A DNA stretch of 64,000 nt, from assembly GCA_018702955.1 (NCBI GenBank), contig JABJEK010000098.1, positions 1 through 64,000 of the forward strand. The letters run 5' to 3'. The first letter of the stretch is position 1, and each line of letters starts with the position of its first letter. Shown in pieces: positions 1 to 64,000 of this stretch. The notes below the pieces were generated by a model. The model made no database searches, was not told where the DNA came from, and saw nothing but the letters and a program-made list of their open reading frames with translations. This DNA comes from Rhodospirillaceae bacterium (GTDB lineage: Bacteria; Pseudomonadota; Alphaproteobacteria; UBA6615). The translations under genes and the position numbers were made by a program.

Positions 1-76
1 GCTCAATGCCCTTTTCCCGTGCGACAGCGTCGGCAACGGCGAGCATCTCAATGCGGCTGGGACCTCCAGACTCCAT
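1..76 (-). CDS. nusA: Transcription termination/antitermination factor NusA, N-terminal fragment
   Basis: Only the first 25 codons lie in the window; the gene runs off the left edge. The peptide starts MESGGPSRIEMLAVADAVAR, which fits the N-terminal RNA-polymerase-binding domain of alphaproteobacterial NusA (typically an M-x-L-x-V-A-D-A-V-A-R-E-K pattern). NusA binds elongating RNA polymerase and modulates pausing, termination and rRNA antitermination. Its ATG lies 5 bp after the rimP stop, the usual rimP-nusA operon arrangement, so it is probably transcribed from the promoter upstream of rimP. Identification rests on few residues plus position. Confidence 0.85.
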   Translation of the reverse strand, partial: MESGGPSRIEMLAVADAVAREKGIE

Positions 77-81
77 ATTCT

Positions 82-606
82 CTATCCTTCGTTTGTCCGG
101 CCCTTTTGGGCCGCGGCAATTAGTTCATCGGTCAATACGAGTTTCGCCTTGGCGATATCCGAAAACGGCAGGATGAATTCGTCATCCTCTGCGTCCAGGT
201 CTGCCAGGCGAACCCTGTCATCCTGCAGGCCCAACAAGCGCCCGCGGAAACGCCGGCGGCCGTCCACGGCCTGCTTCAACTCAACCTTCGCCTCGTACCC
301 GGCAAAGCTCTCGAAATCCTTTGGCCGCGTCAGCGGCCGGTCGATCCCCGGCGAACTCACCTCGAGCTGATAGGCGTCCCGAATCGGGTCGGCCACATCA
401 AGCAGCGCGGATGAGGTGCGGCTTGCCAGGGTACAATCCTCGATCGTCACATCCTTGCCGTCGGCACGGTCGATCATGATCTGCAGGAGCGGACGCCCCC
501 CGCCACCATAGTTGACGCGCACCAACTCAAAGCCGAGATCGGCCAGCGAGGGTTCAATGACGGAGATGATCTTGTCCGTCTGGATATTTTCGCTGATCAG
601 GTTCAA
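82..606 (-). CDS. rimP: Ribosome maturation factor RimP
   Basis: A 174-residue protein of the RimP/YhbC family, needed for 30S subunit maturation in the cytoplasm. Visible family features are the N-terminal LGFELVRVNY and LLQIMIDR strands, the conserved YQLEVSSPGIDRPLTRPKDF segment (SSPG-DRPL is the family signature) and a C-terminal SH3-like barrel with a GRLLGLQDDRVRL core. Length matches the family. The start is TTG at 606 with GAGG-type purines just upstream; a slightly different start cannot be excluded. It is the first gene before nusA, and an intrinsic terminator of the preceding gene lies just upstream. Confidence 0.95.
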   Translation of the reverse strand: MNLISENIQTDKIISVIEPSLADLGFELVRVNYGGGGRPLLQIMIDRADGKDVTIEDCTLASRTSSALLDVADPIRDAYQLEVSSPGIDRPLTRPKDFESFAGYEAKVELKQAVDGRRRFRGRLLGLQDDRVRLADLDAEDDEFILPFSDIAKAKLVLTDELIAAAQKGRTNEG

Positions 607-636
607 TCCTCGATCAAGCTCCTGCTACGCCCGCCG

Positions 637-681
637 AAAAAAAGGTAACAAAAAAGGCGGCGCCGGGTTGTCCGGGCCACC
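637..681 (-). terminator. Rho-independent terminator after trmB
   Basis: On the minus strand a GGTGGC-CCGG / CCGG-C-GCCGCC hairpin (656..681, about 10 bp with one bulge) is followed immediately by six T and, a few bases on, a second T run. It lies between the trmB stop (759) and the rimP start (606), so it separates the metK-trmB unit from the rimP-nusA operon. The rimP promoter must then lie in or near the same 150 bp gap. Confidence 0.8.
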
Positions 682-758
682 CTTAACTGTCTGTCACCAG
701 ACGTTGGGCCTTGTTGAGCGGGAATATAGGGGAAACGCCGGAAAAGGCAACCCGCGCA

Positions 759-1481
759 TTAACCCGTGCGTGGAATTCGCAGATAGCGCAAAAACGTCGA
801 CCCGGGTCCGCCGCTGCGATTCTTGTCCTCATAACGTGTGTCCGGCCAATCGGCCGGCCGGTGGCGCCAATCATCGGCGCAGGATGCCGTCCAGGAAAAC
901 GCCGGATGTCCCTGCAGATGCCGCAGGATCCAGACGAGATAATCCTGATCATCCGTCGCGACCCGCAATTCCGCACCGTCACGCATCAGGCGCGCGAGGG
1001 TATCGAGCAGCTGGGTGTTAATCAGCCGCCGCCTGTGATGACGCAGCTTCGGCCATGGATCTGGAAAGAGAATGAACACCCGCGCGAGAGCCCCGTCCGC
1101 CATGGCTTGCAACAGCGGGCGCACATCGTCGGCGAGAACCCGAATATTCCCGGGCCGGTCCGATTCGATTGCAGACAGGAGACGCGCGACCCCGTTCAGA
1201 TAGGGCTCTGCACCGACAAAGCCGACGTCGTGATTGTTCGTGGCCTGCCATGCCAGATGTTCGCCGGCGCCGAATCCGATTTCGAGCCAGACCTCGCTGG
1301 CATTGGGTGTGAACCACGCAGCCGGATCGATGGTCGTGCCGTCCGGCGGCACGGTGATCTGGATATCCGGCAGATAGGTCTCGAGCAGGCGTTCCTGGCC
1401 GGCCCGCAACTTGCGGCCCCGCCTGCGACCATGGAAGCGTGCGTCTTCGCCTCCAGGATTCGCGGCAGAATCCGTAATCAA
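759..1481 (-). CDS. trmB: tRNA (guanine-N7)-methyltransferase TrmB
   Basis: TrmB methylates G46 of tRNA with SAM. The class I methyltransferase motif reads [11 protein letters not shown], followed by [14 protein letters not shown] and the TrmB signature [18 protein letters not shown]; TrmB-like [12 protein letters not shown] lies near the C-terminus. I chose the TTG at 1481, whose TTGA overlaps the metK stop by 4 bp and gives 240 residues with a normal N-terminus leading to GRRRGRKLR. An in-frame TTG at 1523 would add 14 residues inside metK. It follows metK, which makes its cosubstrate, and is presumably cotranscribed. Confidence 0.93.
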
Positions 1482-2644
1482 AGCGCGTTGTGCAGCGCGT
1501 CGACGAGGTCGGTCTTTTCCCAAGAGAATCCGCCATCCGCATCAGGCTGCCGGCCGAAATGACCATACGCCGCAGTGCGCGCATAGATCGGCTTGTTCAA
1601 ACCGAGATGCTCGCGAATTCCGCGCGGGGTGAGGTCCATTGCCTTCTGCACGGCTTCGGCCAGCTTCGACTCATCAACTTTGCCGGTGCCATAAGTATCG
1701 ACATAGACCGACAGGGGGTGTGACACGCCGATCGCATAGGCAACCTGGATGCTGCAGCGGTCCGCCAGCTTGGCCTCAACGACATTCTTGGCCACGTAGC
1801 GCGCGGCATATGCCGCAGAACGGTCGACCTTGGTCGGGTCTTTGCCCGAGAACGCGCCGCCGCCATGGGGTGCTGCACCGCCATAGGTATCGACGATGAT
1901 CTTTCGGCCGGTCAGGCCCGCGTCGCCGTCGGGCCCGCCAATGACAAATCGGCCCGTTGGGTTCACGTAGAACTGCTCTTCCGAACACATCCAGCTCTCC
2001 GGCAGAACATTGAGCACATGGGGGCGCACAATCTCGCGCACATCGTCCTGGCTCAGCCCTTCGGCATGCTGGGTCGAGACGACGACAGACGACGCACCAA
2101 CCGGCTTTCCGTCTTCGTAACGCAGCGTCACCTGGCTCTTCGAATCGGGACCCAGGCCAGACTCGGCACCGGAATGACGGGCCTCGGCAAGCGATTTCAG
2201 AATTGCGTGTGAATAGTGAATGGGTGCCGGCATGAGCACATCGGTCTCGCGACAGGCATAGCCGAACATCAGGCCCTGATCGCCAGCGCCCTCATCCTTG
2301 TTCCCGGCCGCGTCCACGCCCTGCGCGATATCGCTCGACTGGGAATGCACGTAACAATTCACGTCCGCGTTTTTCCAGTGGAAGCCGTCTTGCTCGTATC
2401 CAATATCCTTCACCGCCGCGCGCGCAATCTCTTCCATGCGGGCCGCATCGATGTCCGCCGGGCCACGCACCTCGCCCGCCATGACGATGCGGTTTGTCGT
2501 GGTCAGGGTTTCGACCGCCACACGGCTCTGCGGGTCGCCGGTCAGGAAGGCGTCGACAATGGCGTCGGAAATGCGATCGCACACCTTGTCGGGATGTCCC
2601 TCGGAGACGGATTCACTGGTAAAGAGATAGCTGCTTTTGGACAC
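1478..2644 (-). CDS. metK: S-adenosylmethionine synthetase
   Basis: Makes SAM from methionine and ATP. The 388-residue protein opens with [20 protein letters not shown] (ATP/methionine site), and contains [11 protein letters not shown] and a [14 protein letters not shown] phosphate loop, then [16 protein letters not shown]. Signature residues are intact and length is normal. I chose GTG at 2644: homology begins two residues later, and a purine-rich AGGGAGA lies about 10 bp upstream. A longer frame to 2710 starts with TTG and adds non-homologous residues. The last codons overlap the trmB start. Confidence 0.97.
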
Positions 2645-2777
2645 GGGGTCGGTCTCCCTGCGATCGGATTGTATGGCTGCGGTGGGCAACCCGCATCCTT
2701 GTGAGTTCAATTTATATACGCCGCCCGGCGCCCCCCCGGCCAGGCGACCCGGTTGTGCAGGAACGCCACCCGGCCCG
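2645..2777 (-). promoter_or_regulatory. metK leader region with AT-rich core and small hairpin
   Basis: This 133 bp gap between lnt and metK holds an AT-rich stretch (minus-strand TATATAAATTGAAC around 2705-2719) that could be a -10 region in otherwise GC-rich DNA. Downstream lies a hairpin TGCGG/CCGCA at 2678..2695. I cannot fit the leader to SAM-II, SAM-V or SAM/SAH riboswitch consensus by eye. Confidence 0.3.
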
Positions 2778-4361
2778 TCAAGGGGATTTGCGGTTGCGCA
2801 CCAGGGCCAGGGCCAGGGCCAAAAACAACGCCGCCAGGATCAAGGGAATCAACTCACCCCAACGCGCAAAGGGAGTCGATGACAATGCCGCCGGGAGCCC
2901 GCTATCGAGAACGCCCTGTTCCCCGATACCAAGCCGGGCAATCACCCGCCCGTACGGATCCACAACAGCCGAAATTCCCGTATTGGCAGCACGAACCATC
3001 GGCAAACCTTCCTCGACCGCACGTGTCGAGGCGATCGCAAAATGCTGCTGCGGGCCGGCGAATGTCCCGAACCACGCATCATTGGTCAGGTTCAGCAACC
3101 AACCAGGCCGCTCGCCATGCGGCGTTACACGGCCGGAGAAGATCGCCTCGTAGCAGATCAGAGGGCTCACCGTCGGCAAGCCCGGGATCTCGAGGAGCCG
3201 CCGGCCCGCGCCGGCAACGAAGTCGCCCTGTCCTGGTACGATCTTGTCGATCGGAAGCACCCCGCGCAGCGGCACATACTCACCAAACGGCACGAGATGA
3301 GATTTGTCGTAGACCCGTTGCACGTCCGCCGCAGCGTCGATCACCAGCAGCGCATTGCGCAGCTGCTGCGTATCGTTGTGAAAGGCACGGCGCACAGACC
3401 CTGTGATCAAGGCGCCCCCGGGTGGTGCAGCGGCGGCGCTTCGAATGCGGGCCAACACATCATTTGCCAGCAGAAACGGCACCGCGGTTTCCGGCCAGAT
3501 CACATGCGTGGGAGCCAATTCCGCCGGAGTGCGGCTGAGTGCAAGATGACGCTCCAGGTGCGCCACGCGCAAATTCTGATCCCATTTATCCCGCTGGGCG
3601 ATGTTCGCCTGCACCAGCCGCAGGCGCACATCGGGAACCAGCGTCTCGACGGCGCCCGCAAGCCGGACCTGTCCACCGGCCCATAGCGCCAACGGCAGCA
3701 CGATCGTCACTGCCACCGTCAGTCCCCAGCGGCGCACAAGAGGCAGTCCGTTGGCTGAAAGAATCGCCGGCATCCCGGCGGCAAGGACCGTCAGCCCGCC
3801 CAGGCCCAGGACGCCCACCAGCGCCGTGACCTGCATCATCGACGGCGCCCCGGCCCAGACGTACCCCATCAGGTTCCATGGGAACCCGGTGAAGACGATC
3901 CCGCGGGCAAACTCGGCGACCATCCAGAGCGATGCCAATGCGAAGACCCGTGCAACCGGTGCGGCGCGCGCCGGCAACAGCATGAGCGCCCCGCACACCA
4001 GAGCCGGGAACAAAGCCAGCACCGCGGCGAGCCCCGGAAGGGCGAATGGTATCAGCCACGCGGTGCGTGCCGGATCGACGAGCAACGGCTCGGCAATCCA
4101 GTGAACACCAACGATGAAATGTCCGAAGCCGAACCAGAACCCCACCCACAATCCGAGCCGGCGGCGCCGGGGAACCATGTCCGCGCCTTCGAGAAGCCAA
4201 AGCAGACCAACGAACGCCGGCACCAGCAACGGCACAACGTGAAAGGGCGGCAACGCCAGCGCGGATATCGCACCCAGCAACAGGCACGTCGCGACGCGAC
4301 GCCAGCCGCTCAGCGTCTGTGTACGTTCAGCAAGATTCGTCAGCATGGGGGCGCCGGGCAT
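2778..4361 (-). CDS. lnt: Apolipoprotein N-acyltransferase
   Basis: Inner-membrane enzyme that adds the third acyl chain to the N-terminal cysteine of lipoproteins. The N-terminal half (about residues 20-235) is a series of hydrophobic segments; the C-terminal half is a nitrilase-fold domain. The catalytic triad can be placed: E291 in [12 protein letters not shown]353 in [14 protein letters not shown]403 in LICYEAIF. Length of 527 residues is typical. A second ATG five codons in is an alternative start. It follows corC closely (16 bp), the standard ybeZ-ybeY-corC-lnt order. Confidence 0.96.
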
Positions 4362-4377
4362 TCATTGGGAAACGCTG

Positions 4378-5286
4378 TCAGTGAGGATCGGGGTCGGCCG
4401 AATCAGACTGTCGCTGGTCACGGACCCGCAGTCGTTTGATGCGACGTGCATCGGCGTCAACCACGACGAACTCGACGCCGGAAGAATGGGTCACGACCTC
4501 ACTGCGCCGCGGCACCCGATCAACGAGAGAGAATACGACACCCCCGAGCGAATCGTTTTCCTCACGTTCTTCGTCCGTCACGAATGTACCAATCATGGAT
4601 TCGAGCTCCTCGATCTCAGCGCGCGCATCGGCCAGGATCGAGCCGTCCGGGTCCCGCGTGATCAGCGGGCCATCCTCGTCATGCTCATCCTCGATCTCGC
4701 CGACAATCTCCTCGACCAGGTCCTCGATCGTCACCAGTCCGTCGACACCGCCGAACTCGTCCACAACGATCGCCATGTGGGTGCGTTGGGCCCGCATCTC
4801 CAAAAGCAGGTCGAGCACCCGGATCGAGGGTGCGGCAAAGAGTATTTCACGCGTCAGTTCACGCACGGCCAGGCGCGGGCTGCTGCGCATGGTCGCAAGC
4901 ACATCCTTGATGTGGACAAACCCGACCACCTTGTCGAGATGCGAATGGTAGACCGGGATTCTGGAATGTGCCTCCCGCGACATCAGATCCGCGAGGGCTT
5001 CGAGTTCACACTCCTGGTCGGTGGCAATGATATCGGCGCGCGGAATCATCACGTCTTCGGCGGTCAGGTCATGCAGCTTGAGAATGTTGGCGATCAGCGC
5101 GCCCTCGTCCGCGTTGATCGGCGCCGCCTCGGCGCTCGTATCCTCGATCAGTTCCCCGATCGTCTCGCGTACGGAGTTTTCTCCGTTTCGTGCGCCGAAC
5201 AGGCCACGCAGCCAATTCGCCAGCTGCCCCATCCCGGATGCTTCAGCACCCGGTGTCGGCTTGTCGTTTCGTGAAAGCTCGGTCAT
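4378..5286 (-). CDS. corC: CorC/HlyC-family CBS-domain protein
   Basis: A 302-residue cytoplasmic protein with two CBS repeats (about residues 75-200; RADIIATDQECELEALADLM and VDEFGGVDGLVTIEDLVEEI are the recognisable parts) and a C-terminal CorC_HlyC transporter-associated domain. It lacks the transmembrane DUF21 domain, so it is the short CorC/YbeX form. Proposed roles are in magnesium/cobalt efflux and ribosome homeostasis; older annotations call it a hemolysin. It sits between ybeY and lnt, its usual place. Confidence 0.9.
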   Translation of the reverse strand: MTELSRNDKPTPGAEASGMGQLANWLRGLFGARNGENSVRETIGELIEDTSAEAAPINADEGALIANILKLHDLTAEDVMIPRADIIATDQECELEALADLMSREAHSRIPVYHSHLDKVVGFVHIKDVLATMRSSPRLAVRELTREILFAAPSIRVLDLLLEMRAQRTHMAIVVDEFGGVDGLVTIEDLVEEIVGEIEDEHDEDGPLITRDPDGSILADARAEIEELESMIGTFVTDEEREENDSLGGVVFSLVDRVPRRSEVVTHSSGVEFVVVDADARRIKRLRVRDQRQSDSADPDPH

Positions 5287-5301
5287 GGCGTCTTCACCCC
5301 G

Positions 5302-5862
5302 TCACGCGGCTTCGCTGCCAAGATACGGATCGGGGATCCCGATCCGGTGCAGCACAACGCGCTCAAGCGCTTCCATAATCTCGGCCTCGTCCTCACGCTC
5401 ATGATCAAAGCCCAGCAAATGCAAAGTGCCGTGAACGACGAGATGACTAAGATGGTGGGTCAGAGACTTGTTCTGCTCCACCGCCTCACCGGCACTGGTT
5501 TCATAGGCGACCACGACGTCGCCCAGCATCACCACGCCGTTCTCTCCGACGGGTATGGCGGGCTCTCCGACGGGTATGGCGGGCTCTCCGACGGGTATGG
5601 CAGGCGAATCATTCAGCGCGAAGGCCAGCACGTTGGTCGCGGCGTCACGATCGCGCCAATCCCTGTTCAGGGTTCTGATCTCCGCGTCGTCGGTCAGGCG
5701 CACGCCCAACTCAACACCGGCGGTGATCGACACATCGGCGCCGACCAAGGCCGCGCGCGCCGCGGTGGTCACAATGTCATCCAGGTCCAAATCCGTCGCA
5801 CGCCAATCCGGGCTCACAACATCAACAATCACGACAATCTCGTCGCCACCTTGTTCGGTCAT
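5302..5862 (-). CDS. ybeY: Endoribonuclease YbeY (16S rRNA maturation)
   Basis: Single-strand endoribonuclease for 16S rRNA 3' processing and ribosome quality control. The zinc-binding motif HGTLHLLGFDHE is intact (H144, H148, H154). The preceding RLTDDAEIRTLNRDWR and TNVLAF segments are typical. Unusual feature: after FALNDS the protein carries the 7-residue unit PAIPVGE three times (residues 87-107), encoded by a 21-bp tandem repeat, where relatives have a short loop before GDVVVAYET. The ATG overlaps the phoH stop as ATGA. Confidence 0.95.
   Translation of the reverse strand: MTEQGGDEIVVIVDVVSPDWRATDLDLDDIVTTAARAALVGADVSITAGVELGVRLTDDAEIRTLNRDWRDRDAATNVLAFALNDSPAIPVGEPAIPVGEPAIPVGENGVVMLGDVVVAYETSAGEAVEQNKSLTHHLSHLVVHGTLHLLGFDHEREDEAEIMEALERVVLHRIGIPDPYLGSEAA
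5542..5604. repeat. 21-bp tandem repeat, three copies, inside ybeY
   Basis: The plus-strand unit CTCTCCGACGGGTATGGCGG plus one G occurs at 5542..5562, 5563..5583 and 5584..5604; the third copy differs by one base. Because 21 is a multiple of three, copy-number change would keep the ybeY frame and only lengthen or shorten a loop. Near identity of copies implies recent expansion. Confidence 0.97.
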
Positions 5863-6866
5863 CGATTGCGATCCGCGTCGCCGATATCATCGCCATTCCC
5901 GGAGCTTCTCAATTTATCGCGGGCGTTGTAGGCGGTCACAATCCGGGCCACCATCGCGTGGCGAACCACATCGGATTCGCCGAAGCGCACGGTCCGCACC
6001 CCGCCCACCCCATCGAGCACATCGAGCGCGTCGGCCAGTCCGGACCTCGTCCCGCTCGGCAGATCGATCTGGCTCATATCGCCGGTAACGGCCATCCGCG
6101 AACCCTCCCCCAAACGGGTCAGGAACATCTTCATCTGCATGGCCGACGTGTTTTGGGCTTCATCGAGAATAATGAATGCACGCGACAGCGTTCGGCCGCG
6201 CATGAAGGCCAGTGGTGCAACCTCTATCTCGCCGCTGCTCAGGCGTTTGACGATCTGTTCTTCGGGCAGCATGTCGTGCAGCGCGTCGTACAGAGGGCGC
6301 AGATAAGGGTCGATCTTTTCCTGCAAATCACCCGGCAAAAACCCGAGACGTTCACCGGCCTCGACGGCCGGACGTGAAAGGATCAACCGGTCGACTTTGC
6401 CCTGGATCAGCTCGTTCACCGCCATCGCCACGGCCAGATAAGTCTTGCCAGTGCCCGCCGGTCCGAGCCCGAATGTGAGGTCCGCCTCGCCCAGCGCCTC
6501 GAGATAGCGCGCCTGCTTCGGAGACCGTGGGGTAATCGTGCGTTTGCGCGTGCGGATCGCAATCTGGCTGTCGCCCTGATTTCCGCTGGTGGCCATGCGC
6601 ACGGCAGCCTGCACATCGGCCGGCGCGACTTCCTGCCCCCCCTTGAGGCGGCCGTAGAGATCCTCGATCGCCCGGTCGGCGATCTCTCGCGATGTTTCCG
6701 GGCCCTGGATCTCCAGCCGGTTCCCGCGATACCGCAGGGTGACGTCAAGCAACTGCTCGATCTGCATCAAGTGCTCATCGTGATGCCCGAACAAAGCCGG
6801 GAGAAGCGAGTTGTCGTCGAACTGGATCTGCACCGGTTGTCCGGTCGCCGTGTCAGTCGATGTCAA
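5859..6866 (-). CDS. phoH: PhoH-family ATPase (YbeZ)
   Basis: A 335-residue PhoH-like protein. The Walker A motif is [18 protein letters not shown], and the Walker B-type sequence is [20 protein letters not shown], followed by [18 protein letters not shown]. The N-terminal 100 residues form a KH-like segment common in this family. YbeZ works with YbeY in RNA metabolism, consistent with the 4-bp overlap with ybeY. Translation starts at TTG 6866, whose TTGA overlaps the miaB stop, pointing to coupling. Confidence 0.95.
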
Positions 6867-8269
6867 GCGCTCAACCTCTCCTCGGAATCTTCGCGCGGTT
6901 GCGCGGAACCGGAGCCGACAATGTGCCCCTCAAGACTGTGCGGCTTGCACGAGTCGATGGCAACCTTCGCAATGTCACCAACCTGATGCTCGGTCGTGGC
7001 CACATGCACAGCCTGATTGTAGGGGCTCCGCCCGACCAGCTGGCCCGGGTGACGACCCGGGCGCTCAAACAACACGTCCAGGGTGCGCCCGACCGTCTCG
7101 GCATTGAACGCCTGCCGCTGTTCTTCGAGCAAAGCCTGGAGGCGCGCGAGGCGTTCGTCCTTCACGTCTTCCGGCACCTGGCGCGGCATTCCCGCCGCCG
7201 GCGTTCCCGGACGCGAGCTGTATTTGAACGAATAGGCCATGGTGAAACCGACGGTGCGCACGAGATCGAGCGTGGCTTCGAAATCCGCATCACTCTCGCC
7301 GGGGAACCCGACGATGAAATCACAGCTCAGGGCGAGGTCCGGCCGGGCGGCGCGCAAACGCGCCACCGTGTCCAGATACTGCGCCACGTCATGACCGCGA
7401 TTCATGGCTTCCAGAATTCGGTCGCTCCCCGACTGCACCGGCAGGTGGAGAAACGGCATCAGCGCATCGACATTTCCATGCGCGGCAATCAATGCATCAT
7501 CGACGTCGCGCGGATGGCTGGTCGTGTATCGAATGCGCGCCACGCCTTCGAGGGCCGCAAATCGTTCGACCAAGGTGCCCAGTCCGGCCTCCTGGCCGGC
7601 CTCGTCGACACCGTGATAGGCGTTGACGTTCTGACCCAGGAGCGTGAGTTCACGGACGCCGCCATCGACCAGCTGGCGCGCCTCTTCCAGCACCTGGGCA
7701 ACCGGGCGGGAAAATTCAGCACCCCGGGTATAGGGCACTACACAGAAGGTGCAGAACTTGTCGCAACCCTCCTGGATCGAAAGGAAGGCGGACACGGCAT
7801 TTGCGTCCTGCCGGTCGGGCAGATGATCAAACTTGCTGTCCGCCGGGAATTCGGTGTCGAGGACGCCGCGCTGATCCGGCGCACCAGCGCCATCTCCCGC
7901 ACGGTGCGCACGCGCCACCATCTCCGGCAGCCGGTGATAGGTCTGCGGGCCCAGGACAATGTCGACATAAGGTGCCCGCCGCAGCATTTCCTCGCCTTCG
8001 GCCTGCGCGACGCAACCGGCAACGGCGATGACCATGGGTGAGCCCTCTTCGGCCCGGCGGGCCTTGGCCTTGCGCAGACGTCCGAGTTCCGAATAGACCT
8101 TGTCGCTCGCCTTCTCGCGGATGTGGCAGGTGTTGAGAATCACCATATCCGCGTCCTCGGGGTCATCCCCGGGGGCATAGCCAAGCGGCGCCAGGATTTC
8201 CGCCATGCGGGCGGAATCGTAGACGTTCATCTGGCAACCATAGGTTTTGATGAAGAGTTTTTTGGCCAA
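6863..8269 (-). CDS. miaB: tRNA-2-methylthio-N6-dimethylallyladenosine synthase MiaB
   Basis: Radical-SAM methylthiotransferase acting on i6A37 of tRNA. The N-terminal UPF0004 domain shows the three cluster cysteines (YGCQMN at C12, then NTCHIRE and AGCVAQ). The radical-SAM motif is CDKFCTFC with PYTRGAE following, and a C-terminal TRAM domain ends the protein. At 468 residues it is full length. The start is TTG 8269, preceded by AAGGG about 7 bp upstream. It heads the miaB-phoH-ybeY-corC-lnt unit. Confidence 0.97.
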
Positions 8270-8367
8270 GGGCCCTTACGCCGTTTGCGGTGCGAATGCG
8301 GTTCCAGAGTGCCTACAGGCCCTCAATTCAGCCGCCAACGCTTTGTTATTTATCAATAATCTCACAC

Positions 8368-9324
8368 CTAAGCCTTCGCCGACTTCGAGTCAACCCGCGC
8401 CGAATCACGCTTTTCGCGCGGGCTGGCAAACCCCCTCTTGGCGCGCCGCAGGCCCTTGAGATCATTCAACCGCGGGCGCAGGCGCCATCTGATCCAGTCC
8501 CACTTGCCCGACGTGCCGACTTTCGGCTGGATCCGACCGGACAACGCATCCGAATGGCTGCCCACGATCTGCTCATAGCAATGCTGCGCCAACGCCTTGC
8601 GCGACCCGAACTGGTCGATCGTCACCGGTGCGTGGAACGAGACCGTCACGGTCAGCCGCCCGAGGCCGACGAGCTCGGCGGCATGACCAAACAGCTCCAT
8701 GTCGCCATACCAGGCATAGAACGGACGCAAGTGGCGGCCGATGGGGACGCCGTCGACGCGCGAATAGGTCAGCGACACCGGCTGCACCGTGAGCGGCTTT
8801 CCCTTCGCGCGAAACTCGGCCACGGACAAAAGTGCGCTCTTGAAGGGCAATATGTGATTGCCGTCGTCGCTGGTGCCCTCGGGAAACAGAATCATGCTGT
8901 CTCCCGCTTCGAGCCGCTTCCCGAGTGCTGTTGCCTGCAGGTGCGATGTGCGAACCCGACGGTCCACGAAGACCGAACGCTGGAGCTTCGCCAAAACCCC
9001 GAACAGCGGCCACGCAGCAACCTCTGACTTGGCCACGAAAGATCCGGGGATAAGCGCGCCGTAAATCGGGATGTCGAGATAGGATGTGTGATTGGCGACA
9101 AACAGGGTCGGCCTGGTGCGCGACCGGCGACCGAAAACCTCAAGCCGGATTCCCAAAAGCCTGCAGCAAATGCGGTGATACCAGAGCGGAATTCGCCGCG
9201 ACAACGGGAGGCGCAGCAAAAGTGCCACCGCCTGTACGGGAATCAGCGCCAGTGTGAACAACACATATACAGACGCCCTGGCGGCGGCCGTTATGCGGGA
9301 GTTGTAAACTGTCGCTTCGCTCAC
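8368..9324 (-). CDS. olsA: Lyso-ornithine lipid/1-acylglycerol-phosphate acyltransferase (OlsA/PlsC family)
   Basis: A PlsC-family acyltransferase of 318 residues with an N-terminal membrane anchor (about residues 18-42). The catalytic NHTSYLD block (H79, D84) and the FPEGTSDDGN block (around 147) are intact. Family membership alone would allow lysophosphatidate acyltransferase. The call OlsA rests on its 4-bp GTGA overlap with the upstream OlsB-like gene, the standard olsBA pair; OlsA adds the second acyl chain to make ornithine lipid. The positively charged C-terminal tail is not diagnostic. Confidence 0.8.
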   Translation of the reverse strand: MSEATVYNSRITAAARASVYVLFTLALIPVQAVALLLRLPLSRRIPLWYHRICCRLLGIRLEVFGRRSRTRPTLFVANHTSYLDIPIYGALIPGSFVAKSEVAAWPLFGVLAKLQRSVFVDRRVRTSHLQATALGKRLEAGDSMILFPEGTSDDGNHILPFKSALLSVAEFRAKGKPLTVQPVSLTYSRVDGVPIGRHLRPFYAWYGDMELFGHAAELVGLGRLTVTVSFHAPVTIDQFGSRKALAQHCYEQIVGSHSDALSGRIQPKVGTSGKWDWIRWRLRPRLNDLKGLRRAKRGFASPREKRDSARVDSKSAKA

Positions 9325-10208
9325 GCGGCGCCCCCGGCATTGCCGCCCGGCACACCATCGCCCGGCGCTCGGTCACGCCCGTAGTGCCGGTAATATTTCC
9401 CGGTCACCAGATCGGTTTTGACCACGATACAAACGTCGGTGGTGTTGAATTGGTGGTCCACCACGGCCCCGTCACCCACGAACCCGCCAAGCCTGAGATA
9501 GCCCTTCAACAGCGGCGGCAGCGCCGTCAGCGCCGCCTTCTTGTTGATCTCGTCGGCCGGCATGAAGTTCATGGCCACATGTAGTTCCGGCAATGCCACG
9601 GGGCGCATTTCCTCGGGCGCCATGTGGAAATGGTGCAGATAGCTGAGCGGCAGGGCGAGGCTTTCAGGCTCAACACCATGCAGACTGGCGCAGCCGAACA
9701 TCACGGATATGTCGTGATGGAAAACAAACTGGGCAATCGCCGACCAGAGCAGCTGCATGGTGGGTCGGCCGCGATAATCCTGATCGACGCATGATCGGCC
9801 AAGCTCAAGCGCCTCACCGGAATAATTCATGAGCGGGGTGATGTCATATTCACCCGCGGAATAGAAGCGCCCGAGTTTGCGGGCATTCTCGCCGCGCAAC
9901 AAACGGTAGGTCGCGATGATCGATTCCGCACCCTGCCCGCGTTCCGTGTCGCACACGAGCAAATGCTCGCATGCACCATCAAAGGGGTCGATGTCGCGTC
10001 GAACCCGCGCCATCTCTGCGTCCGGCTTCGCCTTCATCTCATCGTAGAAAACGCGATATCGCAGAGCCTGCGCGGCCGCGATGTCGTCTTCATCACGGGC
10101 CAGGCGTGCCACGAGCGAACCGGAACCGAGCGCCGCCAGCGCCTCACCGAGACGCTCCGCGCCCCCGGGCGTCGGTACGCCGCCGTCACCATCAGGGAAG
10201 TCGTTCAT
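9321..10208 (-). CDS. olsB: L-ornithine N-alpha-acyltransferase OlsB (GNAT fold)
   Basis: OlsB-type acyltransferase that would join a 3-hydroxyacyl chain from acyl carrier protein to ornithine, the first step of ornithine-lipid synthesis. Recognisable segments are AAQALRYRVFYDEM, the FDGACEHLLV loop, GENARKLGRFYSAGEYD and ELGRSCVDQDYRGRPTMQLLW. Older annotations call this family hemolysin-like. I chose ATG 10208 (295 residues). A longer frame to 10322 overlaps fur with unrelated sequence. The stop overlaps olsA. Confidence 0.85.
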   Translation of the reverse strand: MNDFPDGDGGVPTPGGAERLGEALAALGSGSLVARLARDEDDIAAAQALRYRVFYDEMKAKPDAEMARVRRDIDPFDGACEHLLVCDTERGQGAESIIATYRLLRGENARKLGRFYSAGEYDITPLMNYSGEALELGRSCVDQDYRGRPTMQLLWSAIAQFVFHHDISVMFGCASLHGVEPESLALPLSYLHHFHMAPEEMRPVALPELHVAMNFMPADEINKKAALTALPPLLKGYLRLGGFVGDGAVVDHQFNTTDVCIVVKTDLVTGKYYRHYGRDRAPGDGVPGGNAGGAA

Positions 10209-10242
10209 CCGAATTGCGCCTGCATGGGTTCGCGACGGTCCG

Positions 10243-10692
10243 TCAATCGGTGCCGTCGTCGTCCGCGGATTGAATGGGCTTCGCGAACAGTTCAAGGCGA
10301 TGATCAATGAGCTCATAGCCATGATCGCGGGCGATCTTGGTTTTCAGCGCTTCGATCTCTTCATTGAAAAACTCAATCACCTTGCCGGTCTTCACATCGA
10401 TCAGGTGGTCATGATGATCGTCATGCGCCTCTTCATAGCGCGCCCGGCCATCACCGAAATCATGCTTCTCGAGAATGTTGGCTTCTTCGAACAAGCGTAC
10501 CGTCCGGTAGACCGTGGCAATTGAAATACGCGAATCGAGCTGGGTGGCCCGACGATAGACCTGATCCACGTCGGGGTGATCCTCGGCTTCCGACAGCACG
10601 CGCGCGATCGTCCGGCGTTGCTCGGTCAGCTTGAGTCCACGATCCGTGCACAGCTGCTCGATCCTCGACAACTTGTTCGTGCTCAAATCCAC
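10243..10692 (-). CDS. fur: Fur/Mur-family metalloregulator
   Basis: A 149-residue Fur-family repressor. The N-terminal winged helix is visible (LKLTEQRRTIARVL, then SRISIATVYRTVRLFEEANI as recognition helix). The metal-site motif HDDHHDHLIDVKTG (H93, H94, D95, H96) lacks the CxxC that carries structural zinc in gamma-proteobacterial Fur, as is usual in alphaproteobacterial Fur/Mur. It is not Irr-like (no HHH heme motif). The metal could be iron or manganese. GTG start. Gene order mucR-fur-olsB on the same strand. Confidence 0.88.
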   Translation of the reverse strand: MDLSTNKLSRIEQLCTDRGLKLTEQRRTIARVLSEAEDHPDVDQVYRRATQLDSRISIATVYRTVRLFEEANILEKHDFGDGRARYEEAHDDHHDHLIDVKTGKVIEFFNEEIEALKTKIARDHGYELIDHRLELFAKPIQSADDDGTD

Positions 10693-10790
10693 CCCCGACC
10701 GGTCGACCAGCTATCTGGTTCGGAAATCTTCACCTGCGCAATATAGGCCAAATATCGAGTCACAGCGAACATACCCCCGCAACGCCGGGG

Positions 10791-11195
10791 CTATTTATTG
10801 CCGCGTTTTCCGAGGCCAATCTTTTTCGCCAGCTGGCTACGCTTCTTGGCGTAGTTCGGCGCGACCATGGGGTAATCCGCGGCCAGGCCCCAGCGTTCGC
10901 GATATTGCTCCGGGGTCATGTCATACGAGGTCTTGAGATGCCGCTTCAGCATCTTCAGTTTTTTCCCATCCTCGAGACAGACGATAAAATCCGCCGTCAC
11001 CGACTTTTTGATCGGGACCGCGGGCGATGGACGCTGTTGCGCGCTTGCCGAACCACCGGTGTCGCTAAGGCTGGCATGCACCTGAGCGATCAACTGAGGC
11101 AGATCATTTGCCGGCAGTTTGTTGTTTGACACATGTGCCGCGACTATATCGGCCGTCAACTTCAACAATTCTGCGGAACTAACCTGTTCACTCAT
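10791..11195 (-). CDS. mucR: MucR/Ros-family transcriptional regulator
   Basis: A 134-residue MucR/Ros homologue. The signature runs from CLEDGKKLKMLKRHLK through MTPEQYRERWGL to DYPMVAPNYAKKRSQLAKKI, with a basic C-terminus. Against the Ros zinc finger C-x2-C-x9-H-x4-H, the four positions here are C73, D76, H86 and Y91, so only two canonical ligands remain; some family members bind DNA without zinc. MucR proteins bind AT-rich DNA and repress surface, motility and cell-cycle genes in alphaproteobacteria. A 98 bp gap separates it from fur. Confidence 0.92.
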   Translation of the reverse strand: MSEQVSSAELLKLTADIVAAHVSNNKLPANDLPQLIAQVHASLSDTGGSASAQQRPSPAVPIKKSVTADFIVCLEDGKKLKMLKRHLKTSYDMTPEQYRERWGLAADYPMVAPNYAKKRSQLAKKIGLGKRGNK

Positions 11196-11240
11196 TTGAT
11201 TTGCCTCATGAATGCTAACAACTGTGACTATACAATCGAG

Positions 11241-11270
11241 TATTTAGGCTCTGCTCGGCGTTTGTCCAAG
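11241..11270 (-). promoter_or_regulatory. Probable promoter of mucR
   Basis: On the minus strand CTTGGAC (11270..11264) is followed, with 17 bp between TTGGAC and the next element, by TAAATA (11246..11241), about 45 bp before the mucR ATG. This fits an alphaproteobacterial housekeeping promoter (-35 CTTGAC, -10 CTATAT class). Confidence 0.5.
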
Positions 11271-11291
11271 TTTTTTTGATCCACAGATCAC

Positions 11292-11777
11292 TCATGTAAT
11301 CAAATGGCCGCGGCGCGCATACACCAGAGCATCGACCTTCCGGCCCTGTCCGGTGTAATAGTCGGGTCGAAGGCCGGCCGGCAGAAAACCAACCGATTCA
11401 TAGAGTGCAATCGCCGCCGCATTGTCCACGGCGACCTCGAGCACGATCCGCGTTTGCGTACCGACATGCCGGAAAAAGGCATCGAGCATGCCGCGTGCCA
11501 CGCCGGACCGGCGCGCGACCGGTGCCACACACAGGGTAAGGATCTCGGCTTCGTCGCCCGACATCCGGCCCACAAGAAGTGCCGAGGCGTCAATTTCGTC
11601 TTGGCGCGCGACGAGCGCGAAGGTCGTCGGCATTCCCAGGATCGTGCGAAACGCGCTTTCCGACCATGGCGTTTCCGGGAGGGGCGTGAAGCAAAGGCCG
11701 TGAAGTCGCGCGAGATGCGCCGCTGCGCCGACAGGCGCCTCTTCGATGATCCAGCCCGGTGCCGGTGTCGACGTCAA
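11292..11777 (-). CDS. rimI: Ribosomal-protein-alanine N-acetyltransferase RimI
   Basis: GNAT acetyltransferase of 161 residues that acetylates the N-terminus of ribosomal protein S18 in well-studied species. The acetyl-CoA site reads CVAPVARRSGVARGMLDAFF, followed by VLEVAVDNAAAIALYESVGF and the RimI-typical RPDYYTGQGRKVDALVYAR. It starts with TTG 11777, 9 bp after the tsaB stop, with AGGGGC just upstream as ribosome binding site. The tsaB-rimI pairing is widespread and supports the specific call. Confidence 0.9.
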   Translation of the reverse strand: MTSTPAPGWIIEEAPVGAAAHLARLHGLCFTPLPETPWSESAFRTILGMPTTFALVARQDEIDASALLVGRMSGDEAEILTLCVAPVARRSGVARGMLDAFFRHVGTQTRIVLEVAVDNAAAIALYESVGFLPAGLRPDYYTGQGRKVDALVYARRGHLIT

Positions 11778-11786
11778 ACCCAGCCC

Positions 11787-12509
11787 CTAGCCGCGAAGAC
11801 GCTGCCGGTCGGCCGCCGGCGGGCTGGTGTCGGGCGCGCGCAGATACATCGGACGTGGCGGCGAGATATCCGCACCCCCGGATTCGGCAAACGCGCTGGC
11901 TGCGAGGGCTGCGACAGCCGCCGCGTCCGCAGCCTGGATCCGGGTCACAAGTTGATCTGGCAGGTGATGGGTCGCCTGGGCAACGAAGCGTTCGACGGCG
12001 TCACCCACGAGCGTCGCGGCACCGTTGGAGAGATCGGCAAGCGACACGAGCCGCTCTTCGACCTCAGCCCCGGAGGCCACCGACGGCTCCATGAGCGGAT
12101 CGTCGCCGGAACCGAATGCCTGGAAGTACAAATCCGCTCGCTTGGTCTCCAGAAGAACACCCATCGGACCGGTCACCCCATCATTGCGGGCGATGTAACG
12201 ATGCACATCGAGGCTGCCAACCCCCATGACGGGAACACCCAACGCCAGGCCGAGCCCCCGCGCGGCGGCGATGGCGATACGCAAGCCGGTGTAGCCGCCG
12301 GGGCCGACGGAGACGGCGACAAGATCCAGGCCCTGAAAGCCCGTGTCTGCGACAACGTCGCGCGCCATCGGCATTAAAGCCTCGGCATGGCCGCGCTCCA
12401 TCGCCTCCCAGCGGCGTTGCGCGATCGCGCCACCCGCCCACAGCGCGGCGGAACACGCGCCGGCGGCGGCATCCAGGGCCAGAATTGTCGAATTGGAGGT
12501 CGTGCTCAT
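11787..12509 (-). CDS. tsaB: tRNA threonylcarbamoyladenosine biosynthesis protein TsaB
   Basis: Partner of TsaD/TsaE in t6A37 synthesis. The ASKHA fold is visible: STILALDAAAGACSAALW at the N-terminus and VGPGGYTGLRIAIAAARGLGLAL, the TsaB signature (GPGSFTGLRIG-like). At 240 residues the length is normal. I chose ATG 12509 because homology begins there; an open frame continues upstream into the 83 bp gap shared with the divergent dipeptidase gene, but with no family resemblance. Confidence 0.94.
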   Translation of the reverse strand: MSTTSNSTILALDAAAGACSAALWAGGAIAQRRWEAMERGHAEALMPMARDVVADTGFQGLDLVAVSVGPGGYTGLRIAIAAARGLGLALGVPVMGVGSLDVHRYIARNDGVTGPMGVLLETKRADLYFQAFGSGDDPLMEPSVASGAEVEERLVSLADLSNGAATLVGDAVERFVAQATHHLPDQLVTRIQAADAAAVAALAASAFAESGGADISPPRPMYLRAPDTSPPAADRQRLRG

Positions 12510-12592
12510 ATTCCTGCTTTTCGGCGAATCCGTAATCGGGTCTAGCATCGCGCGCGGGTCGCGGCAAAGGCGGCCGTCCGGAGGACTTTCCC

Positions 12593-13174
12593 ATGACTGA
12601 CGCCCCAACGCTGCGCGCCGCATATGTTGAAATCGATCAACAAGCCTACGATGTCGACATCCATCTGGCTTATGCAACCGCCGACAACTTCACCGGGCGT
12701 CCGGTCTATGCGAACGCGCATTGCTTTCTGCATGAGGACGCGGCGGCGCATCTGGCTCGCGCGATCGAGCTCGCCGGGCGCCTCGGATACCGCATGCTGA
12801 TTTTTGACGCCCTGCGGCCCAGCGAAGCCCAGTGGGCTTTGTGGAATCACACGCCCGATCCCGATTTTCTGGCCGATCCACGGCGCGGCTCGCCCCACAG
12901 CCGCGGCGTCGCGGTGGACCTGACCCTGATCGACGACACCGGTGCCCCCCTCGACATGGGCACGCCCTTCGATGCGTTCACGCCCCTGTCCCATCACGGC
13001 GCCGACGTATCAGCGGATGCCCAGCGCAACCGGCATCTGCTGCTCGGCATCATGTCGACCGCCGGCTGGGATTTCTATTCGAAGGAATGGTGGCATTTCC
13101 AGTTGTTCGATCCGCGGCGCTACCCATTGGCGGAAGACCGCGACCTCGACAAGCCGATGATGGGATCACGATGA
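12593..13174 (+). CDS. ddpX: D-alanyl-D-alanine dipeptidase (VanX/DdpX family)
   Basis: A 193-residue zinc dipeptidase. Zinc and catalytic residues are in place: SPHSRGVAVDLTL (H102, D109; the SxHxxGxAxD motif) and KEWWHFQ (E165, H168; the ExxWH motif). The substrate-binding DALRPSEAQWALW block precedes them. No signal peptide is seen, so it acts in the cytoplasm, probably recycling D-Ala-D-Ala from peptidoglycan; no vanH or vanA neighbours suggest glycopeptide resistance. It is divergent from tsaB and followed by a polysaccharide deacetylase. Confidence 0.92.
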   Translation: MTDAPTLRAAYVEIDQQAYDVDIHLAYATADNFTGRPVYANAHCFLHEDAAAHLARAIELAGRLGYRMLIFDALRPSEAQWALWNHTPDPDFLADPRRGSPHSRGVAVDLTLIDDTGAPLDMGTPFDAFTPLSHHGADVSADAQRNRHLLLGIMSTAGWDFYSKEWWHFQLFDPRRYPLAEDRDLDKPMMGSR

Positions 13175-13290
13175 TACCGCGATCGCGAAACAGGCTCTTT
13201 TCAAGGGCCTTGCGGCGCAAACCCCCCCAACGGTAACGTTCCGGAAATATGACAGCCAGTCTCATAGTGCCCCCGACAGTGGAGACGCAC

Positions 13291-14343
13291 GTGACCCGAC
13301 GAGCACTCGATTTGGTGAAACAACGCGCGCAAACGGTAATTGCCTCGATGCTGGCCGCAGCAGCGATCTGGTTGAGCCTGCCCGCGCCCGCGAATGCCGC
13401 CGATTCGGCCGTCATCCTGATGTATCACCGGTTTGGCGAGAACGCGTTTCCGTCCACCAACATTCGTCTCGAACAATTCGAGGCGCATATCGCAGAGCTC
13501 TCTTCAGGCCCCTACACCGTCATGTCCGTACCCGACATCGTCGCGGCGATCCGCGAGGGGCGCGAACTTCCCGACCGAACCGTCGGGATCACCATCGATG
13601 ACGGGTATAAGTCGATCTACACAGAGGCGTGGCCCCGGCTTCGGCGCGCCGGCTTTCCGTTCACGGTGTTCGTTTCAACCGACCCGGTCGACCGCAAATT
13701 CCCCGACTTCATGAACTGGGAACAGGTGCGCGAGCTGCACGAAGCGGGGGTGACCATCGGCGGGCATACCGACACACATCTCCACATGGCCGCCAACTCG
13801 GTCGAGCGGAACCGGTCAGACCTCGCCCAGTCGAATGTCCGATATGTCAGCGAACTCGGCGCCGTGCCGGCGCTGTTCGCCTATCCGTTCGGGGAAGCCA
13901 GCACCCAGGTCCAACAAGTCGTTCGCGACGCGGGTTACACGAGTGCGTTCGGTCAGCATTCCGGCCCGTTCGACGCCTCGGCCGACGGCTATTACATGCC
14001 CCGCTTCGCGTTGAACGAGGCGTTCGGCGACATGGATCGTTTTCGTCTCGTCACCAACGCGCTGCCGATACCCTATAGCGACATGACGCCGGCCAACCCG
14101 ACGCTGACGCAAAACCCGCCCATCTTTGGATTCACCCGAACGGCCGAGACGCCGCAGATCAACGGCCTCGCCTGCTATGCCGCAGACCAGGGTCAGGTTC
14201 GTGTCGAGACAATCGGGCCACGGATCGAAGTGCGGATGAACGGTGTGTTTCCAAGCGGCCGCGCCCGGATTAACTGCACCGGCCTGGGCCGCGACGGGCG
14301 CTGGCATTGGCTTGGAATGCTGTACTACGTACCGCGATCATAG
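13291..14343 (+). CDS. Exported polysaccharide deacetylase (NodB domain)
   Basis: A 350-residue protein with an N-terminal signal peptide ending around LPAPANAAD and a NodB-homology domain. The metal site can be followed: TIDDGYKS (motif 1, Asp pair), GGHTDTHLHM (motif 2, H-x3-H type) and AYPFGEAS (motif 3). It should remove acetyl groups from an N-acetylated polymer or peptidoglycan in the periplasm. The C-terminal 90 residues are an extra domain I do not recognise. I chose GTG 13291, which has GGAG 7 bp upstream; an ATG at 13249 would add 14 residues and spoil the signal peptide. Confidence 0.88.
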   Translation: MTRRALDLVKQRAQTVIASMLAAAAIWLSLPAPANAADSAVILMYHRFGENAFPSTNIRLEQFEAHIAELSSGPYTVMSVPDIVAAIREGRELPDRTVGITIDDGYKSIYTEAWPRLRRAGFPFTVFVSTDPVDRKFPDFMNWEQVRELHEAGVTIGGHTDTHLHMAANSVERNRSDLAQSNVRYVSELGAVPALFAYPFGEASTQVQQVVRDAGYTSAFGQHSGPFDASADGYYMPRFALNEAFGDMDRFRLVTNALPIPYSDMTPANPTLTQNPPIFGFTRTAETPQINGLACYAADQGQVRVETIGPRIEVRMNGVFPSGRARINCTGLGRDGRWHWLGMLYYVPRS

Positions 14344-14393
14344 AGGTTGGATCCGGTCGACGGCATCTGCCCCGATCACCCGGCGACAGGCAA

Positions 14394-15398
14394 CTAGCGT
14401 GATGCAATCGCGTCGAGGTCGAACGGCTCGGTCGACAGTTGCGCGACCTCGAAATCATCAAGCCGATTCGTTGAGATCAACCCGCGCAACGCATCGACAT
14501 ATGCCTCGCGACGTTCGGAGTAGCTGACGAGAGTCTGCGCAAGCTCATGCGCGTTGAGCTGTGTGTCGCGCGCGCGCATCTGTGCGCGGGTAACCCGGTA
14601 ATCCTCATAGGCATAGTGGCGGTTGAGATTGACCACATAGCTGCGGACACTATCGAGCAGGTTGTCGAATGCACGAACCTCGAAACGTTCGCCATCTGCC
14701 CGTTCCTCGGGAACGAACCCGGTGCCCTCGCTCCAGGCGCGCTGACCATAAAGGGCGTTGCCATCCCGCGCGAAGCGAGAGCGGCCCCAGCCGCTTTCCT
14801 CGATGGCCTGGGCCAGCGCCAATGTTGGTGAAACCGTATCCACCCGGCGCAACAGGGCGACAAAATCACCCGGCGCAGCGTCGTATTTGTCCGCGAGCCG
14901 ATCGAGCCAGATCTGGTCCTCTTCCGACAGGTCGCGACCGGACAGGATATGCTCTTCGAGATCAATAAGCTGCCGGCGCTCCAGGCGAACCTCTTCATTC
15001 GCCTTCAAGATCAGCGGGAGGACGGTGCGAATGAAGGTTTGCTTGCGTGCCTCCACGACCATCTGTTCATCGAAATCATCGGGCAGGGATTCAACCAACA
15101 GGCGCGGTACGCGCGAATCGCCGCGCCGGATTTGCCGCAGCGCATATCCGGTTTCATCGAGCACATCGTGTAAGATGTCGGCGGATGCGACCTCGACCAT
15201 ATCGTCATCGATGTCGGCGAATTGCGGGCGCGCGAGCGTAAAATCGACCTGCGGCAGCGCAATCCAATCGAGGGCCGCGCGCGCGGGCTGATCAACCGTA
15301 AATCCAGCCACCGCACCGTACAGCAGAGCTGCGCTAACGGCCGAGACCGTGAAAGCGGTGCGCTTATGTTTACCAAAATTTCGAATAACGCCCCTCAT
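14394..15398 (-). CDS. Bax-like glucosaminidase-domain protein
   Basis: A 334-residue protein with an N-terminal membrane anchor or signal (residues 14-35) and a C-terminal glucosaminidase (GH73-like) domain. The diagnostic stretch is SPTLALAQAIEESGWGRSRF followed by GNALYGQRAW, with the putative catalytic Glu in AIEES; E. coli Bax has the same layout. The middle (about 90-180) is charged and probably helical. It likely hydrolyses peptidoglycan between glucosamine and muramic acid in the periplasm. It converges on the deacetylase gene. Confidence 0.87.
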   Translation of the reverse strand: MRGVIRNFGKHKRTAFTVSAVSAALLYGAVAGFTVDQPARAALDWIALPQVDFTLARPQFADIDDDMVEVASADILHDVLDETGYALRQIRRGDSRVPRLLVESLPDDFDEQMVVEARKQTFIRTVLPLILKANEEVRLERRQLIDLEEHILSGRDLSEEDQIWLDRLADKYDAAPGDFVALLRRVDTVSPTLALAQAIEESGWGRSRFARDGNALYGQRAWSEGTGFVPEERADGERFEVRAFDNLLDSVRSYVVNLNRHYAYEDYRVTRAQMRARDTQLNAHELAQTLVSYSERREAYVDALRGLISTNRLDDFEVAQLSTEPFDLDAIASR

Positions 15399-15441
15399 CT
15401 CATACGTCCCCCCACGTCGCCGCGGGCCAGGGGCGTATCAA

Positions 15442-15470
15442 CTTTTATGCATATGCAATCTGTTCGGCAA
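15442..15470 (-). promoter_or_regulatory. Probable promoter of the Bax-like gene
   Basis: Minus-strand TTGCCG (15470..15465) and TAAAAG (15447..15442) are spaced by 17 bp and lie about 45 bp before the ATG at 15398. The rest of the 127 bp gap to nfu shows no other clear element. Confidence 0.45.
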
Positions 15471-15525
15471 GTCGTGCTTTTGCACCGACCTGCATGTTTG
15501 ATCTTCGAATTATTCCTGAATGCCG

Positions 15526-16080
15526 CTATGCGACAGCCTGAACCTCGTCCACTTCCGGCACGTAATGGCGCAGCAGATTCTCAATACCCATCTTCAGGGT
15601 CGCCGTGGAACTCGGGCATCCGGCGCACGCACCCTGCATGGTCAGGAAGACCACGCCATCCTCGAAGCCGTGAAATACAATATCGCCGCCATCCGTCGCC
15701 ACCGCAGGACGCACGCGCGTGTCGAGCAGCTCGACGATCTGTGCGACCACCTCTTTATTCTCACCGTCGTCGACCGCATGCGCCGGGCCCGCGGCCTCGC
15801 GCATCACCGGATCACCCGACGTGTAATGTTCCATGATTGCGCCCAGCACGGCGGGCTTCAGGACCTGCCAATCGGCTTCCGGCGCTTTCGTCACTGTGAC
15901 GAAATCGCTGCCGAGAAATACCGCCGTCACTTCGGGCACCGCGAATAGCCGCAACGCAAGGGGCGACGTATCCGCGCTCTCCCGGTTGGGGAAGTCGGCC
16001 GTGCCTGCGGCGAGCACCTCGCTGCCCGGAAGGAACTTCAGGGTTGCGGGGTTGGGAGTTTCTTCGGTCTGGATAAACAT
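15526..16080 (-). CDS. nfuA: NifU-like Fe-S cluster scaffold (Nfu family)
   Basis: A 184-residue Nfu protein. The N-terminal Nfu_N domain begins MFIQTEETPNPATLKFLPG, as in eukaryotic NFU1 and alphaproteobacterial homologues. The C-terminal NifU domain holds the cluster ligands CAGCPSS (CxxC) after VRPAVATDGGDIVFHGFEDG. It carries 4Fe-4S clusters to target enzymes such as MiaB-type proteins. I chose ATG 16080; the upstream extension to 16152 has no resemblance. It is divergent from the cyclase across a 236 bp gap with repeated GTTAACG boxes. Confidence 0.92.
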   Translation of the reverse strand: MFIQTEETPNPATLKFLPGSEVLAAGTADFPNRESADTSPLALRLFAVPEVTAVFLGSDFVTVTKAPEADWQVLKPAVLGAIMEHYTSGDPVMREAAGPAHAVDDGENKEVVAQIVELLDTRVRPAVATDGGDIVFHGFEDGVVFLTMQGACAGCPSSTATLKMGIENLLRHYVPEVDEVQAVA

Positions 16081-16138
16081 CCGGTACCTTGCCTCATAGA
16101 CTGTTGAAACCACATTCAACGCGTGGCCTGGAGCCCGT

Positions 16139-16276
16139 GTTAACGAATCCATTCTGGTTCGTTAACGATTTACACGATCCGGGCGTCGTTGAAGAGGGAA
16201 TTTGGGCCGTTTTCCGGAATAATCAAGCCCTGATTTGCGCCCCAGTTGGTTAACGCGAGAGCTCGTTACGGTTAAC
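16139..16276. promoter_or_regulatory. Four GTTAACG boxes in the nfu/cyclase intergenic region
   Basis: The hexamer GTTAAC occurs at 16139, 16161, 16249 and 16271, each followed by G. Spacings are 22, 88 and 22 bp, all multiples of 22 (about two helical turns). The first two boxes form an inverted repeat GTTAACGAA-N10-TTCGTTAAC; the last two are direct repeats GTTAACGCG. A GANTC site (GAATC, 16145) overlaps the first box. The 236 bp gap contains no gene; it should hold promoters for nfu and the cyclase. Confidence 0.65.
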
Positions 16277-16316
16277 GCGACGGCCCTCAAAGTAGCGAAC
16301 ACAGCAAGAACATCCT

Positions 16317-17615
16317 ATGTTCGCTGCACTGCGGCGGATGCCTTTGGAAACCCGAACGTTGGAACGACCCCCTGTGGATAGCGAAACACTTGTGTCTGAG
16401 AATCGTACACCCGAGAGCCCTGTAACGAGTCTGCCGGGCCCAAATTACGATTGCCCGGTGTTCGAATGGATTGAGAATTTCGGGCGCTACACGGATTCAC
16501 TGCCCACGCTGATCAGCGAAGTCGGGCGGCGCTTTCAGGATTGTGGCCTGCAACTGGCCCGCCTTAGCATCGTGATCCGCACCCTGCATCCCCAGATCGC
16601 CGCGGCCGGATTCGCCTGGGACGGCGAAACCGGCGAGATGTCGGAGTTCACAGGCGACCATCAATCGCAGTCGAGCGAAGCCTTTCAACGCAGCCCGGTG
16701 CGCATCGTGTTCGAGGGCTCACCAGGCCTTCGTCGCCGGCTTCTCGAACCCGATTGTCCACGCGATTTCCCGATCCTCGAGGAGCTCGACTCCCAGGGGA
16801 TCACCGACTACGTGATCCTGCCGATCCCGTTTTCGAACGGGCAAACCTACGCCTGCTCCTGGGCAACCAAAGCGCCGGACGGTTTCCCCGACGAAGCAAT
16901 CGCGCGCATCACCCAGCTCATGCCAGCCTTCTCACTGGTGCTCGAGATTCTCGCCGTCCGCATGATCTCGCGCAACCTGATGGACACCTATCTGGGGCAC
17001 AGCGCCGGCGAACGCGTGCTCCAGGGCGAGATCTATCGCGGCGTGAATGAAACCATCGAATCCGTCGTCTGGATTTCGGATTTACGAAACTTCACCCGGA
17101 TGTCGGACGAGTTCGCGCCGCCGGTGATGCTGGGAATTCTGAATGACCATTTCGAGCGTGTGGTCGGCGCCATCGCCGATCACGGCGGCGAGGTCCTGAA
17201 GTTCATGGGCGATTCGGTGCTCGCCATCTTCCCCGTCGATTCCGAGCTTGGCCCCCAGCCGGCTGCAGCCGCCGCCCTGGCCGCCGCCCGCGACGCGACA
17301 AACCGAATTGCAGAGGGAAATGCCGCACGCAAGGAAAAAGGCCTGACCGAGATCGGCTTCGGCATCGCGCTGCATCACGGGAATGTCGTCTATGGGAATA
17401 TCGGCGCACCCGACCGGCTGGATTTCACCGTGATCGGCCCGGCGGTCAACCAGACGGCGCGGATCGAGGCGCTGTGCCGAACCCTCAATCGGCCCGTGCT
17501 CGTCTCTCAGCGGATCGCGGATGCTGCAGAGTCGGAACTCGTCTCGCTCGGCTTCCAGGCCCTGCGCGGCGTGCGCGAACCCCAGGAAATTTTCACCCTG
17601 CCGGAATACGCCTGA
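16317..17615 (+). CDS. Class III adenylate/guanylate cyclase
   Basis: A 432-residue protein whose C-terminal half (about 245-430) is a class III cyclase domain. Key residues are visible: metal aspartates D255 (ISDLRNFT) and D299 (KFMGDSVLAIFP), purine-binding K295 and D369 (LDFTVIG), transition-state N378 and R382 (NQTARIE). The K/D pair favours ATP, so cAMP is the likely product. The N-terminal 220 residues lack membrane segments and look like a GAF-like sensor, not a named domain I can confirm. It stands alone after a promoter region with repeated boxes and converges on trpS. Confidence 0.9.
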   Translation: MFAALRRMPLETRTLERPPVDSETLVSENRTPESPVTSLPGPNYDCPVFEWIENFGRYTDSLPTLISEVGRRFQDCGLQLARLSIVIRTLHPQIAAAGFAWDGETGEMSEFTGDHQSQSSEAFQRSPVRIVFEGSPGLRRRLLEPDCPRDFPILEELDSQGITDYVILPIPFSNGQTYACSWATKAPDGFPDEAIARITQLMPAFSLVLEILAVRMISRNLMDTYLGHSAGERVLQGEIYRGVNETIESVVWISDLRNFTRMSDEFAPPVMLGILNDHFERVVGAIADHGGEVLKFMGDSVLAIFPVDSELGPQPAAAAALAAARDATNRIAEGNAARKEKGLTEIGFGIALHHGNVVYGNIGAPDRLDFTVIGPAVNQTARIEALCRTLNRPVLVSQRIADAAESELVSLGFQALRGVREPQEIFTLPEYA

Positions 17616-17620
17616 CGCGC

Positions 17621-18652
17621 CTACGAACCGAGGAACCCAACGATCTCGTGGACTTCGTTGATGACCGGTGCGGCAATCGCCGCCGCGCGTTCGGACCCGT
17701 CCCGCAGGACCTCGTCGACATGATCCGGTGCGGCCATCAGACGCTGCATCTCTTCCCCGATCGGGCCGAGCTTGGCGACCGACAGATCCACCAGCTCACC
17801 CTTGAAGGCGCTGAACTGGGCGCCGGCGAACTGATCGAGCGTGACCGCCATCGACTGACCGGAAAGTGCTGCATAGATCGACAGCAGATTGAACGCCTCG
17901 GGACGCGCCTTCTCGGCCTCGCCCTCCACATGCAGCCCATCCTCGGCAAGTGAATCTGCGCCCGGGAGCTCCCCCGGGTCGGTCTTGGCCTTGCGGATCT
18001 TGCCGGCGATATCGTCGGCGCCGTCGGTGAGATTGATCCGCGAATATTCCGACGGGTCCGACTTGGACATCTTTTTGGTGCCGTCACGCAGGCTCATCAC
18101 CCGGGTCGCCTCGCCGAAGATCAACGGCTCGACCACGGGAAAGCAATCGGTCTCGAAATCATTGTTGAACTTGATCGCGATGTCGCGCGTCAGCTCGAGA
18201 TGCTGCTTCTGGTCCTCGCCGACGGGCACATGGGTCGCCTTGTAGGCGAGGATGTCGGCGGCCATCAGGTTCGGATAGACATACAGGCCGACGCTCGCAT
18301 TCTCGCGTTGCTTGCCCGCCTTCTCCTTGAACTGGGTCATCCGGTTGAGCCAGCCCATCCGGGCCACGCAGTTGAAGACCCAGGCGAGCTCCGCATGCGC
18401 AGTCACCTGGCTCTGGTTGAAGATGATCGAGTTCCTGGGATCGATCCCCGACGCAATAAACGCCGCCGCCACTTCGCGCGTATGCGGGGCGAGCTGCTTC
18501 GGGTCCTGCCAGACCGTGATCGCGTGCATGTCCACGACGCAGTAGATGCATTCGAAATCGGCCTGCAGACCGACGAAATTTCGAATAGCACCAAGATAGT
18601 TTCCGAGGTGGAGATCACCAGTGGGCTGTACGCCCGAGAATATGCGGCTCAT
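17621..18652 (-). CDS. trpS: Tryptophanyl-tRNA synthetase
   Basis: Class Ic aminoacyl-tRNA synthetase of 343 residues charging tRNA-Trp. The HIGH-type motif is [13 protein letters not shown] near the N-terminus and the KMSKS loop is [30 protein letters not shown]-like and [13 protein letters not shown] segments are family-typical. It is the last gene of the mutS-MFS-glnD-murJ-trpS run, 95 bp after murJ. Confidence 0.97.
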
Positions 18653-18747
18653 CGCAAGTTCGCTCCTTGGGGTGTGGACGCCCGAGGGTGTCAGGGAAGG
18701 CGCGCGTTATGGCCCGCGGGCCCGCGGCAGGTCAAGCGGGGTGGCGT

Positions 18748-20295
18748 TTATCCGCGGCGAAACATCGATCGCATTTCGCGCAAAGACGTCGCGCGCAGCA
18801 GCTGGGCCAGCACCGCGTAGACCGCCATCCCCACGACAACCAGCAGCACCAGAGCTGCGACACCGGCAGGGTCACTCTGTCTGAGTGGTGATGCCAGCAC
18901 GTCGGCGATCAGCCACAGGGCACCCGCCATCAGCAGTGCGGCAAACAAGATGCGCACCAGCCGCATCATCAACCTGCGGTCGGGTTCGAGCAAACCGCGC
19001 CGGTACAATAGAACGCCCAGCAGGGCGGCGTTGATCCAGGCCGACACCGCCGTCGCCAATGCGATACCGACGTGGGCCAGGGTTGGCATCAGCGCCAGCG
19101 CGAGGGCCACATTCACGACCAGCGCCAGCGCCGCGATCTTCACCGGCGTCGCGGTATCCTCACGCGCAAAAAACCCGGGCGCCAGCGCCTTGATCAATAC
19201 ATAAGCCGGCAGACCCAGCGCGAACGCCCCCAGGGCCGCCCCCGTGGCCGCCGCGTCGGCCGCATCGAATGCGCCGCGCTGAAACAGCACGGTCACGATC
19301 GGGTCGGCGACGATCAACAGCGCCGCGGCAGCGGGTACCGTCAGCAGCATCGCAAACTCTATCGCCCGGTTCTGGCTGTCGCGCGCAGCGTCCGTGTCCC
19401 CGGCCTTGAGCTGGCGCGACAGGAGCGGCAGCAGCGCCACACCAACCGCGGCACCAACCACACCCAGCGGCAGCTGGTTCACCCGGTCGGCGAAATACAG
19501 GAACGACACCGACCCCTCGGGCAGCTCCGATGCCAGGCGCACCCCGATCAGCACATTGATCTGGTACACGCCGGCGCCGAGGATGCCCGGCCCCATCAAC
19601 ATGAAGAGACGCTTCACCCGGGGGCCGAACACCAAACGCGGCACCATGGGCATCAACCCGGTGCGCGAACACACGGTGGCGAGCCAGGCAAACTGACCAA
19701 CACCGGCAATGAGCACACCCCAACTCAATGCCAGGCCCGGATCCGGAAGCCAGCCGAGCGCCACGCCGGTCAGCGCGCCGATCAGCACAATGTTCAACAG
19801 GATCGGCGCGGCGGCGGCGGCGGCAAACTTCTCTAATGTGTTCAGAATGCCGCCGAGCATCGCGGACAGCGAGACAAACAGGAGATAGGGAAAGGTCAGG
19901 CGCGCGAAATCGACGGCCAGCTGAAACTTTTCCGGATCGCCGACGAACCCGCCGGCGACCACCCCCATGACCTCGGGCATGAAGATTTCGACCAACACAC
20001 TGAGTACGATCAGGATCAGCAGCATGACCCCGAAGACGCGCTCGGCGAATTCCCGCGCCGCAGCGCGGCCGTGCTCGGTCAGTTCGCCCGCGAACAGCGG
20101 TATGAATGCGGCATTAAAGGCGCCTTCGGCGAACAGGCGGCGGAAAATATTGGGAAACTGAAGCGCGACAAAGAACGCGTCGCTGACCTGCCCGGCACCG
20201 AGGAACGCCGCGATGAACATGTCGCGTACGAAGCCCAGAACACGGCTGCCCATGGTCCAGCCGCCAACCGTAGCAATGGCGCGAATAAGTGGCAT
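18748..20295 (-). CDS. murJ: Lipid II flippase MurJ (MviN)
   Basis: A polytopic membrane protein of 515 residues with about 14 hydrophobic segments, member of the MOP exporter superfamily. The start ATVGGWTMGSRVLGFVRDMF and LPNIFRRLFAEGAFNAAFIPLF-like region near residues 45-70 are the MurJ signature. It flips the peptidoglycan precursor lipid II across the inner membrane. The gene lies 40 bp after glnD, an order common in alphaproteobacteria. Confidence 0.96.
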   Translation of the reverse strand: MPLIRAIATVGGWTMGSRVLGFVRDMFIAAFLGAGQVSDAFFVALQFPNIFRRLFAEGAFNAAFIPLFAGELTEHGRAAAREFAERVFGVMLLILIVLSVLVEIFMPEVMGVVAGGFVGDPEKFQLAVDFARLTFPYLLFVSLSAMLGGILNTLEKFAAAAAAPILLNIVLIGALTGVALGWLPDPGLALSWGVLIAGVGQFAWLATVCSRTGLMPMVPRLVFGPRVKRLFMLMGPGILGAGVYQINVLIGVRLASELPEGSVSFLYFADRVNQLPLGVVGAAVGVALLPLLSRQLKAGDTDAARDSQNRAIEFAMLLTVPAAAALLIVADPIVTVLFQRGAFDAADAAATGAALGAFALGLPAYVLIKALAPGFFAREDTATPVKIAALALVVNVALALALMPTLAHVGIALATAVSAWINAALLGVLLYRRGLLEPDRRLMMRLVRILFAALLMAGALWLIADVLASPLRQSDPAGVAALVLLVVVGMAVYAVLAQLLRATSLREMRSMFRRG

Positions 20296-20335
20296 GCAGC
20301 GCTCTTAGCGGGAAACCGGGGCGAAGGAAAGGCAG

Positions 20336-23092
20336 CTATTCCGCAGCCTGGGTGGCGGACGCGCTATCCTCTTCGCGGATCGCAGCAAGCAGCCGTTCGC
20401 GGATCGCCGCGATCCGCGCCTCGTGGCTCACCTTCATGCCGAAACCGTCTTTGACATAGAAGACGTCGATCGCACGCTCGCCGAAGGTCGAGATCTTTGC
20501 CGACGAGATTTGCAGCGACAGATCATAGAGCGCGCGCGTGACGATATAGAGGAAGCCCGGCCGGTCACGCCCGTTGACCTCGATCACGGTGTGGGTCGCG
20601 CTTGCCTGATTGTCCACGATCACCCGCGGCGCCACGGTGAAGATTTTCGTGCGCGCCGGGATGAATGTCCGCTCCGCCCCGGGCTCGTCGCGGTCCATCT
20701 CGCCGGCAAAGGCACGTTCGATCTGGACCGTGAGCTTGGCCAGCGTGCCCGACGCCGACAGGGCGGTGTCGTCCCGATCCTGCAACCAGAAGGTATCCAG
20801 CGCCATGCCCTGCGGCGTGGTGAAAACCTTGGCGTCGACGATGTTCGCATCGACCGCCGAAATGGCCCCGGTGATCCGCGAGAACAGGCCCGGATGGTCT
20901 TGGGTGTAGACCGTCAGTTCGGTCACATCGATGTCGGCGCGCACCCGCGTGCGGATCGAAAGCGGGAGCTTCTCCTGCTCGGCCGTGCGCATCAGGCGCG
21001 CCTGGTGGGACAGCGTGTCGGTGTCGAATGTCAGCCAGTAGCCGGGGTAGCCCCGGTCGAACTGAGCCTCGATATCCGCGTCCGACCAATCGGCCAAGGC
21101 CTCGCGCAAATCATGTTTGGCGGCCTCAATCCGAGCGCCCCGCGCGTTCGTGCGTTGCCCGCCCGACATCACATCTTCGGCCGCGTGATACAGCTCGCGC
21201 AGCAACGCGGCCTTCCAGTTGTTCCAGACGTTCGGCCCGGTCGCGCGCATATCGACGACCGTCAGGCACAACAGAAGGCGCAGGCGCTCGGGCGACTGGA
21301 CCTGGTCGACGAAGTCCATGATGGTTTTGCTGTCGTTGAGATCGCGTTTTTGCGCGACATCGCTCATCGCGAGATGTTCGCGCACCAGCCACTCGACCGT
21401 CTCGCTTTCCTCGGCATCGAGCCCGATACGCGGGCAAACCCGCTTCGCCACCCGCGCACCGAGCACGGAGTGATCGCCACCGCGGCCCTTGGCGATGTCA
21501 TGGAACAGGACGCCCATGTAAAGGGCGCGCCGCGAACCGATCTTGTGGATCACCTCGCTCGCGACGGGATGATCATCCACCAGCTCGCCGCGCTCGATCT
21601 TGGCGAGCAGGCCGATCGCCTGGATCGTGTGCTCGTCGACCGTATACACGTGATACATGTCGTGCTGGGTCTGACCCACGACCCGGCCGAAGTCCCGCAG
21701 GAAGCGACCGAACACACCGGCCTCGTTCATCCGCGTGAGCGCCTGTTCGGGGGAATCGATCGACGACGCCATCTCGACGAACATGCGGTTCGCCTCCGGG
21801 TCTTCGCGGACGTCCTTGTCGATGCGCTTCAGATTTTGGGTCACCAGGCGCAGCGCATGAGGATGGATATCCAGCCCCTCGTTATGCGCCACATAGAAGA
21901 GCCGGATCATCGCGACCGGGTCGCGCTCGAACTGTTCATCATCAGCGACGGTCAACCGGTCGCGGTCGGTCGTGAAGCCCATCAGGTCACGCGGACGGCG
22001 CAAACGCGGCAGCCGGATGATCGGCCGGCTCATATTCTCGGCCTCGATCGCGGCGCAGAAAATCCGGGTCAGATCGCCGACATCCTTCGCGACGATGTAG
22101 TAGTGCTTCATGAAGCGCTCGACACCGGACGCGCCGGCCCGGTCCGCATAGCCCATGCGCTGTGCAATCGGTGTCTGCACGTCGAAGGTCAGCCGCTCCT
22201 CGGGCCGACCCGACAGGTAATGCAGATGGAATCGGACACTCCAGAGGAAATTCTGGTCCTTCGAGAAATTACGCGCCTCGGGCTTCGTCAAAACGTCGCG
22301 CGCGACCAGGTCATTCACGCTGTCGACTTCGTAGGCGAACTTCGCGATCCAGTAGAGAGTCTGGAGGTCCCTGAGACCGCCCTTGCCGTCCTTGATGTTC
22401 GGCTCGACGTAGTAACGGCTGTCCCCCATCTTCTCGTGGCGGCTGTCGCGCTCGTTGAGTTTTCCCTTCACGAACTCCATCGCCGCGCCGGAGATCACCT
22501 GGTCGCTAAATGTCTTGCGGAACTCCAGATACAGTTCCTGGTCGCCCCACAAGTAGCGCGCCTCCAGGAGTGCGGTCCGGATGGTCAGGTCGCTCTTGGC
22601 GAGGCGCACACAATCATCGATCGATCGGGTCGAATGCCCGACCTTCAGTCCCAGATCCCAGAGGAAGTAGAGAACATATTCAACGATCTGCTCGCCATGG
22701 GCCGTCTGCTTCCACGGAAACAGGAACAGCAGATCGATGTCCGAAAAGGGCGCCAGTTCACCGCGGCCATATCCGCCGACGGCCACGATCGCCATCCGGT
22801 CCGTCGCGGTCGGGTTGGCCGAGGGGTATTCGCGCAACGCGGCGTCGTGAACGATCCGGATGACCTGATCAAACAGGAAGGCGAGCTCCCCTTTCGCCGC
22901 ATTGCCGTCAATCTCCACGGCCTCGAACCGCGTTTGCACCTGCGTCCGGCCCTCCTCGATCCCCGCCTTGAGCAGGTCGAGGGTAATCCCGCGACGCTCG
23001 GAAGCTGTGGAGATATCGGTGCATGCATCGACGATCCGGGCCTCGAGTGTCGCCCGGTCGATCACGTCGCGTTTTCGTTTTCGCGTGGCCAT
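20336..23092 (-). CDS. glnD: [Protein-PII] uridylyltransferase GlnD
   Basis: Bifunctional nitrogen sensor of 918 residues that uridylylates and deuridylylates PII proteins in response to glutamine. The nucleotidyltransferase site is GGYGRGELAPFSDIDLLFLF (about residue 108). A GlnE-like helical region follows, then an HD domain (the LFHDIAKGRGGDHS stretch) for deuridylylation, and two C-terminal ACT domains (near residues 720 and 830, e.g. DHPGLFSRITGAIS and RDRPGFLYIVTRAL) for glutamine sensing. All domains are intact. Confidence 0.97.
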   Translation of the reverse strand: MATRKRKRDVIDRATLEARIVDACTDISTASERRGITLDLLKAGIEEGRTQVQTRFEAVEIDGNAAKGELAFLFDQVIRIVHDAALREYPSANPTATDRMAIVAVGGYGRGELAPFSDIDLLFLFPWKQTAHGEQIVEYVLYFLWDLGLKVGHSTRSIDDCVRLAKSDLTIRTALLEARYLWGDQELYLEFRKTFSDQVISGAAMEFVKGKLNERDSRHEKMGDSRYYVEPNIKDGKGGLRDLQTLYWIAKFAYEVDSVNDLVARDVLTKPEARNFSKDQNFLWSVRFHLHYLSGRPEERLTFDVQTPIAQRMGYADRAGASGVERFMKHYYIVAKDVGDLTRIFCAAIEAENMSRPIIRLPRLRRPRDLMGFTTDRDRLTVADDEQFERDPVAMIRLFYVAHNEGLDIHPHALRLVTQNLKRIDKDVREDPEANRMFVEMASSIDSPEQALTRMNEAGVFGRFLRDFGRVVGQTQHDMYHVYTVDEHTIQAIGLLAKIERGELVDDHPVASEVIHKIGSRRALYMGVLFHDIAKGRGGDHSVLGARVAKRVCPRIGLDAEESETVEWLVREHLAMSDVAQKRDLNDSKTIMDFVDQVQSPERLRLLLCLTVVDMRATGPNVWNNWKAALLRELYHAAEDVMSGGQRTNARGARIEAAKHDLREALADWSDADIEAQFDRGYPGYWLTFDTDTLSHQARLMRTAEQEKLPLSIRTRVRADIDVTELTVYTQDHPGLFSRITGAISAVDANIVDAKVFTTPQGMALDTFWLQDRDDTALSASGTLAKLTVQIERAFAGEMDRDEPGAERTFIPARTKIFTVAPRVIVDNQASATHTVIEVNGRDRPGFLYIVTRALYDLSLQISSAKISTFGERAIDVFYVKDGFGMKVSHEARIAAIRERLLAAIREEDSASATQAAE

Positions 23093-23149
23093 GGTCGCGC
23101 AGTTTTACACGGTCGGCGCCGGAATGAATATGCCGCGCAACGGATTGCG

Positions 23150-24421
23150 CTAGTCGGAGGCGGGTTCGGTCTCCAGCGCCGCACGCAAACGCGCGCGGCG
23201 CGCATAGGCATAGGTATAAATCGCCAGGCCGACCAACGACCCGACTGTCACGGGCCAGCCGAGCCCGACCGCATCGCCGATGCGCCCCATGGCCAGCGCA
23301 CCGAGCGCCGGGCCGGACCTGAAAATCATGCCGAACAGGCCCAGCACACGCCCGCGCATCTCGTCGGCCACGGCGAACTGGACGACCTGCTGGGTGGCGA
23401 TGCCGCCGCTGGTCATCGAGAAGCCCAGCGCGGCGAGACAGACCATCGCGAAGGGCAGCCAGATCACGTTGACGATCAGGAACGCTGCGGTCCCGCCGAT
23501 CAGGCCCGAGAGAAGCGCGATCTCGGTAATCCCGTCCTTGTTCCCGCGCCGCAGCATCCAGATGGCGCCCGCCATCGCGCCGATACCAATCGACGACGCC
23601 ATGATCGAGAACCCCGTGACGTCGAGCAGGAAAACCGAACCGGCGAGCGCGGACAGCAACTCGGTCAGCGGCCGTATCATCGTGCCGAGCGCAAACAACA
23701 GCAGCAGCATGGGCCCGATCCCGGGATGGGACGCGCCGTATCGAATGCCGGCAAGTGCGTCGCCGAGGAAAGTTCCGCGCGCCGCCTTGCTGCCGGCCTG
23801 AAACGGCACATCGATAGACGCCAATGCCCAGACCATGGCGCCGCCCGCGAAGATGTTGACGAAGAAAGCGAGACCCGGCCCGCCCAGCGGCAGCAATACT
23901 GCAGCCAGCGCGGGGCCGACAAACTGGGCGGCGTTGAAGGTCGACGAGTTGAGCGCGATGGCCGTGGAAATTTCCGACCGCGGCACAAGGTTCGGCATCA
24001 GCGCCAACCGCACGGGTTGCCAGAACGAGAAAGTCACGCCGCGGGCGAGCGCCATCGCCAGCAGAAGCCAGATGGTCATCAGACCGGCGAAGGTGAACAC
24101 CGCCAGGAAAATCGAGATCACGACCAGGGAGGCCTGCGTGGCCATCGCGATCTTCCGTCGGTCCATCCGGTCGGCCAGAACGCCGCCCACCGGACCGAAC
24201 AAAAGCACCGGCAACGCATCAGCGGCGGCCACGGCGCCCACCCAGAATCCCGACTTGGTGAGCTCCCAGGCCAGCCAGCTGATCGAGATGCGGACCACCC
24301 AGGTGCCAACCACATTGGGGATGTGCCCGATCAGATAGATCCGGAAACTGCGATGACGCATCACTTCGCCCACCGCGCCAAAACCGGCAAACGCCAGGGC
24401 GCGAACGAGGAAACTAATCAT
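23150..24421 (-). CDS. MFS transporter (EntS-like exporter type)
   Basis: A 423-residue transporter with about 12 hydrophobic segments. The cytoplasmic loop motif [18 protein letters not shown] after TM2 matches the MFS A-motif (G-x3-D-R-x-G/R-R). It resembles the MFS_3/enterobactin-exporter group (e.g. [22 protein letters not shown] at TM1-2), but the substrate cannot be read from sequence. Its ATG overlaps the mutS stop by 8 bp, so it is probably translationally coupled to mutS. ATG codon 21 is an alternative start. Confidence 0.85.
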
Positions 24422-27143
24422 CCAGCGCGGCTTTCAGCCGGTAGAGCAATTCCAGCGCGGTCTTGGGCGTGAGTTCGTCGGGACTGACCGACGCCAGGAG
24501 TTCACGGACAGGATCGGCGACAGGATCTACAGAGCTGCCCTCCCCCGCAACCGCAGCCTGAAACAGCGGCAGGTCATCGGCCAAACGTGTCAGTGCGCCG
24601 GCCTGGTCTCCCGCCTCGAGTAAGCGCAAGACCTCTTCGGCGCGGCCCACCACGGCGGGCGGCAGCCCGGCGAGCTTACCCACATGGATGCCGTAGGAAC
24701 GGTCGGCGGCACCGGGACCGACTTCGTGCAGGAAAACGATGTCGTCGTTCCATTCCTTCACCCGCATGGTGTGGCACGACATATCCGGCAGGCGCGCGGC
24801 AAGTCTCGTCAGCTCGTGGAAATGGGTGGCGAACAATGTCCGGCAGAGATTTTTTTCATGCAGATGCTCGACCGTCGCCCAGGCAATCGACAGCCCATCA
24901 AAGGTCGCTGTGCCGCGCCCGATCTCATCGAGGATAACAAGCGCGCGCGAGCCGGCCTGATTGAGGATCGCTGCGGTCTCGACCATCTCGACCATGAAAG
25001 TCGAGCGGCCCCGCGCCAGATCGTCTGCCGCCCCGACCCGGCTGAACAGCCGGTCCACGACCCCGATATGGGCGGCGGCGGCGGGCACGAAGGAGCCGAT
25101 TTGGGCAAGAATGGCGATCAGGGCGTTCTGCCGGAGGAACGTCGACTTGCCCGCCATGTTCGGGCCGGTGACGAGCCACAGGCGGCCGGCGGCTTCATCT
25201 TCGCCCGACAGATCACAATCGTTGGCGACAAAGGCACCGGGCCCGTCATCCAGCATCGCCTCGACCACCGGATGACGTCCGCCGGTGACCTGAAACACCT
25301 GGTCGTCCGACAGGACCGGCCGGGTATAGCGTGCGCCCACCGCAAGCTCGGCGAGCCCCGCCGCAACATCAAGTTCGGCCAGAGCGCGTGCCGCGATAGC
25401 AATATCATCGGCCTCGGCGAGCACCTCGTCGGTCAGCGATTGAAACAGTTCGAGTTCGATGGCGAGCGCGCGTTCGCCGGCGCGCGAGATCTTGTCGTCC
25501 AGTTCGGACAGCTCGACCGTCGTGAAGCGCACGGCATTTGCCATCGTCTGACGATGGATCAGGCCATATTCTTCGGCTGCCGCTTCCTTGCCGTTATCCA
25601 TGATGCGGTCGGCATGGCTGGCGCTGAGCTCAACGAAATACCCGAGCACGTTGTTGTGCTTGATCTTGAGATTGGCGACACCGGTCTTCTCGACGTAGTC
25701 GGCCTGCAGGCCCGCGATCAGTTTCCGGCTCTCGTCGCGTAGTACAGTTTGTTCATCGAGCGCGGTCGAATATCCCTCCGCGATGAAGCCGCCATCGCGT
25801 GCCGCCAGCGGCAACTCAGGGGCGAGCGCCGCGTTCATGAGTTTCACGAGTTTGCCGTGATCGCCTAAGGCCGCACCGACAATGCGAAAGGCTTCCGGCG
25901 CACCCGACATCCCATCCAGCAAACCACGCAACGTCGCGGCGGCTTCAAGTCCGGCCCGGAGCGCCGCCAGATCGCGCGGGCCGCCACGGCCGAGCGCGAG
26001 CCGCGACAGCGCGCGTTCCATATCAGGCGCGGTGCGCAAGGTGTCGCGTATATCCTCGCGCACGGCGCCGTCATCAGCCAGATACCCGACCCCGTCGAGC
26101 CGATCGTTGATTGCGACAACATCGGTCAGGGGCGCGGCGAGCCGTTCGGCCAGAAGTCGCGCGCCCGGGCCGGTGATCGTCCGATCAATAACCGAGAGCA
26201 GAGATCCCTTGCGCTCACCCGACAGGGTGACGGCCAGTTCAAGATTGCGCCGGGTCGCGGCATCGATCTCCATGACTGCGCCGGCACTGCCGGGCGGCGG
26301 CAAGCGACGCGGTCGGGACAGGCGCGGCATCCGGTCGACCTGGGTCAGGGCAAGATAATCGAACAATGCGCCCGCCGCGGCGATCTCGGCCCGGCCAAGC
26401 TCGCCAAACGCATCCAGCGTCCCCACGCCATAGGTCTCGGTCAGCCGGGTCTCGGCGTTCACCGAATCAAACCGGCTGGCGGGCAGCGGCGTCAGCGTGT
26501 CACGCACCTCGTCCCAGAGCGGGCCGAAATCGGGGGCCTCAAGCAGACGGTCCGGTACCAGGATTTCACCCGGCGCGATTCGGGCCAGCGCCGCCGCCAA
26601 CAGGTTCGCACCGCCGGCCGCGGGAATGGGCTGCATCCACACCTCACCGGTCGACATGTCGAGCCAGGCCAGCCCGAACGCGCCCCGCACATCCGCGCAA
26701 GCCGCGAGATAATTGTGCCGGCGCGAATCCAGCAGCGTGTCCTCGCTCAACGTGCCGGGCGTGATCACCCGCACGACATCGCGACGCACGATCGATTTCG
26801 ATCCGCGTTTCTTGGCCTCGGACGGATCCTCCATCTGTTCGCACACGGCGACCCGGTGGCCGGCGCGGATCAGACGCGGCAGATATTGTTCGGCGGCATG
26901 CACCGGGACCCCGGCCATGGGTACGGGCTCGCCATTCTGCTGCCCGCGCGCGGTCAGCGCGATATCCAGCGAGGCGGCCGCAGCTACGGCATCATCGAAA
27001 AACAGTTCGTAGAAATCGCCCATGCGAAAAAACAGGAGGCAATCGGGATAGGATTCCTTGGCCGCATGCCACTGGGCGAGCATCGGCGACGCCGCGGCAG
27101 CGGATTTGGGTTGGTCTTCGGAGGCGGGGGCGGAACCTGACAT
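24414..27143 (-). CDS. mutS: DNA mismatch repair protein MutS
   Basis: A 909-residue mismatch sensor ATPase. The N-terminal mismatch-binding domain contains [18 protein letters not shown] (the F-x-E wedge motif is in MGDFYELF). The C-terminal ABC-type ATPase shows Walker [17 protein letters not shown], the signature region [20 protein letters not shown] and Walker [17 protein letters not shown]. Length is normal for MutS1. It is divergent from maeB across about 180 bp. Confidence 0.97.
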
Positions 27144-27204
27144 GGCGATGGTCCATCATATACGCCGCGCGCGGCCCGGCCAAAACCCCCTCGATACCCT
27201 GTGC

Positions 27205-27228
27205 GGTGGGCAATTTGGTGGGCAATTG
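27205..27228. repeat. 12-bp tandem direct repeat in mutS/maeB intergenic region
   Basis: GGTGGGCAATTT (27205..27216) is followed directly by GGTGGGCAATTG (27217..27228), 11 of 12 bases identical, then a GCATGCATTC stretch. It lies midway between the divergent mutS and maeB starts and could be an operator; function unknown. Confidence 0.7.
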
Positions 27229-27323
27229 CATGCATTCGAACCGGCGTTGCTTGACGCGCCGCGCGAACAGGGTTCACGCTCATGTTCTGGATAACGTTTG
27301 GACAACCATTAAGGGCGAGACAA

Positions 27324-29672
27324 ATGGCTGAGAAATCCAAGGGCGATCAGAAAAAGCTGTCCCAGCTCGACATCGATTCCCTGCACATGCATCGGACCGG
27401 CAAGCCCGGAAAGATTGAAATCAATGCCACCAAGCCGCTGACCACCCAGCGCGACCTGTCCCTCGCCTATTCGCCCGGCGTCGCCGCGCCCTGCATGGAA
27501 ATTCACGCCAACCCCGACGACGCCTACGACTACACATCGCGCGGGAACCTCGTCGCCGTGATCTCGAATGGTACTGCGGTCCTCGGCCTCGGCAATATCG
27601 GCGCGCTCGCCTCCAAGCCGGTGATGGAGGGCAAATCGGTCCTGTTCAAACGCTTCGCCGACATCGACGCCATGGACCTTGAAGTCGAGAGCGAGGACGT
27701 GGATGAGGTCATCAACTGCGTGCGACTACTTCGCCCCACATTCGGCGGCATCAATCTCGAGGACATCAAGGCGCCGGAATGCTTCATCATCGAGCAGCGC
27801 CTGCGCGAGATCATGGACATTCCGATCTTTCACGACGATCAGCACGGCACCGCCATCGTGTCGCTGGCCGGGCTGATCAACGCGCTCGACCTGACGAACC
27901 GCGATCTCAAGGACATCAAGCTCGTCGTCAACGGCGCAGGCGCGGCCGCGATTGCCTGTATCGAGCTAATCAAGGCCATGGGCCTGCCCCACGACCAGGC
28001 GATCCTGTGCGACAGCCGGGGCGTCATCTATCAGGGCCGCGAGGACGGCATGAACCAGTGGAAGTCGGCCCATGCGGTGAACACCGACGCCCGCACTCTC
28101 GAAGAAGCCATGGTGGGCGCCGACGTGTTCTTCGGCGTGTCCGTCGCCGGGTCGGTCACCAAAAAGATGGTCAAGTCGATGGCCAAGAGCCCGATTATTT
28201 TCGCGATGGCCAACCCCGACCCCGAGATCACCCCGGAAGATGTGAAGGCGGTACGCGAAGATGCCATCGTCGCCACCGGCCGGTCCGACTATGCGAACCA
28301 GGTGAACAACGTGCTGGGGTTTCCCTACATCTTTCGCGGCGCGCTCGATGTCCGCGCACGAACCATCAATGACGAGATGAAAATCGCCTGCGCCCACGCC
28401 CTGGCAGAGCTGGCGCGCGAGGACGTACCCGACGAAGTCGACGCCGCCTATCCCGGTGAACATCTGGTCTATGGGCCCGACTACATCATCCCGGTGCCGT
28501 TCGACCCCCGGCTGATCGAGTATATCCCGCCCCGCATTGCGCAGGCGGCGATGGATACCGGCGTCGCCCGACAGCCGATCAAGGACATGGACGATTACCG
28601 GCGCACCCTGGCCCGGCGTCTCGACCCGACGTCATCGGTGATCCAGGCGACCTTCGAGGCCGTGCGTTCCAGCCCCCGCCGGATTGTGTTCGCCGAGGGC
28701 GAGTCCGAGCGGGTCATCCGCGCCGCCATCGCCTACCGGAACGCCGGCCTGGGTGAACCTATTCTCATTGGCCGCGAAGATGTCGTGCGGCAGCGGATCG
28801 AGGATCTGGGCATCACCGGGATCGAAGAGCTCCGCGTCCAGAACGCCGCACTGTCCGAAGACCGCGAGGCGTATATCGACTTTCTCTACACCCGCCTGCA
28901 GCGCAAGGGCCTGATGCTCCGGGACTGCACGCGCATGGTGAACCAGAACCGGAATGTCTTCGCCTCCTGCATGGTCGCATTGGGCGCGGCCGACGTCATG
29001 GTCACGGGCCTGTCGCGGCGCTTTCACACCTGTTTCAATGATGTCCGCCGGGTGTTCGATTCGGTGCCGGGCGAACAGATATTCGGCCTGTCGATGCATG
29101 TGTTGCGCAACCGCACGCTGTTCATTGCCGATACATCCGTCCACGAGCGACCCGATCCGGAGGTGATGGCGGACATCGCGACCCAGGCCGCGGCCAAGGC
29201 CCGACAGATGGGCAGCGAGCCGCGGGTCGCCTTCCTCAGCTATTCCAACTTCGGCAATCCACCGGTCGACCTGACCGAGCGGTCGCGCGACGCCGTCCGC
29301 GTGCTGGACGACCGCGGCAACGCAGACTTCGAATATGAAGGCGAGATGACCCCCGATATCGCGCTCGATTCCGATCTGCGCGAGCGCTACTACCCGTTCA
29401 GCCGCCTGACCGGCCCCGCCAATGTGTTGATCATGCCCGGGCTCCACTCCGCGCATATCGCCTCGCGCCTGATGCAATCCGCGGAGGACGGGACGGTGCT
29501 CGGTCCGATGCTGATGGGGCTCGAGAAACCGGTCGAGATCGTCCACATGAATGCGACCGTGAACGAACTGGTCACCGCCTCGGCGTTCGGCGCCTATGAG
29601 TCCATCCGCCGCGAGGTGGATGCCAAACCGAAACGCCCGCGCAAATCCGCCACCAAAAAGGCCGCAGACTAA
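27324..29672 (+). CDS. maeB: NADP-dependent malic enzyme with phosphotransacetylase-like C-terminal domain
   Basis: Decarboxylates malate to pyruvate with NAD(P). The 782-residue protein has an N-terminal malic enzyme part (about 1-430; SLAYSPGVAAPCMEIHANPD, GNIGALASKPVMEGKSVLFK and the IFHDDQHGTAIV motif are conserved) with a Rossmann LVVNGAGAAAIACIEL. The C-terminal part (about 450-770) resembles phosphate acetyltransferase, usually regulatory rather than catalytic in MaeB. I chose ATG 27324 (AAGGGCGAG upstream); a frame from 27282 adds unrelated residues. Confidence 0.96.
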   Translation: MAEKSKGDQKKLSQLDIDSLHMHRTGKPGKIEINATKPLTTQRDLSLAYSPGVAAPCMEIHANPDDAYDYTSRGNLVAVISNGTAVLGLGNIGALASKPVMEGKSVLFKRFADIDAMDLEVESEDVDEVINCVRLLRPTFGGINLEDIKAPECFIIEQRLREIMDIPIFHDDQHGTAIVSLAGLINALDLTNRDLKDIKLVVNGAGAAAIACIELIKAMGLPHDQAILCDSRGVIYQGREDGMNQWKSAHAVNTDARTLEEAMVGADVFFGVSVAGSVTKKMVKSMAKSPIIFAMANPDPEITPEDVKAVREDAIVATGRSDYANQVNNVLGFPYIFRGALDVRARTINDEMKIACAHALAELAREDVPDEVDAAYPGEHLVYGPDYIIPVPFDPRLIEYIPPRIAQAAMDTGVARQPIKDMDDYRRTLARRLDPTSSVIQATFEAVRSSPRRIVFAEGESERVIRAAIAYRNAGLGEPILIGREDVVRQRIEDLGITGIEELRVQNAALSEDREAYIDFLYTRLQRKGLMLRDCTRMVNQNRNVFASCMVALGAADVMVTGLSRRFHTCFNDVRRVFDSVPGEQIFGLSMHVLRNRTLFIADTSVHERPDPEVMADIATQAAAKARQMGSEPRVAFLSYSNFGNPPVDLTERSRDAVRVLDDRGNADFEYEGEMTPDIALDSDLRERYYPFSRLTGPANVLIMPGLHSAHIASRLMQSAEDGTVLGPMLMGLEKPVEIVHMNATVNELVTASAFGAYESIRREVDAKPKRPRKSATKKAAD

Positions 29673-29771
29673 TAGAATAGTAACGTCGCGGAGAATTGCC
29701 GGACGGCTCCCACGTCTTTTGCGTGCTAGATAGGGCCAAATGCATCCACGGGTATTCGGCACGACCAATCC

Positions 29772-31151
29772 ATGACCCCCAAACCAAAACATCTGTTCAT
29801 GGCGGCATTGGTTTTCAGCGCGCCGGGGGCGATCGCGCTGATCGCCCTGATCGCGACGGACCGGCTTTCGCCCGGCATCGGGATCGTAGCCATCCTGTTC
29901 GTTCTTGCCGGTGCGAGCGCCATCGTCTTCTACCCGCTGTCGCGGCTGCGCCAGGTCAGCCGGCGCCTCGAAGCCCTCATCGACCTGCCGCCCGATGCCG
30001 TCGTCGATGCCAGTCCGCCGGATGATTCAGGGGCCATCGGTGATGTGGCCGCCACGCTGTTTCGTCTGGAACGCAGCTGGGGGCGCGACCGCAAGCAACT
30101 GAGTGACGGCGTTCGGGCCGCCCAGCTGTTGTTCGATGCGCTGCCCGATCCTCTGGTCACCCTCGATAGCCAGGCGCGGTTGATCTACGCCAACGCCGCC
30201 GCGCGAACACTGCTCGAGGGCCGCAACGGTGTCGACGACCTGGTGGGCCGAGACCTGTCCGCCGTCATCCGCCAGCCGGCAATCCTCCAGGCCGTGTCCG
30301 AAGTGCAGGAGGGCCTGCCCACGCGCACCGTCGAATTCACCTTCACCGACCGGGTCGATCAGTCCTTCGAGGCGCGGGTGGAACCCATCCGGGCCGATAG
30401 CGCGAGCGAGGACGACGCGCACACGCTGATCTTGATGCACGACGTCACCGCGCTGCGACGGGCCGAGCAGATGCGGGCTGATTTTGTCGCCAATGTCAGT
30501 CACGAACTGCGCACGCCGCTCACGTCTCTGGTCGGCTTCATCGAGACCCTGCGCGGGCCGGCAAAGGACGACACCGCGGCTCAGGCGCGCTTTCTCGACC
30601 TGATGGAGACGCAATCGACCCGCATGACGCGGATCGTCAACGATCTTCTCTCCCTGTCGCGCATCGAGATGAACGAGCACACGCCGCCCAGCGACGCCGT
30701 GGACCTCAAACAGACGATCGCCACCGTGGCCGACCTGCTGGCCCCGCAATCGCGGGCGCGCAACGTCGGTGTCGAGCTCGCGCTCGATGCCCTGATTCTG
30801 CCCGTCATGGGACAAGCAGACGAGCTCGCACAGCTATTCCAGAACCTGATCGAAAACGCGATCAAGTACGGGCGCGACGGGAGCAATGTGCGGGTGGAGG
30901 CCACGATCCAGGACGACACCGCCCGCATCTCCGTCATCGATCAGGGCGAGGGCATCGCACGCGAGCATATTTCCCGGCTCACCGAGCGGTTCTACCGGGT
31001 CGACACGGCGCGCTCTCGCGAACTCGGCGGCACGGGTCTCGGCCTCGCCATCGTCAAGCACATCGCCAACCGGCATCGCGGCGAGCTCACCATCCAGAGC
31101 GAGCCCGGCGTGGGCAGCACCTTTACCGTGACATTGCGCCTGTCCGATTAG
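29772..31151 (+). CDS. phoR: Phosphate regulon sensor histidine kinase PhoR
   Basis: A 459-residue membrane kinase. Two transmembrane segments (about 8-28 and 36-55) are followed by a PAS domain (about 115-230), the H-box NVSHELRTPLTSL (H244) and a HATPase domain with NLIENAIKYG (N box), DQGEGIAREH (G1) and GGTGLGLAIVKHI (G2). It sits directly upstream of pstSCAB-phoU-phoB, as in other alphaproteobacteria, and would phosphorylate PhoB when phosphate is scarce, restrained by Pst and PhoU. Confidence 0.93.
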   Translation: MTPKPKHLFMAALVFSAPGAIALIALIATDRLSPGIGIVAILFVLAGASAIVFYPLSRLRQVSRRLEALIDLPPDAVVDASPPDDSGAIGDVAATLFRLERSWGRDRKQLSDGVRAAQLLFDALPDPLVTLDSQARLIYANAAARTLLEGRNGVDDLVGRDLSAVIRQPAILQAVSEVQEGLPTRTVEFTFTDRVDQSFEARVEPIRADSASEDDAHTLILMHDVTALRRAEQMRADFVANVSHELRTPLTSLVGFIETLRGPAKDDTAAQARFLDLMETQSTRMTRIVNDLLSLSRIEMNEHTPPSDAVDLKQTIATVADLLAPQSRARNVGVELALDALILPVMGQADELAQLFQNLIENAIKYGRDGSNVRVEATIQDDTARISVIDQGEGIAREHISRLTERFYRVDTARSRELGGTGLGLAIVKHIANRHRGELTIQSEPGVGSTFTVTLRLSD

Positions 31152-31193
31152 CGCCCGCCCCGGCGCAGACATTTTTTTCCGCTGTCTGCAGCG

Positions 31194-31222
31194 GTGTCAT
31201 CGAACTGCAACATTACTGTCAT
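31194..31222 (+). promoter_or_regulatory. Pho box upstream of pstS (three phased repeats)
   Basis: GTGTCAT (31194), CTGCAAC (31205) and CTGTCAT (31216) are spaced exactly 11 bp, each followed by a 4-bp spacer, matching the PhoB-binding pattern CTGTCAT-N4. The site lies about 110 bp before the pstS GTG. A small hairpin CCGCTG/CAGCGG abuts it at 31179..31194. PhoB, encoded at the end of this operon, would activate pstS here. Confidence 0.8.
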
Positions 31223-31332
31223 ACACCCATCGCGGAGCGGCCCTAGGTTTGCGCCTGCGAACGGGATCGGAATGTTTCGACCGGGCGCACCAGGTAACTC
31301 CAACCACGATTTCATCCTCAGGAGAGGCAACC

Positions 31333-32343
31333 GTGAAAATCAAAACATTGACCCTCGCAGCCGCGATCACCGTCGGTCTTGTCGGCGCCGCCGAAGCCCG
31401 CGACCAGATCCGTGTAGTCGGGTCCTCCACCGTCTTCCCGTTCTCCACGGCGGTCGCCGAGCAGTTCGGCAAATCCACCCGCTTCTCAACCCCGGTCGTT
31501 GAAAGTACGGGCACGGGCGGCGGCATGAAGCTGTTCTGCTCGGGCGTCGGCGAAGACCATCCCGACGTGACCAACGCATCGCGCCGGATGAAGAAATCCG
31601 AGTTCGAGGCCTGTACCACGAACGGCATCGACATCACGGAAGTCAAAGTCGGCTTCGACGGCATCGTGATCGCCAACGCCAAACGCGGCCCGGATTTGAA
31701 CCTGTCCCTCGAACAGATCTTCCTGGCGCTCGCCACGGAGATTCCCCAGGGCGGCAAGCTGGTCGCGAACCCGAACAAGATGTGGTCCGACATCGACCCG
31801 TCGCTGCCGGCACAGAAAATCGAAGTGCTCGGCCCGCCGCCGACCAGCGGCACCCGCGATGCGTTCGTCGAGATCGCCATGGAGGGCGGCTGCAAGACGC
31901 TCGCCGGCGCCGCAGACCTCGGTCTCAAGAAGAAGGCCTGTCACGCCGTGCGTGAAGATGGCGTCTATATCGAGGCGGGCGAGAACGACAATCTGATCGT
32001 CCAGAAGCTCGAGGCCAATCCGGCCGCATACGGCATCTTCGGCTTCAGCTTCCTCGACCAGAACGCCGACAAGCTCAAGGGGGCCACGGTTGACGGCACC
32101 GTGCCGGCGTTCGAGGAAATCGCCGCCGGCAACTATCCCGTCTCACGCTCGCTCTTCTTCTATGTGAAGCAGCAGCATGTGGGCGTCATTCCCGGCATCC
32201 AGGAATTCGTCACCGAGTTCACCAGCGAGGATGCCTGGGGTCCCGACGGTTACCTGATCGACAAGGGCCTGATCCCGCTCCCCGACACCGACCGCGCCGC
32301 GATGGCGAAACAGGCGCAGGGTCTCCAGCCGCTTTCGATGTAG
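31333..32343 (+). CDS. pstS: Phosphate ABC transporter, periplasmic phosphate-binding protein PstS
   Basis: A 336-residue binding protein. A signal peptide ends at about VGAAEARD, then VVGSSTVFPFSTAVAEQFG and ESTGTGGGMKLFC supply the phosphate-binding loops, with PPTSGTRDAFVEIAM (conserved SGT-R) near the middle. I chose GTG 31333 because AGGAGAGG lies directly upstream; the frame before it from 31249 is not a signal sequence. A hairpin separates it from pstC. Expression should rise under phosphate limitation through the Pho box. Confidence 0.95.
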   Translation: MKIKTLTLAAAITVGLVGAAEARDQIRVVGSSTVFPFSTAVAEQFGKSTRFSTPVVESTGTGGGMKLFCSGVGEDHPDVTNASRRMKKSEFEACTTNGIDITEVKVGFDGIVIANAKRGPDLNLSLEQIFLALATEIPQGGKLVANPNKMWSDIDPSLPAQKIEVLGPPPTSGTRDAFVEIAMEGGCKTLAGAADLGLKKKACHAVREDGVYIEAGENDNLIVQKLEANPAAYGIFGFSFLDQNADKLKGATVDGTVPAFEEIAAGNYPVSRSLFFYVKQQHVGVIPGIQEFVTEFTSEDAWGPDGYLIDKGLIPLPDTDRAAMAKQAQGLQPLSM

Positions 32344-32364
32344 GCATCCATGTAAGCACCTCAG

Positions 32365-32388
32365 CACCGGCGCCCCCGGGCGCCGGTG
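32365..32388 (+). terminator. Hairpin between pstS and pstC (attenuator or mRNA stabiliser)
   Basis: CACCGGCGCCC and GGGCGCCGGTG form an 11-bp perfect stem around two C. It starts 22 bp after the pstS stop and is followed by a pyrimidine-rich but not T-only stretch. In transporters such hairpins often let the binding protein be made in excess over the permease. Confidence 0.6.
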
Positions 32389-32440
32389 TCTCCTTCTCCT
32401 CTCACCAGAAACGCAACGACCCGCAGCAGCACGTCAGATC

Positions 32441-33823
32441 ATGAACACCATCATTCTCATCATTGTGCTGCTTGGGCTGACGACGTTTGCCTACCGATAT
32501 GGCCGCCGCAAGGCGCTCACCAGCGTCGAAGGCCGTGTGGCAAACCTCCACTCCCTCCCGTCCTACCATGGTGCCTATGTCGCGCTCTGGTGCGGGCTGC
32601 CGGCGCTGATCGTCGTGGCGCTCTGGCTGATACTGCAAACCGACCTGGTCGAGCGCATGGTTCTATCGGGGATCTCCGACGGCATATCCGGCATGACCAA
32701 GGGGCAAATCAGCCTGCTCCTCAGCGACATCCGAAACCTCGCCACGGGCGACATCACCTCGCGCACACCGAGCCCGATGGTGCAGGCCGCCGCCGCGCAC
32801 TATGTCGAGCTGCAACGGCTCGGGTTTATGCTGATGACCGGCGCGGCCGTCATCCTCACCTCCGGCGGGCTCTATTTCGGCCTCAAGGCGATCCAGCCGA
32901 CCCTGCGTGCACGCCCCCAGGTCGAGCGCATTGTTCGCTGGCTCCTGTTGATCGCATCGGTCATCGCCATTCTGACGACCATCGGGATCATTCTCTCCCT
33001 GATGTTCGAATCCATCCGCTTCTTCGGGCAGGTCAATCCAATCGAATTCCTGTTTGGCCTGACCTGGAGCCCGCAAACGGCGCTCCGCGCCGATCAGGTT
33101 GGCGGGTCCGGCGCGTTCGGCGCAGTTCCTGTTTTTGCCGGAACACTTCTGATCACCGTGATCGCCATGATCGTCGCCGTGCCCATCGGGCTGATGGCGG
33201 CCATCTACATGGCCGAATATGCGAGCCCGACCACGCGTTCGCTGGTCAAGCCGGCCCTGGAAATCCTCGCCGGCATCCCGACGGTGGTCTACGGCTTCTT
33301 CGCCGCCCTGACCATCGGGCCGTTGTTTCGCGGTGCGGGTGAATCCATTGGTCTTTCGGTGGCCTCGGAAAGCGCGCTCGCAGCCGGGCTTGTGATGGGC
33401 GTGATGATCATCCCGTTCGTGTCGTCACTCTCGGACGACGTGATCAACGCCGTGCCTCAATCCCTGCGCGACGGCTCCTATGCGCTGGGCGCGACCCAGT
33501 CCGAAACCATCCGCCAGGTCATCCTGCCGGCGTCGCTGCACGGCATCGTCGGTGCGATTCTCCTCGCGGTCAGCCGTGCCATCGGCGAGACGATGATCGT
33601 GGTCATGGCCGCCGGCCTGTCCGCCAACCTCACGGCCAACCCGCTCGAAGCCGTCACGACGGTGACGGTCCAGATCGTCACGCTTCTGGTGGGCGATCAG
33701 GAATTCGATAGCGCCAAGACCCTTGCTGCATTCGCGCTCGGCCTGGTGCTCTTCCTGGTCACCCTGGCACTCAACGTCGTCGCGCTTCGCGTGGTGCGAA
33801 AGTATCGGGAAGAATATGACTGA
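32441..33823 (+). CDS. pstC: Phosphate ABC transporter permease PstC
   Basis: Membrane permease of 460 residues, longer than E. coli PstC (about 320) because of an N-terminal extension with two or three extra hydrophobic segments and a polar loop (residues 65-125), a form common in alphaproteobacteria. The permease core follows from about residue 190; the coupling-helix region reads RDGSYALGATQSETIRQVILPAS (EAA-type loop). It forms the channel with PstA. Its last codons overlap the pstA start by 8 bp. Confidence 0.93.
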   Translation: MNTIILIIVLLGLTTFAYRYGRRKALTSVEGRVANLHSLPSYHGAYVALWCGLPALIVVALWLILQTDLVERMVLSGISDGISGMTKGQISLLLSDIRNLATGDITSRTPSPMVQAAAAHYVELQRLGFMLMTGAAVILTSGGLYFGLKAIQPTLRARPQVERIVRWLLLIASVIAILTTIGIILSLMFESIRFFGQVNPIEFLFGLTWSPQTALRADQVGGSGAFGAVPVFAGTLLITVIAMIVAVPIGLMAAIYMAEYASPTTRSLVKPALEILAGIPTVVYGFFAALTIGPLFRGAGESIGLSVASESALAAGLVMGVMIIPFVSSLSDDVINAVPQSLRDGSYALGATQSETIRQVILPASLHGIVGAILLAVSRAIGETMIVVMAAGLSANLTANPLEAVTTVTVQIVTLLVGDQEFDSAKTLAAFALGLVLFLVTLALNVVALRVVRKYREEYD

Positions 33824-35120
33824 TCCCACCATCGACCAACCGATCACCCGGAAACCCGATTTCTCGGCCACCCATCTGCGCAAACGCTACCGGGCCGAGG
33901 CGCGGTTCAAATTCTATGGTGTCGCCGCCATCTTTGCCGCACTGGCCATGCTCGCCATTCTGCTGGGCTCGATCATCTCGACGGGGTCGAGCGCCTTTAC
34001 CCAAACGGAAATCGCGCTGGACATAAAGCTGGACGCCGCAAAGATCGACCCGGACGGTACGCGCGATCCCGAGAGCCTCGCCCGGGCCAACTACCGTACG
34101 ATCGTGCGCGACGCGATGCGCGCCCAGTTCCCCGAGGTCTCGGGCCGGCGCGACCTGCGCAAGCTCTACAAACTCGTCTCGACCGGTTCGGATTTCACAT
34201 TGCGGCAAATCGTCGAGGCCGACCCCGCCCTGATCGGTACCACGCAAACCATCTGGTTCAAATCATCCGCGGACTTAGACCAGTTGAACAAGGGCGCCAT
34301 TCCCCGCGACGTGCCCGAGGGCGACCGCCGGGTGAACGACGCCCAGATCACCTGGTTCGATGCGCTCAGCGACGACGGCCGCACGCGGCGATCCTTCAAC
34401 ACCACATTCTTTACGTCCGGCGACAGTCGCGAACCGGAACAGGCCGGGGTCTGGGGCGCGGTCGTCGGCACCATGCTGACCCTTTTCGTGACGCTCGTTC
34501 TCTCCTTTCCGATCGGGGTGATGTCCGCGGTCTATCTCGAAGAATTCGCACCCAAGAACCGCTGGACCGACCTGATTGAAGTGAACATCAACAACCTGGC
34601 AGCCGTGCCGTCGATCGTCTTCGGCCTGCTGGGCCTGGCCGTGTTCCTGAACTTCTTCGGGCTGCCCCGTTCAGCACCTCTTGTGGGTGGCCTCGTGCTG
34701 GCCCTGATGACCCTGCCGACGGTGATCATCGCCGGGCGCGCGGCATTGCAGTCGGTGCCGCCATCCATCCGCGAAGCCGCACTCGGCGTCGGTGCCTCAC
34801 CCTTGCAGACGGTCTCGCATCATGTGTTGCCCCTGGCGATGCCGGGCATCCTGACGGGCACGATCATCGGCATGGCCCGCGCGCTGGGCGAGACCGCCCC
34901 CCTGCTGATGATCGGCATGGTCGCGTTCATCGTCGATATCCCGCGCGGCTTCACCGACGCGGCGACGGTTCTGCCCGTACAAGTATTCCTGTGGGCCGAC
35001 GCCCCCGAACGCGCCTTCGTCGAACGGACATCGGCGGCGATTATGGTGCTGCTGGCCTTCCTGATTTTGATGAACCTTGCCGCCGTTCTGCTGCGGCGGA
35101 AGTTCGAGAGGCGGTGGTAA
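33816..35120 (+). CDS. pstA: Phosphate ABC transporter permease PstA
   Basis: Second permease subunit, 434 residues. After one membrane segment (about 32-52) comes a roughly 150-residue periplasmic DUF3333-type region, then the permease core from about residue 210 with the EAA loop [21 protein letters not shown]. The ATG at 33816 overlaps pstC; a longer frame from 33723 is a pstC shadow. The stop lies 1 bp before the pstB start, so translation is tightly linked. Confidence 0.93.
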
Positions 35121-35121
35121 A

Positions 35122-35988
35122 ATGACCGAAGCGATTTATGTTGAAGGCACCGTACGGCCCGACGAAGAAAGCGTAACCGGAATGAGTGAAGCAATCGAAA
35201 CGGATACGACTGAAACCGAAACCGCGCCCTTCCCCACAAAGGTGAAGGCCAACAATGTCGATGCCTTCTACGCCGAGAAACAGGCGCTGTTCGGTGTCTC
35301 CCTCGACGTCCCGGAAAATCAGGTTACCGCGCTGATCGGCCCCTCGGGTTGCGGAAAATCCACGTTCCTGCGCTGCATCAACCGGATGAACGACACCATC
35401 CCGATCTGCCGCGTGACCGGCGATATCACGATCGACGAGCAGGACATCTACGATCCGGCGATTGATGTCGTACAGCTTCGCGCCCGGGTCGGCATGGTCT
35501 TCCAGAAGCCCAACCCGTTTCCCAAATCGATCTACGAGAATGTCGCCTACGGCCCGCGGATTCACGGCATGGCCCAGGGCAAAGCGGACATCGATGATCT
35601 CGTCGAATCGAGCCTGCAGCGTGCCGGCCTGTGGAACGAGGTCAAGGATCGCCTGGGTGAATCCGGCACCAGTCTCTCGGGCGGACAGCAGCAACGCCTT
35701 TGCATCGCCCGGGCCATCGCGGTGAACCCCGACGTCATCCTGATGGACGAGCCTTGTTCAGCGCTGGACCCGATCGCGACCGCGCGAATCGAGGAGCTGA
35801 TGGACGAGCTGCGCCAGAATTACACGATCGTGATCGTGACCCACTCGATGCAGCAAGCCGCGCGCGTCAGCCAGCGTACGGCCTTCTTCCATCTCGGCTA
35901 TCTCGTCGAATCCGGGGCGACCGAAATGATCTTCACCAACCCCGAAGACACACGAACCCAGGATTACATCACAGGCCGGTTCGGCTAG
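35122..35988 (+). CDS. pstB: Phosphate ABC transporter ATP-binding protein PstB
   Basis: ATPase of the Pst importer, 288 residues. Walker A is GPSGCGKST (about 73-81), the signature [15 protein letters not shown], Walker [13 protein letters not shown], and the H-loop [12 protein letters not shown]. The [13 protein letters not shown] segment is specific to PstB. The first 35 residues are a polar acidic extension; an internal ATG at codon 21 (35182) is an alternative start, but ATG 35122 sits immediately after pstA with purines upstream. Confidence 0.96.
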
Positions 35989-36020
35989 TCCGGGCCTGGC
36001 ATTCCAACGGAGCACATCTG

Positions 36021-36755
36021 ATGAGCACCGACCATATCGTTACCTCCTTCGACGAAGAGCTCAGTCAACTGAGCGACCTCCTGAACCGCATGGGCGGACT
36101 GGCTGAATCCCAGCTCGAGAATTCCATCGAAGCCTTACAGAAACGCGATTCCTCGCTCGCCGAAGACGCTATCGAAAGCGACCGCCGGATCGACGAGTTA
36201 CATATGGAAGTCGACGAGATGGCGATCCGCCTGCTGGCGCTACGCCAGCCGATGGCGGGTGATCTGCGCCACATCGTCACCGCGCTGAAGGTCGCGCCGA
36301 TCGTCGAGCGGATCGGCGACTACTCCAAGAACGTCGCCAAGCGAACCATCGCGCTGAACCAGATGCCGGCGGTGAAACCGATCTTCACCATCCCGCGCAT
36401 GGGACGCATGGTGCGCGAGATGACCAAGGATGTCCTCGACGCCTTCTCGAATAACGATGTCGCGATGGCGCGCGAGGTCTGGACCCGGGACAAGGAAGTC
36501 GACGAGATGTACGACAGCCTGTTCCGCGAGTTGCTGACCTACATGATGGAGGACGCACGCAACATCACCGCCTGCACCCATCTGCTCTTCGTCGCACGCA
36601 ACATCGAGCGTGTCGGCGATCTCGCCACCAACATCGCCGAACTCATTTACTATCAGGTCGAGGGCGTCGCCCTCGACGAGGATCGCCCGAAAGTGGATCA
36701 GGCCAGTGTCACCGTTGTCGAGCCCGACGGAGCACCCCGGCGAGAAAGCCCGTGA
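36021..36755 (+). CDS. phoU: Phosphate signalling protein PhoU
   Basis: A 244-residue all-helical protein made of two PhoU repeats; LLALRQPMAGDLRHIVTALK and ACTHLLFVARNIERVGDLAT are the paired metal-binding motif helices (E/D-x3-D type). PhoU links Pst transporter state to PhoR and dampens the regulon. ATG 36021 begins the homology (MSTDHIVTSFDEEL), 32 bp after pstB. The stop overlaps the phoB GTG by 4 bp. Confidence 0.95.
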   Translation: MSTDHIVTSFDEELSQLSDLLNRMGGLAESQLENSIEALQKRDSSLAEDAIESDRRIDELHMEVDEMAIRLLALRQPMAGDLRHIVTALKVAPIVERIGDYSKNVAKRTIALNQMPAVKPIFTIPRMGRMVREMTKDVLDAFSNNDVAMAREVWTRDKEVDEMYDSLFRELLTYMMEDARNITACTHLLFVARNIERVGDLATNIAELIYYQVEGVALDEDRPKVDQASVTVVEPDGAPRRESP

Positions 36756-37459
36756 ACAATCTGCAACCCACTATTCTGATCGTCGAGGACGAGCCGCCGC
36801 TCGTCGAACTCATCTCCTACAATCTGGAGAAGGCCGGCTTCCAGGCAAAGATCGCGCGTGACGGCGACGAGGCCATGCTCGCGGTCGAAGAACACAAGCC
36901 CGACCTGGTGCTGCTCGACTGGATGCTGCCCTATGTGTCGGGCATCGAGATTTGCCGCCGCATCCGGCGCAACCCCGACACCCGCGACCTGCCGATCATC
37001 ATCCTGACCGCGCGCGGCGAGGAAGACGACCGCATCCGCGGGCTCGACGCCGGGGCCGACGATTATGTTGTCAAACCCTTCTCGCCCAGCGAGCTCGTGG
37101 CGCGGGTCAAGGCCGTCCTGCGCCGCACCCGGCCGGCCTTCGACAAGGATCAGCTGACCTATGGCGACATCGCCATGGACCTGACGACCCACCGGGTCAG
37201 CCGCGCCGAGGCGCCGGTGGATCTGGGTCCGACCGAGTTTCGCCTCCTGCGTTTCCTGATGGAGCATCCCGGCCGCGTCTTCTCGCGCGAACAGTTGCTC
37301 GATTCGGTCTGGGGCCATGACGTCTATATCGAGCCGCGCACGGTCGATGTGCATATCCGGCGCCTGCGCAAGGCGATGAACCTGCCCGGCACGGACGACC
37401 TGATCCGGACGGTCCGGTCCGCAGGCTACGCCCTGGATATCAAGGACGAGTACGCCTAG
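36752..37459 (+). CDS. phoB: Phosphate regulon response regulator PhoB
   Basis: OmpR-family regulator of 235 residues. The receiver domain has acidic E12/D13, phospho-acceptor D56 (LVLLDWMLP) and the VVKPFSPSELVARV lysine. The C-terminal winged helix shows FRLLRFLMEHPGRVFSREQL and YIEPRTVDVHIRRLRKAM. It starts with GTG 36752 overlapping the phoU stop (GTGA), and its stop shares the palindrome CTAG with that of the convergent ald gene. It would bind the Pho box upstream of pstS. Confidence 0.96.
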   Translation: MNNLQPTILIVEDEPPLVELISYNLEKAGFQAKIARDGDEAMLAVEEHKPDLVLLDWMLPYVSGIEICRRIRRNPDTRDLPIIILTARGEEDDRIRGLDAGADDYVVKPFSPSELVARVKAVLRRTRPAFDKDQLTYGDIAMDLTTHRVSRAEAPVDLGPTEFRLLRFLMEHPGRVFSREQLLDSVWGHDVYIEPRTVDVHIRRLRKAMNLPGTDDLIRTVRSAGYALDIKDEYA

Positions 37460-38571
37460 GCGAGAATATCGTCTGCGTCCGCGAGCGGCAGGTCCAGTGC
37501 CTCGGCCACCGCGCTGTGGGTCACCGAACCGCCCGCCACACTCAGGCCGCCGCGAAGCCCCGCATCGTCACGCAACGCCTGACGGTATCCCTTGTCGGCC
37601 AGCGCCAACGCATAGGGCAAGGTCGCGTTGTTGAGCGCGGCGGTCGAGGAGCGCGCCACCGCCGCCGGCATGTTCGTGACGCAGTAATGCACGACCTCGT
37701 CAACGATATAGGTGGGGTCGTCATGGGTGGTGGGCCGCGACGTCTCGAAACAACCACCCTGGTCAATGGCGATATCGACCAGCACCGCACCCCGGCGCAT
37801 CCGCCGGACCGTATCCGCCGTCAGCAGCTTCGGTGCCGTGGCACCCGGCACCAGGACCGCACCGATCACCAGATCGGACGCGAGCGCAAGCCGCTCGACC
37901 GCATCGACCGTCGAATAGATCGTGTTGAGGGTGGGGCCGAACTGCATGTCCAGTTCGCGCAGCCGGTCGAGAGACCGATCGAGCACCGTGACTTTCGCCT
38001 CCATGCCCATCGCCATGCGCACCGCGTTGGTGCCGGACACGCCGCCGCCGATAACCAGCACGTCGGCCGCCTCAACGCCGGGCACGCCGCCCATCAGCAC
38101 GCCTCGGCCACCGGCTTCCTTTTCCAGATAATGCGCGCCGACCTGGATCGACATTCGTCCCGCCACCTCGCTCATCGGCGCCAGCAGCGGCAACCCGCCA
38201 CTGCGGTCGGTTACGGTCTCGTAGGCGATGGCAACGGCGCCCGCGTCGATCAGGGCCTGGGTCACCTCGCGTTCGGCGGCGAGATGCAGATAGGTGAACA
38301 GGATCTGGCCGTCGCGCAGCAGGCCGAATTCCTCATGCTGCGGCTCCTTGACCTTGACGATCATCTCCGCCGCGGCAAACACTGCCGCCGCGTCCGGCGC
38401 GATTTGCGCCCCCGCGCCCTCATAATCCTCGTCGGCGAAGTTGGCACCCAGCCCCGCTTCGGTCTCGACCACCACCTGATGGCCATGATGTACCAGGTCG
38501 CGCACCGACGCCGGTGTCAGGCCCACCCGGTATTCCCGATTCTTGATTTCTCGCGGCACGCCGATCAGCAT
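37456..38571 (-). CDS. ald: Alanine dehydrogenase
   Basis: NAD-dependent enzyme interconverting alanine with pyruvate and ammonia, 371 residues. The N-terminus [21 protein letters not shown] is the AlaDH/PNT signature; [10 protein letters not shown] carries a catalytic lysine region; the Rossmann loop is [20 protein letters not shown]. Length fits the single-domain Ald type rather than transhydrogenase alpha. It converges on phoB with a 4-bp overlap of the stop codons and is divergent from the YejA-like gene. Confidence 0.96.
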
Positions 38572-38678
38572 CTTCGTATCCCATCACATCTGTTTTTGGG
38601 TCGGTCGCAATTTCGACTCATGTTCAACAGTATATTCGCGATGTACGTCCAACATCCCCAGTAAAGATCGCTTGAGCC

Positions 38679-40499
38679 ATGCGCCAGACCACATGCCGAC
38701 ATTCCGCATTCCGCCTGTTCATGGCGGCATTTTTCATGTTGGCCGGGTCAGCGTCGGTAACGGCCGCATCCGAAAATGCCATCGCCATGCTGGGGACGAC
38801 GAAATACGCCGCCGATTTCAGCCACTTCGATTATGTGAACCCGGACGCGCCGAAGGGTGGCAGCCTGCGCCTGCACGCGATCGGCAGCTTTGATTCCCTC
38901 AACCCCTACATCGTCAAGGGCAAGCCGGCGGCGGGGCTTCACCACGGCTTCGGGATTTACTTCGAGACCCTGGCCAAACGCAGCCGCGACGAGCCGTTCT
39001 CACTTTACGGCCTTCTCGCCGAGACCATCGAGACGCCGCCCGACCGCGCCTGGGTCGAGTTCACCCTGCGCGCCGAAGCACAATTTTCGGACGGCAGTCC
39101 CGTCACGGTCGACGACGTTATCTTCAGTTGGGAGACCCTCAAGGCAAAGGGCAGCCCCAATGCCCGTGCGACATGGGCGCGCGTGGTCAAGGCTGCGGAG
39201 ACCGCCCCCCGCCGCGTGAGGTTCACCTTCGTCGATAATCGCGACCGTGAGCTGCCGATGTTGATCGCCGGTTTCATGCCAATCCTGTCCAAGGCCTGGT
39301 GGCAGGGCCGCACCTTCGACGCGACCACGCTGGAGCCGCCCCTGGCGAGCGGGCCCTATACGATCCAATCAGTCGATCCGGGCCGGGGTCTTTCGTTCGC
39401 ACGCAACCCGGACTACTGGGGTGCCGGTCTGGCGGTGAACCGGGGGCAATATAATTTCGATGATATCCGGTTCGACTATTTCCGCGATTCCGCGGTCGCG
39501 CTCGAGGCCTTCAAGGCCGGCGACTATGATTTTCGCTTCGAGGGCGATGCCGCGCGCTGGGCCACCCAATACGATATTCCCGCCGCCCAGACCGGCGCGG
39601 TCGAACTGGACGTGCTGCACACGGGCCTCCCGTCGGGGCTCAGCGCGCTGGCCTTCAATTTGCGGCGAAAGAAATTCTCCGACGTGCGGGTCCGCGAGGC
39701 GCTGTCCCTCGCCTTCGATTTCGAATGGCTCAACAAGACGCTTCTGCACGGCGGCTACACGCGCACCCGGAGCATGTTCTCCGGCTCCGACATGGCGCCG
39801 GACAACCCACCCCTGGGCGCGGAACTGGCCCTGCTCGACCCGTGGCGCGGCAAGGTCCCCGACGCCGTGTTCGGCCCCCCTTATGCGCCGCCGGCGACCA
39901 ATGGCTCGGGCCGACCCCGGGCCAACCTCAAGCGCGCCGCCGAACTCCTCTCGGCGGCCGGATGGCGGGTCGAGAACGACGCCCGCGTCGACGAAGCCGG
40001 CAACACTTTCCGAATCGAGATCACCATTCGCCGGCCCTCCAACGAACGCATCGCGCTCGCCTATGGGCGCAACCTGAAGCGTCTCGGGGTTGCCACATCT
40101 GTTCGGCTGGTCGAGTCCGCGCAGTTCCAGGGCCTGATCGATTCTTATGATTTCGACATGGTCTTCGGTTTCTGGGGTGTCACCCTGTCGCCGGGCAACG
40201 AGCAGCAGAATTACTGGAGCGCACAGACCGCCGGGCAGCCCGGCGGGCGGAACTGGGCGGGCGTCGCGGACCCGGCTGTCGACGCGATGATTACCGCCCT
40301 GGGGGAGGCGCGTGATCGCGCGGAGCTCGTGGCCGCGGCGCGCGCGCTGGACCGGATCTTGATGTGGAACCATTATGTGATGCCGCTCTATCACGACGCG
40401 GGCCAGCGCATCGCCTACTGGACGCGGATCGGGCGCCCGGAGACGGTCCCCGTCTATGGCTTGCGGCTCGAGACGCTTTGGGCGCGGCCGGGAAAATAA
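38679..40499 (+). CDS. Extracellular solute-binding protein, family 5 (YejA-like)
   Basis: A 606-residue periplasmic binding protein with a signal peptide (cleavage around ASVTAAS). The segment HFDYVNPDAPKGGSLRLHAI and the GIYFETLAKRSRDEP block are typical of YejA/oligopeptide-binding proteins (SBP_bac_5). In E. coli YejA works with YejBEF to import peptides such as microcin C, but no permease or ATPase genes lie next to it here, so it may pair with a transporter elsewhere. The substrate is uncertain. Confidence 0.88.
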   Translation: MRQTTCRHSAFRLFMAAFFMLAGSASVTAASENAIAMLGTTKYAADFSHFDYVNPDAPKGGSLRLHAIGSFDSLNPYIVKGKPAAGLHHGFGIYFETLAKRSRDEPFSLYGLLAETIETPPDRAWVEFTLRAEAQFSDGSPVTVDDVIFSWETLKAKGSPNARATWARVVKAAETAPRRVRFTFVDNRDRELPMLIAGFMPILSKAWWQGRTFDATTLEPPLASGPYTIQSVDPGRGLSFARNPDYWGAGLAVNRGQYNFDDIRFDYFRDSAVALEAFKAGDYDFRFEGDAARWATQYDIPAAQTGAVELDVLHTGLPSGLSALAFNLRRKKFSDVRVREALSLAFDFEWLNKTLLHGGYTRTRSMFSGSDMAPDNPPLGAELALLDPWRGKVPDAVFGPPYAPPATNGSGRPRANLKRAAELLSAAGWRVENDARVDEAGNTFRIEITIRRPSNERIALAYGRNLKRLGVATSVRLVESAQFQGLIDSYDFDMVFGFWGVTLSPGNEQQNYWSAQTAGQPGGRNWAGVADPAVDAMITALGEARDRAELVAAARALDRILMWNHYVMPLYHDAGQRIAYWTRIGRPETVPVYGLRLETLWARPGK

Positions 40500-40503
40500 A
40501 CCC

Positions 40504-41292
40504 TTAGAGCCAGAGCGCGACCAGGGCCATGACCGCGAGGCCCGCCGTCAGCGCGCCGAGTTTCGTCCCGCTACGGTCGTTCGACCGGAATTCCGGCCCG
40601 ATGATTTCCAGGGTCGCCACATAGACGAAGGTTGCGGCGGCAAACGCATCGAATACCGCCTCGCTGACCCGCGCCGCATCCCCGTCGAGGACCTCCTGCA
40701 GGCCGGTACCAAGGATGATGCCGATCGGCGTCATCAGTGCGAAAACAAACAACAGACTCCACACGGACCTCGCAGAACCTGATTCACCGGCAGGCATACG
40801 CAGCAAACCCGACGTCAGCGCGAAGGCAGCACTTCCCTTGTGGGCGACGACCGCCATCAACAGCACGATCGAATTCGCGGCTGAATCCTCGGCCCCCAAT
40901 GCGGCCCCTGCCAGGATCGAGTGAAATGACAGGACGACGAGCAGGATCATCGCCGATGTCCCACTCGCTTCGGACGCCCCATCATGGGCACGCGCCTGGA
41001 TGCGATGGCCCAGCCGGTCCACCGCGAGCACGGCGATCAGACCAAGTGCGGCAATGCCGAAGGGTACGGGATAGTCGAGATTGGGATACAGGCGCGCGAA
41101 CAGGTCGACCGAGTCTGGCAGGACATGAATCAGCCCGGCGCCGAGAAAGACTCCCGCACCGAACAGGGAGCCCAGCGCGAACAGCTTATCGGCATGACGG
41201 GATTGCCGTGTCCGAACCGCCGCCAACCCGCCGAGAAGGGCGGTCAGCAGAATGAGCAGAATGGCGATGGCCTTGATCGCGAGCAGGCTCAT
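40504..41292 (-). CDS. ZIP-family divalent metal transporter
   Basis: A 262-residue membrane protein with about eight hydrophobic segments. The ZIP metal-site helices are VVLSFHSILAGAALGAE (TM4-like, SFHS) and MAVVAHKGSAAFALTSG (TM5-like, AHK); in ZIP transporters these His residues line the metal path. A variable loop after TM3 is short and not strongly His-rich. It probably takes up zinc or another divalent metal. Tail-to-tail with the YejA-like gene, only 4 bp apart. Confidence 0.85.
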   Translation of the reverse strand: MSLLAIKAIAILLILLTALLGGLAAVRTRQSRHADKLFALGSLFGAGVFLGAGLIHVLPDSVDLFARLYPNLDYPVPFGIAALGLIAVLAVDRLGHRIQARAHDGASEASGTSAMILLVVLSFHSILAGAALGAEDSAANSIVLLMAVVAHKGSAAFALTSGLLRMPAGESGSARSVWSLLFVFALMTPIGIILGTGLQEVLDGDAARVSEAVFDAFAAATFVYVATLEIIGPEFRSNDRSGTKLGALTAGLAVMALVALWL

Positions 41293-41323
41293 GTCTTAAG
41301 GCTCCCGTTTGTTGCCTCGCACC

Positions 41324-42334
41324 CTATCCCGCGAGGTGCGCCGCCACCAGTTCGCCGAGATTGACCTGCGGTCGCGGGCCGACATGGTCGATCACTTCCG
41401 CGGCCGTGATGGCGCCAATCCGCGCGCAGGTCGCCAGGTCACGCCCCCGGGTCAGGCCATACAGAAATCCCGCGGCAAACTGATCCCCGGCGCCCGTCGT
41501 ATCGACCACCTGCGCCACCGGGGCGGCATCAACAACATGAACCTCGTCACCCGACACGACCACGACACCCTTTTCCGATCGCGTGAGTGCTGCAATGCGA
41601 CAATCGTCACGGACATGCTGAAGTGCGGCATCAAAATCCGTGACCTCGTAGAGGGACATGATCTCGTCTTCATTGGCGAAAAGGACATCGACATGGTCTC
41701 GAATGAAACTGCGGAATGAATCCCTGTGCCGGTCGACACAGAAGGGGTCCGACAGGCTGAGTGAGACCAGCCGATTATTCACGGCGGCAAGTGATGCTGC
41801 CTTGAGGAAAGCCGCCTTCGCCTCGTCCCGGTCCCAGAGATAACCCTCGAGATAAGTCACCTGCGCGCGGGCAATCATGTCGGCGTCGATATCATCGGGG
41901 TCCAGGTTAACGCTGGCGCCGAGGAACGTGTTCATGGTGCGCTGGGCATCCGGCGTGATCAGGATCAGACAGCGGGCCGTCGGCGGGCCGTCGGTCGCGG
42001 CCGGGGTCGCAAACTCCGCGCCGACCGCGCGGATGTCATGCGCAAAAATGTCGCCGAGCTGGTCATCGCGAACCTTGCCGATGAATGCGCATTCCGCACC
42101 CAGCGAGGCGAGGCCAGCAGCGGTATTGCCCGCGGATCCACCCGATGTCTCCACCCCCTGGGGCATCGCCGCATACAGCGCCTCGGCCTGATCGGCATCG
42201 ATCAGGGCCATGGTGCCCTTCACCATCCCGTGCTGCTCGATCACGGCATCATCGGTCTGGGCCAGCACATCGACAATCGCGTTGCCGACGCAGACAACAT
42301 CGAGCGCGCGGTCGGCGGCAGTGGAATCGGTCAT
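41324..42334 (-). CDS. PfkB-family carbohydrate/adenosine kinase
   Basis: A ribokinase-fold kinase of 336 residues. Signature 1 is seen as SGGSAGNTAAGLASLGAE and signature 2 as VVDTTGAGDQFAAGFLYGL with the catalytic Asp in GAGD. The N-terminal VVCVGNAIVDVLAQTDDAVIE and overall layout resemble bacterial adenosine-kinase-like PfkB proteins; the exact sugar or nucleoside cannot be fixed. I chose ATG 42334; an upstream extension to 42427 has no homology. It is divergent from the EI24 gene. Confidence 0.88.
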   Translation of the reverse strand: MTDSTAADRALDVVCVGNAIVDVLAQTDDAVIEQHGMVKGTMALIDADQAEALYAAMPQGVETSGGSAGNTAAGLASLGAECAFIGKVRDDQLGDIFAHDIRAVGAEFATPAATDGPPTARCLILITPDAQRTMNTFLGASVNLDPDDIDADMIARAQVTYLEGYLWDRDEAKAAFLKAASLAAVNNRLVSLSLSDPFCVDRHRDSFRSFIRDHVDVLFANEDEIMSLYEVTDFDAALQHVRDDCRIAALTRSEKGVVVVSGDEVHVVDAAPVAQVVDTTGAGDQFAAGFLYGLTRGRDLATCARIGAITAAEVIDHVGPRPQVNLGELVAAHLAG

Positions 42335-42484
42335 GGGAACTCCGGGACAAATTGAGGGACAGGATGGGTCGGGGACAAGGCGCGCGAGTATAGCGGTGCC
42401 AGATGCTCTGGCAATCCACGGGGCCACCGGTTTTCAAGCTTTTCGAATGGTGTTCGGCGGCGCGAAACGGTAAGACAAAGAACC

Positions 42485-43180
42485 ATGATTTCAGCATTCT
42501 TCAAGGCGCTCGGAGATCTCGGAGACCCGCGCATGCGGTCGATTCTCTGGCAGACGGTCGGCCTCAGCATCATCACCGCCATGCTCCTGTGGGGCGGGCT
42601 GTCCTGGCTGTTGTCGAGCACCGAACTGATCGGCGACGTGCCCTTCGTTGGCGGATGGCTCGAGACTACGGTGGACTGGCTCGGTTCCGTTGCGGTGTTC
42701 GTCCTCGTGATCCTGCTGATGCCCGCCTTCCTTGGCCTGTATGCCAGTTTCTTCATCGAGGCTATCTGCCGGGCGGTCGAGGACCGGCACTATCCCCACC
42801 TTCAACCGCCGCGCAATCAATCGATCATGGAGGCCATCATTGTCGGCCTCAAATTCGGCGTGCTGCTGATCGTCTTTAACCTGTTGTTGCTGGTGTTCAT
42901 CTTCTTCCCGCCGATCTACGTCGTCGCCGGCTGGGCGGTGAACGGGCACTTGCTGGGCCGTGAATACCTGGAAATGGTCGGCTTTCGTCGCATGGACCCC
43001 CAACAATTGCGCGACTACCGGCTCAAAAAGCGCAGCCCCATCTTCATGTCCGGCCTGATGCTGGCGGTGATCGCCTCGATCCCGATCGTGAATTTGATCC
43101 TGCCCTTGTTCGGACCCGCCATGTTGTTGCACGTTTTCGAGGCAACCAGAGAATCTGAATCCACTAATATTGTTGTTTAA
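42485..43180 (+). CDS. EI24-domain (CysZ-like) membrane protein
   Basis: A 231-residue integral membrane protein with four to six hydrophobic segments (near 25-45, 65-90, 115-145, 200-220) and the EI24 family pattern, including YVVAGWAVNGHLLGREYLEMVGFRRM. E. coli CysZ of this fold imports sulfate, but no cys genes are near and the function of alphaproteobacterial members is not settled. It opens a run of envelope genes (bactofilin, microprotein, lipoprotein). Its stop codon lies inside a palindrome. Confidence 0.82.
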   Translation: MISAFFKALGDLGDPRMRSILWQTVGLSIITAMLLWGGLSWLLSSTELIGDVPFVGGWLETTVDWLGSVAVFVLVILLMPAFLGLYASFFIEAICRAVEDRHYPHLQPPRNQSIMEAIIVGLKFGVLLIVFNLLLLVFIFFPPIYVVAGWAVNGHLLGREYLEMVGFRRMDPQQLRDYRLKKRSPIFMSGLMLAVIASIPIVNLILPLFGPAMLLHVFEATRESESTNIVV

Positions 43181-43195
43181 CAATGTGTTAAACAA
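43173..43195. promoter_or_regulatory. AT-rich palindrome with TTAA-N7-TTAA (CtrA-like box)
   Basis: TTGTTTAACA-ATG-TGTTAAACAA is a 10-bp perfect inverted repeat with a 3-base centre. It contains TTAACAATGTGTTAA (43177..43191), an exact fit to the CtrA consensus TTAA-N7-TTAA. It lies about 125 bp before the bactofilin ATG and overlaps the EI24 stop. No T run follows, so it is not a classic terminator. GANTC sites occur at 43151, 43157, 43239, 43268 and 43288. Confidence 0.6.
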
Positions 43196-43317
43196 TATTG
43201 TGGACAATTTGCTCTAAACGCGCTATCCAAGCACCTGAGAGTCGATATATTCTCGGGTGTGGGTGTCGAATCCCGTGCCCGATTGGCGATTCTGGGGTCA
43301 AAACGGGGGGCGCAACC

Positions 43318-43815
43318 ATGAGCGCAGAAGCCGAAGACACCGACAAGGATGCGGGTGATAGCGCCGACAGTAACACTGGCGAGCGGCCGGAACTCGATCT
43401 GAGCTTCCTCGACCGTCAGCCGGCGCGGGCAACCGATATTCCGAATCTCGGGGACCATCTTGAGCGCACCGAAGACAGCGAACCACGCCGACCATCGGAA
43501 AACAAAACACTGACGGTCGGCCGCGACATCTCGCTCAAGGGCGACATCACCGAATGTGATTCCCTGATCGTCGAGGGGCGGATAGAGGCCAATCTGGACA
43601 GCGCCCGGGCCCTGGAAGTCTCTCGTGGCGGCCGTTTCGACGGCAGCGCCAAAGTCGAAACCGCCATCATCAGCGGCCGTTTCGACGGTGACCTCAAAGT
43701 GACGCGCGCGCTACGCATCACCGCATCGGGAAAAGTAACCGGTACGGTGTCCTACGGGCGCCTCGAAATCGAGAATGGCGGAGAAATGGACGGCGATGTT
43801 TCGATTCATCAGTAG
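43318..43815 (+). CDS. Bactofilin (BacA-like cytoskeletal protein)
   Basis: A 165-residue protein with a polar, acidic N-terminal tail (about 1-60) followed by a bactofilin beta-helix domain (about 60-163): TLTVGRDISLKGDITECDSL, VEGRIEAN, GRFDGSAKVETAIISGRFDG and the repeating G-x-V/I pattern. Bactofilins polymerise without nucleotide and organise cell-wall enzymes, stalks or poles in alphaproteobacteria. ATG 43318 follows a GGGGGG-rich stretch; upstream frame residues are not homologous. Downstream it overlaps a microprotein gene. Confidence 0.92.
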   Translation: MSAEAEDTDKDAGDSADSNTGERPELDLSFLDRQPARATDIPNLGDHLERTEDSEPRRPSENKTLTVGRDISLKGDITECDSLIVEGRIEANLDSARALEVSRGGRFDGSAKVETAIISGRFDGDLKVTRALRITASGKVTGTVSYGRLEIENGGEMDGDVSIHQ

Positions 43816-43924
43816 GCTGACCGACACTAACGGCGGACAAACGGCCGACGGCCCATCGCGCGTGGCCATCCTGTCCGCAGCCGGCATCACCCTCGTGGTG
43901 ACGATCTTCTTCTTCTCGGCCTGA
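43796..43924 (+). CDS. Small single-pass membrane protein, 42 residues
   Basis: An unrecognised small reading frame that begins inside the last 20 bp of the bactofilin gene in another frame and ends 4 bp before the lipoprotein start. The protein starts MFRFISRLTDTNGG and ends in a hydrophobic helix (about residues 23-41, VAILSAAGITLVVTIFFFSA) with a basic N-terminal part, as expected for an inner-membrane microprotein with N-in topology. A weak GGA ribosome site lies about 8 bp upstream. Support is position in a tight operon plus composition only. Confidence 0.55.
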   Translation: MFRFISRLTDTNGGQTADGPSRVAILSAAGITLVVTIFFFSA

Positions 43925-43928
43925 ATTC

Positions 43929-44360
43929 ATGACCCTTCGCGGCGCCTTCACGCTGGCCGCGCTGCTGGCACTCACCGCATGCTCCGGTGCATTCGTGCCC
44001 GCCCCCGCCGAGCGACAAACCACAACCACGCCGCCGCCAGCCCGCACGGCGCCGGCGATTGCCCGTACGGCCCCCGCGAACCGCACACCAGAAGCACCAA
44101 AACCCCGGATTTCCGACCTTATCGGCCAGGAAACGGCACAGATCGACGCTCAGATCGGCGCGCCCGACCTGATCCGCAGCGAAGGCGACGGCGAGCTCCG
44201 GATCTACCGCAACACGGCTTGCGTCGTGCATGTCTTCGCCTACCCGCGTGGCCCCGATGGCGCGGTCCGCCAGGCGACCCATATCGAAGCGCGCACGCCC
44301 GATGGCCAGATTGTCGGTGCGGACGCCGACGCGTGTCTGGCGCGTTTCACGAGAAGCTGA
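43929..44360 (+). CDS. Putative lipoprotein of unknown function
   Basis: A 143-residue protein with a lipoprotein signal: hydrophobic LAALLALTAC with lipobox L-T-A-C and lipidation Cys 18. A Pro/Thr/Ala-rich linker (about 23-60) leads to a small C-terminal domain (about 62-143) that begins ISDLIGQETAQIDAQIGAPD and contains RIYRNTACVVHVFAYP. That layout resembles small outer-membrane-associated lipoproteins, but I do not recognise a named family. It is 4 bp downstream of the microprotein and converges on nth. Confidence 0.75.
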   Translation: MTLRGAFTLAALLALTACSGAFVPAPAERQTTTTPPPARTAPAIARTAPANRTPEAPKPRISDLIGQETAQIDAQIGAPDLIRSEGDGELRIYRNTACVVHVFAYPRGPDGAVRQATHIEARTPDGQIVGADADACLARFTRS

Positions 44361-44387
44361 GATACCCGACCGGGCACGCCGCGCCTG

Positions 44388-45032
44388 TTAAGCCGTGACC
44401 TTCGCCTTGTAGTGGCACAGATCCTCGACCGCGCACGACATGCAGTCGGGCTTGCGCGCCTTGCACACATAGCGCCCGTGCAAGATCAACCAGTGATGGG
44501 CGTGGCGCATATACTCCGCCGGCACCCGCTTCATCAGCGCATCCTCGACCTTGCGAACATCCTTGCCGGGCGCCAGGCCGGTGCGGTTCGAGAGCCTGAA
44601 GATATGCGTATCGACAGCCATTGTCGGCTCGCCGAACGCTGTGTTGAGCACCACATTCGCGGTCTTCCGGCCGACCCCGGGCAACGCCTCCAGGGCCGCG
44701 CGGTCCGCCGGGACCCCGCCGCCATGTTCGGCGATCAACTGCGCGCTCAACGCGATCACGTTCTTTGCCTTGTTCCGGAACAGGCCGATCGTGCGGATGT
44801 GGCCGATCAACGCGTCTTCACCCAACGCCACCATCTTCGCCGGGGTATCGACCCTCGCGAACAGTTCGGCCGTTGCCTTGTTCACACCGACGTCTGTGGC
44901 CTGGGCCGACATCACGACGGCGACGAGCAGGGTGTACACATTCGTGTATTCCAGTTCGGTGGTCGGATGAGGGTTCGCGGCCGACAGGCGGGCGAAGAAC
45001 TCCTCGATCTCATCTTTGGTCATGCGGGCCAT
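44388..45032 (-). CDS. nth: Endonuclease III
   Basis: DNA glycosylase/AP lyase that removes oxidised pyrimidines. The 214-residue form has the helix-hairpin-helix LPGVGRKTANVVL with the catalytic lysine, VDTHIFRLSNR with the catalytic aspartate, and the 4Fe-4S ligands in C-x6-C-x2-C-x5-C spacing (CKARKPDCMSCAVEDLC). I chose ATG 45032; ATG 45023 is equally possible and a longer frame to 45125 is not supported by homology. It is divergent from the DUF2244 gene. Confidence 0.95.
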   Translation of the reverse strand: MARMTKDEIEEFFARLSAANPHPTTELEYTNVYTLLVAVVMSAQATDVGVNKATAELFARVDTPAKMVALGEDALIGHIRTIGLFRNKAKNVIALSAQLIAEHGGGVPADRAALEALPGVGRKTANVVLNTAFGEPTMAVDTHIFRLSNRTGLAPGKDVRKVEDALMKRVPAEYMRHAHHWLILHGRYVCKARKPDCMSCAVEDLCHYKAKVTA

Positions 45033-45187
45033 GACGGGGAAACTAGCCTGTTTCCTGTCGCGAGACAGCCACCGATCGCAGCGGGGATCGTCTACGGGGC
45101 GCACAGCTGTCACACGAGCGATCACAAAGCGGCGACTGCGACAAAGCGTAACTTTTCGCGGCCTTTCGCGCGGCCTAGACTTCGGCC

Positions 45188-45673
45188 ATGGATCACGCCC
45201 ACTCCGAACCGATCTTCGATGCCGTGCTCACCCCGCACCGTAGCCTGAGCCCGCAAGGGGTCCGGTATCTGCTGTTCGGAGTGGCCGGGATGCTGAGCCT
45301 GGTCGGCCTGTTTTTCGCGGCCCAGGGCGCGTGGCTGGTGCTGCCCTTCTTCGGGTGCGAAATCGCGTTGTTCTGGTGGGCGTTTCGCACCAATGCGCGC
45401 GATGGCCGACGGTTCGAGCATCTGCGCCTCACCCCCGACGCGCTGACCGTGGCGCGCGTACGCCCGTCGGGGCAGGCTCACGAGCATAAGTTCGCACCAC
45501 CCCACTGGCTGTCCGTTGAGCTATCGCCGCGCCCGGGGGGCGACAATGAATTGTGGCTGGCCAGCCATGGTCGCTCGCTGAAGGTGGGCGGGTTCCTGAC
45601 GCCCGAGGAACGCGGCGATCTGGCGAACGCGCTGCGGGCGGCCCTCAAGAAATTACGCGCGCCACAAAGTTAG
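45188..45673 (+). CDS. DUF2244-family membrane protein
   Basis: A 161-residue protein matching the DUF2244 layout: N-terminal FDAVLTPHRSLSPQGVRYLL, two hydrophobic segments (about 28-46 and 48-66), then a soluble C-terminal part with NARDGRRFEHLRLTPDALTV and WLSVELSPRPGGDNELWLAS. Function is unknown. In alphaproteobacteria it is often beside nth or cytochrome oxidase genes; here it is divergent from nth by about 150 bp and convergent with dapB. Confidence 0.82.
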   Translation: MDHAHSEPIFDAVLTPHRSLSPQGVRYLLFGVAGMLSLVGLFFAAQGAWLVLPFFGCEIALFWWAFRTNARDGRRFEHLRLTPDALTVARVRPSGQAHEHKFAPPHWLSVELSPRPGGDNELWLASHGRSLKVGGFLTPEERGDLANALRAALKKLRAPQS

Positions 45674-45686
45674 ACCGGGGCCGCGT

Positions 45687-46511
45687 CTAGGCGCCGCTCA
45701 GGCCCAGAATATCCATCATCGAATAAAGTCCGGGCGGCTGCCCGCCGGTCCAGTTCGCCGCGCGGACAGCACCGCGTGCGAAGATGCCCCGGTCCGTGGC
45801 CCGGTGGGTCAGCTCGATGCGTTCGCCGGCGGCGGCGAACACAACGCTGTGCTCGCCCACGACATCGCCGCCACGCAACGTGGCGAAACCGATATTGCCG
45901 CGCTGGCGTTCCCCGGTAATGCCCTCGCGCGAGAGCACTTTCTCTGTGTCGAAATCAACGCCGCGCCCGCGCGCCGCCGCCGCACCCAGACTCAGTGCCG
46001 TCCCCGACGGGGCATCGACCTTGTGCTTGTGATGCATCTCGACGATCTCGATGTCGAAGTCCGGGTCGAGCGCGCGCGCCACCTGCTCGGTGATCGCGAA
46101 CAGGAGGTTGACCCCGCTCGACATGTTCGAGGCCCAGACAACGGGCACCTTCGCCGCCGCCGCGTCGAGCGCTGCGCGATGTTCGGCCTCCAGGCCGGTT
46201 GTGCCCGCGATCAACGCGCAGCCCGCCTCGGCCGCCAATGCGGCATGGGCGGCGGTCGCGGCGGGGACCGTGAAATCGATCGCGGCATCAACGCCGGCGA
46301 ACAATCCCGCCGTGTCGTCGGTGATTGTGACACCGCTCTCGCCGACTCCCGCCAGCACACCCGGGTCGGCCCCCAGATGCGCCGAGCCGGCCACTTCACT
46401 CGCGCCCGCAAGCACACAGCCATCCGTCTCGGCGACCACGCGCACGAGCATCTGACCCATGCGTCCGCCGGCGCCGACAATGCCAATTTTTCGTTGATCG
46501 ACCATCTTCAT
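45687..46511 (-). CDS. dapB: 4-hydroxy-tetrahydrodipicolinate reductase
   Basis: Reductase of the lysine and diaminopimelate pathway, 274 residues. The NAD(P) loop is IGIVGAGGRMGQMLVR at the N-terminus; the DapB signature EIVEMHHKHKVDAPSGTAL carries the catalytic His and substrate-binding Lys. It ends IYSMMDILGL-like (LYSMMDILGLSGA), as usual. The ATG at 46511 has an alternative two codons in. It follows dnaJ on the same strand after a 109 bp gap containing a 7-bp hairpin (46563..46580). Confidence 0.96.
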   Translation of the reverse strand: MKMVDQRKIGIVGAGGRMGQMLVRVVAETDGCVLAGASEVAGSAHLGADPGVLAGVGESGVTITDDTAGLFAGVDAAIDFTVPAATAAHAALAAEAGCALIAGTTGLEAEHRAALDAAAAKVPVVWASNMSSGVNLLFAITEQVARALDPDFDIEIVEMHHKHKVDAPSGTALSLGAAAARGRGVDFDTEKVLSREGITGERQRGNIGFATLRGGDVVGEHSVVFAAAGERIELTHRATDRGIFARGAVRAANWTGGQPPGLYSMMDILGLSGA

Positions 46512-46620
46512 CCACCTTCATCGGCACGTTGCCGGAATGGCGGGGAGCATAGCATTTCGCGCCGCATCGCAAACGATGCGCAGAAAAGGCGTCGGGTAAC
46601 TGCCCCCAAGCGCAAACACG

Positions 46621-47772
46621 CTAGTCCTTCAGGTCGTCCCAGAATTCCTTCACCTTGGTGAAGAAGCCTTCGGATTCGGGGCTGTGTTTCGTGGACCCGC
46701 CGCCCGCATCCTCGAATTGCTTGAGCAGGTCGCGCTGATCCTTGGTCAGATCAACCGGTGTCTCGATCTGCGCCTGCACATACATATCGCCGCGCGCATT
46801 CGCGCGCAGGACGGACATGCCCTTGGAGCGAAGCCGGAACTGCTGGCCGGTCTGCGTGCCGGTGGGAATATTCACCCGCGCACGCGCGCCGTCGATCGTC
46901 GGCACCTCGATGGACCCGCCCAGCGACGCCGTCGTCATCGGGATCGGCACCCGGCACTGGATGTCGGCCCCGTCACGACGGAAGAACCGATGCGGCCGGA
47001 TGGTCACGAAAATATACAGATCGCCCGGCGGCCCGCCGCGCAGGCCTGCCTCGCCCTCGCCGGCGACGCGGATGCGCGTCCCGTCCTCGATCCCGGCCGG
47101 CACATTCACCGACAGGGTCTTTTCCTTGTCCATGCGTCCGGCACCGCTGCAGACGCCGCACGGGTTGTCGACCACCCGGCCCGCGCCATGACATGTCGGA
47201 CATGTGCGTTCGACCGTGAAAAAGCCCTGCCGTGCCCGCACCTTGCCCGCACCCTGACAGGACGGACAGCCAACCGGGTCTGCACCACCGGCGGCACCTG
47301 AGCCATGGCAGGAGTCACACGCCGCCGAGGCATTGACCCGGACCCGGGTCTGTTTGCCGGCAAATGCGTCCTCAAGATTGACATCCAGATTGTATCGCAG
47401 GTCGGAGCCGCGGGTGCTGGCCTGCCGGCGTCCACCGCCGCCACGGCCACCCATGCCGAACATTTCGTCGAAAATATCCGCAAAGCCACCGCCGGAGAAA
47501 TCGAAGCCGCCGCCACCCTGTCCGCCGCCCGGACCGCCGGCACCGCCCTCGAACGCTTCGTGCCCATAGCGGTCATAGGCCGCCCGCTTGTCGTCATCCT
47601 TCAGGATGTCGTAGGCCTGATTGATTTCCTTGAACTGGCGTTCGGCGTCCGCATTGTCAGGATTGCGGTCGGGGTGCAGCTCTTTGGCGAGCTTGCGATA
47701 GGCACTCTTGAGGGTCGCGGCATCCGCGCCGCGGTCCACGCCCAATGTTTGGTAGAAATCTTTGTCAGCCAT
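46621..47772 (-). CDS. dnaJ: Chaperone DnaJ
   Basis: Hsp40 co-chaperone of 383 residues. The J domain carries [20 protein letters not shown] (HPD motif), followed by a Gly/Phe-rich stretch (about 75-110) and four zinc-finger repeats [24 protein letters not shown] and CGVCSGAG. The C-terminal substrate-binding domains are complete. It stimulates DnaK ATPase. It lies 97 bp downstream of dnaK, the conserved alphaproteobacterial dnaK-dnaJ order. Confidence 0.97.
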
Positions 47773-47869
47773 GGACGTTCCCCACCCCTACACCGAATGA
47801 AGAGAGACGAACCCGCACGCGGTCAGCGCCTCGACGCCGGACCCGGGTTCGAACCCCTCCTTGCCCCGG

Positions 47870-49825
47870 TTACGAGGCGGACGACTGGTCCTTGCGATCT
47901 TCGTCGTCATCGACCTCTTCGAAGTCAGCATCGACAATGGTTTCTTCCGGGCCGGCGTCCGGGCCGTCTGCGGCCTCACCGTCAGCTGCGCCGTCGGCCA
48001 TGCCCTCTTCGGCCTCGGCCTGGTCGGCCTTGTAGATCGCCTCACCGAGCTTCATCGACGACTGCACCAGCGCTTCGAGCTTGGTCTGGACCAACTCGCC
48101 ATCCTCGCCTTCGAGCGCTTCCTTGAGCGCGGCCACATCGCCTTCGATCTCCGCCTTGACCTCGGCCTCGACCTTGTCGCCATGCTCTTCGAGGCTCTTC
48201 TCGGTCTGGTGGACGAGCGTCTCGGCCTGGTTGCGGGCCTCGACCGTCTCACGACGTTCCTTATCGTCCGCGGCATGCTCTTCGGCATCCTTGACCATGC
48301 GGTCGATGTCATCGTCGGACAGACCGCCCGACGCCTGGATGCGAATTTGCTGCTCCTTGCCGGTGCCCTTGTCCTTGGCCGACACGTTGACGATACCGTT
48401 CGCGTCGATGTCGAAGGTCACCTCGATCTGCGGCACGCCGCGCGGCGCGCTGGGGATTCCCACCAGGTCGAACTGGCCAAGCACCTTGTTGTCGGCGGCC
48501 ATCTCGCGTTCGCCCTGGAACACGCGGATCGTCACGGCCTGCTGGCTATCCTCGGCCGTCGAGAACACCTGGCTCTTCTTGGTCGGGATCGTCGTGTTGC
48601 GATCGATCAGGCGGGTAAAGACACCGCCCAGCGTCTCGATGCCGAGCGACAACGGCGTCACGTCGAGCAGCAGCACATCCTTCACATCGCCGGCGAGAAC
48701 GCCCGCCTGGATGGCGGCACCGATGGCAACCACCTCGTCGGGATTGACGCCGCGATGGGGGTCACGGCCGAAGAAATTCTTCACCGTCTCCTGGATCTTC
48801 GGCATGCGGGTCATGCCGCCGACAAGGATAACCTCGTCAATATCACTCGCCTTGAGACCCGCATCCTTCAGCGCTGCGGCGCAGGGGTCCACGGTCCGGT
48901 CGACCAGATCCTCGACCAGCGCTTCGAGCTTCGCCCGGGTCAGTTTGATGTTGAGATGCTTCGGCCCGGCCTGGTCCGCCGTAATGAACGGCAGATTGAC
49001 CTCGGTCTGGGTCGAGGCGGACAGCTCGATCTTCGCCTTCTCGGCGGCCTCCTTGAGGCGCTGCAGGGCGAGCTTGTCCTCGCGCAGATCGATGCTCTGC
49101 TCCTTTTTGAACTCGTCGGCGAGATACTGCATGATCCGCGCGTCGAAATCCTCGCCGCCCAGGAACGTGTCGCCATTGGTCGACTTCACTTCGAAGACGC
49201 CGTCGCCGATTTCGAGAATGGAAATATCGAAGGTGCCGCCGCCGAGGTCATAGACCGCGATCGTGCCGGCTTCCTTTTTCTCGAGGCCGTAGGCCAGCGC
49301 CGCCGCGGTGGGCTCGTTGATGATGCGCAGCACTTCGAGGCCGGCGATCTTGCCCGCGTCCTTGGTGGCCTGACGCTGTGAATCGTTGAAATAGGCCGGG
49401 ACCGTGATGACGGCCTGCTCGACCGTCTCGCCAAGAAACGTCTCGGCCGTTTCCTTCATCTTCTGCAGGATAAAGGCGCTGATTTCCGACGGGCTGTACT
49501 TCTCGCCGCTCGCGCCGACCCAGGCATCGCCATTCTCACCCTCGACAATTTCGTAGGGGACGAGGCTCTTGTCCTTGTCCGTTAGCGGATCGTCGAACCG
49601 GCGACCGATCAGACGCTTGACGGCAAAGATGGTGTTTTCCGGATTGGTGACGGCCTGGCGCTTTGCAGCCTGGCCGACAAGGCGCTCCGAGTCCTCGGAG
49701 AACGCCACCATCGACGGCGTCGTGCGCGCGCCTTCGGAGTTTTCAATCACCTTGCCCGCGCCGCCGTCCATAACGGCCACGCAGGAGTTGGTGGTCCCGA
49801 GATCGATACCGATTACTTTCGCCAT
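47870..49825 (-). CDS. dnaK: Chaperone DnaK (Hsp70)
   Basis: A 651-residue Hsp70. The nucleotide-binding domain starts [20 protein letters not shown], contains [20 protein letters not shown] and [16 protein letters not shown], and the substrate-binding domain starts at the linker [15 protein letters not shown]. The acidic C-terminal tail is present. I chose ATG 49825; an upstream in-frame extension to 49876 is not homologous. A strong heat-shock-type promoter lies about 110 bp upstream, and dnaJ follows. Confidence 0.98.
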
Positions 49826-49930
49826 GAGTTCCTCACTTTTCAGCAGACCTGCCCGGCCCAAACGGCACCGGTACACGCCCCTGCAATTAAAGTTGGTGGG
49901 CCTGCTTCAGAGGCCCTGTACTGTTCGACG

Positions 49931-49962
49931 CACATATAGGGAGGGCGGAACGCGTCTGCAAC
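49931..49962 (-). promoter_or_regulatory. Sigma-32-type heat-shock promoter of dnaK
   Basis: Minus-strand GTTG (49962..49959) is followed after 18 bp by CCTATATGTG (49940..49931). The second element fits the alphaproteobacterial RpoH -10 consensus CYTATNTNNG at every position; the -35 has G for C in CTTG. It lies about 105 bp upstream of the dnaK ATG. No CIRCE repeat is visible here. Confidence 0.65.
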
Positions 49963-50018
49963 CGCTAGTCTGAGGCGATTTTCCCCGGTGCACCGCCACT
50001 AATTCACCCCGACACGCC

Positions 50019-50939
50019 ATGACGATCATCTCCGCGAGCTACAAGACCGATATTCCGGCGTTCTACGGCGGTTGGTTCCGCGCTCGGCGCATGGCTGGGT
50101 CGTGTGAGGTGCGTAACGCATGGAACGGCAAGACATTTCAGGTATCGCTGCGCGATGAGGATTGCAGCGGTTTCGTGTTCTGGACCCGGAATGTGAAACC
50201 ATTTCGCGACGAGCTGGACCGGACCGCCCGAACTCACCCCTTCGTGGTGCAATACACGGTCACGGGATACCCCCGATCGCTGGAACGATCCGTCGTCGCC
50301 TCCGACAACGCCATCTCGGATATACAAGATATTTCAATATGTTATGGAATGGATACCATCGTCTGGCGCTATGACCCTGTGGTGATCACCGACGCGACGC
50401 CGGTCGCCTGGCACATCGATAACTTTACCCGGCTTGCCGGCGCGCTCGCGGGCCGTGTCGATGAGGTCGTGGTCAGTTTTGCCCAGATTTACCGCAAGAC
50501 CCGGCGCAACCTCGATCACGCGGCGCGCGAAACCGGAAACGGCTGGACCGACCCCGACGATGCCGCGAAGCATGATCTGCTGGCCCGGCTCAACGACATC
50601 GCCAAACAAAGCGGCCTGAACCTGTCGCTTTGTGCGCAACCTGCGCTGGCGCACGGGCTCTCAGCTGCACGGTGCATCGATGCCGCCCGCCTGGACAATG
50701 TCGCGAGATCCATGGGCCACGCACCCGTCAGCGCCCGCACAAAAGGGGCGAGACCCGGGTGCCTGTGTGCCGAATCCCGCGATATCGGCGGTTATGAAAC
50801 CTGCCCCCATGGGTGCGTTTACTGCTATGCCGTGGGCAATCCGGACAAGGCGAGGCAGGCGCACAAGGATCACGACCCAAGCGCCGCAATGCTCGGCCCC
50901 CGGACAACACCCGCCCCGAAAGAGATTCTCACGGCATGA
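50019..50939 (+). CDS. DUF1848-family protein with C-terminal CxxxCxxC
   Basis: A 306-residue protein of the DUF1848 family: ISASYKTDIPAFYGGWFRAR at the start, SGFVFWTRNVKPF and QYTVTGYPRSLER in the first third, and RPGCLCAESRDIGGYETCPH followed by GCVYCYA near the end. The cysteines C262, C266 and C269 have the C-x3-C-x2-C spacing of radical-SAM enzymes but sit at the C-terminus instead of the N-terminus; C248 and C250 precede them. No function is established. Its stop overlaps the FkbM gene start (ATGA). It is divergent from dnaK. Confidence 0.82.
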   Translation: MTIISASYKTDIPAFYGGWFRARRMAGSCEVRNAWNGKTFQVSLRDEDCSGFVFWTRNVKPFRDELDRTARTHPFVVQYTVTGYPRSLERSVVASDNAISDIQDISICYGMDTIVWRYDPVVITDATPVAWHIDNFTRLAGALAGRVDEVVVSFAQIYRKTRRNLDHAARETGNGWTDPDDAAKHDLLARLNDIAKQSGLNLSLCAQPALAHGLSAARCIDAARLDNVARSMGHAPVSARTKGARPGCLCAESRDIGGYETCPHGCVYCYAVGNPDKARQAHKDHDPSAAMLGPRTTPAPKEILTA

Positions 50940-51841
50940 ACAACACAGCCCCCGCCCATCCGGTCGACGTCCTCGATTTCCTCGACAAGCAGGGTGTTGC
51001 GATACCCCCGCTGAAGATCGTCGATGTCGGGGCGATGGATGTCGGCGAAGCCGAGCCCTGGGCGCGTCTGGTCGAATCCGGTGCGGCCCGCCTCATCGGC
51101 TTCGAACCCAACGACGATGAGCTCAAGAAGCTCAACACCGCCGGCCGGGCCAACACGGAATATCTGCCCCACGCGCTCGGCGACGGCGCGGCCCACACAC
51201 TCTATGTGGGTGCAGCACCCATGACATCATCCCTGTTCGCGCCCGATCCGGCGGTCATGCAGCAGTTCCACAGCCTGTGGGAGCTCTGCGAGACGACCGC
51301 GGAAATCCCGGTCGATACCGTCCGCCTCGACGATGTTGGCGAAGTGCGTCCGATGGATTTCCTCAAACTGGACATCCAGGGCGCCGAACTCATGGCGCTC
51401 GAGGCCGCCACGGCGGCGCTGGCGGAGACCGTCGCCATTCAGCTCGAGGTCGCTTTCCTGCCGATCTACAAGGACCAGCCGCTATTTGCCGATGTGGACA
51501 CATTCCTGCGCGACCGCGGGTTCTCGTTCCACACAATGGTGGGGGTAGGGTCGCGGCCGTTCCGCCCGCTGATCAAGGACGCCAACCCCAACCGCGGCTT
51601 CGCGCAAGTCATCTGGAGCAACGCGCTGTATTTTCGCAACACGGCGGATTTCCCGCGCCTGGCGCGTGAAAATCCGGACGCCCTGCTCAAAATCGCGATC
51701 CTGGCCCACGAACTCTATGGCGCATTCGATCTGGCCGCGGTCGCGCTGCAACATTATGGCGCCGCACAACATCAGGGGCTGGCGACCGCCTACATCCGCG
51801 CGTTGACGGTGGCGGACCCCACGATCACCGCGAAAAAATAA
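50936..51841 (+). CDS. FkbM-family SAM-dependent methyltransferase
   Basis: A 301-residue class I methyltransferase. Motif I is LKIVDVGAMDVGEAEPW, motif II GFEPNDDELKKL, and the FkbM-typical MDFLKLDIQGAELMALEAAT follows, then VAIQLEVAFLPIYKDQPLF. FkbM relatives methylate hydroxyl groups of polyketides or sugars, so glycan O-methylation is plausible but unproven. ATG 50936 overlaps the DUF1848 stop by 4 bp. Its stop abuts the grpE stop on the other strand. Confidence 0.85.
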   Translation: MNNTAPAHPVDVLDFLDKQGVAIPPLKIVDVGAMDVGEAEPWARLVESGAARLIGFEPNDDELKKLNTAGRANTEYLPHALGDGAAHTLYVGAAPMTSSLFAPDPAVMQQFHSLWELCETTAEIPVDTVRLDDVGEVRPMDFLKLDIQGAELMALEAATAALAETVAIQLEVAFLPIYKDQPLFADVDTFLRDRGFSFHTMVGVGSRPFRPLIKDANPNRGFAQVIWSNALYFRNTADFPRLARENPDALLKIAILAHELYGAFDLAAVALQHYGAAQHQGLATAYIRALTVADPTITAKK

Positions 51842-52522
51842 TCAGGATTCGGGTTCGGCCTTCGGGTCGATTGCCGGATCCGCTCCAGGTGCCGCCGGTG
51901 CGGCAGCGGCCGGCGGCACCGCCGACTTCGCCACGCCAACCCGCGCGGGACGCAGCAGCCGGTCGTGCAGCTTGTAGCCCGCCTGCATCACCTGGGCGAC
52001 GCTGCCATTCGGCAAATCAGTATCGGGCACTTCGTACATGGCCTCGTGCAGGTTGGGGTCGAACGGCTCGCCCGTCGGGTCGAGGCGCTCGATCTTGTGC
52101 GCCGCAAGCGCGCTCTGGAAATCATTCTGCACGGCGATCACGCCTTCGAGCAGGGTCTTCAGCAGCTCATGCTCGCCGCGCCGTTCTTCCGGCACCGCGA
52201 AGAGCGCGCGTTCGAGATTGTCGCCGATGGACAGGATATCGCGCGCAAACCCGGTCACCGCATAACGATGCGCGTCCTCGATCTGGCGCTCGGCGCGTTT
52301 GCGCACATTCTCGGTCTCGGCCATCGCGCGCAACAACTGGTCGCGCAGCTGGGACACCTCGCCCTCGAGCTCGACGACGCGCGCGGCATGTTTGCCGCCG
52401 CCCCAGCGATTTCCGTCCGCGTCGGTGGGTGAAGGCTCGGCCGCCGCCTCGGGTGTTACGGGCGCGGCGCCGTCTGCGGGCGTGCCGGTCTCGGGGGTAT
52501 CGTTTTCGTTTTCGTCGCTCAT
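51842..52522 (-). CDS. grpE: Nucleotide exchange factor GrpE
   Basis: DnaK exchange factor of 226 residues. An acidic, low-complexity N-terminus (about 1-45) leads to a long coiled coil (LEGEVSQLRDQLLRAMAETENVRKR region) and a C-terminal beta domain containing EPFDPNLHEAMYEVPDTDLPNG and VMQAGYKLHDRLLRPARVGV, the GrpE signature. I chose ATG 52522 (MSDENEND); the frame upstream lacks homology and overlaps hrcA. The C-terminal Ala/Pro tail is longer than in E. coli. It follows hrcA on the same strand. Confidence 0.95.
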   Translation of the reverse strand: MSDENENDTPETGTPADGAAPVTPEAAAEPSPTDADGNRWGGGKHAARVVELEGEVSQLRDQLLRAMAETENVRKRAERQIEDAHRYAVTGFARDILSIGDNLERALFAVPEERRGEHELLKTLLEGVIAVQNDFQSALAAHKIERLDPTGEPFDPNLHEAMYEVPDTDLPNGSVAQVMQAGYKLHDRLLRPARVGVAKSAVPPAAAAPAAPGADPAIDPKAEPES

Positions 52523-52586
52523 ATGTTCGCTTTCTATCCGGCGTCCGTGCCGGTCGTTGTAATTCGAAACTGTCGGGTTGTCGCGC

Positions 52587-53630
52587 CTATCCGACCAGGC
52601 GGCCGACAATTTGCGCTGTGTAGTCCACCACGGGAATGATCCGGGCGTAGTTGATCCGGGTCGGGCCGATCACGCCGACCGCCCCGACGATCTGTTGTTC
52701 GCTGTTGTGATAGGGCGCGACGACGACCGAACAGCCCGCGAGCGAGAACAGGTCGTTCTCCGCCCCGATAAAGATCTGCACGCCCTCACCGCCGCGCGCC
52801 ATGTCCAAAAGCTTGATCAGGGATTCTTTCGTCTCAAGCGCGTCATAGAGGCTCCGCACATGCTCCAGATCCTCGACGGCCTGAACATCATCGAGAAGGC
52901 GTTCCGCCCCGCTCACAATCAGTGCGGCCTCGGCGCCGTCGCCGGTGGCGGTCGCCATCCCGGCCTCGACGAGCTTCCGGGTCACCACATCCAGGTCGCG
53001 GCGGTGAAGTTCGAGTTCGGCCGTGATCTGCCCCTGGGCCTCCTCGATCGTCTTGCCGACCATGCGCGTGGACAGAAAATTGGAGGCCTCGACCATGGTC
53101 GACGCCGGCATCCCGTTCGGCACCTCGATGACACGATTCTCGACGCTGCCGTCTTCCGTGACCAGAACCACCAGCGCACGACCCGGTGCCAGCGAGACAA
53201 ACTCGATATGGCGCAACGCCGAATCGCTCTTCGGGGCCACGACGAGCCCGGCGCAATTGCTCAGGCCCGAGAGAACGCGGGTGGCCTCCGACAGGGTCTG
53301 TTGCACGCTGCGGCCTTCCGCGGCGCACTGTACCTCGATCGTCTGGCGTTCCGTCTCGGTCAGGTGCCCCACCTCAAGCAACCCGTCGACGAACAGCCGC
53401 AGGCCCGCGTCGGTCGGAATACGTCCCGCGGACGCATGCGGCGAGAACAGCAGGCCGGAATCCTGAAGGTCGGCCATCACATTGCGGATCGTGGCCGGCG
53501 ATATCTCCATGCCTAGATTGCGCGACAGGGTGCGCGACCCGACCGCCTCACCCGTTTCCAGATAGGCGTCAATGATCTGCCGAAGAACTTCGGAGCTGCG
53601 CTGGTTGAGCTGTGGGATCGCCCGGCTCAT
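52587..53630 (-). CDS. hrcA: Heat-inducible transcription repressor HrcA
   Basis: A 347-residue HrcA with an N-terminal winged helix (LNQRSSEVLRQIIDAYLETGEAVGSRTLSR and SPATIRNVMADLQDSGLLFSPHASAGRIPTDAG; the last is family-specific) and a C-terminal GAF-like dimerisation domain. It represses groESL-type genes through CIRCE elements, but I see no CIRCE upstream of hrcA, grpE or dnaK here, so its target is probably elsewhere. hrcA-grpE is a usual pair. It is divergent from rph. Confidence 0.95.
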   Translation of the reverse strand: MSRAIPQLNQRSSEVLRQIIDAYLETGEAVGSRTLSRNLGMEISPATIRNVMADLQDSGLLFSPHASAGRIPTDAGLRLFVDGLLEVGHLTETERQTIEVQCAAEGRSVQQTLSEATRVLSGLSNCAGLVVAPKSDSALRHIEFVSLAPGRALVVLVTEDGSVENRVIEVPNGMPASTMVEASNFLSTRMVGKTIEEAQGQITAELELHRRDLDVVTRKLVEAGMATATGDGAEAALIVSGAERLLDDVQAVEDLEHVRSLYDALETKESLIKLLDMARGGEGVQIFIGAENDLFSLAGCSVVVAPYHNSEQQIVGAVGVIGPTRINYARIIPVVDYTAQIVGRLVG

Positions 53631-53683
53631 GGCCGTGATTGTCCGTTGTTAGCGCTAGAAAAGTCGAGGGCCGACATGTCCGC

Positions 53684-53715
53684 AGAACTTAGGCACGCCC
53701 CGGCGCCTAATCAAG
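53684..53715 (-). promoter_or_regulatory. Probable promoter of hrcA-grpE
   Basis: Minus-strand CTTG (53715..53712) and CCTAAGTTCT (53693..53684) are 18 bp apart, 54 bp before the hrcA ATG. The layout equals that of the dnaK promoter. The -10 box deviates from CYTATNTNNG at two positions, so a housekeeping sigma factor (CTTGAT, N17, CTAAGT) is equally possible. Confidence 0.45.
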
Positions 53716-53832
53716 AACGACGGCCATGAGCACCGCGCGCAATTTCGCGCGCGATTCCGGTTCTGGACGCAACCCCGCGGTAAAGACTAACTTCCCCGCC
53801 TCACATTCGATCCTAGCCGTACTGGAACCAGC

Positions 53833-54567
53833 ATGCCCAAATCCTCAATCCGCCCCTCAAAGCGCGCGCCCGATGAAATGCGCAAGGTGCGCCTCAAGCC
53901 AGGTGCGGCTAAGTATGCGGAAGGGTCCTGCCTGGCGATGTTCGGCAACACCCATGTTCTCTGCGCCGCCAGCATCGAGGAGCGCGTGCCGCCATGGATG
54001 CGCGGCAGCGGTGAGGGCTGGGTCACAGCGGAATACGGCATGTTGCCGCGTTCCACCCATACAAGGACGAACCGCGAAGCGGCACGGGGCAAACAGTCCG
54101 GACGCACCCAGGAAATCCAGCGCCTGATCGGGCGCTCCCTGCGCGCCGTCACCGACATGGAAATGCTCGGCGAGCGTCAGATCAGGCTCGATTGCGACGT
54201 GCTCCAGGCCGACGGCGGCACGCGAACAGCGGCCATCACCGGCGCCTGCGTGGCGTTGCACATCGCCTGCCAGGGGCTGGTGAAGTCCGGCGCCATCACC
54301 GAGAACCCGGTGCGCGACCTCGTCGCCGCCGTCTCATGCGGTTTGTACAAGGACACGGCCGTCCTCGATCTCGACTATCCGGAAGATTCCAACGCCCAGG
54401 CCGATTCCAACTTCGTGCTGACCGAGCGCAACCAGATCGTCGAAATCCAGGGCACCGCCGAAGAACGTCCGTTCAGCCGCGCGCAGTTCATCCGGCTGCT
54501 CGATCTGGCGCGTGACGGTACCGAGGAATTATTCGCCCATCAGCGCAAAGCTCTCGGAATCAAATAG
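53833..54567 (+). CDS. rph: Ribonuclease PH
   Basis: Phosphorolytic 3' exoribonuclease for tRNA end maturation, 244 residues. Family landmarks are [55 protein letters not shown] (phosphate site) and [19 protein letters not shown]. Length is normal and there is no sign of the C-terminal frameshift known in some laboratory E. coli strains. It is divergent from hrcA and 8 bp upstream of rdgB. Confidence 0.97.
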
Positions 54568-54575
54568 AACAAACC

Positions 54576-55199
54576 ATGGCCCGCCACTTCGAGGACAGCC
54601 GGCTGGTGATCGCCAGCCACAATGCCGGCAAGGTCCGCGAGATCGCCGACCTGCTGAAACCCTTCGCCGTGTCGGTACAAAGCGCCGGTGCCCTGGGATT
54701 GCCCGAGCCCGAGGAGACCGGCGCCACATTTGCCGAGAACGCCATCCTCAAGGCCCGCGCATCCGCCGCAGCCCCACCAGACGGCAGCGGACAGGCCGCA
54801 CTGGCGGACGATTCCGGTTTTTCCGTTGCCGCACTGGGCGGGGCACCGGGCATCCATGCCGCGCGCTTCGCCGAACGCGCGGACGGCGTGCGGGATTTTG
54901 ACTGGGCCATGGAACAGCTGCACGAGGCGAGTGCGGAGGCCGGCGAAGATCTGGCCTGGTTCACCTGCGCGCTCGCGCTCGCGTGGCCCGACGGGCATGT
55001 CGAGGTCTTCGAGGGTCGGGTCGACGGCAGCCTCGCCTGGCCGCCGCGCGGCGACCGCGGTTTCGGTTACGACCCGATCTTCGTGCCGCGTGGCGGCACC
55101 CTCACATTCGCCGAGATGGACCCGGACGCCAAGCATGCGATCTCGCACCGGGCGATCGCCTTTCGCGCGCTCATTGACGCCTGCTTCAAGCCTGGCTGA
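54576..55199 (+). CDS. rdgB: Non-canonical purine NTP pyrophosphatase (RdgB/HAM1)
   Basis: Hydrolyses dITP, ITP and XTP to keep them out of DNA. The 207-residue protein shows [14 protein letters not shown] (T/S-x-N-x2-K), [34 protein letters not shown] and [20 protein letters not shown], all HAM1 family blocks, plus HRAIAF near the end. It starts 8 bp after rph and ends 10 bp before hemW, so rph-rdgB-hemW look like one operon. Confidence 0.97.
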
Positions 55200-55209
55200 T
55201 GAAACACAC

Positions 55210-56373
55210 ATGACTTCCCCGGCTGACGATATCGCGCTCTATGTGCACTGGCCCTTCTGCCTCTCGCTCTGTCCCTATTGCGATTTCAACAGCCATGTCC
55301 GCGACACCATCGACCAGGGTGCGTGGCGCGACGGGTTGCTGCGCGAGCTGGAACATTATGCCGCGCGCGTGCCAGAGCGTCGGCTGACGAGCATCTTCTT
55401 CGGCGGCGGCACGCCGTCCCTGATGCCGCCGGAAACAGCCCGCGCGGTCATCACGCGCGCCCGGGAATTGTTCGCGCCCGACCCGAATCTGGAAATCACG
55501 CTGGAGGCAAATCCGACCTCCGTCGAACAAACTGCCCTGGCCGGTTTCGCCGACGCCGGGATCAACCGCCTCAGCCTCGGGGTCCAGGCGCTGGACGACG
55601 CGGCCCTGTCGGCGCTCGGTCGAACCCATGCCGTCAGCGAGGCCCGTGCCGCGATCGCGACGGCCGCGGACATCTTCGAGCGCTTCTCGTTCGACCTGAT
55701 GTATGCCCGCCCGGGCCAGACGCCGGATGCCTGGATGCGCGAGCTGGACGGGGCGCTCGCGCTCACACGTGGTCACCTGTCGGTCTATCAGTTGACGATA
55801 GAAGCCGGGACGCCGTTTTTCCTGGCCCAGGCGCGCGGCGATCTGCAGCTGCCCGACGAGGCCGATGGCGCCGCCATGTTCGAACAGACCCAGGACGCGC
55901 TGGCCGCCGCCGGACTGCCCGCCTACGAGATCTCGAACCACGCCGCACCCGGCCAGGAATCGCGCCACAACCTGACTTATTGGCACTACCGCGACTATCT
56001 CGGCGTAGGACCGGGAGCCCATGGGCGCATCACGGTCGACGGGCAGATCAGGGCCACGCGGCAGCACCGCGCCCCGGAAATCTGGCTCAAACGGGCGCTT
56101 GAGAGCGGCCACGCCACCCAGAATGACACGGTATTACCGCGTGCGACCCTGACGGCGGAACTCGTCATGATGGGGCTTCGTCTGGCGGCGGGAATCGACG
56201 CCGGTGAACTCACCCAACGCATTGGCAAACGCCCGGATGAAATCTTCGCGCCATCGACCATCGACCGCCTTGTCGGGGCAGGCTATCTGGATTGGCGTGA
56301 TGACGGGTTCAATGCCACCCCGGCCGGCCGTCAGCGCCTGAACGCTGTCGTGGACGCCCTTCTGAACGGCTGA
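55210..56373 (+). CDS. hemW: Radical SAM heme chaperone HemW
   Basis: A 387-residue HemW (YggW) protein. The HemW-type cluster motif is HWPFCLSLCPYCDFNSH (C-x3-C-x2-C plus the following residue); the FFGGGTPSLMPP and SLGVQALDDAALSALGRTH blocks are conserved, as is GVGPGAHGRI. Unlike HemN it has the CDF-type motif without extra N-terminal HemN domain, so it is a heme-inserting chaperone, not coproporphyrinogen oxidase. I chose ATG 55210, 10 bp after rdgB. It converges on the LpoA-like gene. Confidence 0.93.
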   Translation: MTSPADDIALYVHWPFCLSLCPYCDFNSHVRDTIDQGAWRDGLLRELEHYAARVPERRLTSIFFGGGTPSLMPPETARAVITRARELFAPDPNLEITLEANPTSVEQTALAGFADAGINRLSLGVQALDDAALSALGRTHAVSEARAAIATAADIFERFSFDLMYARPGQTPDAWMRELDGALALTRGHLSVYQLTIEAGTPFFLAQARGDLQLPDEADGAAMFEQTQDALAAAGLPAYEISNHAAPGQESRHNLTYWHYRDYLGVGPGAHGRITVDGQIRATRQHRAPEIWLKRALESGHATQNDTVLPRATLTAELVMMGLRLAAGIDAGELTQRIGKRPDEIFAPSTIDRLVGAGYLDWRDDGFNATPAGRQRLNAVVDALLNG

Positions 56374-56391
56374 CAACCGAACGGGTAGTGC

Positions 56392-57789
56392 CTAATTCGT
56401 TACAGGCGCGGCGAAACTCGTCGGCGCGGGATCGATCTCGCGGGGCGCGTCACGCCGTACTTCCAACACCGCCAGACCGCGCTCAACGGCACCGGTTTCC
56501 GTCAGGCGGAATATGCCGTCCACCCCGGCAAACCCGTCCGGATTCTCCAGGCGCGCACGCGCATAGGGCGCCGGCACATCGCCGCGCGCCAGCACGGCCG
56601 CCAGCGCGACACCATCATAGGCGAGGGTCGCCAGCCGATCCGGCGCCCGACCGAACACCTCGCGGAACCGCTCGACAAACCGGGCGCGCGCATCGGGTGG
56701 CGGTGCCGCAAACCAGGCGCCGAGCATCGCCGGCTCCTTACCGAGTGCGGGATCGTCCCACACCCAGGTGCCGAGCAGTTTGACCTGCTGCGGGTCGACG
56801 TCGAAAAAGGCCAGCAGCGGGGCGATCTGGAGCACCTCCTCACCACCGACCGGCAGCATCAGCGCTTCAAAGCCGACCTCGCCCAGCGTGTCGCGCGTCG
56901 ACAGCCGTTCGAGCGCGCGTTTCGAGAATGCGTCGTCGCGTTCGGCAAGCAGCTTCCGCTCGTCTTTAAGCGCCTCGACCCGCTCCTCGTAACGCGCCAG
57001 CGCGCGGATTGTCTCCGTCAGCGCCTCGACGCCCCCGGGATAGAAGGCCGTCGCCGCAACGCCGGCACCGCGCCGGGCCACGACATCGGAAAGAATCCGT
57101 GACATCCGCCCGCCGAATCCATCATCGGGCACCAGGGCGGCGAACTGGCTCAACCCGCGCCGCGCGGCAAAGGCGACGACACGGTCAATCTGCGCTTCGG
57201 CTGAAAATCCCGCCGCATAAACGCCGCCACCGGCGATCAGCCGGTCATTGGAAAACGCGAATACCGGAATTCCCGCCGGACGGCTGACACTCGACGTGCC
57301 GGCAACCGCGTCCGAGAAAAGCGGGCCCAGCACCACACGCGCGCCCTCGGCCTGGGCGCGGACAGTGGCGGCGCGCGCGGCCTGGGCATTGCCGCCGGAA
57401 TCATAGATCCGCAGCTCAAATTTCGGCACGGCGAAATCGAACAGCGCCATCTGCGCCGCATCCGCGAGATCCTGGCCGATGGCGGCAGCGGGACCGCTCA
57501 GCGGGATGATCAGCGCGGCGCGCGTGATTTCAGGTGCGGCCGGCGCCGTCGGGGTCACTGGAACGGGCGTCACATTTTGCGGCAGCGCCGGGGCGGCCTC
57601 GGCCGGCGGCGGCGTGGCTTCTTGCGTTTCAGCCGGTGGCGCCGCTACGTTGGCTGGCGCGCACGCCGTCAGTATCAGGCCGGCCGCGACGAACAGAATG
57701 CGCGAACGGGCACCAGCGCGCAGCGTGCGCAAACGGGTACTGGCAAACAGGGGCGCGTGAGGGCGCAGAAGGGCAACCGGTCGTGGCAC
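56392..57789 (-). CDS. Penicillin-binding protein activator, LpoA/LppC-like lipoprotein
   Basis: A 465-residue lipoprotein with signal and lipobox ILTAC (lipidated Cys about residue 43), a Pro/Ala/Glu-rich linker (50-80), and a periplasmic-binding-protein type I fold (Peripla_BP_6): ALIIPLSGPAAAIGQDLADA, RVVLGPLFSDAVAGTS, PVFAFSNDR and RLATLAYDGVALAAVL. It resembles alphaproteobacterial LppC/LpoA-like activators. I chose GTG 57789, which has GAGGAAGG 7 bp upstream; the TTG at 57810 overlaps that site. It diverges from rsmI, their starts overlapping. Confidence 0.85.
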   Translation of the reverse strand: MPRPVALLRPHAPLFASTRLRTLRAGARSRILFVAAGLILTACAPANVAAPPAETQEATPPPAEAAPALPQNVTPVPVTPTAPAAPEITRAALIIPLSGPAAAIGQDLADAAQMALFDFAVPKFELRIYDSGGNAQAARAATVRAQAEGARVVLGPLFSDAVAGTSSVSRPAGIPVFAFSNDRLIAGGGVYAAGFSAEAQIDRVVAFAARRGLSQFAALVPDDGFGGRMSRILSDVVARRGAGVAATAFYPGGVEALTETIRALARYEERVEALKDERKLLAERDDAFSKRALERLSTRDTLGEVGFEALMLPVGGEEVLQIAPLLAFFDVDPQQVKLLGTWVWDDPALGKEPAMLGAWFAAPPPDARARFVERFREVFGRAPDRLATLAYDGVALAAVLARGDVPAPYARARLENPDGFAGVDGIFRLTETGAVERGLAVLEVRRDAPREIDPAPTSFAAPVTN

Positions 57790-58766
57790 GAAAAAGCCTT
57801 CCTCAAACAACCCAGACGAATTCAGACGCGCGCGAACCTAACCGTGCAGACCGGCATGAACAAGCGCCGGATACAGGTTTGGGTACAGAGTCCGATTCAA
57901 GGCCATATGCGCGCGCGGACACGAAGGCGGCGGCGGGCCTGCACCTTGTGGCGACGCCGATCGGGAATCTGGGCGACATCACACTCCGAGCGCTCGATGT
58001 CCTGACCGGGGCCGACATGATCGTCTGCGAGGACACGCGCGTCACCCGCAAGCTCCTGTCTCGATACGCCATCGCCACACCCTCCCTCGCCTATAACGAT
58101 CACAATGCGCGCCGCGTGCTGCCCGGGCTGATGGGACGCCTGAAAAATGGCGATTCTCTGGCGCTCGTGACCGATGCCGGCACGCCGCTAATTTCCGACC
58201 CGGGCTACCGCCTGGTCGAGGCCGCCATCGAGGCCGATATCAAACTCCACACATTGCCCGGGGCCAGCGCCGCACTTGCCGGACTGGTCCTGTCGGGTCT
58301 CCCGACCGACGGCTTCTTCTTCGCCGGCTTTCCGCCGCCACGCCAAGCCGCCCGACGACGCCGATTTACCGAACTGTCCGCCGTGCCGGGGAGTCTCGTC
58401 TTTTTTGAGTCGGCGCGACGCCTCGCGGCAAGCCTGTCGGATCTGCACCACACGCTCGGCGACCGCCCGGCTGCGATCGCGCGCGAGATCACGAAACTGC
58501 ATGAAGAAGTCCGGCGCGGCTCCCTGTCCGAACTCGCCGCGCACTATGCCGACGCCGGCCCGCCGCGGGGTGAAATCGTCATTGTCGTGGCCCCGCCCCT
58601 AGCGCAGGAGGTCGACACCGAGACCCTGCGCACGGCGCTCGCCGATGCGCTCGGCGACCTCAGCCTGCGCGACGCCGTGGCCCAGGTCACCGCAGATACC
58701 GGCCGCCCGCGGCGCGAGGTTTATCGCCTGGCGCTCGAGATCACCGGCGACGAGCCCGACAGTTGA
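57783..58766 (+). CDS. rsmI: 16S rRNA (cytidine-1402-2'-O)-methyltransferase RsmI
   Basis: SAM-dependent rRNA methyltransferase of the tetrapyrrole-methylase fold. Homology starts at GLHLVATPIGNLGDITLRAL, followed by CEDTRVTRKLLSRY, LVTDAGTPLISDPGYRLV and LPGASAALAGLVLSGLPTDG, all RsmI signatures. I chose GTG 57783 (327 residues); the first 50 residues are poorly conserved and a TTG near 57872 is possible. Divergent LpoA/rsmI with yraN following is the common alphaproteobacterial order. Confidence 0.92.
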   Translation: MARKSLPQTTQTNSDAREPNRADRHEQAPDTGLGTESDSRPYARADTKAAAGLHLVATPIGNLGDITLRALDVLTGADMIVCEDTRVTRKLLSRYAIATPSLAYNDHNARRVLPGLMGRLKNGDSLALVTDAGTPLISDPGYRLVEAAIEADIKLHTLPGASAALAGLVLSGLPTDGFFFAGFPPPRQAARRRRFTELSAVPGSLVFFESARRLAASLSDLHHTLGDRPAAIAREITKLHEEVRRGSLSELAAHYADAGPPRGEIVIVVAPPLAQEVDTETLRTALADALGDLSLRDAVAQVTADTGRPRREVYRLALEITGDEPDS

Positions 58767-58776
58767 GCGCGCTGCC

Positions 58777-59145
58777 GTGAGTGCCACAAACCGCCGGCAG
58801 GCCGCCGAGCAACGCGGCCATCGCGCTGAACGCCGGGCAGCGCTTCTTCTGCGTTTCAAGGGATTCCGGCTGATCGCGCGCCGCTACCGCAGTCCCGTCG
58901 GGGAGATCGACATCGTCGCACGCCGCGCACGGCTGCTGGTCGCGGTCGAGGTCAAGGCGCGCAGCGACCTCGCAACCGCAGCCCACGCGATCGACAAACG
59001 CCAACAATCACGGATCGCACGCGCGACCGACCATTTTCTCGCCGCAAATCCATCCTATGCAGAACATCGAATTCGATTCGACGCGATTCTGGTCGCCCCC
59101 GGAAAGCTGCCGCGGCATATCCCCGACGCGTGGCGAATCGAATAG
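58777..59145 (+). CDS. yraN: UPF0102 family protein YraN
   Basis: A 122-residue endonuclease-fold protein. The restriction-like core is visible: AALLLRFKGFRLIARRYRSP, then GEIDIVARRARLLVAVEVKA, which supplies the D-x-EVK type catalytic residues, and RIRFDAILVA. Function is unknown; nuclease activity is only inferred from the fold. GTG 58777 begins 10 bp after rsmI. The longer upstream frame overlaps rsmI and is a shadow. Confidence 0.9.
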   Translation: MSATNRRQAAEQRGHRAERRAALLLRFKGFRLIARRYRSPVGEIDIVARRARLLVAVEVKARSDLATAAHAIDKRQQSRIARATDHFLAANPSYAEHRIRFDAILVAPGKLPRHIPDAWRIE

Positions 59146-59202
59146 TCTGTGGTCAGGAACGCCGCTCAAAAACACCTCGTCGCTGGCGCCAAGGAGTTCA
59201 AC

Positions 59203-59886
59203 ATGCCGACAGCCAACATCCGCACCACCTTCAAGGGCCGATTGCAAAATGGCCGCCTCGCCGCAGCTCTCGCCGTGGGGCTTCTCGTGCTCGCGGCATG
59301 TACCCCCGCCGGGGTCGTCGTTGGCGGGGCCGCCTCCGCCGGCGTCGCCGCCTCCGAGGAACGCGGCATCAAGGGGGCGGCGAATGACACGTTGATTCGG
59401 GTCGCCATCAACGAGGCCTGGGTGAAGGAGGATTTCGACACCTTCAACCGGCTCGAACTGCAAATCTATGAAGGGCGTGTTCTGGTGTCGGGCCGGGTGC
59501 CGGATCAGGCGTTGGCCGACAAGGCTATCCAGTCCGCCTGGAGCCCCAAAGGCGTGCGTGAGGTAATCAACGAGATCGAGATTTCCGAGGGTGGCGGCAT
59601 CAAGGATTTCGCAAACGACACATTGATCAACGCCCGCCTCGACGCCGACCTCCTGTTTGATGGCGACGTCGATTCGATCAATTACTCGACCCGCGCCATC
59701 GGCGGCACGGTCTACCTGCTCGGCGTCGCGCAGGACCGGGCGGAGCTGGACCGGGTGTTCCGCATCGCGCGCGACATCCCCAACGTCAAACGCGTGATCA
59801 GCCACGTGATCATGATCGATGACCCGCGCCGTATCGCCTCTCCCGGCGGCGCATCGGATAGCAGCAAGCCCGCCGCGAGCCGCTAA
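59203..59886 (+). CDS. BON-domain lipoprotein
   Basis: A 227-residue lipoprotein: signal with lipobox LAAC (lipidated Cys 33) followed by a Gly/Ala/Val-rich stretch, then two BON domains (about 60-130 and 135-205). Each has the BON pattern of two helices and a sheet, e.g. NRLELQIYEGRVLVSGRVPD and AIGGTVYLLGVAQDRAELDR. BON domains bind phospholipids or outer-membrane proteins, so it is likely an envelope-stability protein like DolP/OsmY. ATG 59203 is preceded by AAGGAG. It lies between yraN and the SirB1-like gene. Confidence 0.88.
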   Translation: MPTANIRTTFKGRLQNGRLAAALAVGLLVLAACTPAGVVVGGAASAGVAASEERGIKGAANDTLIRVAINEAWVKEDFDTFNRLELQIYEGRVLVSGRVPDQALADKAIQSAWSPKGVREVINEIEISEGGGIKDFANDTLINARLDADLLFDGDVDSINYSTRAIGGTVYLLGVAQDRAELDRVFRIARDIPNVKRVISHVIMIDDPRRIASPGGASDSSKPAASR

Positions 59887-59894
59887 GCATTTCC

Positions 59895-60722
59895 GTGGCC
59901 GTTGAAACGGACCAGTTGCTGCGCAGCTTCGCCGGCCTTGAAGACACGCAGATCAACCTGGCCGAGGCGGCGCTCGCCCTGGCCGCGCGTGAGATGCCCG
60001 GCGCTTCGCCCGACAGCTATCTCGCACATCTTGAAGAGCTCGCCACGGCGGTCGGCATTGAAAGTAGGGATGGCGGCGACAGCCTCGCGGCCCGGTGCAA
60101 CGCGCTTTCGCGCGTCCTGCATGAGAATTTCGGTTACGCTGGCGACCGGCAATCCTATGACGATCTGCAGAACGCGAACCTGATGCAGGTCATCGACCGG
60201 CGAAAGGGTCTGCCTATCGCACTGGGTATCCTGCACATTCACTGCGGGCGATCGCTCGGCTGGGATATTTGCGGGCTGAATTTCCCGGGGCATTTTCTCA
60301 TTCGTCTCGACGACGGCCCGCGGCGCATGATTCTCGATCCGTTCGCCGGCGGAACAGAAGTTGACGTGGCCGGGTTGCGCGCGCTGCTCAAATCGACCCA
60401 CGGGCCGGACGCCGAACTCAGCCCTGCCCACTATGCGCCGGCCAGCAACCGGGACATTCTCATTCGCCTGCAGAACAACCGGAAGGTTCGCCTGATCAAG
60501 GCCGAGCAGTTTGCCGAAGCGCTGGTGGCCGTCGAGGACATGCTGCTGTTCGCGCCGGGCGAGGATTCGCTGTGGCATGAGGCCGGGCTGATCAACTCCC
60601 ATATCGGGAATCTGCGCGCCGCCCTCATCGCCTTCGGGCATTGCCGCGACCTCGCCACCGATCCCGCCGACCGGGCCCGCGTCGATCAGCTGATCAAGGA
60701 GATCAGCAGCCGCCTGAACTGA
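59895..60722 (+). CDS. SirB1-family transglutaminase-like/TPR protein
   Basis: A 275-residue protein with an N-terminal SirB1/transglutaminase-like domain (about 20-185) that contains QNANLMQVIDRRKGLPIALG, HIHCGRSLGWDICGLNFPGH and ILDPFAGG, and a C-terminal tetratricopeptide region (about 205-270). In true transglutaminases the Cys/His/Asp triad lies in these blocks; here the first block has no obvious active cysteine besides CGRS, so catalysis is doubtful. GTG start 8 bp after the BON gene. Confidence 0.82.
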   Translation: MAVETDQLLRSFAGLEDTQINLAEAALALAAREMPGASPDSYLAHLEELATAVGIESRDGGDSLAARCNALSRVLHENFGYAGDRQSYDDLQNANLMQVIDRRKGLPIALGILHIHCGRSLGWDICGLNFPGHFLIRLDDGPRRMILDPFAGGTEVDVAGLRALLKSTHGPDAELSPAHYAPASNRDILIRLQNNRKVRLIKAEQFAEALVAVEDMLLFAPGEDSLWHEAGLINSHIGNLRAALIAFGHCRDLATDPADRARVDQLIKEISSRLN

Positions 60723-60812
60723 GCCGCGAACCATGGCCTGCCCGGCGTTTGCCAAACGGGCGAAAACACTTAGATTAGCCGCCAGTTTCCAATCCGCCGG
60801 AGCGCGATCCCC

Positions 60813-61766
60813 ATGAGCCTAGCCGTAGCAATCCAGATGGACCCGATCGAGTCCATCGACATCGATGGCGATTCCACCTTCGCCCTGGCACTCGAAGCAC
60901 AGGCCCGCGGGCATGGTCTGTTTCACTATCTCACGGGGGATCTGGCCCTGCGCGACGGCCGGGTGAAGGCCAGGGCACGGCCGCTCCAGGTGCGCCGCGA
61001 GGCCGGCAATCACTTTAGCTTCGGCGCCGCCGAGACCCTGGATCTGGCGGGTGTGGATGTGGTCCTGATGCGTCAGGATCCGCCGTTCGACATGGCCTAT
61101 ATCACCGCCACCCACATCCTCGAACATGTCCACCCCCAGACCCTGGTGGTGAATGACCCGGTCTCGGTCCGCAACGCACCGGAGAAACTCTTCGTCACCC
61201 ATTTCGACGGCGTCATGCCGCCGACCCTGATCACCTCGTCACGCGAGCAAATCGACGCCTTCCGCGCCGAGCACAAGGACATCATCGTCAAACCGCTCTA
61301 CGGCAACGGCGGCGCCGGCGTGTTCCATATCGGGCCGAACGACGAAAATTTGAATTCCCTGCTCGAGATGTTCACCGAAACCTATCGCGAGCCGATCATC
61401 ATTCAGCGCTACCTCCCCGAGGTGCGCCTCGGCGACAAACGCATCATCCTGGTCGATGGAGAACCGGTCGGCGCCATCAACCGCGTCCCCGCGGAGGGTG
61501 AATCCCGGTCCAACATGCATGTCGGCGGGCGAGCCGAGAAGATCGGCCTGACGTCACGCGAGCGCGACATCTGCGCCGCCATTGGCCCTTCCCTGCGCGA
61601 GCAAGGCCTGATCTTCGTCGGCATCGACGTGATCGGCGACTATCTGACCGAGATCAATGTCACCTCGCCCACAGGCATCCAGGAGATCGACCGGTTCGAC
61701 GACGTAAACCTGTCGGCGCTGATCTGGGATGCGATCGAATCGCGCCGCACCGACCTGGTGGACTAG
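60813..61766 (+). CDS. gshB: Glutathione synthetase
   Basis: ATP-grasp ligase joining gamma-glutamylcysteine and glycine, 317 residues. The N-terminal [20 protein letters not shown] is the GshB pre-ATP-grasp signature; [33 protein letters not shown] (ATP lysine and loop) and [13 protein letters not shown] follow. Length is typical. An inverted repeat just after the stop is a likely terminator shared with the convergent VOC gene. Confidence 0.96.
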
Positions 61767-61780
61767 CACCCCAAAAGTAA

Positions 61781-61804
61781 AAGGGCGGGTTTAGACCCGC
61801 CCTT
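61781..61804. terminator. Bidirectional terminator between gshB and VOC gene
   Basis: AAGGGCGGGT-TTAG-ACCCGCCCTT is a perfect 10-bp stem with a 4-base loop between two convergent stops. On the minus strand the stem is followed by TTACTTTTGG, on the plus strand by a less T-rich AT-stretch, so it works best for the minus-strand gene. Confidence 0.8.
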
Positions 61805-61830
61805 CTGAATTCATATATTTCAAACCAGCG

Positions 61831-62436
61831 TTAGTTCGCCGGGAACTCCGTCAGGTCCGGCGGGATGCCGTCCGGGCGCTGCAACAGCGTTTCTTCCGAT
61901 TCACCGGCCGCGAGGCGCGCCGAGAGCTCGTCGGGATCGAACTTGATGCCGATCGGGTTCGACGTGAACTCGCCGTTGTCGAAATACTCGCCGAACTTTT
62001 CGACGGGGATGTTGTCGACCTGCAGCTCGACCTGGTTCTTGTCCGGATCGAAATAATACATCGACGTGGTCGGGCCATGGTTGATGCAGAATTCCGGCTT
62101 GATGTCGTGTTCGTCTTTCAGCCGGTTGTAGGTGTGCATCAGGTCGCCGAGGCCGGCATAGGTGAAGGCCATGTGGTGCATGCCCGCATAGCCGTCGATA
62201 TGCTCCTTGATCCCGGGGAACCCAAGCACCGCAACCCGGTGATGTTCGGTGTCATAAGTGACGAAGCCGAGGCCGTCTGTCTCATACATGGCCTCGCCCT
62301 CAAGGACCGTCTTGTACCAGTCCAGCACCATGGCCACCCGCTCCGGTGGGGTGCGGAGCACCACATGGGCGAACTTGGCGGGTGCGACCTTCCCGCGTTC
62401 CTTGGCCGTCTTCGGCATTTTCGCAATGGCGTTCAT
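61831..62436 (-). CDS. VOC-family extradiol dioxygenase-like protein
   Basis: A 201-residue protein with a vicinal-oxygen-chelate fold. The 2-His-1-Glu metal triad can be followed: H24 (KFAHVVLRT), H87 or H88 (GMHHMAFTY) and E137 (NQVELQVDN). It resembles biphenyl-2,3-diol or catechol 2,3-dioxygenase type proteins of single-VOC length, but true extradiol enzymes usually have two VOC modules, so the substrate is unknown. It is divergent from an amidohydrolase gene, an arrangement that suggests an aromatic or lactone catabolic pair. Confidence 0.82.
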   Translation of the reverse strand: MNAIAKMPKTAKERGKVAPAKFAHVVLRTPPERVAMVLDWYKTVLEGEAMYETDGLGFVTYDTEHHRVAVLGFPGIKEHIDGYAGMHHMAFTYAGLGDLMHTYNRLKDEHDIKPEFCINHGPTTSMYYFDPDKNQVELQVDNIPVEKFGEYFDNGEFTSNPIGIKFDPDELSARLAAGESEETLLQRPDGIPPDLTEFPAN

Positions 62437-62515
62437 CGTTACCTCCCCTTGAATGGCGTCTCATGGCGTACGCATTTAAGCGAGCATTGTTGCGCCGGTG
62501 GCGAAAAGATTCAAT

Positions 62516-62530
62516 CGTGATCGCATCACG
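62516..62530. promoter_or_regulatory. Palindromic operator candidate CGTGAT-CGC-ATCACG
   Basis: A perfect 6-bp inverted repeat around a 3-bp centre lies in the 117 bp divergent region between the VOC and amidohydrolase genes, 24 bp before the latter's ATG. Size and symmetry suit a dimeric repressor, but no regulator gene is adjacent. Confidence 0.45.
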
Positions 62531-62553
62531 TCCAAACAGGGAAGATTACGAAT

Positions 62554-63414
62554 ATGGCCGAACGCCTGAAGTCACCGCCCCCGCAGCGCGACACCAAAAC
62601 CCCCAAACTCAAGACCCCGCCGGGCGCGACGGACACCCATTTTCATCTCTATGGACCCGGCAAACGCTTCCCCTACCACCCGGACGCACCGCTGCTGGTG
62701 GAGGATTCGACCCTCGACGACATGCTCAAGCTGCACAACACGCTCGGCATCGAGCGCGGCGTGATCGTTCACTCTGTCGTCCAGGGAAATACCTACGAGT
62801 ATTTGCTCCATGCGCTGTCGCGCGAGCCCGAGCGTCTGAGGGGCATCGCGCTGCCGGCGCCGAACATCACCGACCGGGAGCTCGAAATCCTCACCAATAC
62901 CGGTGTCGTCGGCGCGCGGTTCGCCTATCGCGCCAATCCGGAGATAAACACCGAAATCATCGCCCGCACCCATGAATTCGGCTGGCACCCGCAATTCTGG
63001 TTCCGCGGCCCCGACGAGGCGGCGGAATGGCGCGATACCATGCTCGCCTCGCCCGGAAACTTCGTGATCGACCATATGGGCTGGCAGCCGGCCGAACTGG
63101 GCATCGATTCCCCCGGCTTCAGGACCGTGCTCGACTGCATCGATACCGGGCGCTGCTGGGTGAAACTTTCCGGCCCGATGCGGTTTAGCCAGGAACCGCG
63201 CCCGCCCTACTCCGATACGCACCCGTTCGCCAAGACGCTGATCGAGCACAACCCCGACCGGGTGATGTGGGGCTCGGACTGGCCCCATCCGGACCATTTC
63301 GAGGAAATGCCCAACGACGGCGACCTCCTCGACCTGCTCCTCGACTGGGCGCCCGACGAGGCATTGCGGAAAAAAATCCTGGTGGACAATCCGGCGGAGT
63401 TGTTCGGGTTCTGA
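62554..63414 (+). CDS. Amidohydrolase family 2 protein (PDC-hydrolase/lactonase-like)
   Basis: A 286-residue TIM-barrel metal hydrolase. The metal site is visible: ATDTHFHLYGP (H29, H31), NFVIDHMGW and the terminal MWGSDWPHPD carrying the catalytic Asp. This set matches the amidohydrolase_2 group that includes 2-pyrone-4,6-dicarboxylate hydrolase and related lactonases. The substrate is not fixed. The N-terminal 22 residues are Pro/Lys-rich and not part of the barrel. It diverges from the VOC gene across an operator-like palindrome. Confidence 0.85.
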   Translation: MAERLKSPPPQRDTKTPKLKTPPGATDTHFHLYGPGKRFPYHPDAPLLVEDSTLDDMLKLHNTLGIERGVIVHSVVQGNTYEYLLHALSREPERLRGIALPAPNITDRELEILTNTGVVGARFAYRANPEINTEIIARTHEFGWHPQFWFRGPDEAAEWRDTMLASPGNFVIDHMGWQPAELGIDSPGFRTVLDCIDTGRCWVKLSGPMRFSQEPRPPYSDTHPFAKTLIEHNPDRVMWGSDWPHPDHFEEMPNDGDLLDLLLDWAPDEALRKKILVDNPAELFGF

Positions 63415-63431
63415 CAACAAGGAAAAGGTAC

Positions 63432-63623
63432 ATGAGGTTTGTCTTAATTGGCCTGGTCGCGATTTCGTTCGTGGCACATTCCGTCCCCGCAATTTCGGGA
63501 AATATTGCCGCGCCGGGTTTTCAGCATGAGATTGTCCAACATGGCGGCGGATGCCGAAAAAGTTCACCTCCGGGACAGTGTTGTCACATGGAAACGAGGA
63601 CCGGAATCGTACATTGCCACTAA
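63432..63623 (+). CDS. Small exported Cys/His-rich protein, 63 residues
   Basis: I do not recognise this protein. It starts MRFVLIGLVAISFVAHSVPA, a convincing signal peptide with likely cleavage near residue 20. The mature part of about 43 residues has four Cys (C41, C50, C51, C62) and His at 52, 61 and 63 in GQCCHMETRTGIVHCH, which could bind metal or form disulfides. GGAAAAGG lies 5-10 bp before the ATG and it begins 17 bp after the amidohydrolase stop. No homology evidence is available to me. Confidence 0.55.
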   Translation: MRFVLIGLVAISFVAHSVPAISGNIAAPGFQHEIVQHGGGCRKSSPPGQCCHMETRTGIVHCH

Positions 63624-63813
63624 ATTTCGGGGATCCTGTGAGTAGCCCCTAGTAGGACAAAAAAGGCATAAAAAACAATGGTGTATGGAGGGTAGTTCTA
63701 GTATGGCCTTACCGTGTCTACCCAGTATCCAGGGGCATTTGTTCTTTTTTTGTTCTCGCGCCGGATTTAGCCGGGTATAGTCCGCGGCGAAACGGGTTCG
63801 CAACGAGCGCAAA
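63624..63813 (+). promoter_or_regulatory. Intergenic region with comM promoter elements
   Basis: The 190 bp gap is AT-richer than its surroundings. TTTGTTCT occurs twice, 11 bp apart (63738 and 63749), and TATAGT (63776..63781) could be a -10 box for comM 33 bp upstream of its ATG, though no good -35 is spaced correctly. A long-loop inverted repeat GGGTAG/CTACCC lies near 63695-63723. No gene is seen. Confidence 0.35.
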
Positions 63814-64000
63814 ATGGTCGCACACGTCAACACGGTCGCATTCCAGGGCGTCGACGTCCTCGAGGTGGACGTCCAGGTTCAGATGGGCGCCGGACTACCC
63901 GCCTTCACCATCGTCGGCCTGCCCGACAAGGCCGTGGGAGAATCCCGGGAACGGGTCCGCGCGGCTTTGCAGGCGCTGGGCCTGTCCCTCCCACCCAAGC
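63814..64000 (+). CDS. comM: ComM/YifB-family Mg-chelatase-like ATPase, N-terminal fragment
   Basis: The gene runs off the right edge; 62 codons are present. The peptide MVAHVNTVAFQGVDVLEVDV followed by GLPAFTIVGLPDKAVGESRE and RVRAALQALGLSLP is the highly conserved N-terminal Lon-like (ChlI) domain of YifB/ComM. ComM is an AAA+ helicase for branch migration during natural transformation. ATG 63814 begins the homology directly. Confidence 0.93.
   Translation, partial: MVAHVNTVAFQGVDVLEVDVQVQMGAGLPAFTIVGLPDKAVGESRERVRAALQALGLSLPPK

Follow-up and report, generated by a model that had tools for sequence, protein, structure and literature searches.

The window analysed here is a stretch of 64,000 nucleotides from a draft assembly of a Rhodospirillaceae bacterium (3.37 Mb in 145 contigs, 92.8% complete). 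Within it, the gene for the Fe-S scaffold protein Nfu and a gene for a class III nucleotide cyclase are transcribed divergently, and the region that they share holds four GTTAAC boxes, which are numbered here by position and lettered A to D in the direction of nfu (Table 1). Downstream of nfu lies a gene for a Bax-like glucosaminidase, found in the same place at 24 of the 30 nfu loci compared and at 11 of the 12 loci with boxes; nfu and this gene probably form one operon. All the genomes compared are drafts, and the named close relatives are metagenome-assembled genomes (MAGs), such as Rhodospirillaceae bacterium SI072_bin63, whose names suggest a marine habitat.

Table 1. Features of the nfu/cyclase region in the window. 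Promoter elements and distances from the nfu start site are predicted; fractions refer to the 12 genomes with boxes.
Feature	Sequence or domain	Position	Strand	Remarks
Bax-like glucosaminidase	PF01832 (Pfam); NCBIfam 'bax' below cut-off	14394..15398	-	downstream of nfu
nfu, Fe-S scaffold	Nfu_N and NifU domains	15526..16080	-	
Box 1 (D)	GTTAAC	16139..16144		centred near +50 from the nfu start site (predicted); exact in 11/12
GANTC site	GAATC	16145..16149		directly adjoins box 1; same position in 3/12
Box 2 (C)	GTTAAC	16161..16166		about +28; forms an inverted repeat with box 1; exact in 7/12, TTAAC in 9/12
Predicted -10 of nfu	AAATTC	16198..16203	-	conserved block, fixed distance from the predicted -35
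Predicted -35 of nfu	TTGATT	16221..16226	-	block conserved in 12/12
Box 3 (B)	GTTAACCA, read toward nfu	16249..16254		about -60; exact in 8/12, TTAAC in 10/12
Box 4 (A)	GTTAACC, read toward nfu	16271..16276		about -82; exact in 8/12, TTAAC in 9/12
LexA-like site	GAAC-N7-GAAC; GAACACAGCAAGAAC	16297..16311	+	before the cyclase start codon
Class III nucleotide cyclase	PF00211	16317..17615	+	divergent from nfu

The four boxes reported by the initial annotation were confirmed in the sequence, the first pair (boxes 1 and 2) as an inverted repeat, GTTAACGAA-N10-TTCGTTAAC, and the second pair (boxes 3 and 4) as a direct repeat in which GTTAACGCG occurs twice. The claim that every spacing is a multiple of 22 bp held for the window's own genome, where successive boxes are 22, 88 and 22 bp apart, but not for its relatives, where the boxes of a pair lie 21 to 23 bp apart (read toward nfu, the distal pair is spaced by 21 or 22 bp and the proximal one by 22 or 23 bp). 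GTTAAC is palindromic, and each box would be the site of one dimer.

The total number of GTTAAC sequences in the window, 5 compared to 3.2 expected from shuffles, is not unusual because 27 of 100 shuffles reached at least 5; the unusual part is their clustering. First-order Markov simulation of the window, repeated 300 times, never gave more than 2 copies in a stretch of 138 bp, whereas the real one contains 4. The fifth copy, at 41906, is inside a sugar-kinase-like reading frame (named from its sequence) and is unrelated to the boxes. A genome-wide count of pairs at 22 bp, proposed earlier as a check, returned GTTAAC-N16-GTTAAC at just these two sites of the assembly and at none in the reversed control, with about 0.008 expected from the shuffle rate. 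Direct TTAAC pairs on both strands of the same genome were rarer than in the reversed control (22 versus 66); therefore, the cluster does not derive from a general excess of such pairs.

When the cyclase was used to find the neighbouring genes in relatives, 42 of 60 genomes gave a match, mostly to paralogues, and nfu matched in 50 of the 60. Thirty nfu loci were fetched, 19 from the family of the window and 11 from other families. Boxes were present at 12 of the 19 family loci, corresponding to every one of the seven g1 genomes (g1 being the genus of the window) and to five of a second genus (g6), of which a sixth genome, G022, had no nfu match and was left unscored. No GTTAAC was detected within 420 bp upstream of nfu at the other seven family loci or at the 11 loci of other families. 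Over the 48 box positions of the 12 genomes, GTTAAC was exact at 34, and TTAAC, the core of a CtrA half-site, was found at 39.

Alignment of the nfu/cyclase intergenic regions of relatives, the other check proposed with the initial annotation, gave a pairwise identity of 0.88 for the box columns and 0.89 for the block between the pairs described below, compared to 0.49 for the other columns. The conservation of the boxes was not matched by any of 14644 randomly drawn sets of four 6-mers. The signal was also detected in the nine genomes without ctrA alone (0.86 in the boxes versus 0.46 elsewhere; reached by 2 of 14611 random sets) and in the five g6 genomes, which also lack ctrA (0.93 versus 0.56; 1 of 14668). 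The boxes are thus a phylogenetic footprint in the 12 genomes of two genera with a readable nfu locus, which bears out the earlier prediction of real, conserved and roughly helically phased regulator sites.

Between the two pairs, a TTGATT-then-AAATTC block read toward nfu was found with constant spacing in the 12 genomes by searching with loose patterns. A strict scan for consensus promoters reported none at these predicted -35 and -10 elements, which are weak. If the block is the nfu promoter, the box centres would fall at the distances given in Table 1. The distance from box B to box C was 88 bp in six of the eight genomes with TTAA in both boxes, 87 bp in G017 and 86 bp in G005; the independent indels are too few for this constancy to prove a loop.

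On balance, we find it probable from these comparisons that the four boxes act as an array of operators for the nfu(-bax) promoter and that their regulator is a protein other than CtrA. Two boxes separated by two helical turns would be bound cooperatively, the distal pair from the position of an activator and the proximal pair from that of a road-block, and the two pairs may close a loop of about 88 bp over the promoter, so that nfu would be switched on or off by their occupancy. Co-regulation of the cyclase through these boxes is also possible. The promoters of lac and gal, which loop through multiple operators, are similar in that phased operators flank the promoter tens of bp apart; the box and the regulator are different there, and the loop at nfu is hypothetical.

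The strongest competitor as a binder of the boxes is CtrA itself. Their cores, TTAACC and TTAACG, equal Caulobacter CtrA half-sites (PMC3751295, table 2; PMC4287350), and in Caulobacter and Sinorhizobium such half-sites can activate or repress according to their position. It is unlikely, though conceivable, that the boxes evolved as a cluster of CtrA half-sites (activator ones at -35/-60, repressor ones downstream), and that they have since become relics or else are occupied by CtrA solely in relatives with a surviving ctrA. A GTTAAC pair at 22 bp does precede ctrA in relatives where this gene survives (G004, G006 and G022), and it includes a TTAA-N6-TTAA that resembles the Caulobacter ctrA-P2 site (PMC3751295). 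In addition, some genomes without ctrA have fewer exact boxes, as expected of a decaying relic (two of four in G001, G002 and G003, one in G005). In contrast, the five g6 genomes, also without ctrA, retain three or four exact boxes, and in this clade the boxes are still constrained as shown above.

The spacing of the boxes also argues against CtrA. The full CtrA site is TTAA-N7-TTAA, whereas the nfu boxes are 21-23 bp apart, and neither TTAA-N6/7-TTAA nor a one-mismatch form of the N7 site was present in any of the 12 nfu intergenic regions. The initial annotation had already pointed to a TTAAC core like that of CtrA half-sites but without CtrA spacing, and that description stands.

In the window's genome, only the last ~75 codons of ctrA match (locus L184, contig G000:C9, ~1502-2329), the homology to G006 beginning abruptly, and the adjacent chpT is a pseudogene with an in-frame stop and a deletion. 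The relay therefore looks dead in this genome, although the ctrA status was read from a draft assembly in which another copy is possible. Of the 24 family genomes, 7 encode a full-length CtrA. Nine box-bearing genomes have no ctrA, as judged from draft MAGs, among them G001, G002, G011 and G020, which are rated 96-100% complete. In a gdhZ tree, the ctrA-bearing G022 falls outside G020, G011 and G023; therefore, one old loss of ctrA is the simplest account for that clade. Across the family, the scarcity of full-length ctrA suggests repeated loss of the cell-cycle relay.

As a present-day binder in the window's genome, CtrA was rejected on the grounds of the remnant gene, the chpT pseudogene and the lack of a full CtrA site. 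Since the boxes persist where CtrA is gone, a different DNA-binding protein probably uses them, in agreement with the initial suggestion of a different regulator.

MucR, an oligomerising H-NS-like silencer of the Ros family that the initial annotation had also named, could bind the four boxes at their TA steps and compete with CtrA where the latter is present, but this appears a long shot. The protein is nearly universal in the family, being encoded in 23 of 24 genomes, those without ctrA included, with two copies in most; one copy, at 10791-11195 in the window, is 5 kb away from the boxes. Its targets also contain TA steps, its Caulobacter sites overlap GANTC sites (PMC5172544), and CtrA promoters are co-occupied by MucR (PMC4287350). 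However, known MucR sites have no consensus and are long AT-rich tracts of 141-217 nt with 74-83% AT (PMC10746212), whereas the nfu/cyclase region has 48-51% AT with 7-10 TA steps and no such tract. Autoregulation of mucR through GTTAAC was rejected, as no pair was found upstream at the 17 readable mucR loci (of 24; seven were not located by the pattern). The linkage of mucR to nfu is that of an ordinary tsaB-rimI-mucR-fur-miaB neighbourhood, which occupies 10243-11195 of the window; in most genomes, the second mucR copy lies elsewhere.

Two further candidates were rejected. CenR recognises TGA-N8-TGA (PMC9275681), whereas the conserved boxes are GTTAAC. A CcrM-type GANTC site had also been noted at box 1; GAATC does adjoin the box, but the presumed link to CcrM fell, as only 3 of the 12 genomes have the site at that position. 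The literature searched for a reader of GTTAAC pairs named none.

The initial annotation had placed its emphasis on the cyclase, and it is improbable that the boxes serve the cyclase promoter (in cAMP or cGMP signalling) with nfu as a bystander. The cyclase is absent in G005 and G017, reduced to a short end in G001 and interrupted by stop codons in G003, and these four genomes retain the boxes, at about unchanged distance from nfu, together with the nfu promoter block. Conversely, in four other family members (G012, G014, G016 and G018) the cyclase adjoins nfu and the boxes are absent. Because 4 of the 12 genomes keep boxes after loss of an intact cyclase and four cyclase-bearing relatives have none, nfu is favoured, and the cyclase as sole target was discarded. 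Judged from gene content, the boxes are tied more closely to the nfu promoter than to the cyclase, and nfu is their more consistent partner. Nevertheless, the boxes are in the shared divergent region, and exact boxes are fewer in the genomes without an intact cyclase (2, 2, 1 and 3 of 4, versus 2-4 with it); the cyclase may therefore share them.

It is very improbable that the first pair, being inverted, acts as a hairpin of the nfu leader RNA and not as a protein site: the pair could fold in the predicted leader, but none of its nine base pairs showed a compensatory change on both sides in the 12 genomes, the three base pairs outside GTTAAC fail in 8-10 of the 12, one-sided changes in box 2 are uncompensated, and the second box pair is direct.

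For the operator array that we prefer, the occurrence of similar pairs elsewhere in the genomes was also analysed. In 13 g1 and g6 genomes, GTTAAC pairs with any gap of 0-30 were at control level (30 versus 28), but gaps of 14-18 held 21 of these 30 pairs compared to 1 of 28 in the reversed control, many of the 21 being orthologous and hence not independent. The pairs with gaps of 14-18 sit at nfu, at gdhZ (NAD-glutamate dehydrogenase) and at ctrA (NF045991). A sequence profile of the pairs, applied to six genomes with 150 of 180-231 first-look candidates scored per genome, gave at least 23 matches; among the matches listed, all but one were at nfu, gdhZ or ctrA, the exception being in G002:C37 (E 0.91), before a membrane-protein frame. 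As the profile was built from the same sites, this result shows just the scarcity of further pairs. In G008:C72 (L134), a direct GTTAACCAT pair at 22 bp was seen at 1983-2010, between genes for an OmpR-type response regulator and a peptide-binding protein.

At gdhZ, the element is CATGGTTAACGAATGCTTGCCGGTGTTAACCATG in four genomes of the genus, with the pair at 20 bp, and two TTAA 20 bp apart were present at 11 of the 16 gdhZ loci read. One box is lost in G005, and the whole element is missing in G008 and G013; it was unreadable at the fetched loci of G016 and G020 (contig edge or partial gene), the latter genome having one on another contig. Upstream of gdhZ (L236-L248), a 34-bp element of high conservation, its ATGGTTAAC/GTTAACCAT arms pointing outward, was observed in four genera of the family. 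A search for the exact gdhZ-type element (ATGGTTAA-N14..18-TTAACCAT) in 385 genomes of the class gave seven matches, three of them the gdhZ of this family; the other four compare to three reversed-control genomes and are therefore attributed to chance outside the family.

Among published motifs, the closest is 'Motif 2' of S. meliloti, TTTGTTAACCAT, an orphan described upstream of 19 genes (PMC3616915). Compared without a weight matrix, it shares the eight letters GTTAACCA with the nfu boxes; its full 12 letters occur without a mismatch in the ctrA upstream region of G022, and TGTTAACCAT is present at gdhZ. As described, Motif 2 is a single motif located at most 40 nt from start sites, and its description does not report pairing or spacing. 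On the basis of this likeness, both motifs may be related.

A broader reading, possible but doubtful, is that an alphaproteobacterial regulator still to be named reads the TTAAC code of CtrA half-sites in the form of GTTAAC pairs spaced by two helical turns. Its core set of targets would be very small (nfu-bax and gdhZ, plus ctrA in genomes that have it); it would outlive CtrA after loss of the relay, and would be the missing reader of Motif 2. If so, TTAACC sites usually credited to CtrA would belong at least partly to another regulator, and motif-based predictions of CtrA regulons would be affected. It would also provide a testable handle on the coordination of Fe-S assembly, a cell-wall hydrolase and glutamate catabolism, the genomes with boxes but without ctrA being a natural way of separating the two readers.

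Apart from the boxes, the LexA-like site before the cyclase start codon (Table 1) was compared in the same genomes. The alphaproteobacterial LexA site is GTTC-N7-GTTC (PMC3323433). The site in the window is kept in place in G000, G002, G003, G004 and G006; G001, G005 and the five g6 genomes do not have it. Another LexA-like repeat, GTTCTTTTTTTGTTC, was seen at 63741-63755 of the window, with no obvious SOS gene adjoining. From the distribution of the first site, the cyclase may be under SOS control in part of the genus.

Follow-up and report, generated by a model that had tools for sequence, protein, structure and literature searches.

Is the DNA between an EI24/CysZ-like gene and a bactofilin gene of a Rhodospirillaceae bacterium wired into a Caulobacter-type cell-cycle circuit, or is it an ordinary promoter that happens to carry the letters of one? 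The window is the whole 64,000-nt stretch of contig JABJEK010000098.1 (forward strand) from assembly GCA_018702955.1, whose genome is G000 below. An earlier note on this DNA described an exact TTAA-N7-TTAA site inside a 10-bp perfect palindrome, five GANTC sites and a downstream bactofilin gene. All of these are where it placed them: the palindrome arms are 100% complementary, the GANTC starts (43151, 43157, 43239, 43268 and 43288) are correct, and the downstream product has a bactofilin polymerisation domain (PF04519) above cut-off. What the note made of them, a cell-cycle-timed envelope module under CtrA and CcrM/GcrA, fares less well. We think it quite likely that an operon for bactofilin, a small membrane protein and a lipoprotein has its ordinary promoter and leader here, and that the CtrA-like site is accidental in a genome with no intact CtrA; an epigenetic mark on this ordinary promoter, in a lineage losing CtrA and flagella, is plausible.

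Table. Features of the region around the bactofilin promoter (window positions).
Feature	Position	Strand	Remarks
EI24/CysZ-like membrane protein gene	42485..43180	+	PF07264 E=1.8e-25; upstream gene orthologous in relatives
Inverted repeat	43173..43195		arms 43173-43182 and 43186-43195, 10 bp, 3-bp spacer
Exact TTAA-N7-TTAA	43177..43191		TTAACAATGTGTTAA
Predicted sigma-70-type promoter, TGGACA-N17-TATCCA	43201..43229	+	spacing conserved in orthologues
Possible leader-RNA structure	43231..43296	+	a local hairpin (43231-43242/43249-43260) or, alternatively, a long stem
GAGTC	43239..43243		near predicted transcription start; GANTC kept in 8/12 orthologues, N changed in G004
GAATC	43268..43272		GANTC also in G006 and, with another N, in G002
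GATTC in CGATTCT	43288..43292		fits YGAKTCK; kept in 5/6 genus members
Bactofilin gene, 165 aa	43318..43815	+	PF04519 E=3.9e-22, 78.8 bits (cut-off 27.9)
Conserved small predicted membrane protein, 42 aa	43796..43924	+	overlaps bactofilin 3' end; no Pfam family
Conserved predicted lipoprotein (LTACSGA)	43929..44360	+	conserved in related loci

By search pattern, 11 of 12 orthologues, across two genera, share the 17-bp spacing of the predicted promoter, and the twelfth (L028) has a similar block. The promoter is retained in G002, G011, G020 and G021, all of which lack full-length ctrA. Its -10 hexamer is a weak match (3 of 6 positions), and a strict consensus promoter scan of the region, 43201-43229 included, returned no match. 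RNA polymerase would most likely use this element and start near 43236, and the AT-rich DNA directly 5' of it may serve as an UP-like element. A second promoter at TTGGCG (43283) was rejected, there being no -10 hexamer downstream of it.

The 42-aa protein adjoins bactofilin in all 10 related loci searched by tblastn, with one weak match (E=0.27); the lipoprotein gene, for whose product a Pfam search found no family, probably belongs to the same operon. The arrangement recalls the BacA-LmdC bactofilin/M23 peptidase operons of Hyphomonas neptunium and Rhodospirillum rubrum (PMC10945521), with a polymerisation domain flanked by short tails and a bactofilin gene that overlaps its neighbour, but no M23 peptidase adjoins it here, the neighbours being EI24, the 42-aa membrane protein and the lipoprotein. 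A PhoB-type response regulator (over the cut-off of the NCBIfam PhoB model, and not CtrA) is encoded at 36773-37450, about 5.9 kb 5' of bactofilin.

The origin of the CtrA-like site can be followed to a single base. TTAA-N7-TTAA occurs once in the window against 0.02 expected. The EI24 stop codon TAA occupies 43178-43180, and the first T of the site is the third position of the last EI24 sense codon; because the gene ends at 43180, it contains the first TTAA as well as GANTC 43151 and 43157, and that half of the CtrA-like site is therefore coding. The last EI24 codons are GTT TAA in G000 versus GTA TAA in the three closest relatives (G006, G004 and G002), and the single synonymous change from GTA to GTT produces the first TTAA and, with it, the palindrome's left arm. 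The exact site and the perfect palindrome are both missing from all 11 other orthologous promoters, those of the ctrA-intact G006, G004 and G022 included, and the fold energy of the palindrome is -11.8 kcal/mol in G000 versus -0.6 to -6.2 kcal/mol in relatives. Genome-wide there are 7 TTAA-N7-TTAA sites versus 14 for the reversed control pattern, i.e. no enrichment. These sequence comparisons suggest that the exact site and palindrome most likely arose by accident in this species alone, through one synonymous change in the EI24 gene.

The regulator itself appears to be lost. The sole ctrA of G000 is a 3' remnant running from codon 165 (G006 numbering) through the last ~74 codons at 96% identity; the first ~164 codons are gone, and nothing of the receiver domain is left. 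Directly 5' of it, and joined to it, is a fliX remnant with an internal stop (PF10768 E=3.8e-15), and 3' of it is a gene that we take to be chpT from its position and sequence (its short N-terminal piece has no Pfam match), with an in-frame TAA and an internal deletion. The three remnants stand side by side on contig C9 (L195:3310-4441; L048:1319-2452). A search for flhA found none in G000, a fragmented MAG that is 92.8% complete. Together, the remnants and the absent flhA suggest that flagella and the CtrA phosphorelay have been decaying: one deletion would have removed flagellar genes and most of ctrA, and chpT would then have decayed. In so fragmented a MAG, faulty or chimeric assembly could account for part of the ctrA break, though the independent lesions in chpT make this less likely. 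Most of the genus is without ctrA: the gene is full length in G004, G006 and G022, and no full-length copy is found in G001, G002, G003, G005, G011, G017, G020, G021 or G023. Among the 19 family genomes, flhA and a full-length or fragmentary CtrA-like match at 90% identity or more co-occur in G006, G022 and G016; in G004 ctrA is present and flhA was not detected.

If the CtrA-like site is accidental, the GANTC cluster might be so too. Its five sites in 142 bp make it the densest 142-bp cluster of the window, and the roughly tenfold enrichment claimed for it is, as a local density, about 14-fold over the window's one GANTC per ~390 bp. That figure weakens once the search is counted, since a scan over the 64 kb gives P(max>=5) of ~0.07 for a cluster found by looking, and a second cluster of 5 in 142 bp, at 43-44% GC, lies at L062:1288-1444, within 396 kb of G000 sequence. 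The background of ~63% GC assumed by the note holds for the window, but the stretch itself has 43%. Chance within an AT-rich stretch thus has an appreciable probability, if one short of even. Against it stands the persistence of the sites in the closest relatives, 4 of 5 in G006, 4 of 5 in G002 and 3 of 5 in G004, with a conserved-cluster P of ~0.035; the next genus shares a single GANTC position. When four sites are compared across G000, G006, G004 and G002, 14 of the 16 GA/TC columns show no variation, compared with 1 of 4 N columns and 98 of 157 background columns (Fisher P=0.036 for the fixed bases against background and 0.032 against N columns, in a small, post hoc test). Retention of GANTC as such would be expected to leave GA/TC fixed and N free in this way, and the sequence statistics for it are marginal (P ~0.03-0.07). 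Across the syntenic window, non-coding GANTC is just slightly, and not clearly, better kept than other pentamers. GANTC is depleted genome-wide, to 0.40 of dinucleotide expectation, which is the lowest value among 24 like pentamers; such depletion has been reported for bacteria with CcrM (PMC3973325).

Both proteins that would read these sites are encoded in G000. CcrM (368 aa) matches the NCBIfam CcrM model with E=1.4e-191 and 636 bits, below the Caulobacter-specific cut-off of 830; its gene adjoins mutY, and the protein is 97-99% identical in G002, G004 and G006. GcrA has a complete reading frame of 157 aa and a PF07750 match over cut-off (E=2.7e-35). Among family members ccrM and gcrA are each found in 17 of 19. 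Loss of ccrM was considered as a reason for the missing GANTC of G003 and G005. Neither has ccrM, but neither has its neighbour mutY; the two assemblies are incomplete, and even in these genomes GANTC remains depleted. Judging by the enzyme family, CcrM, being intact, probably methylates the GANTC sites, and with both genes whole a weak control of the bactofilin operon by CcrM/GcrA is plausible on sequence grounds.

The sites at 43239 and 43268 lie at about +4 and +33 of the predicted, unmapped start, and through the one or two nearest it GcrA may adjust promoter activity in step with replication, a suggestion that we make tentatively. Intact ccrM and gcrA and a conserved GANTC near a predicted sigma-70 start liken the locus to the CcrM-methylated, GcrA-activated promoters of Caulobacter crescentus (ctrA P1, ftsZ, mipZ). 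The GcrA regulon has been defined by the -40 to +40 span around the start (PMC7987155), and a conserved promoter GANTC is a published predictor of CcrM dependence (PMC3973325). Unlike at those promoters, the start-nearest site, AGAGTCG, fits YGAKTCK incompletely, and the start is a predicted one. A literature search for bactofilin together with GcrA returned just three co-mentions, in which one or both terms were incidental.

The same conservation might have a cause in RNA. GANTC 43239 and 43288 could be kept for pairing, as the two arms of a stem in the leader RNA by which stability or translation of the bactofilin mRNA is controlled, rather than for methylation: AGAGUCG (43238-43244) is complementary to CGAUUCU (43287-43293), and the alternative long stem pairs 43235-43243 with 43288-43296 around an inner stem of 43254-43263 and 43272-43281. 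The alifold energy of the leader lies ~3.5 SD below that of shuffled columns in both genera (z ~ -3.5), 89.8% of cells are paired versus 23-56% when slid, and in G022, where the GANTC is lost, a local hairpin (GAGAATT/AATTTTC) is still there. We nevertheless consider this explanation unlikely. Covariation of both structures is not above that of shuffles, the 5' arm pairs with different partners in the two genera, and an Rfam search of the leader found no family; moreover, GANTC sites are complementary to one another trivially, and the N base is variable, GACTC in G004 breaking one pair of the stem.

Somewhat less probable still is a stronger role for methylation, in which CcrM and GcrA, kept after the loss of CtrA, ChpT and flagella, still time the bactofilin operon via the conserved GANTC sites at its start. 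If that were true, one half of the Caulobacter cell-cycle circuit, the epigenetic one, would work alone on cell-shape genes, and should the GcrA/CcrM part prove right, these alphaproteobacteria would offer a natural test of the role of GcrA/CcrM once CtrA is gone.

Very improbable is a palindrome that serves as the operator of another dimeric regulator or as the EI24 transcription terminator, since its 10-bp perfect arms and stable predicted RNA hairpin in G000 would suit either role, but the symmetry is gone in every relative and no T-run terminator was found in the region.

Equally remote is a full Caulobacter-type circuit, in which CtrA binds TTAA-N7-TTAA while CcrM/GcrA read GANTC and bactofilin is timed by both. 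As at CtrA-controlled promoters, an exact site lies 5' of a gene, ~45-59 bp from the predicted start, and the motif is meaningful in the genus: in G006 the promoter of ctrA has the usual CtrA motifs, TTAACCAT and TTAA-N6-TTAA, which bears out the consensus there, yet the exact site is missing at the bactofilin gene of G006. Unlike at those promoters, the regulator is broken, with ctrA truncated beside a broken chpT; the site stems from one synonymous base, shows no genome-wide enrichment and is absent as an exact match from the ctrA-bearing relatives.

On the two points by which the earlier note proposed to be judged, absence of ctrA or ccrM and loss of the motifs in syntenic relatives, the outcome is divided: ccrM and gcrA are intact while ctrA is a 3' remnant between a fliX remnant and a damaged chpT, and the exact CtrA-like site and palindrome are absent from all 11 other orthologous promoters while the GANTC sites are partly kept. 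Because ctrA is truncated here and the exact site is absent even where ctrA is intact, the CtrA half of the proposed module is, from these sequences and to the extent that the assembly is reliable, refuted for this species; the CcrM/GcrA half is left as a modest possibility. An exact regulatory motif can thus be a one-base accident, and reading such a motif needs the state of its regulator. Elsewhere in G000, a near-canonical CtrA site, TTAACCATTTTTTAA, lies at L007:1501-1515, 5' of an unknown 324-aa ORF, and is possibly a leftover from a time of active CtrA.
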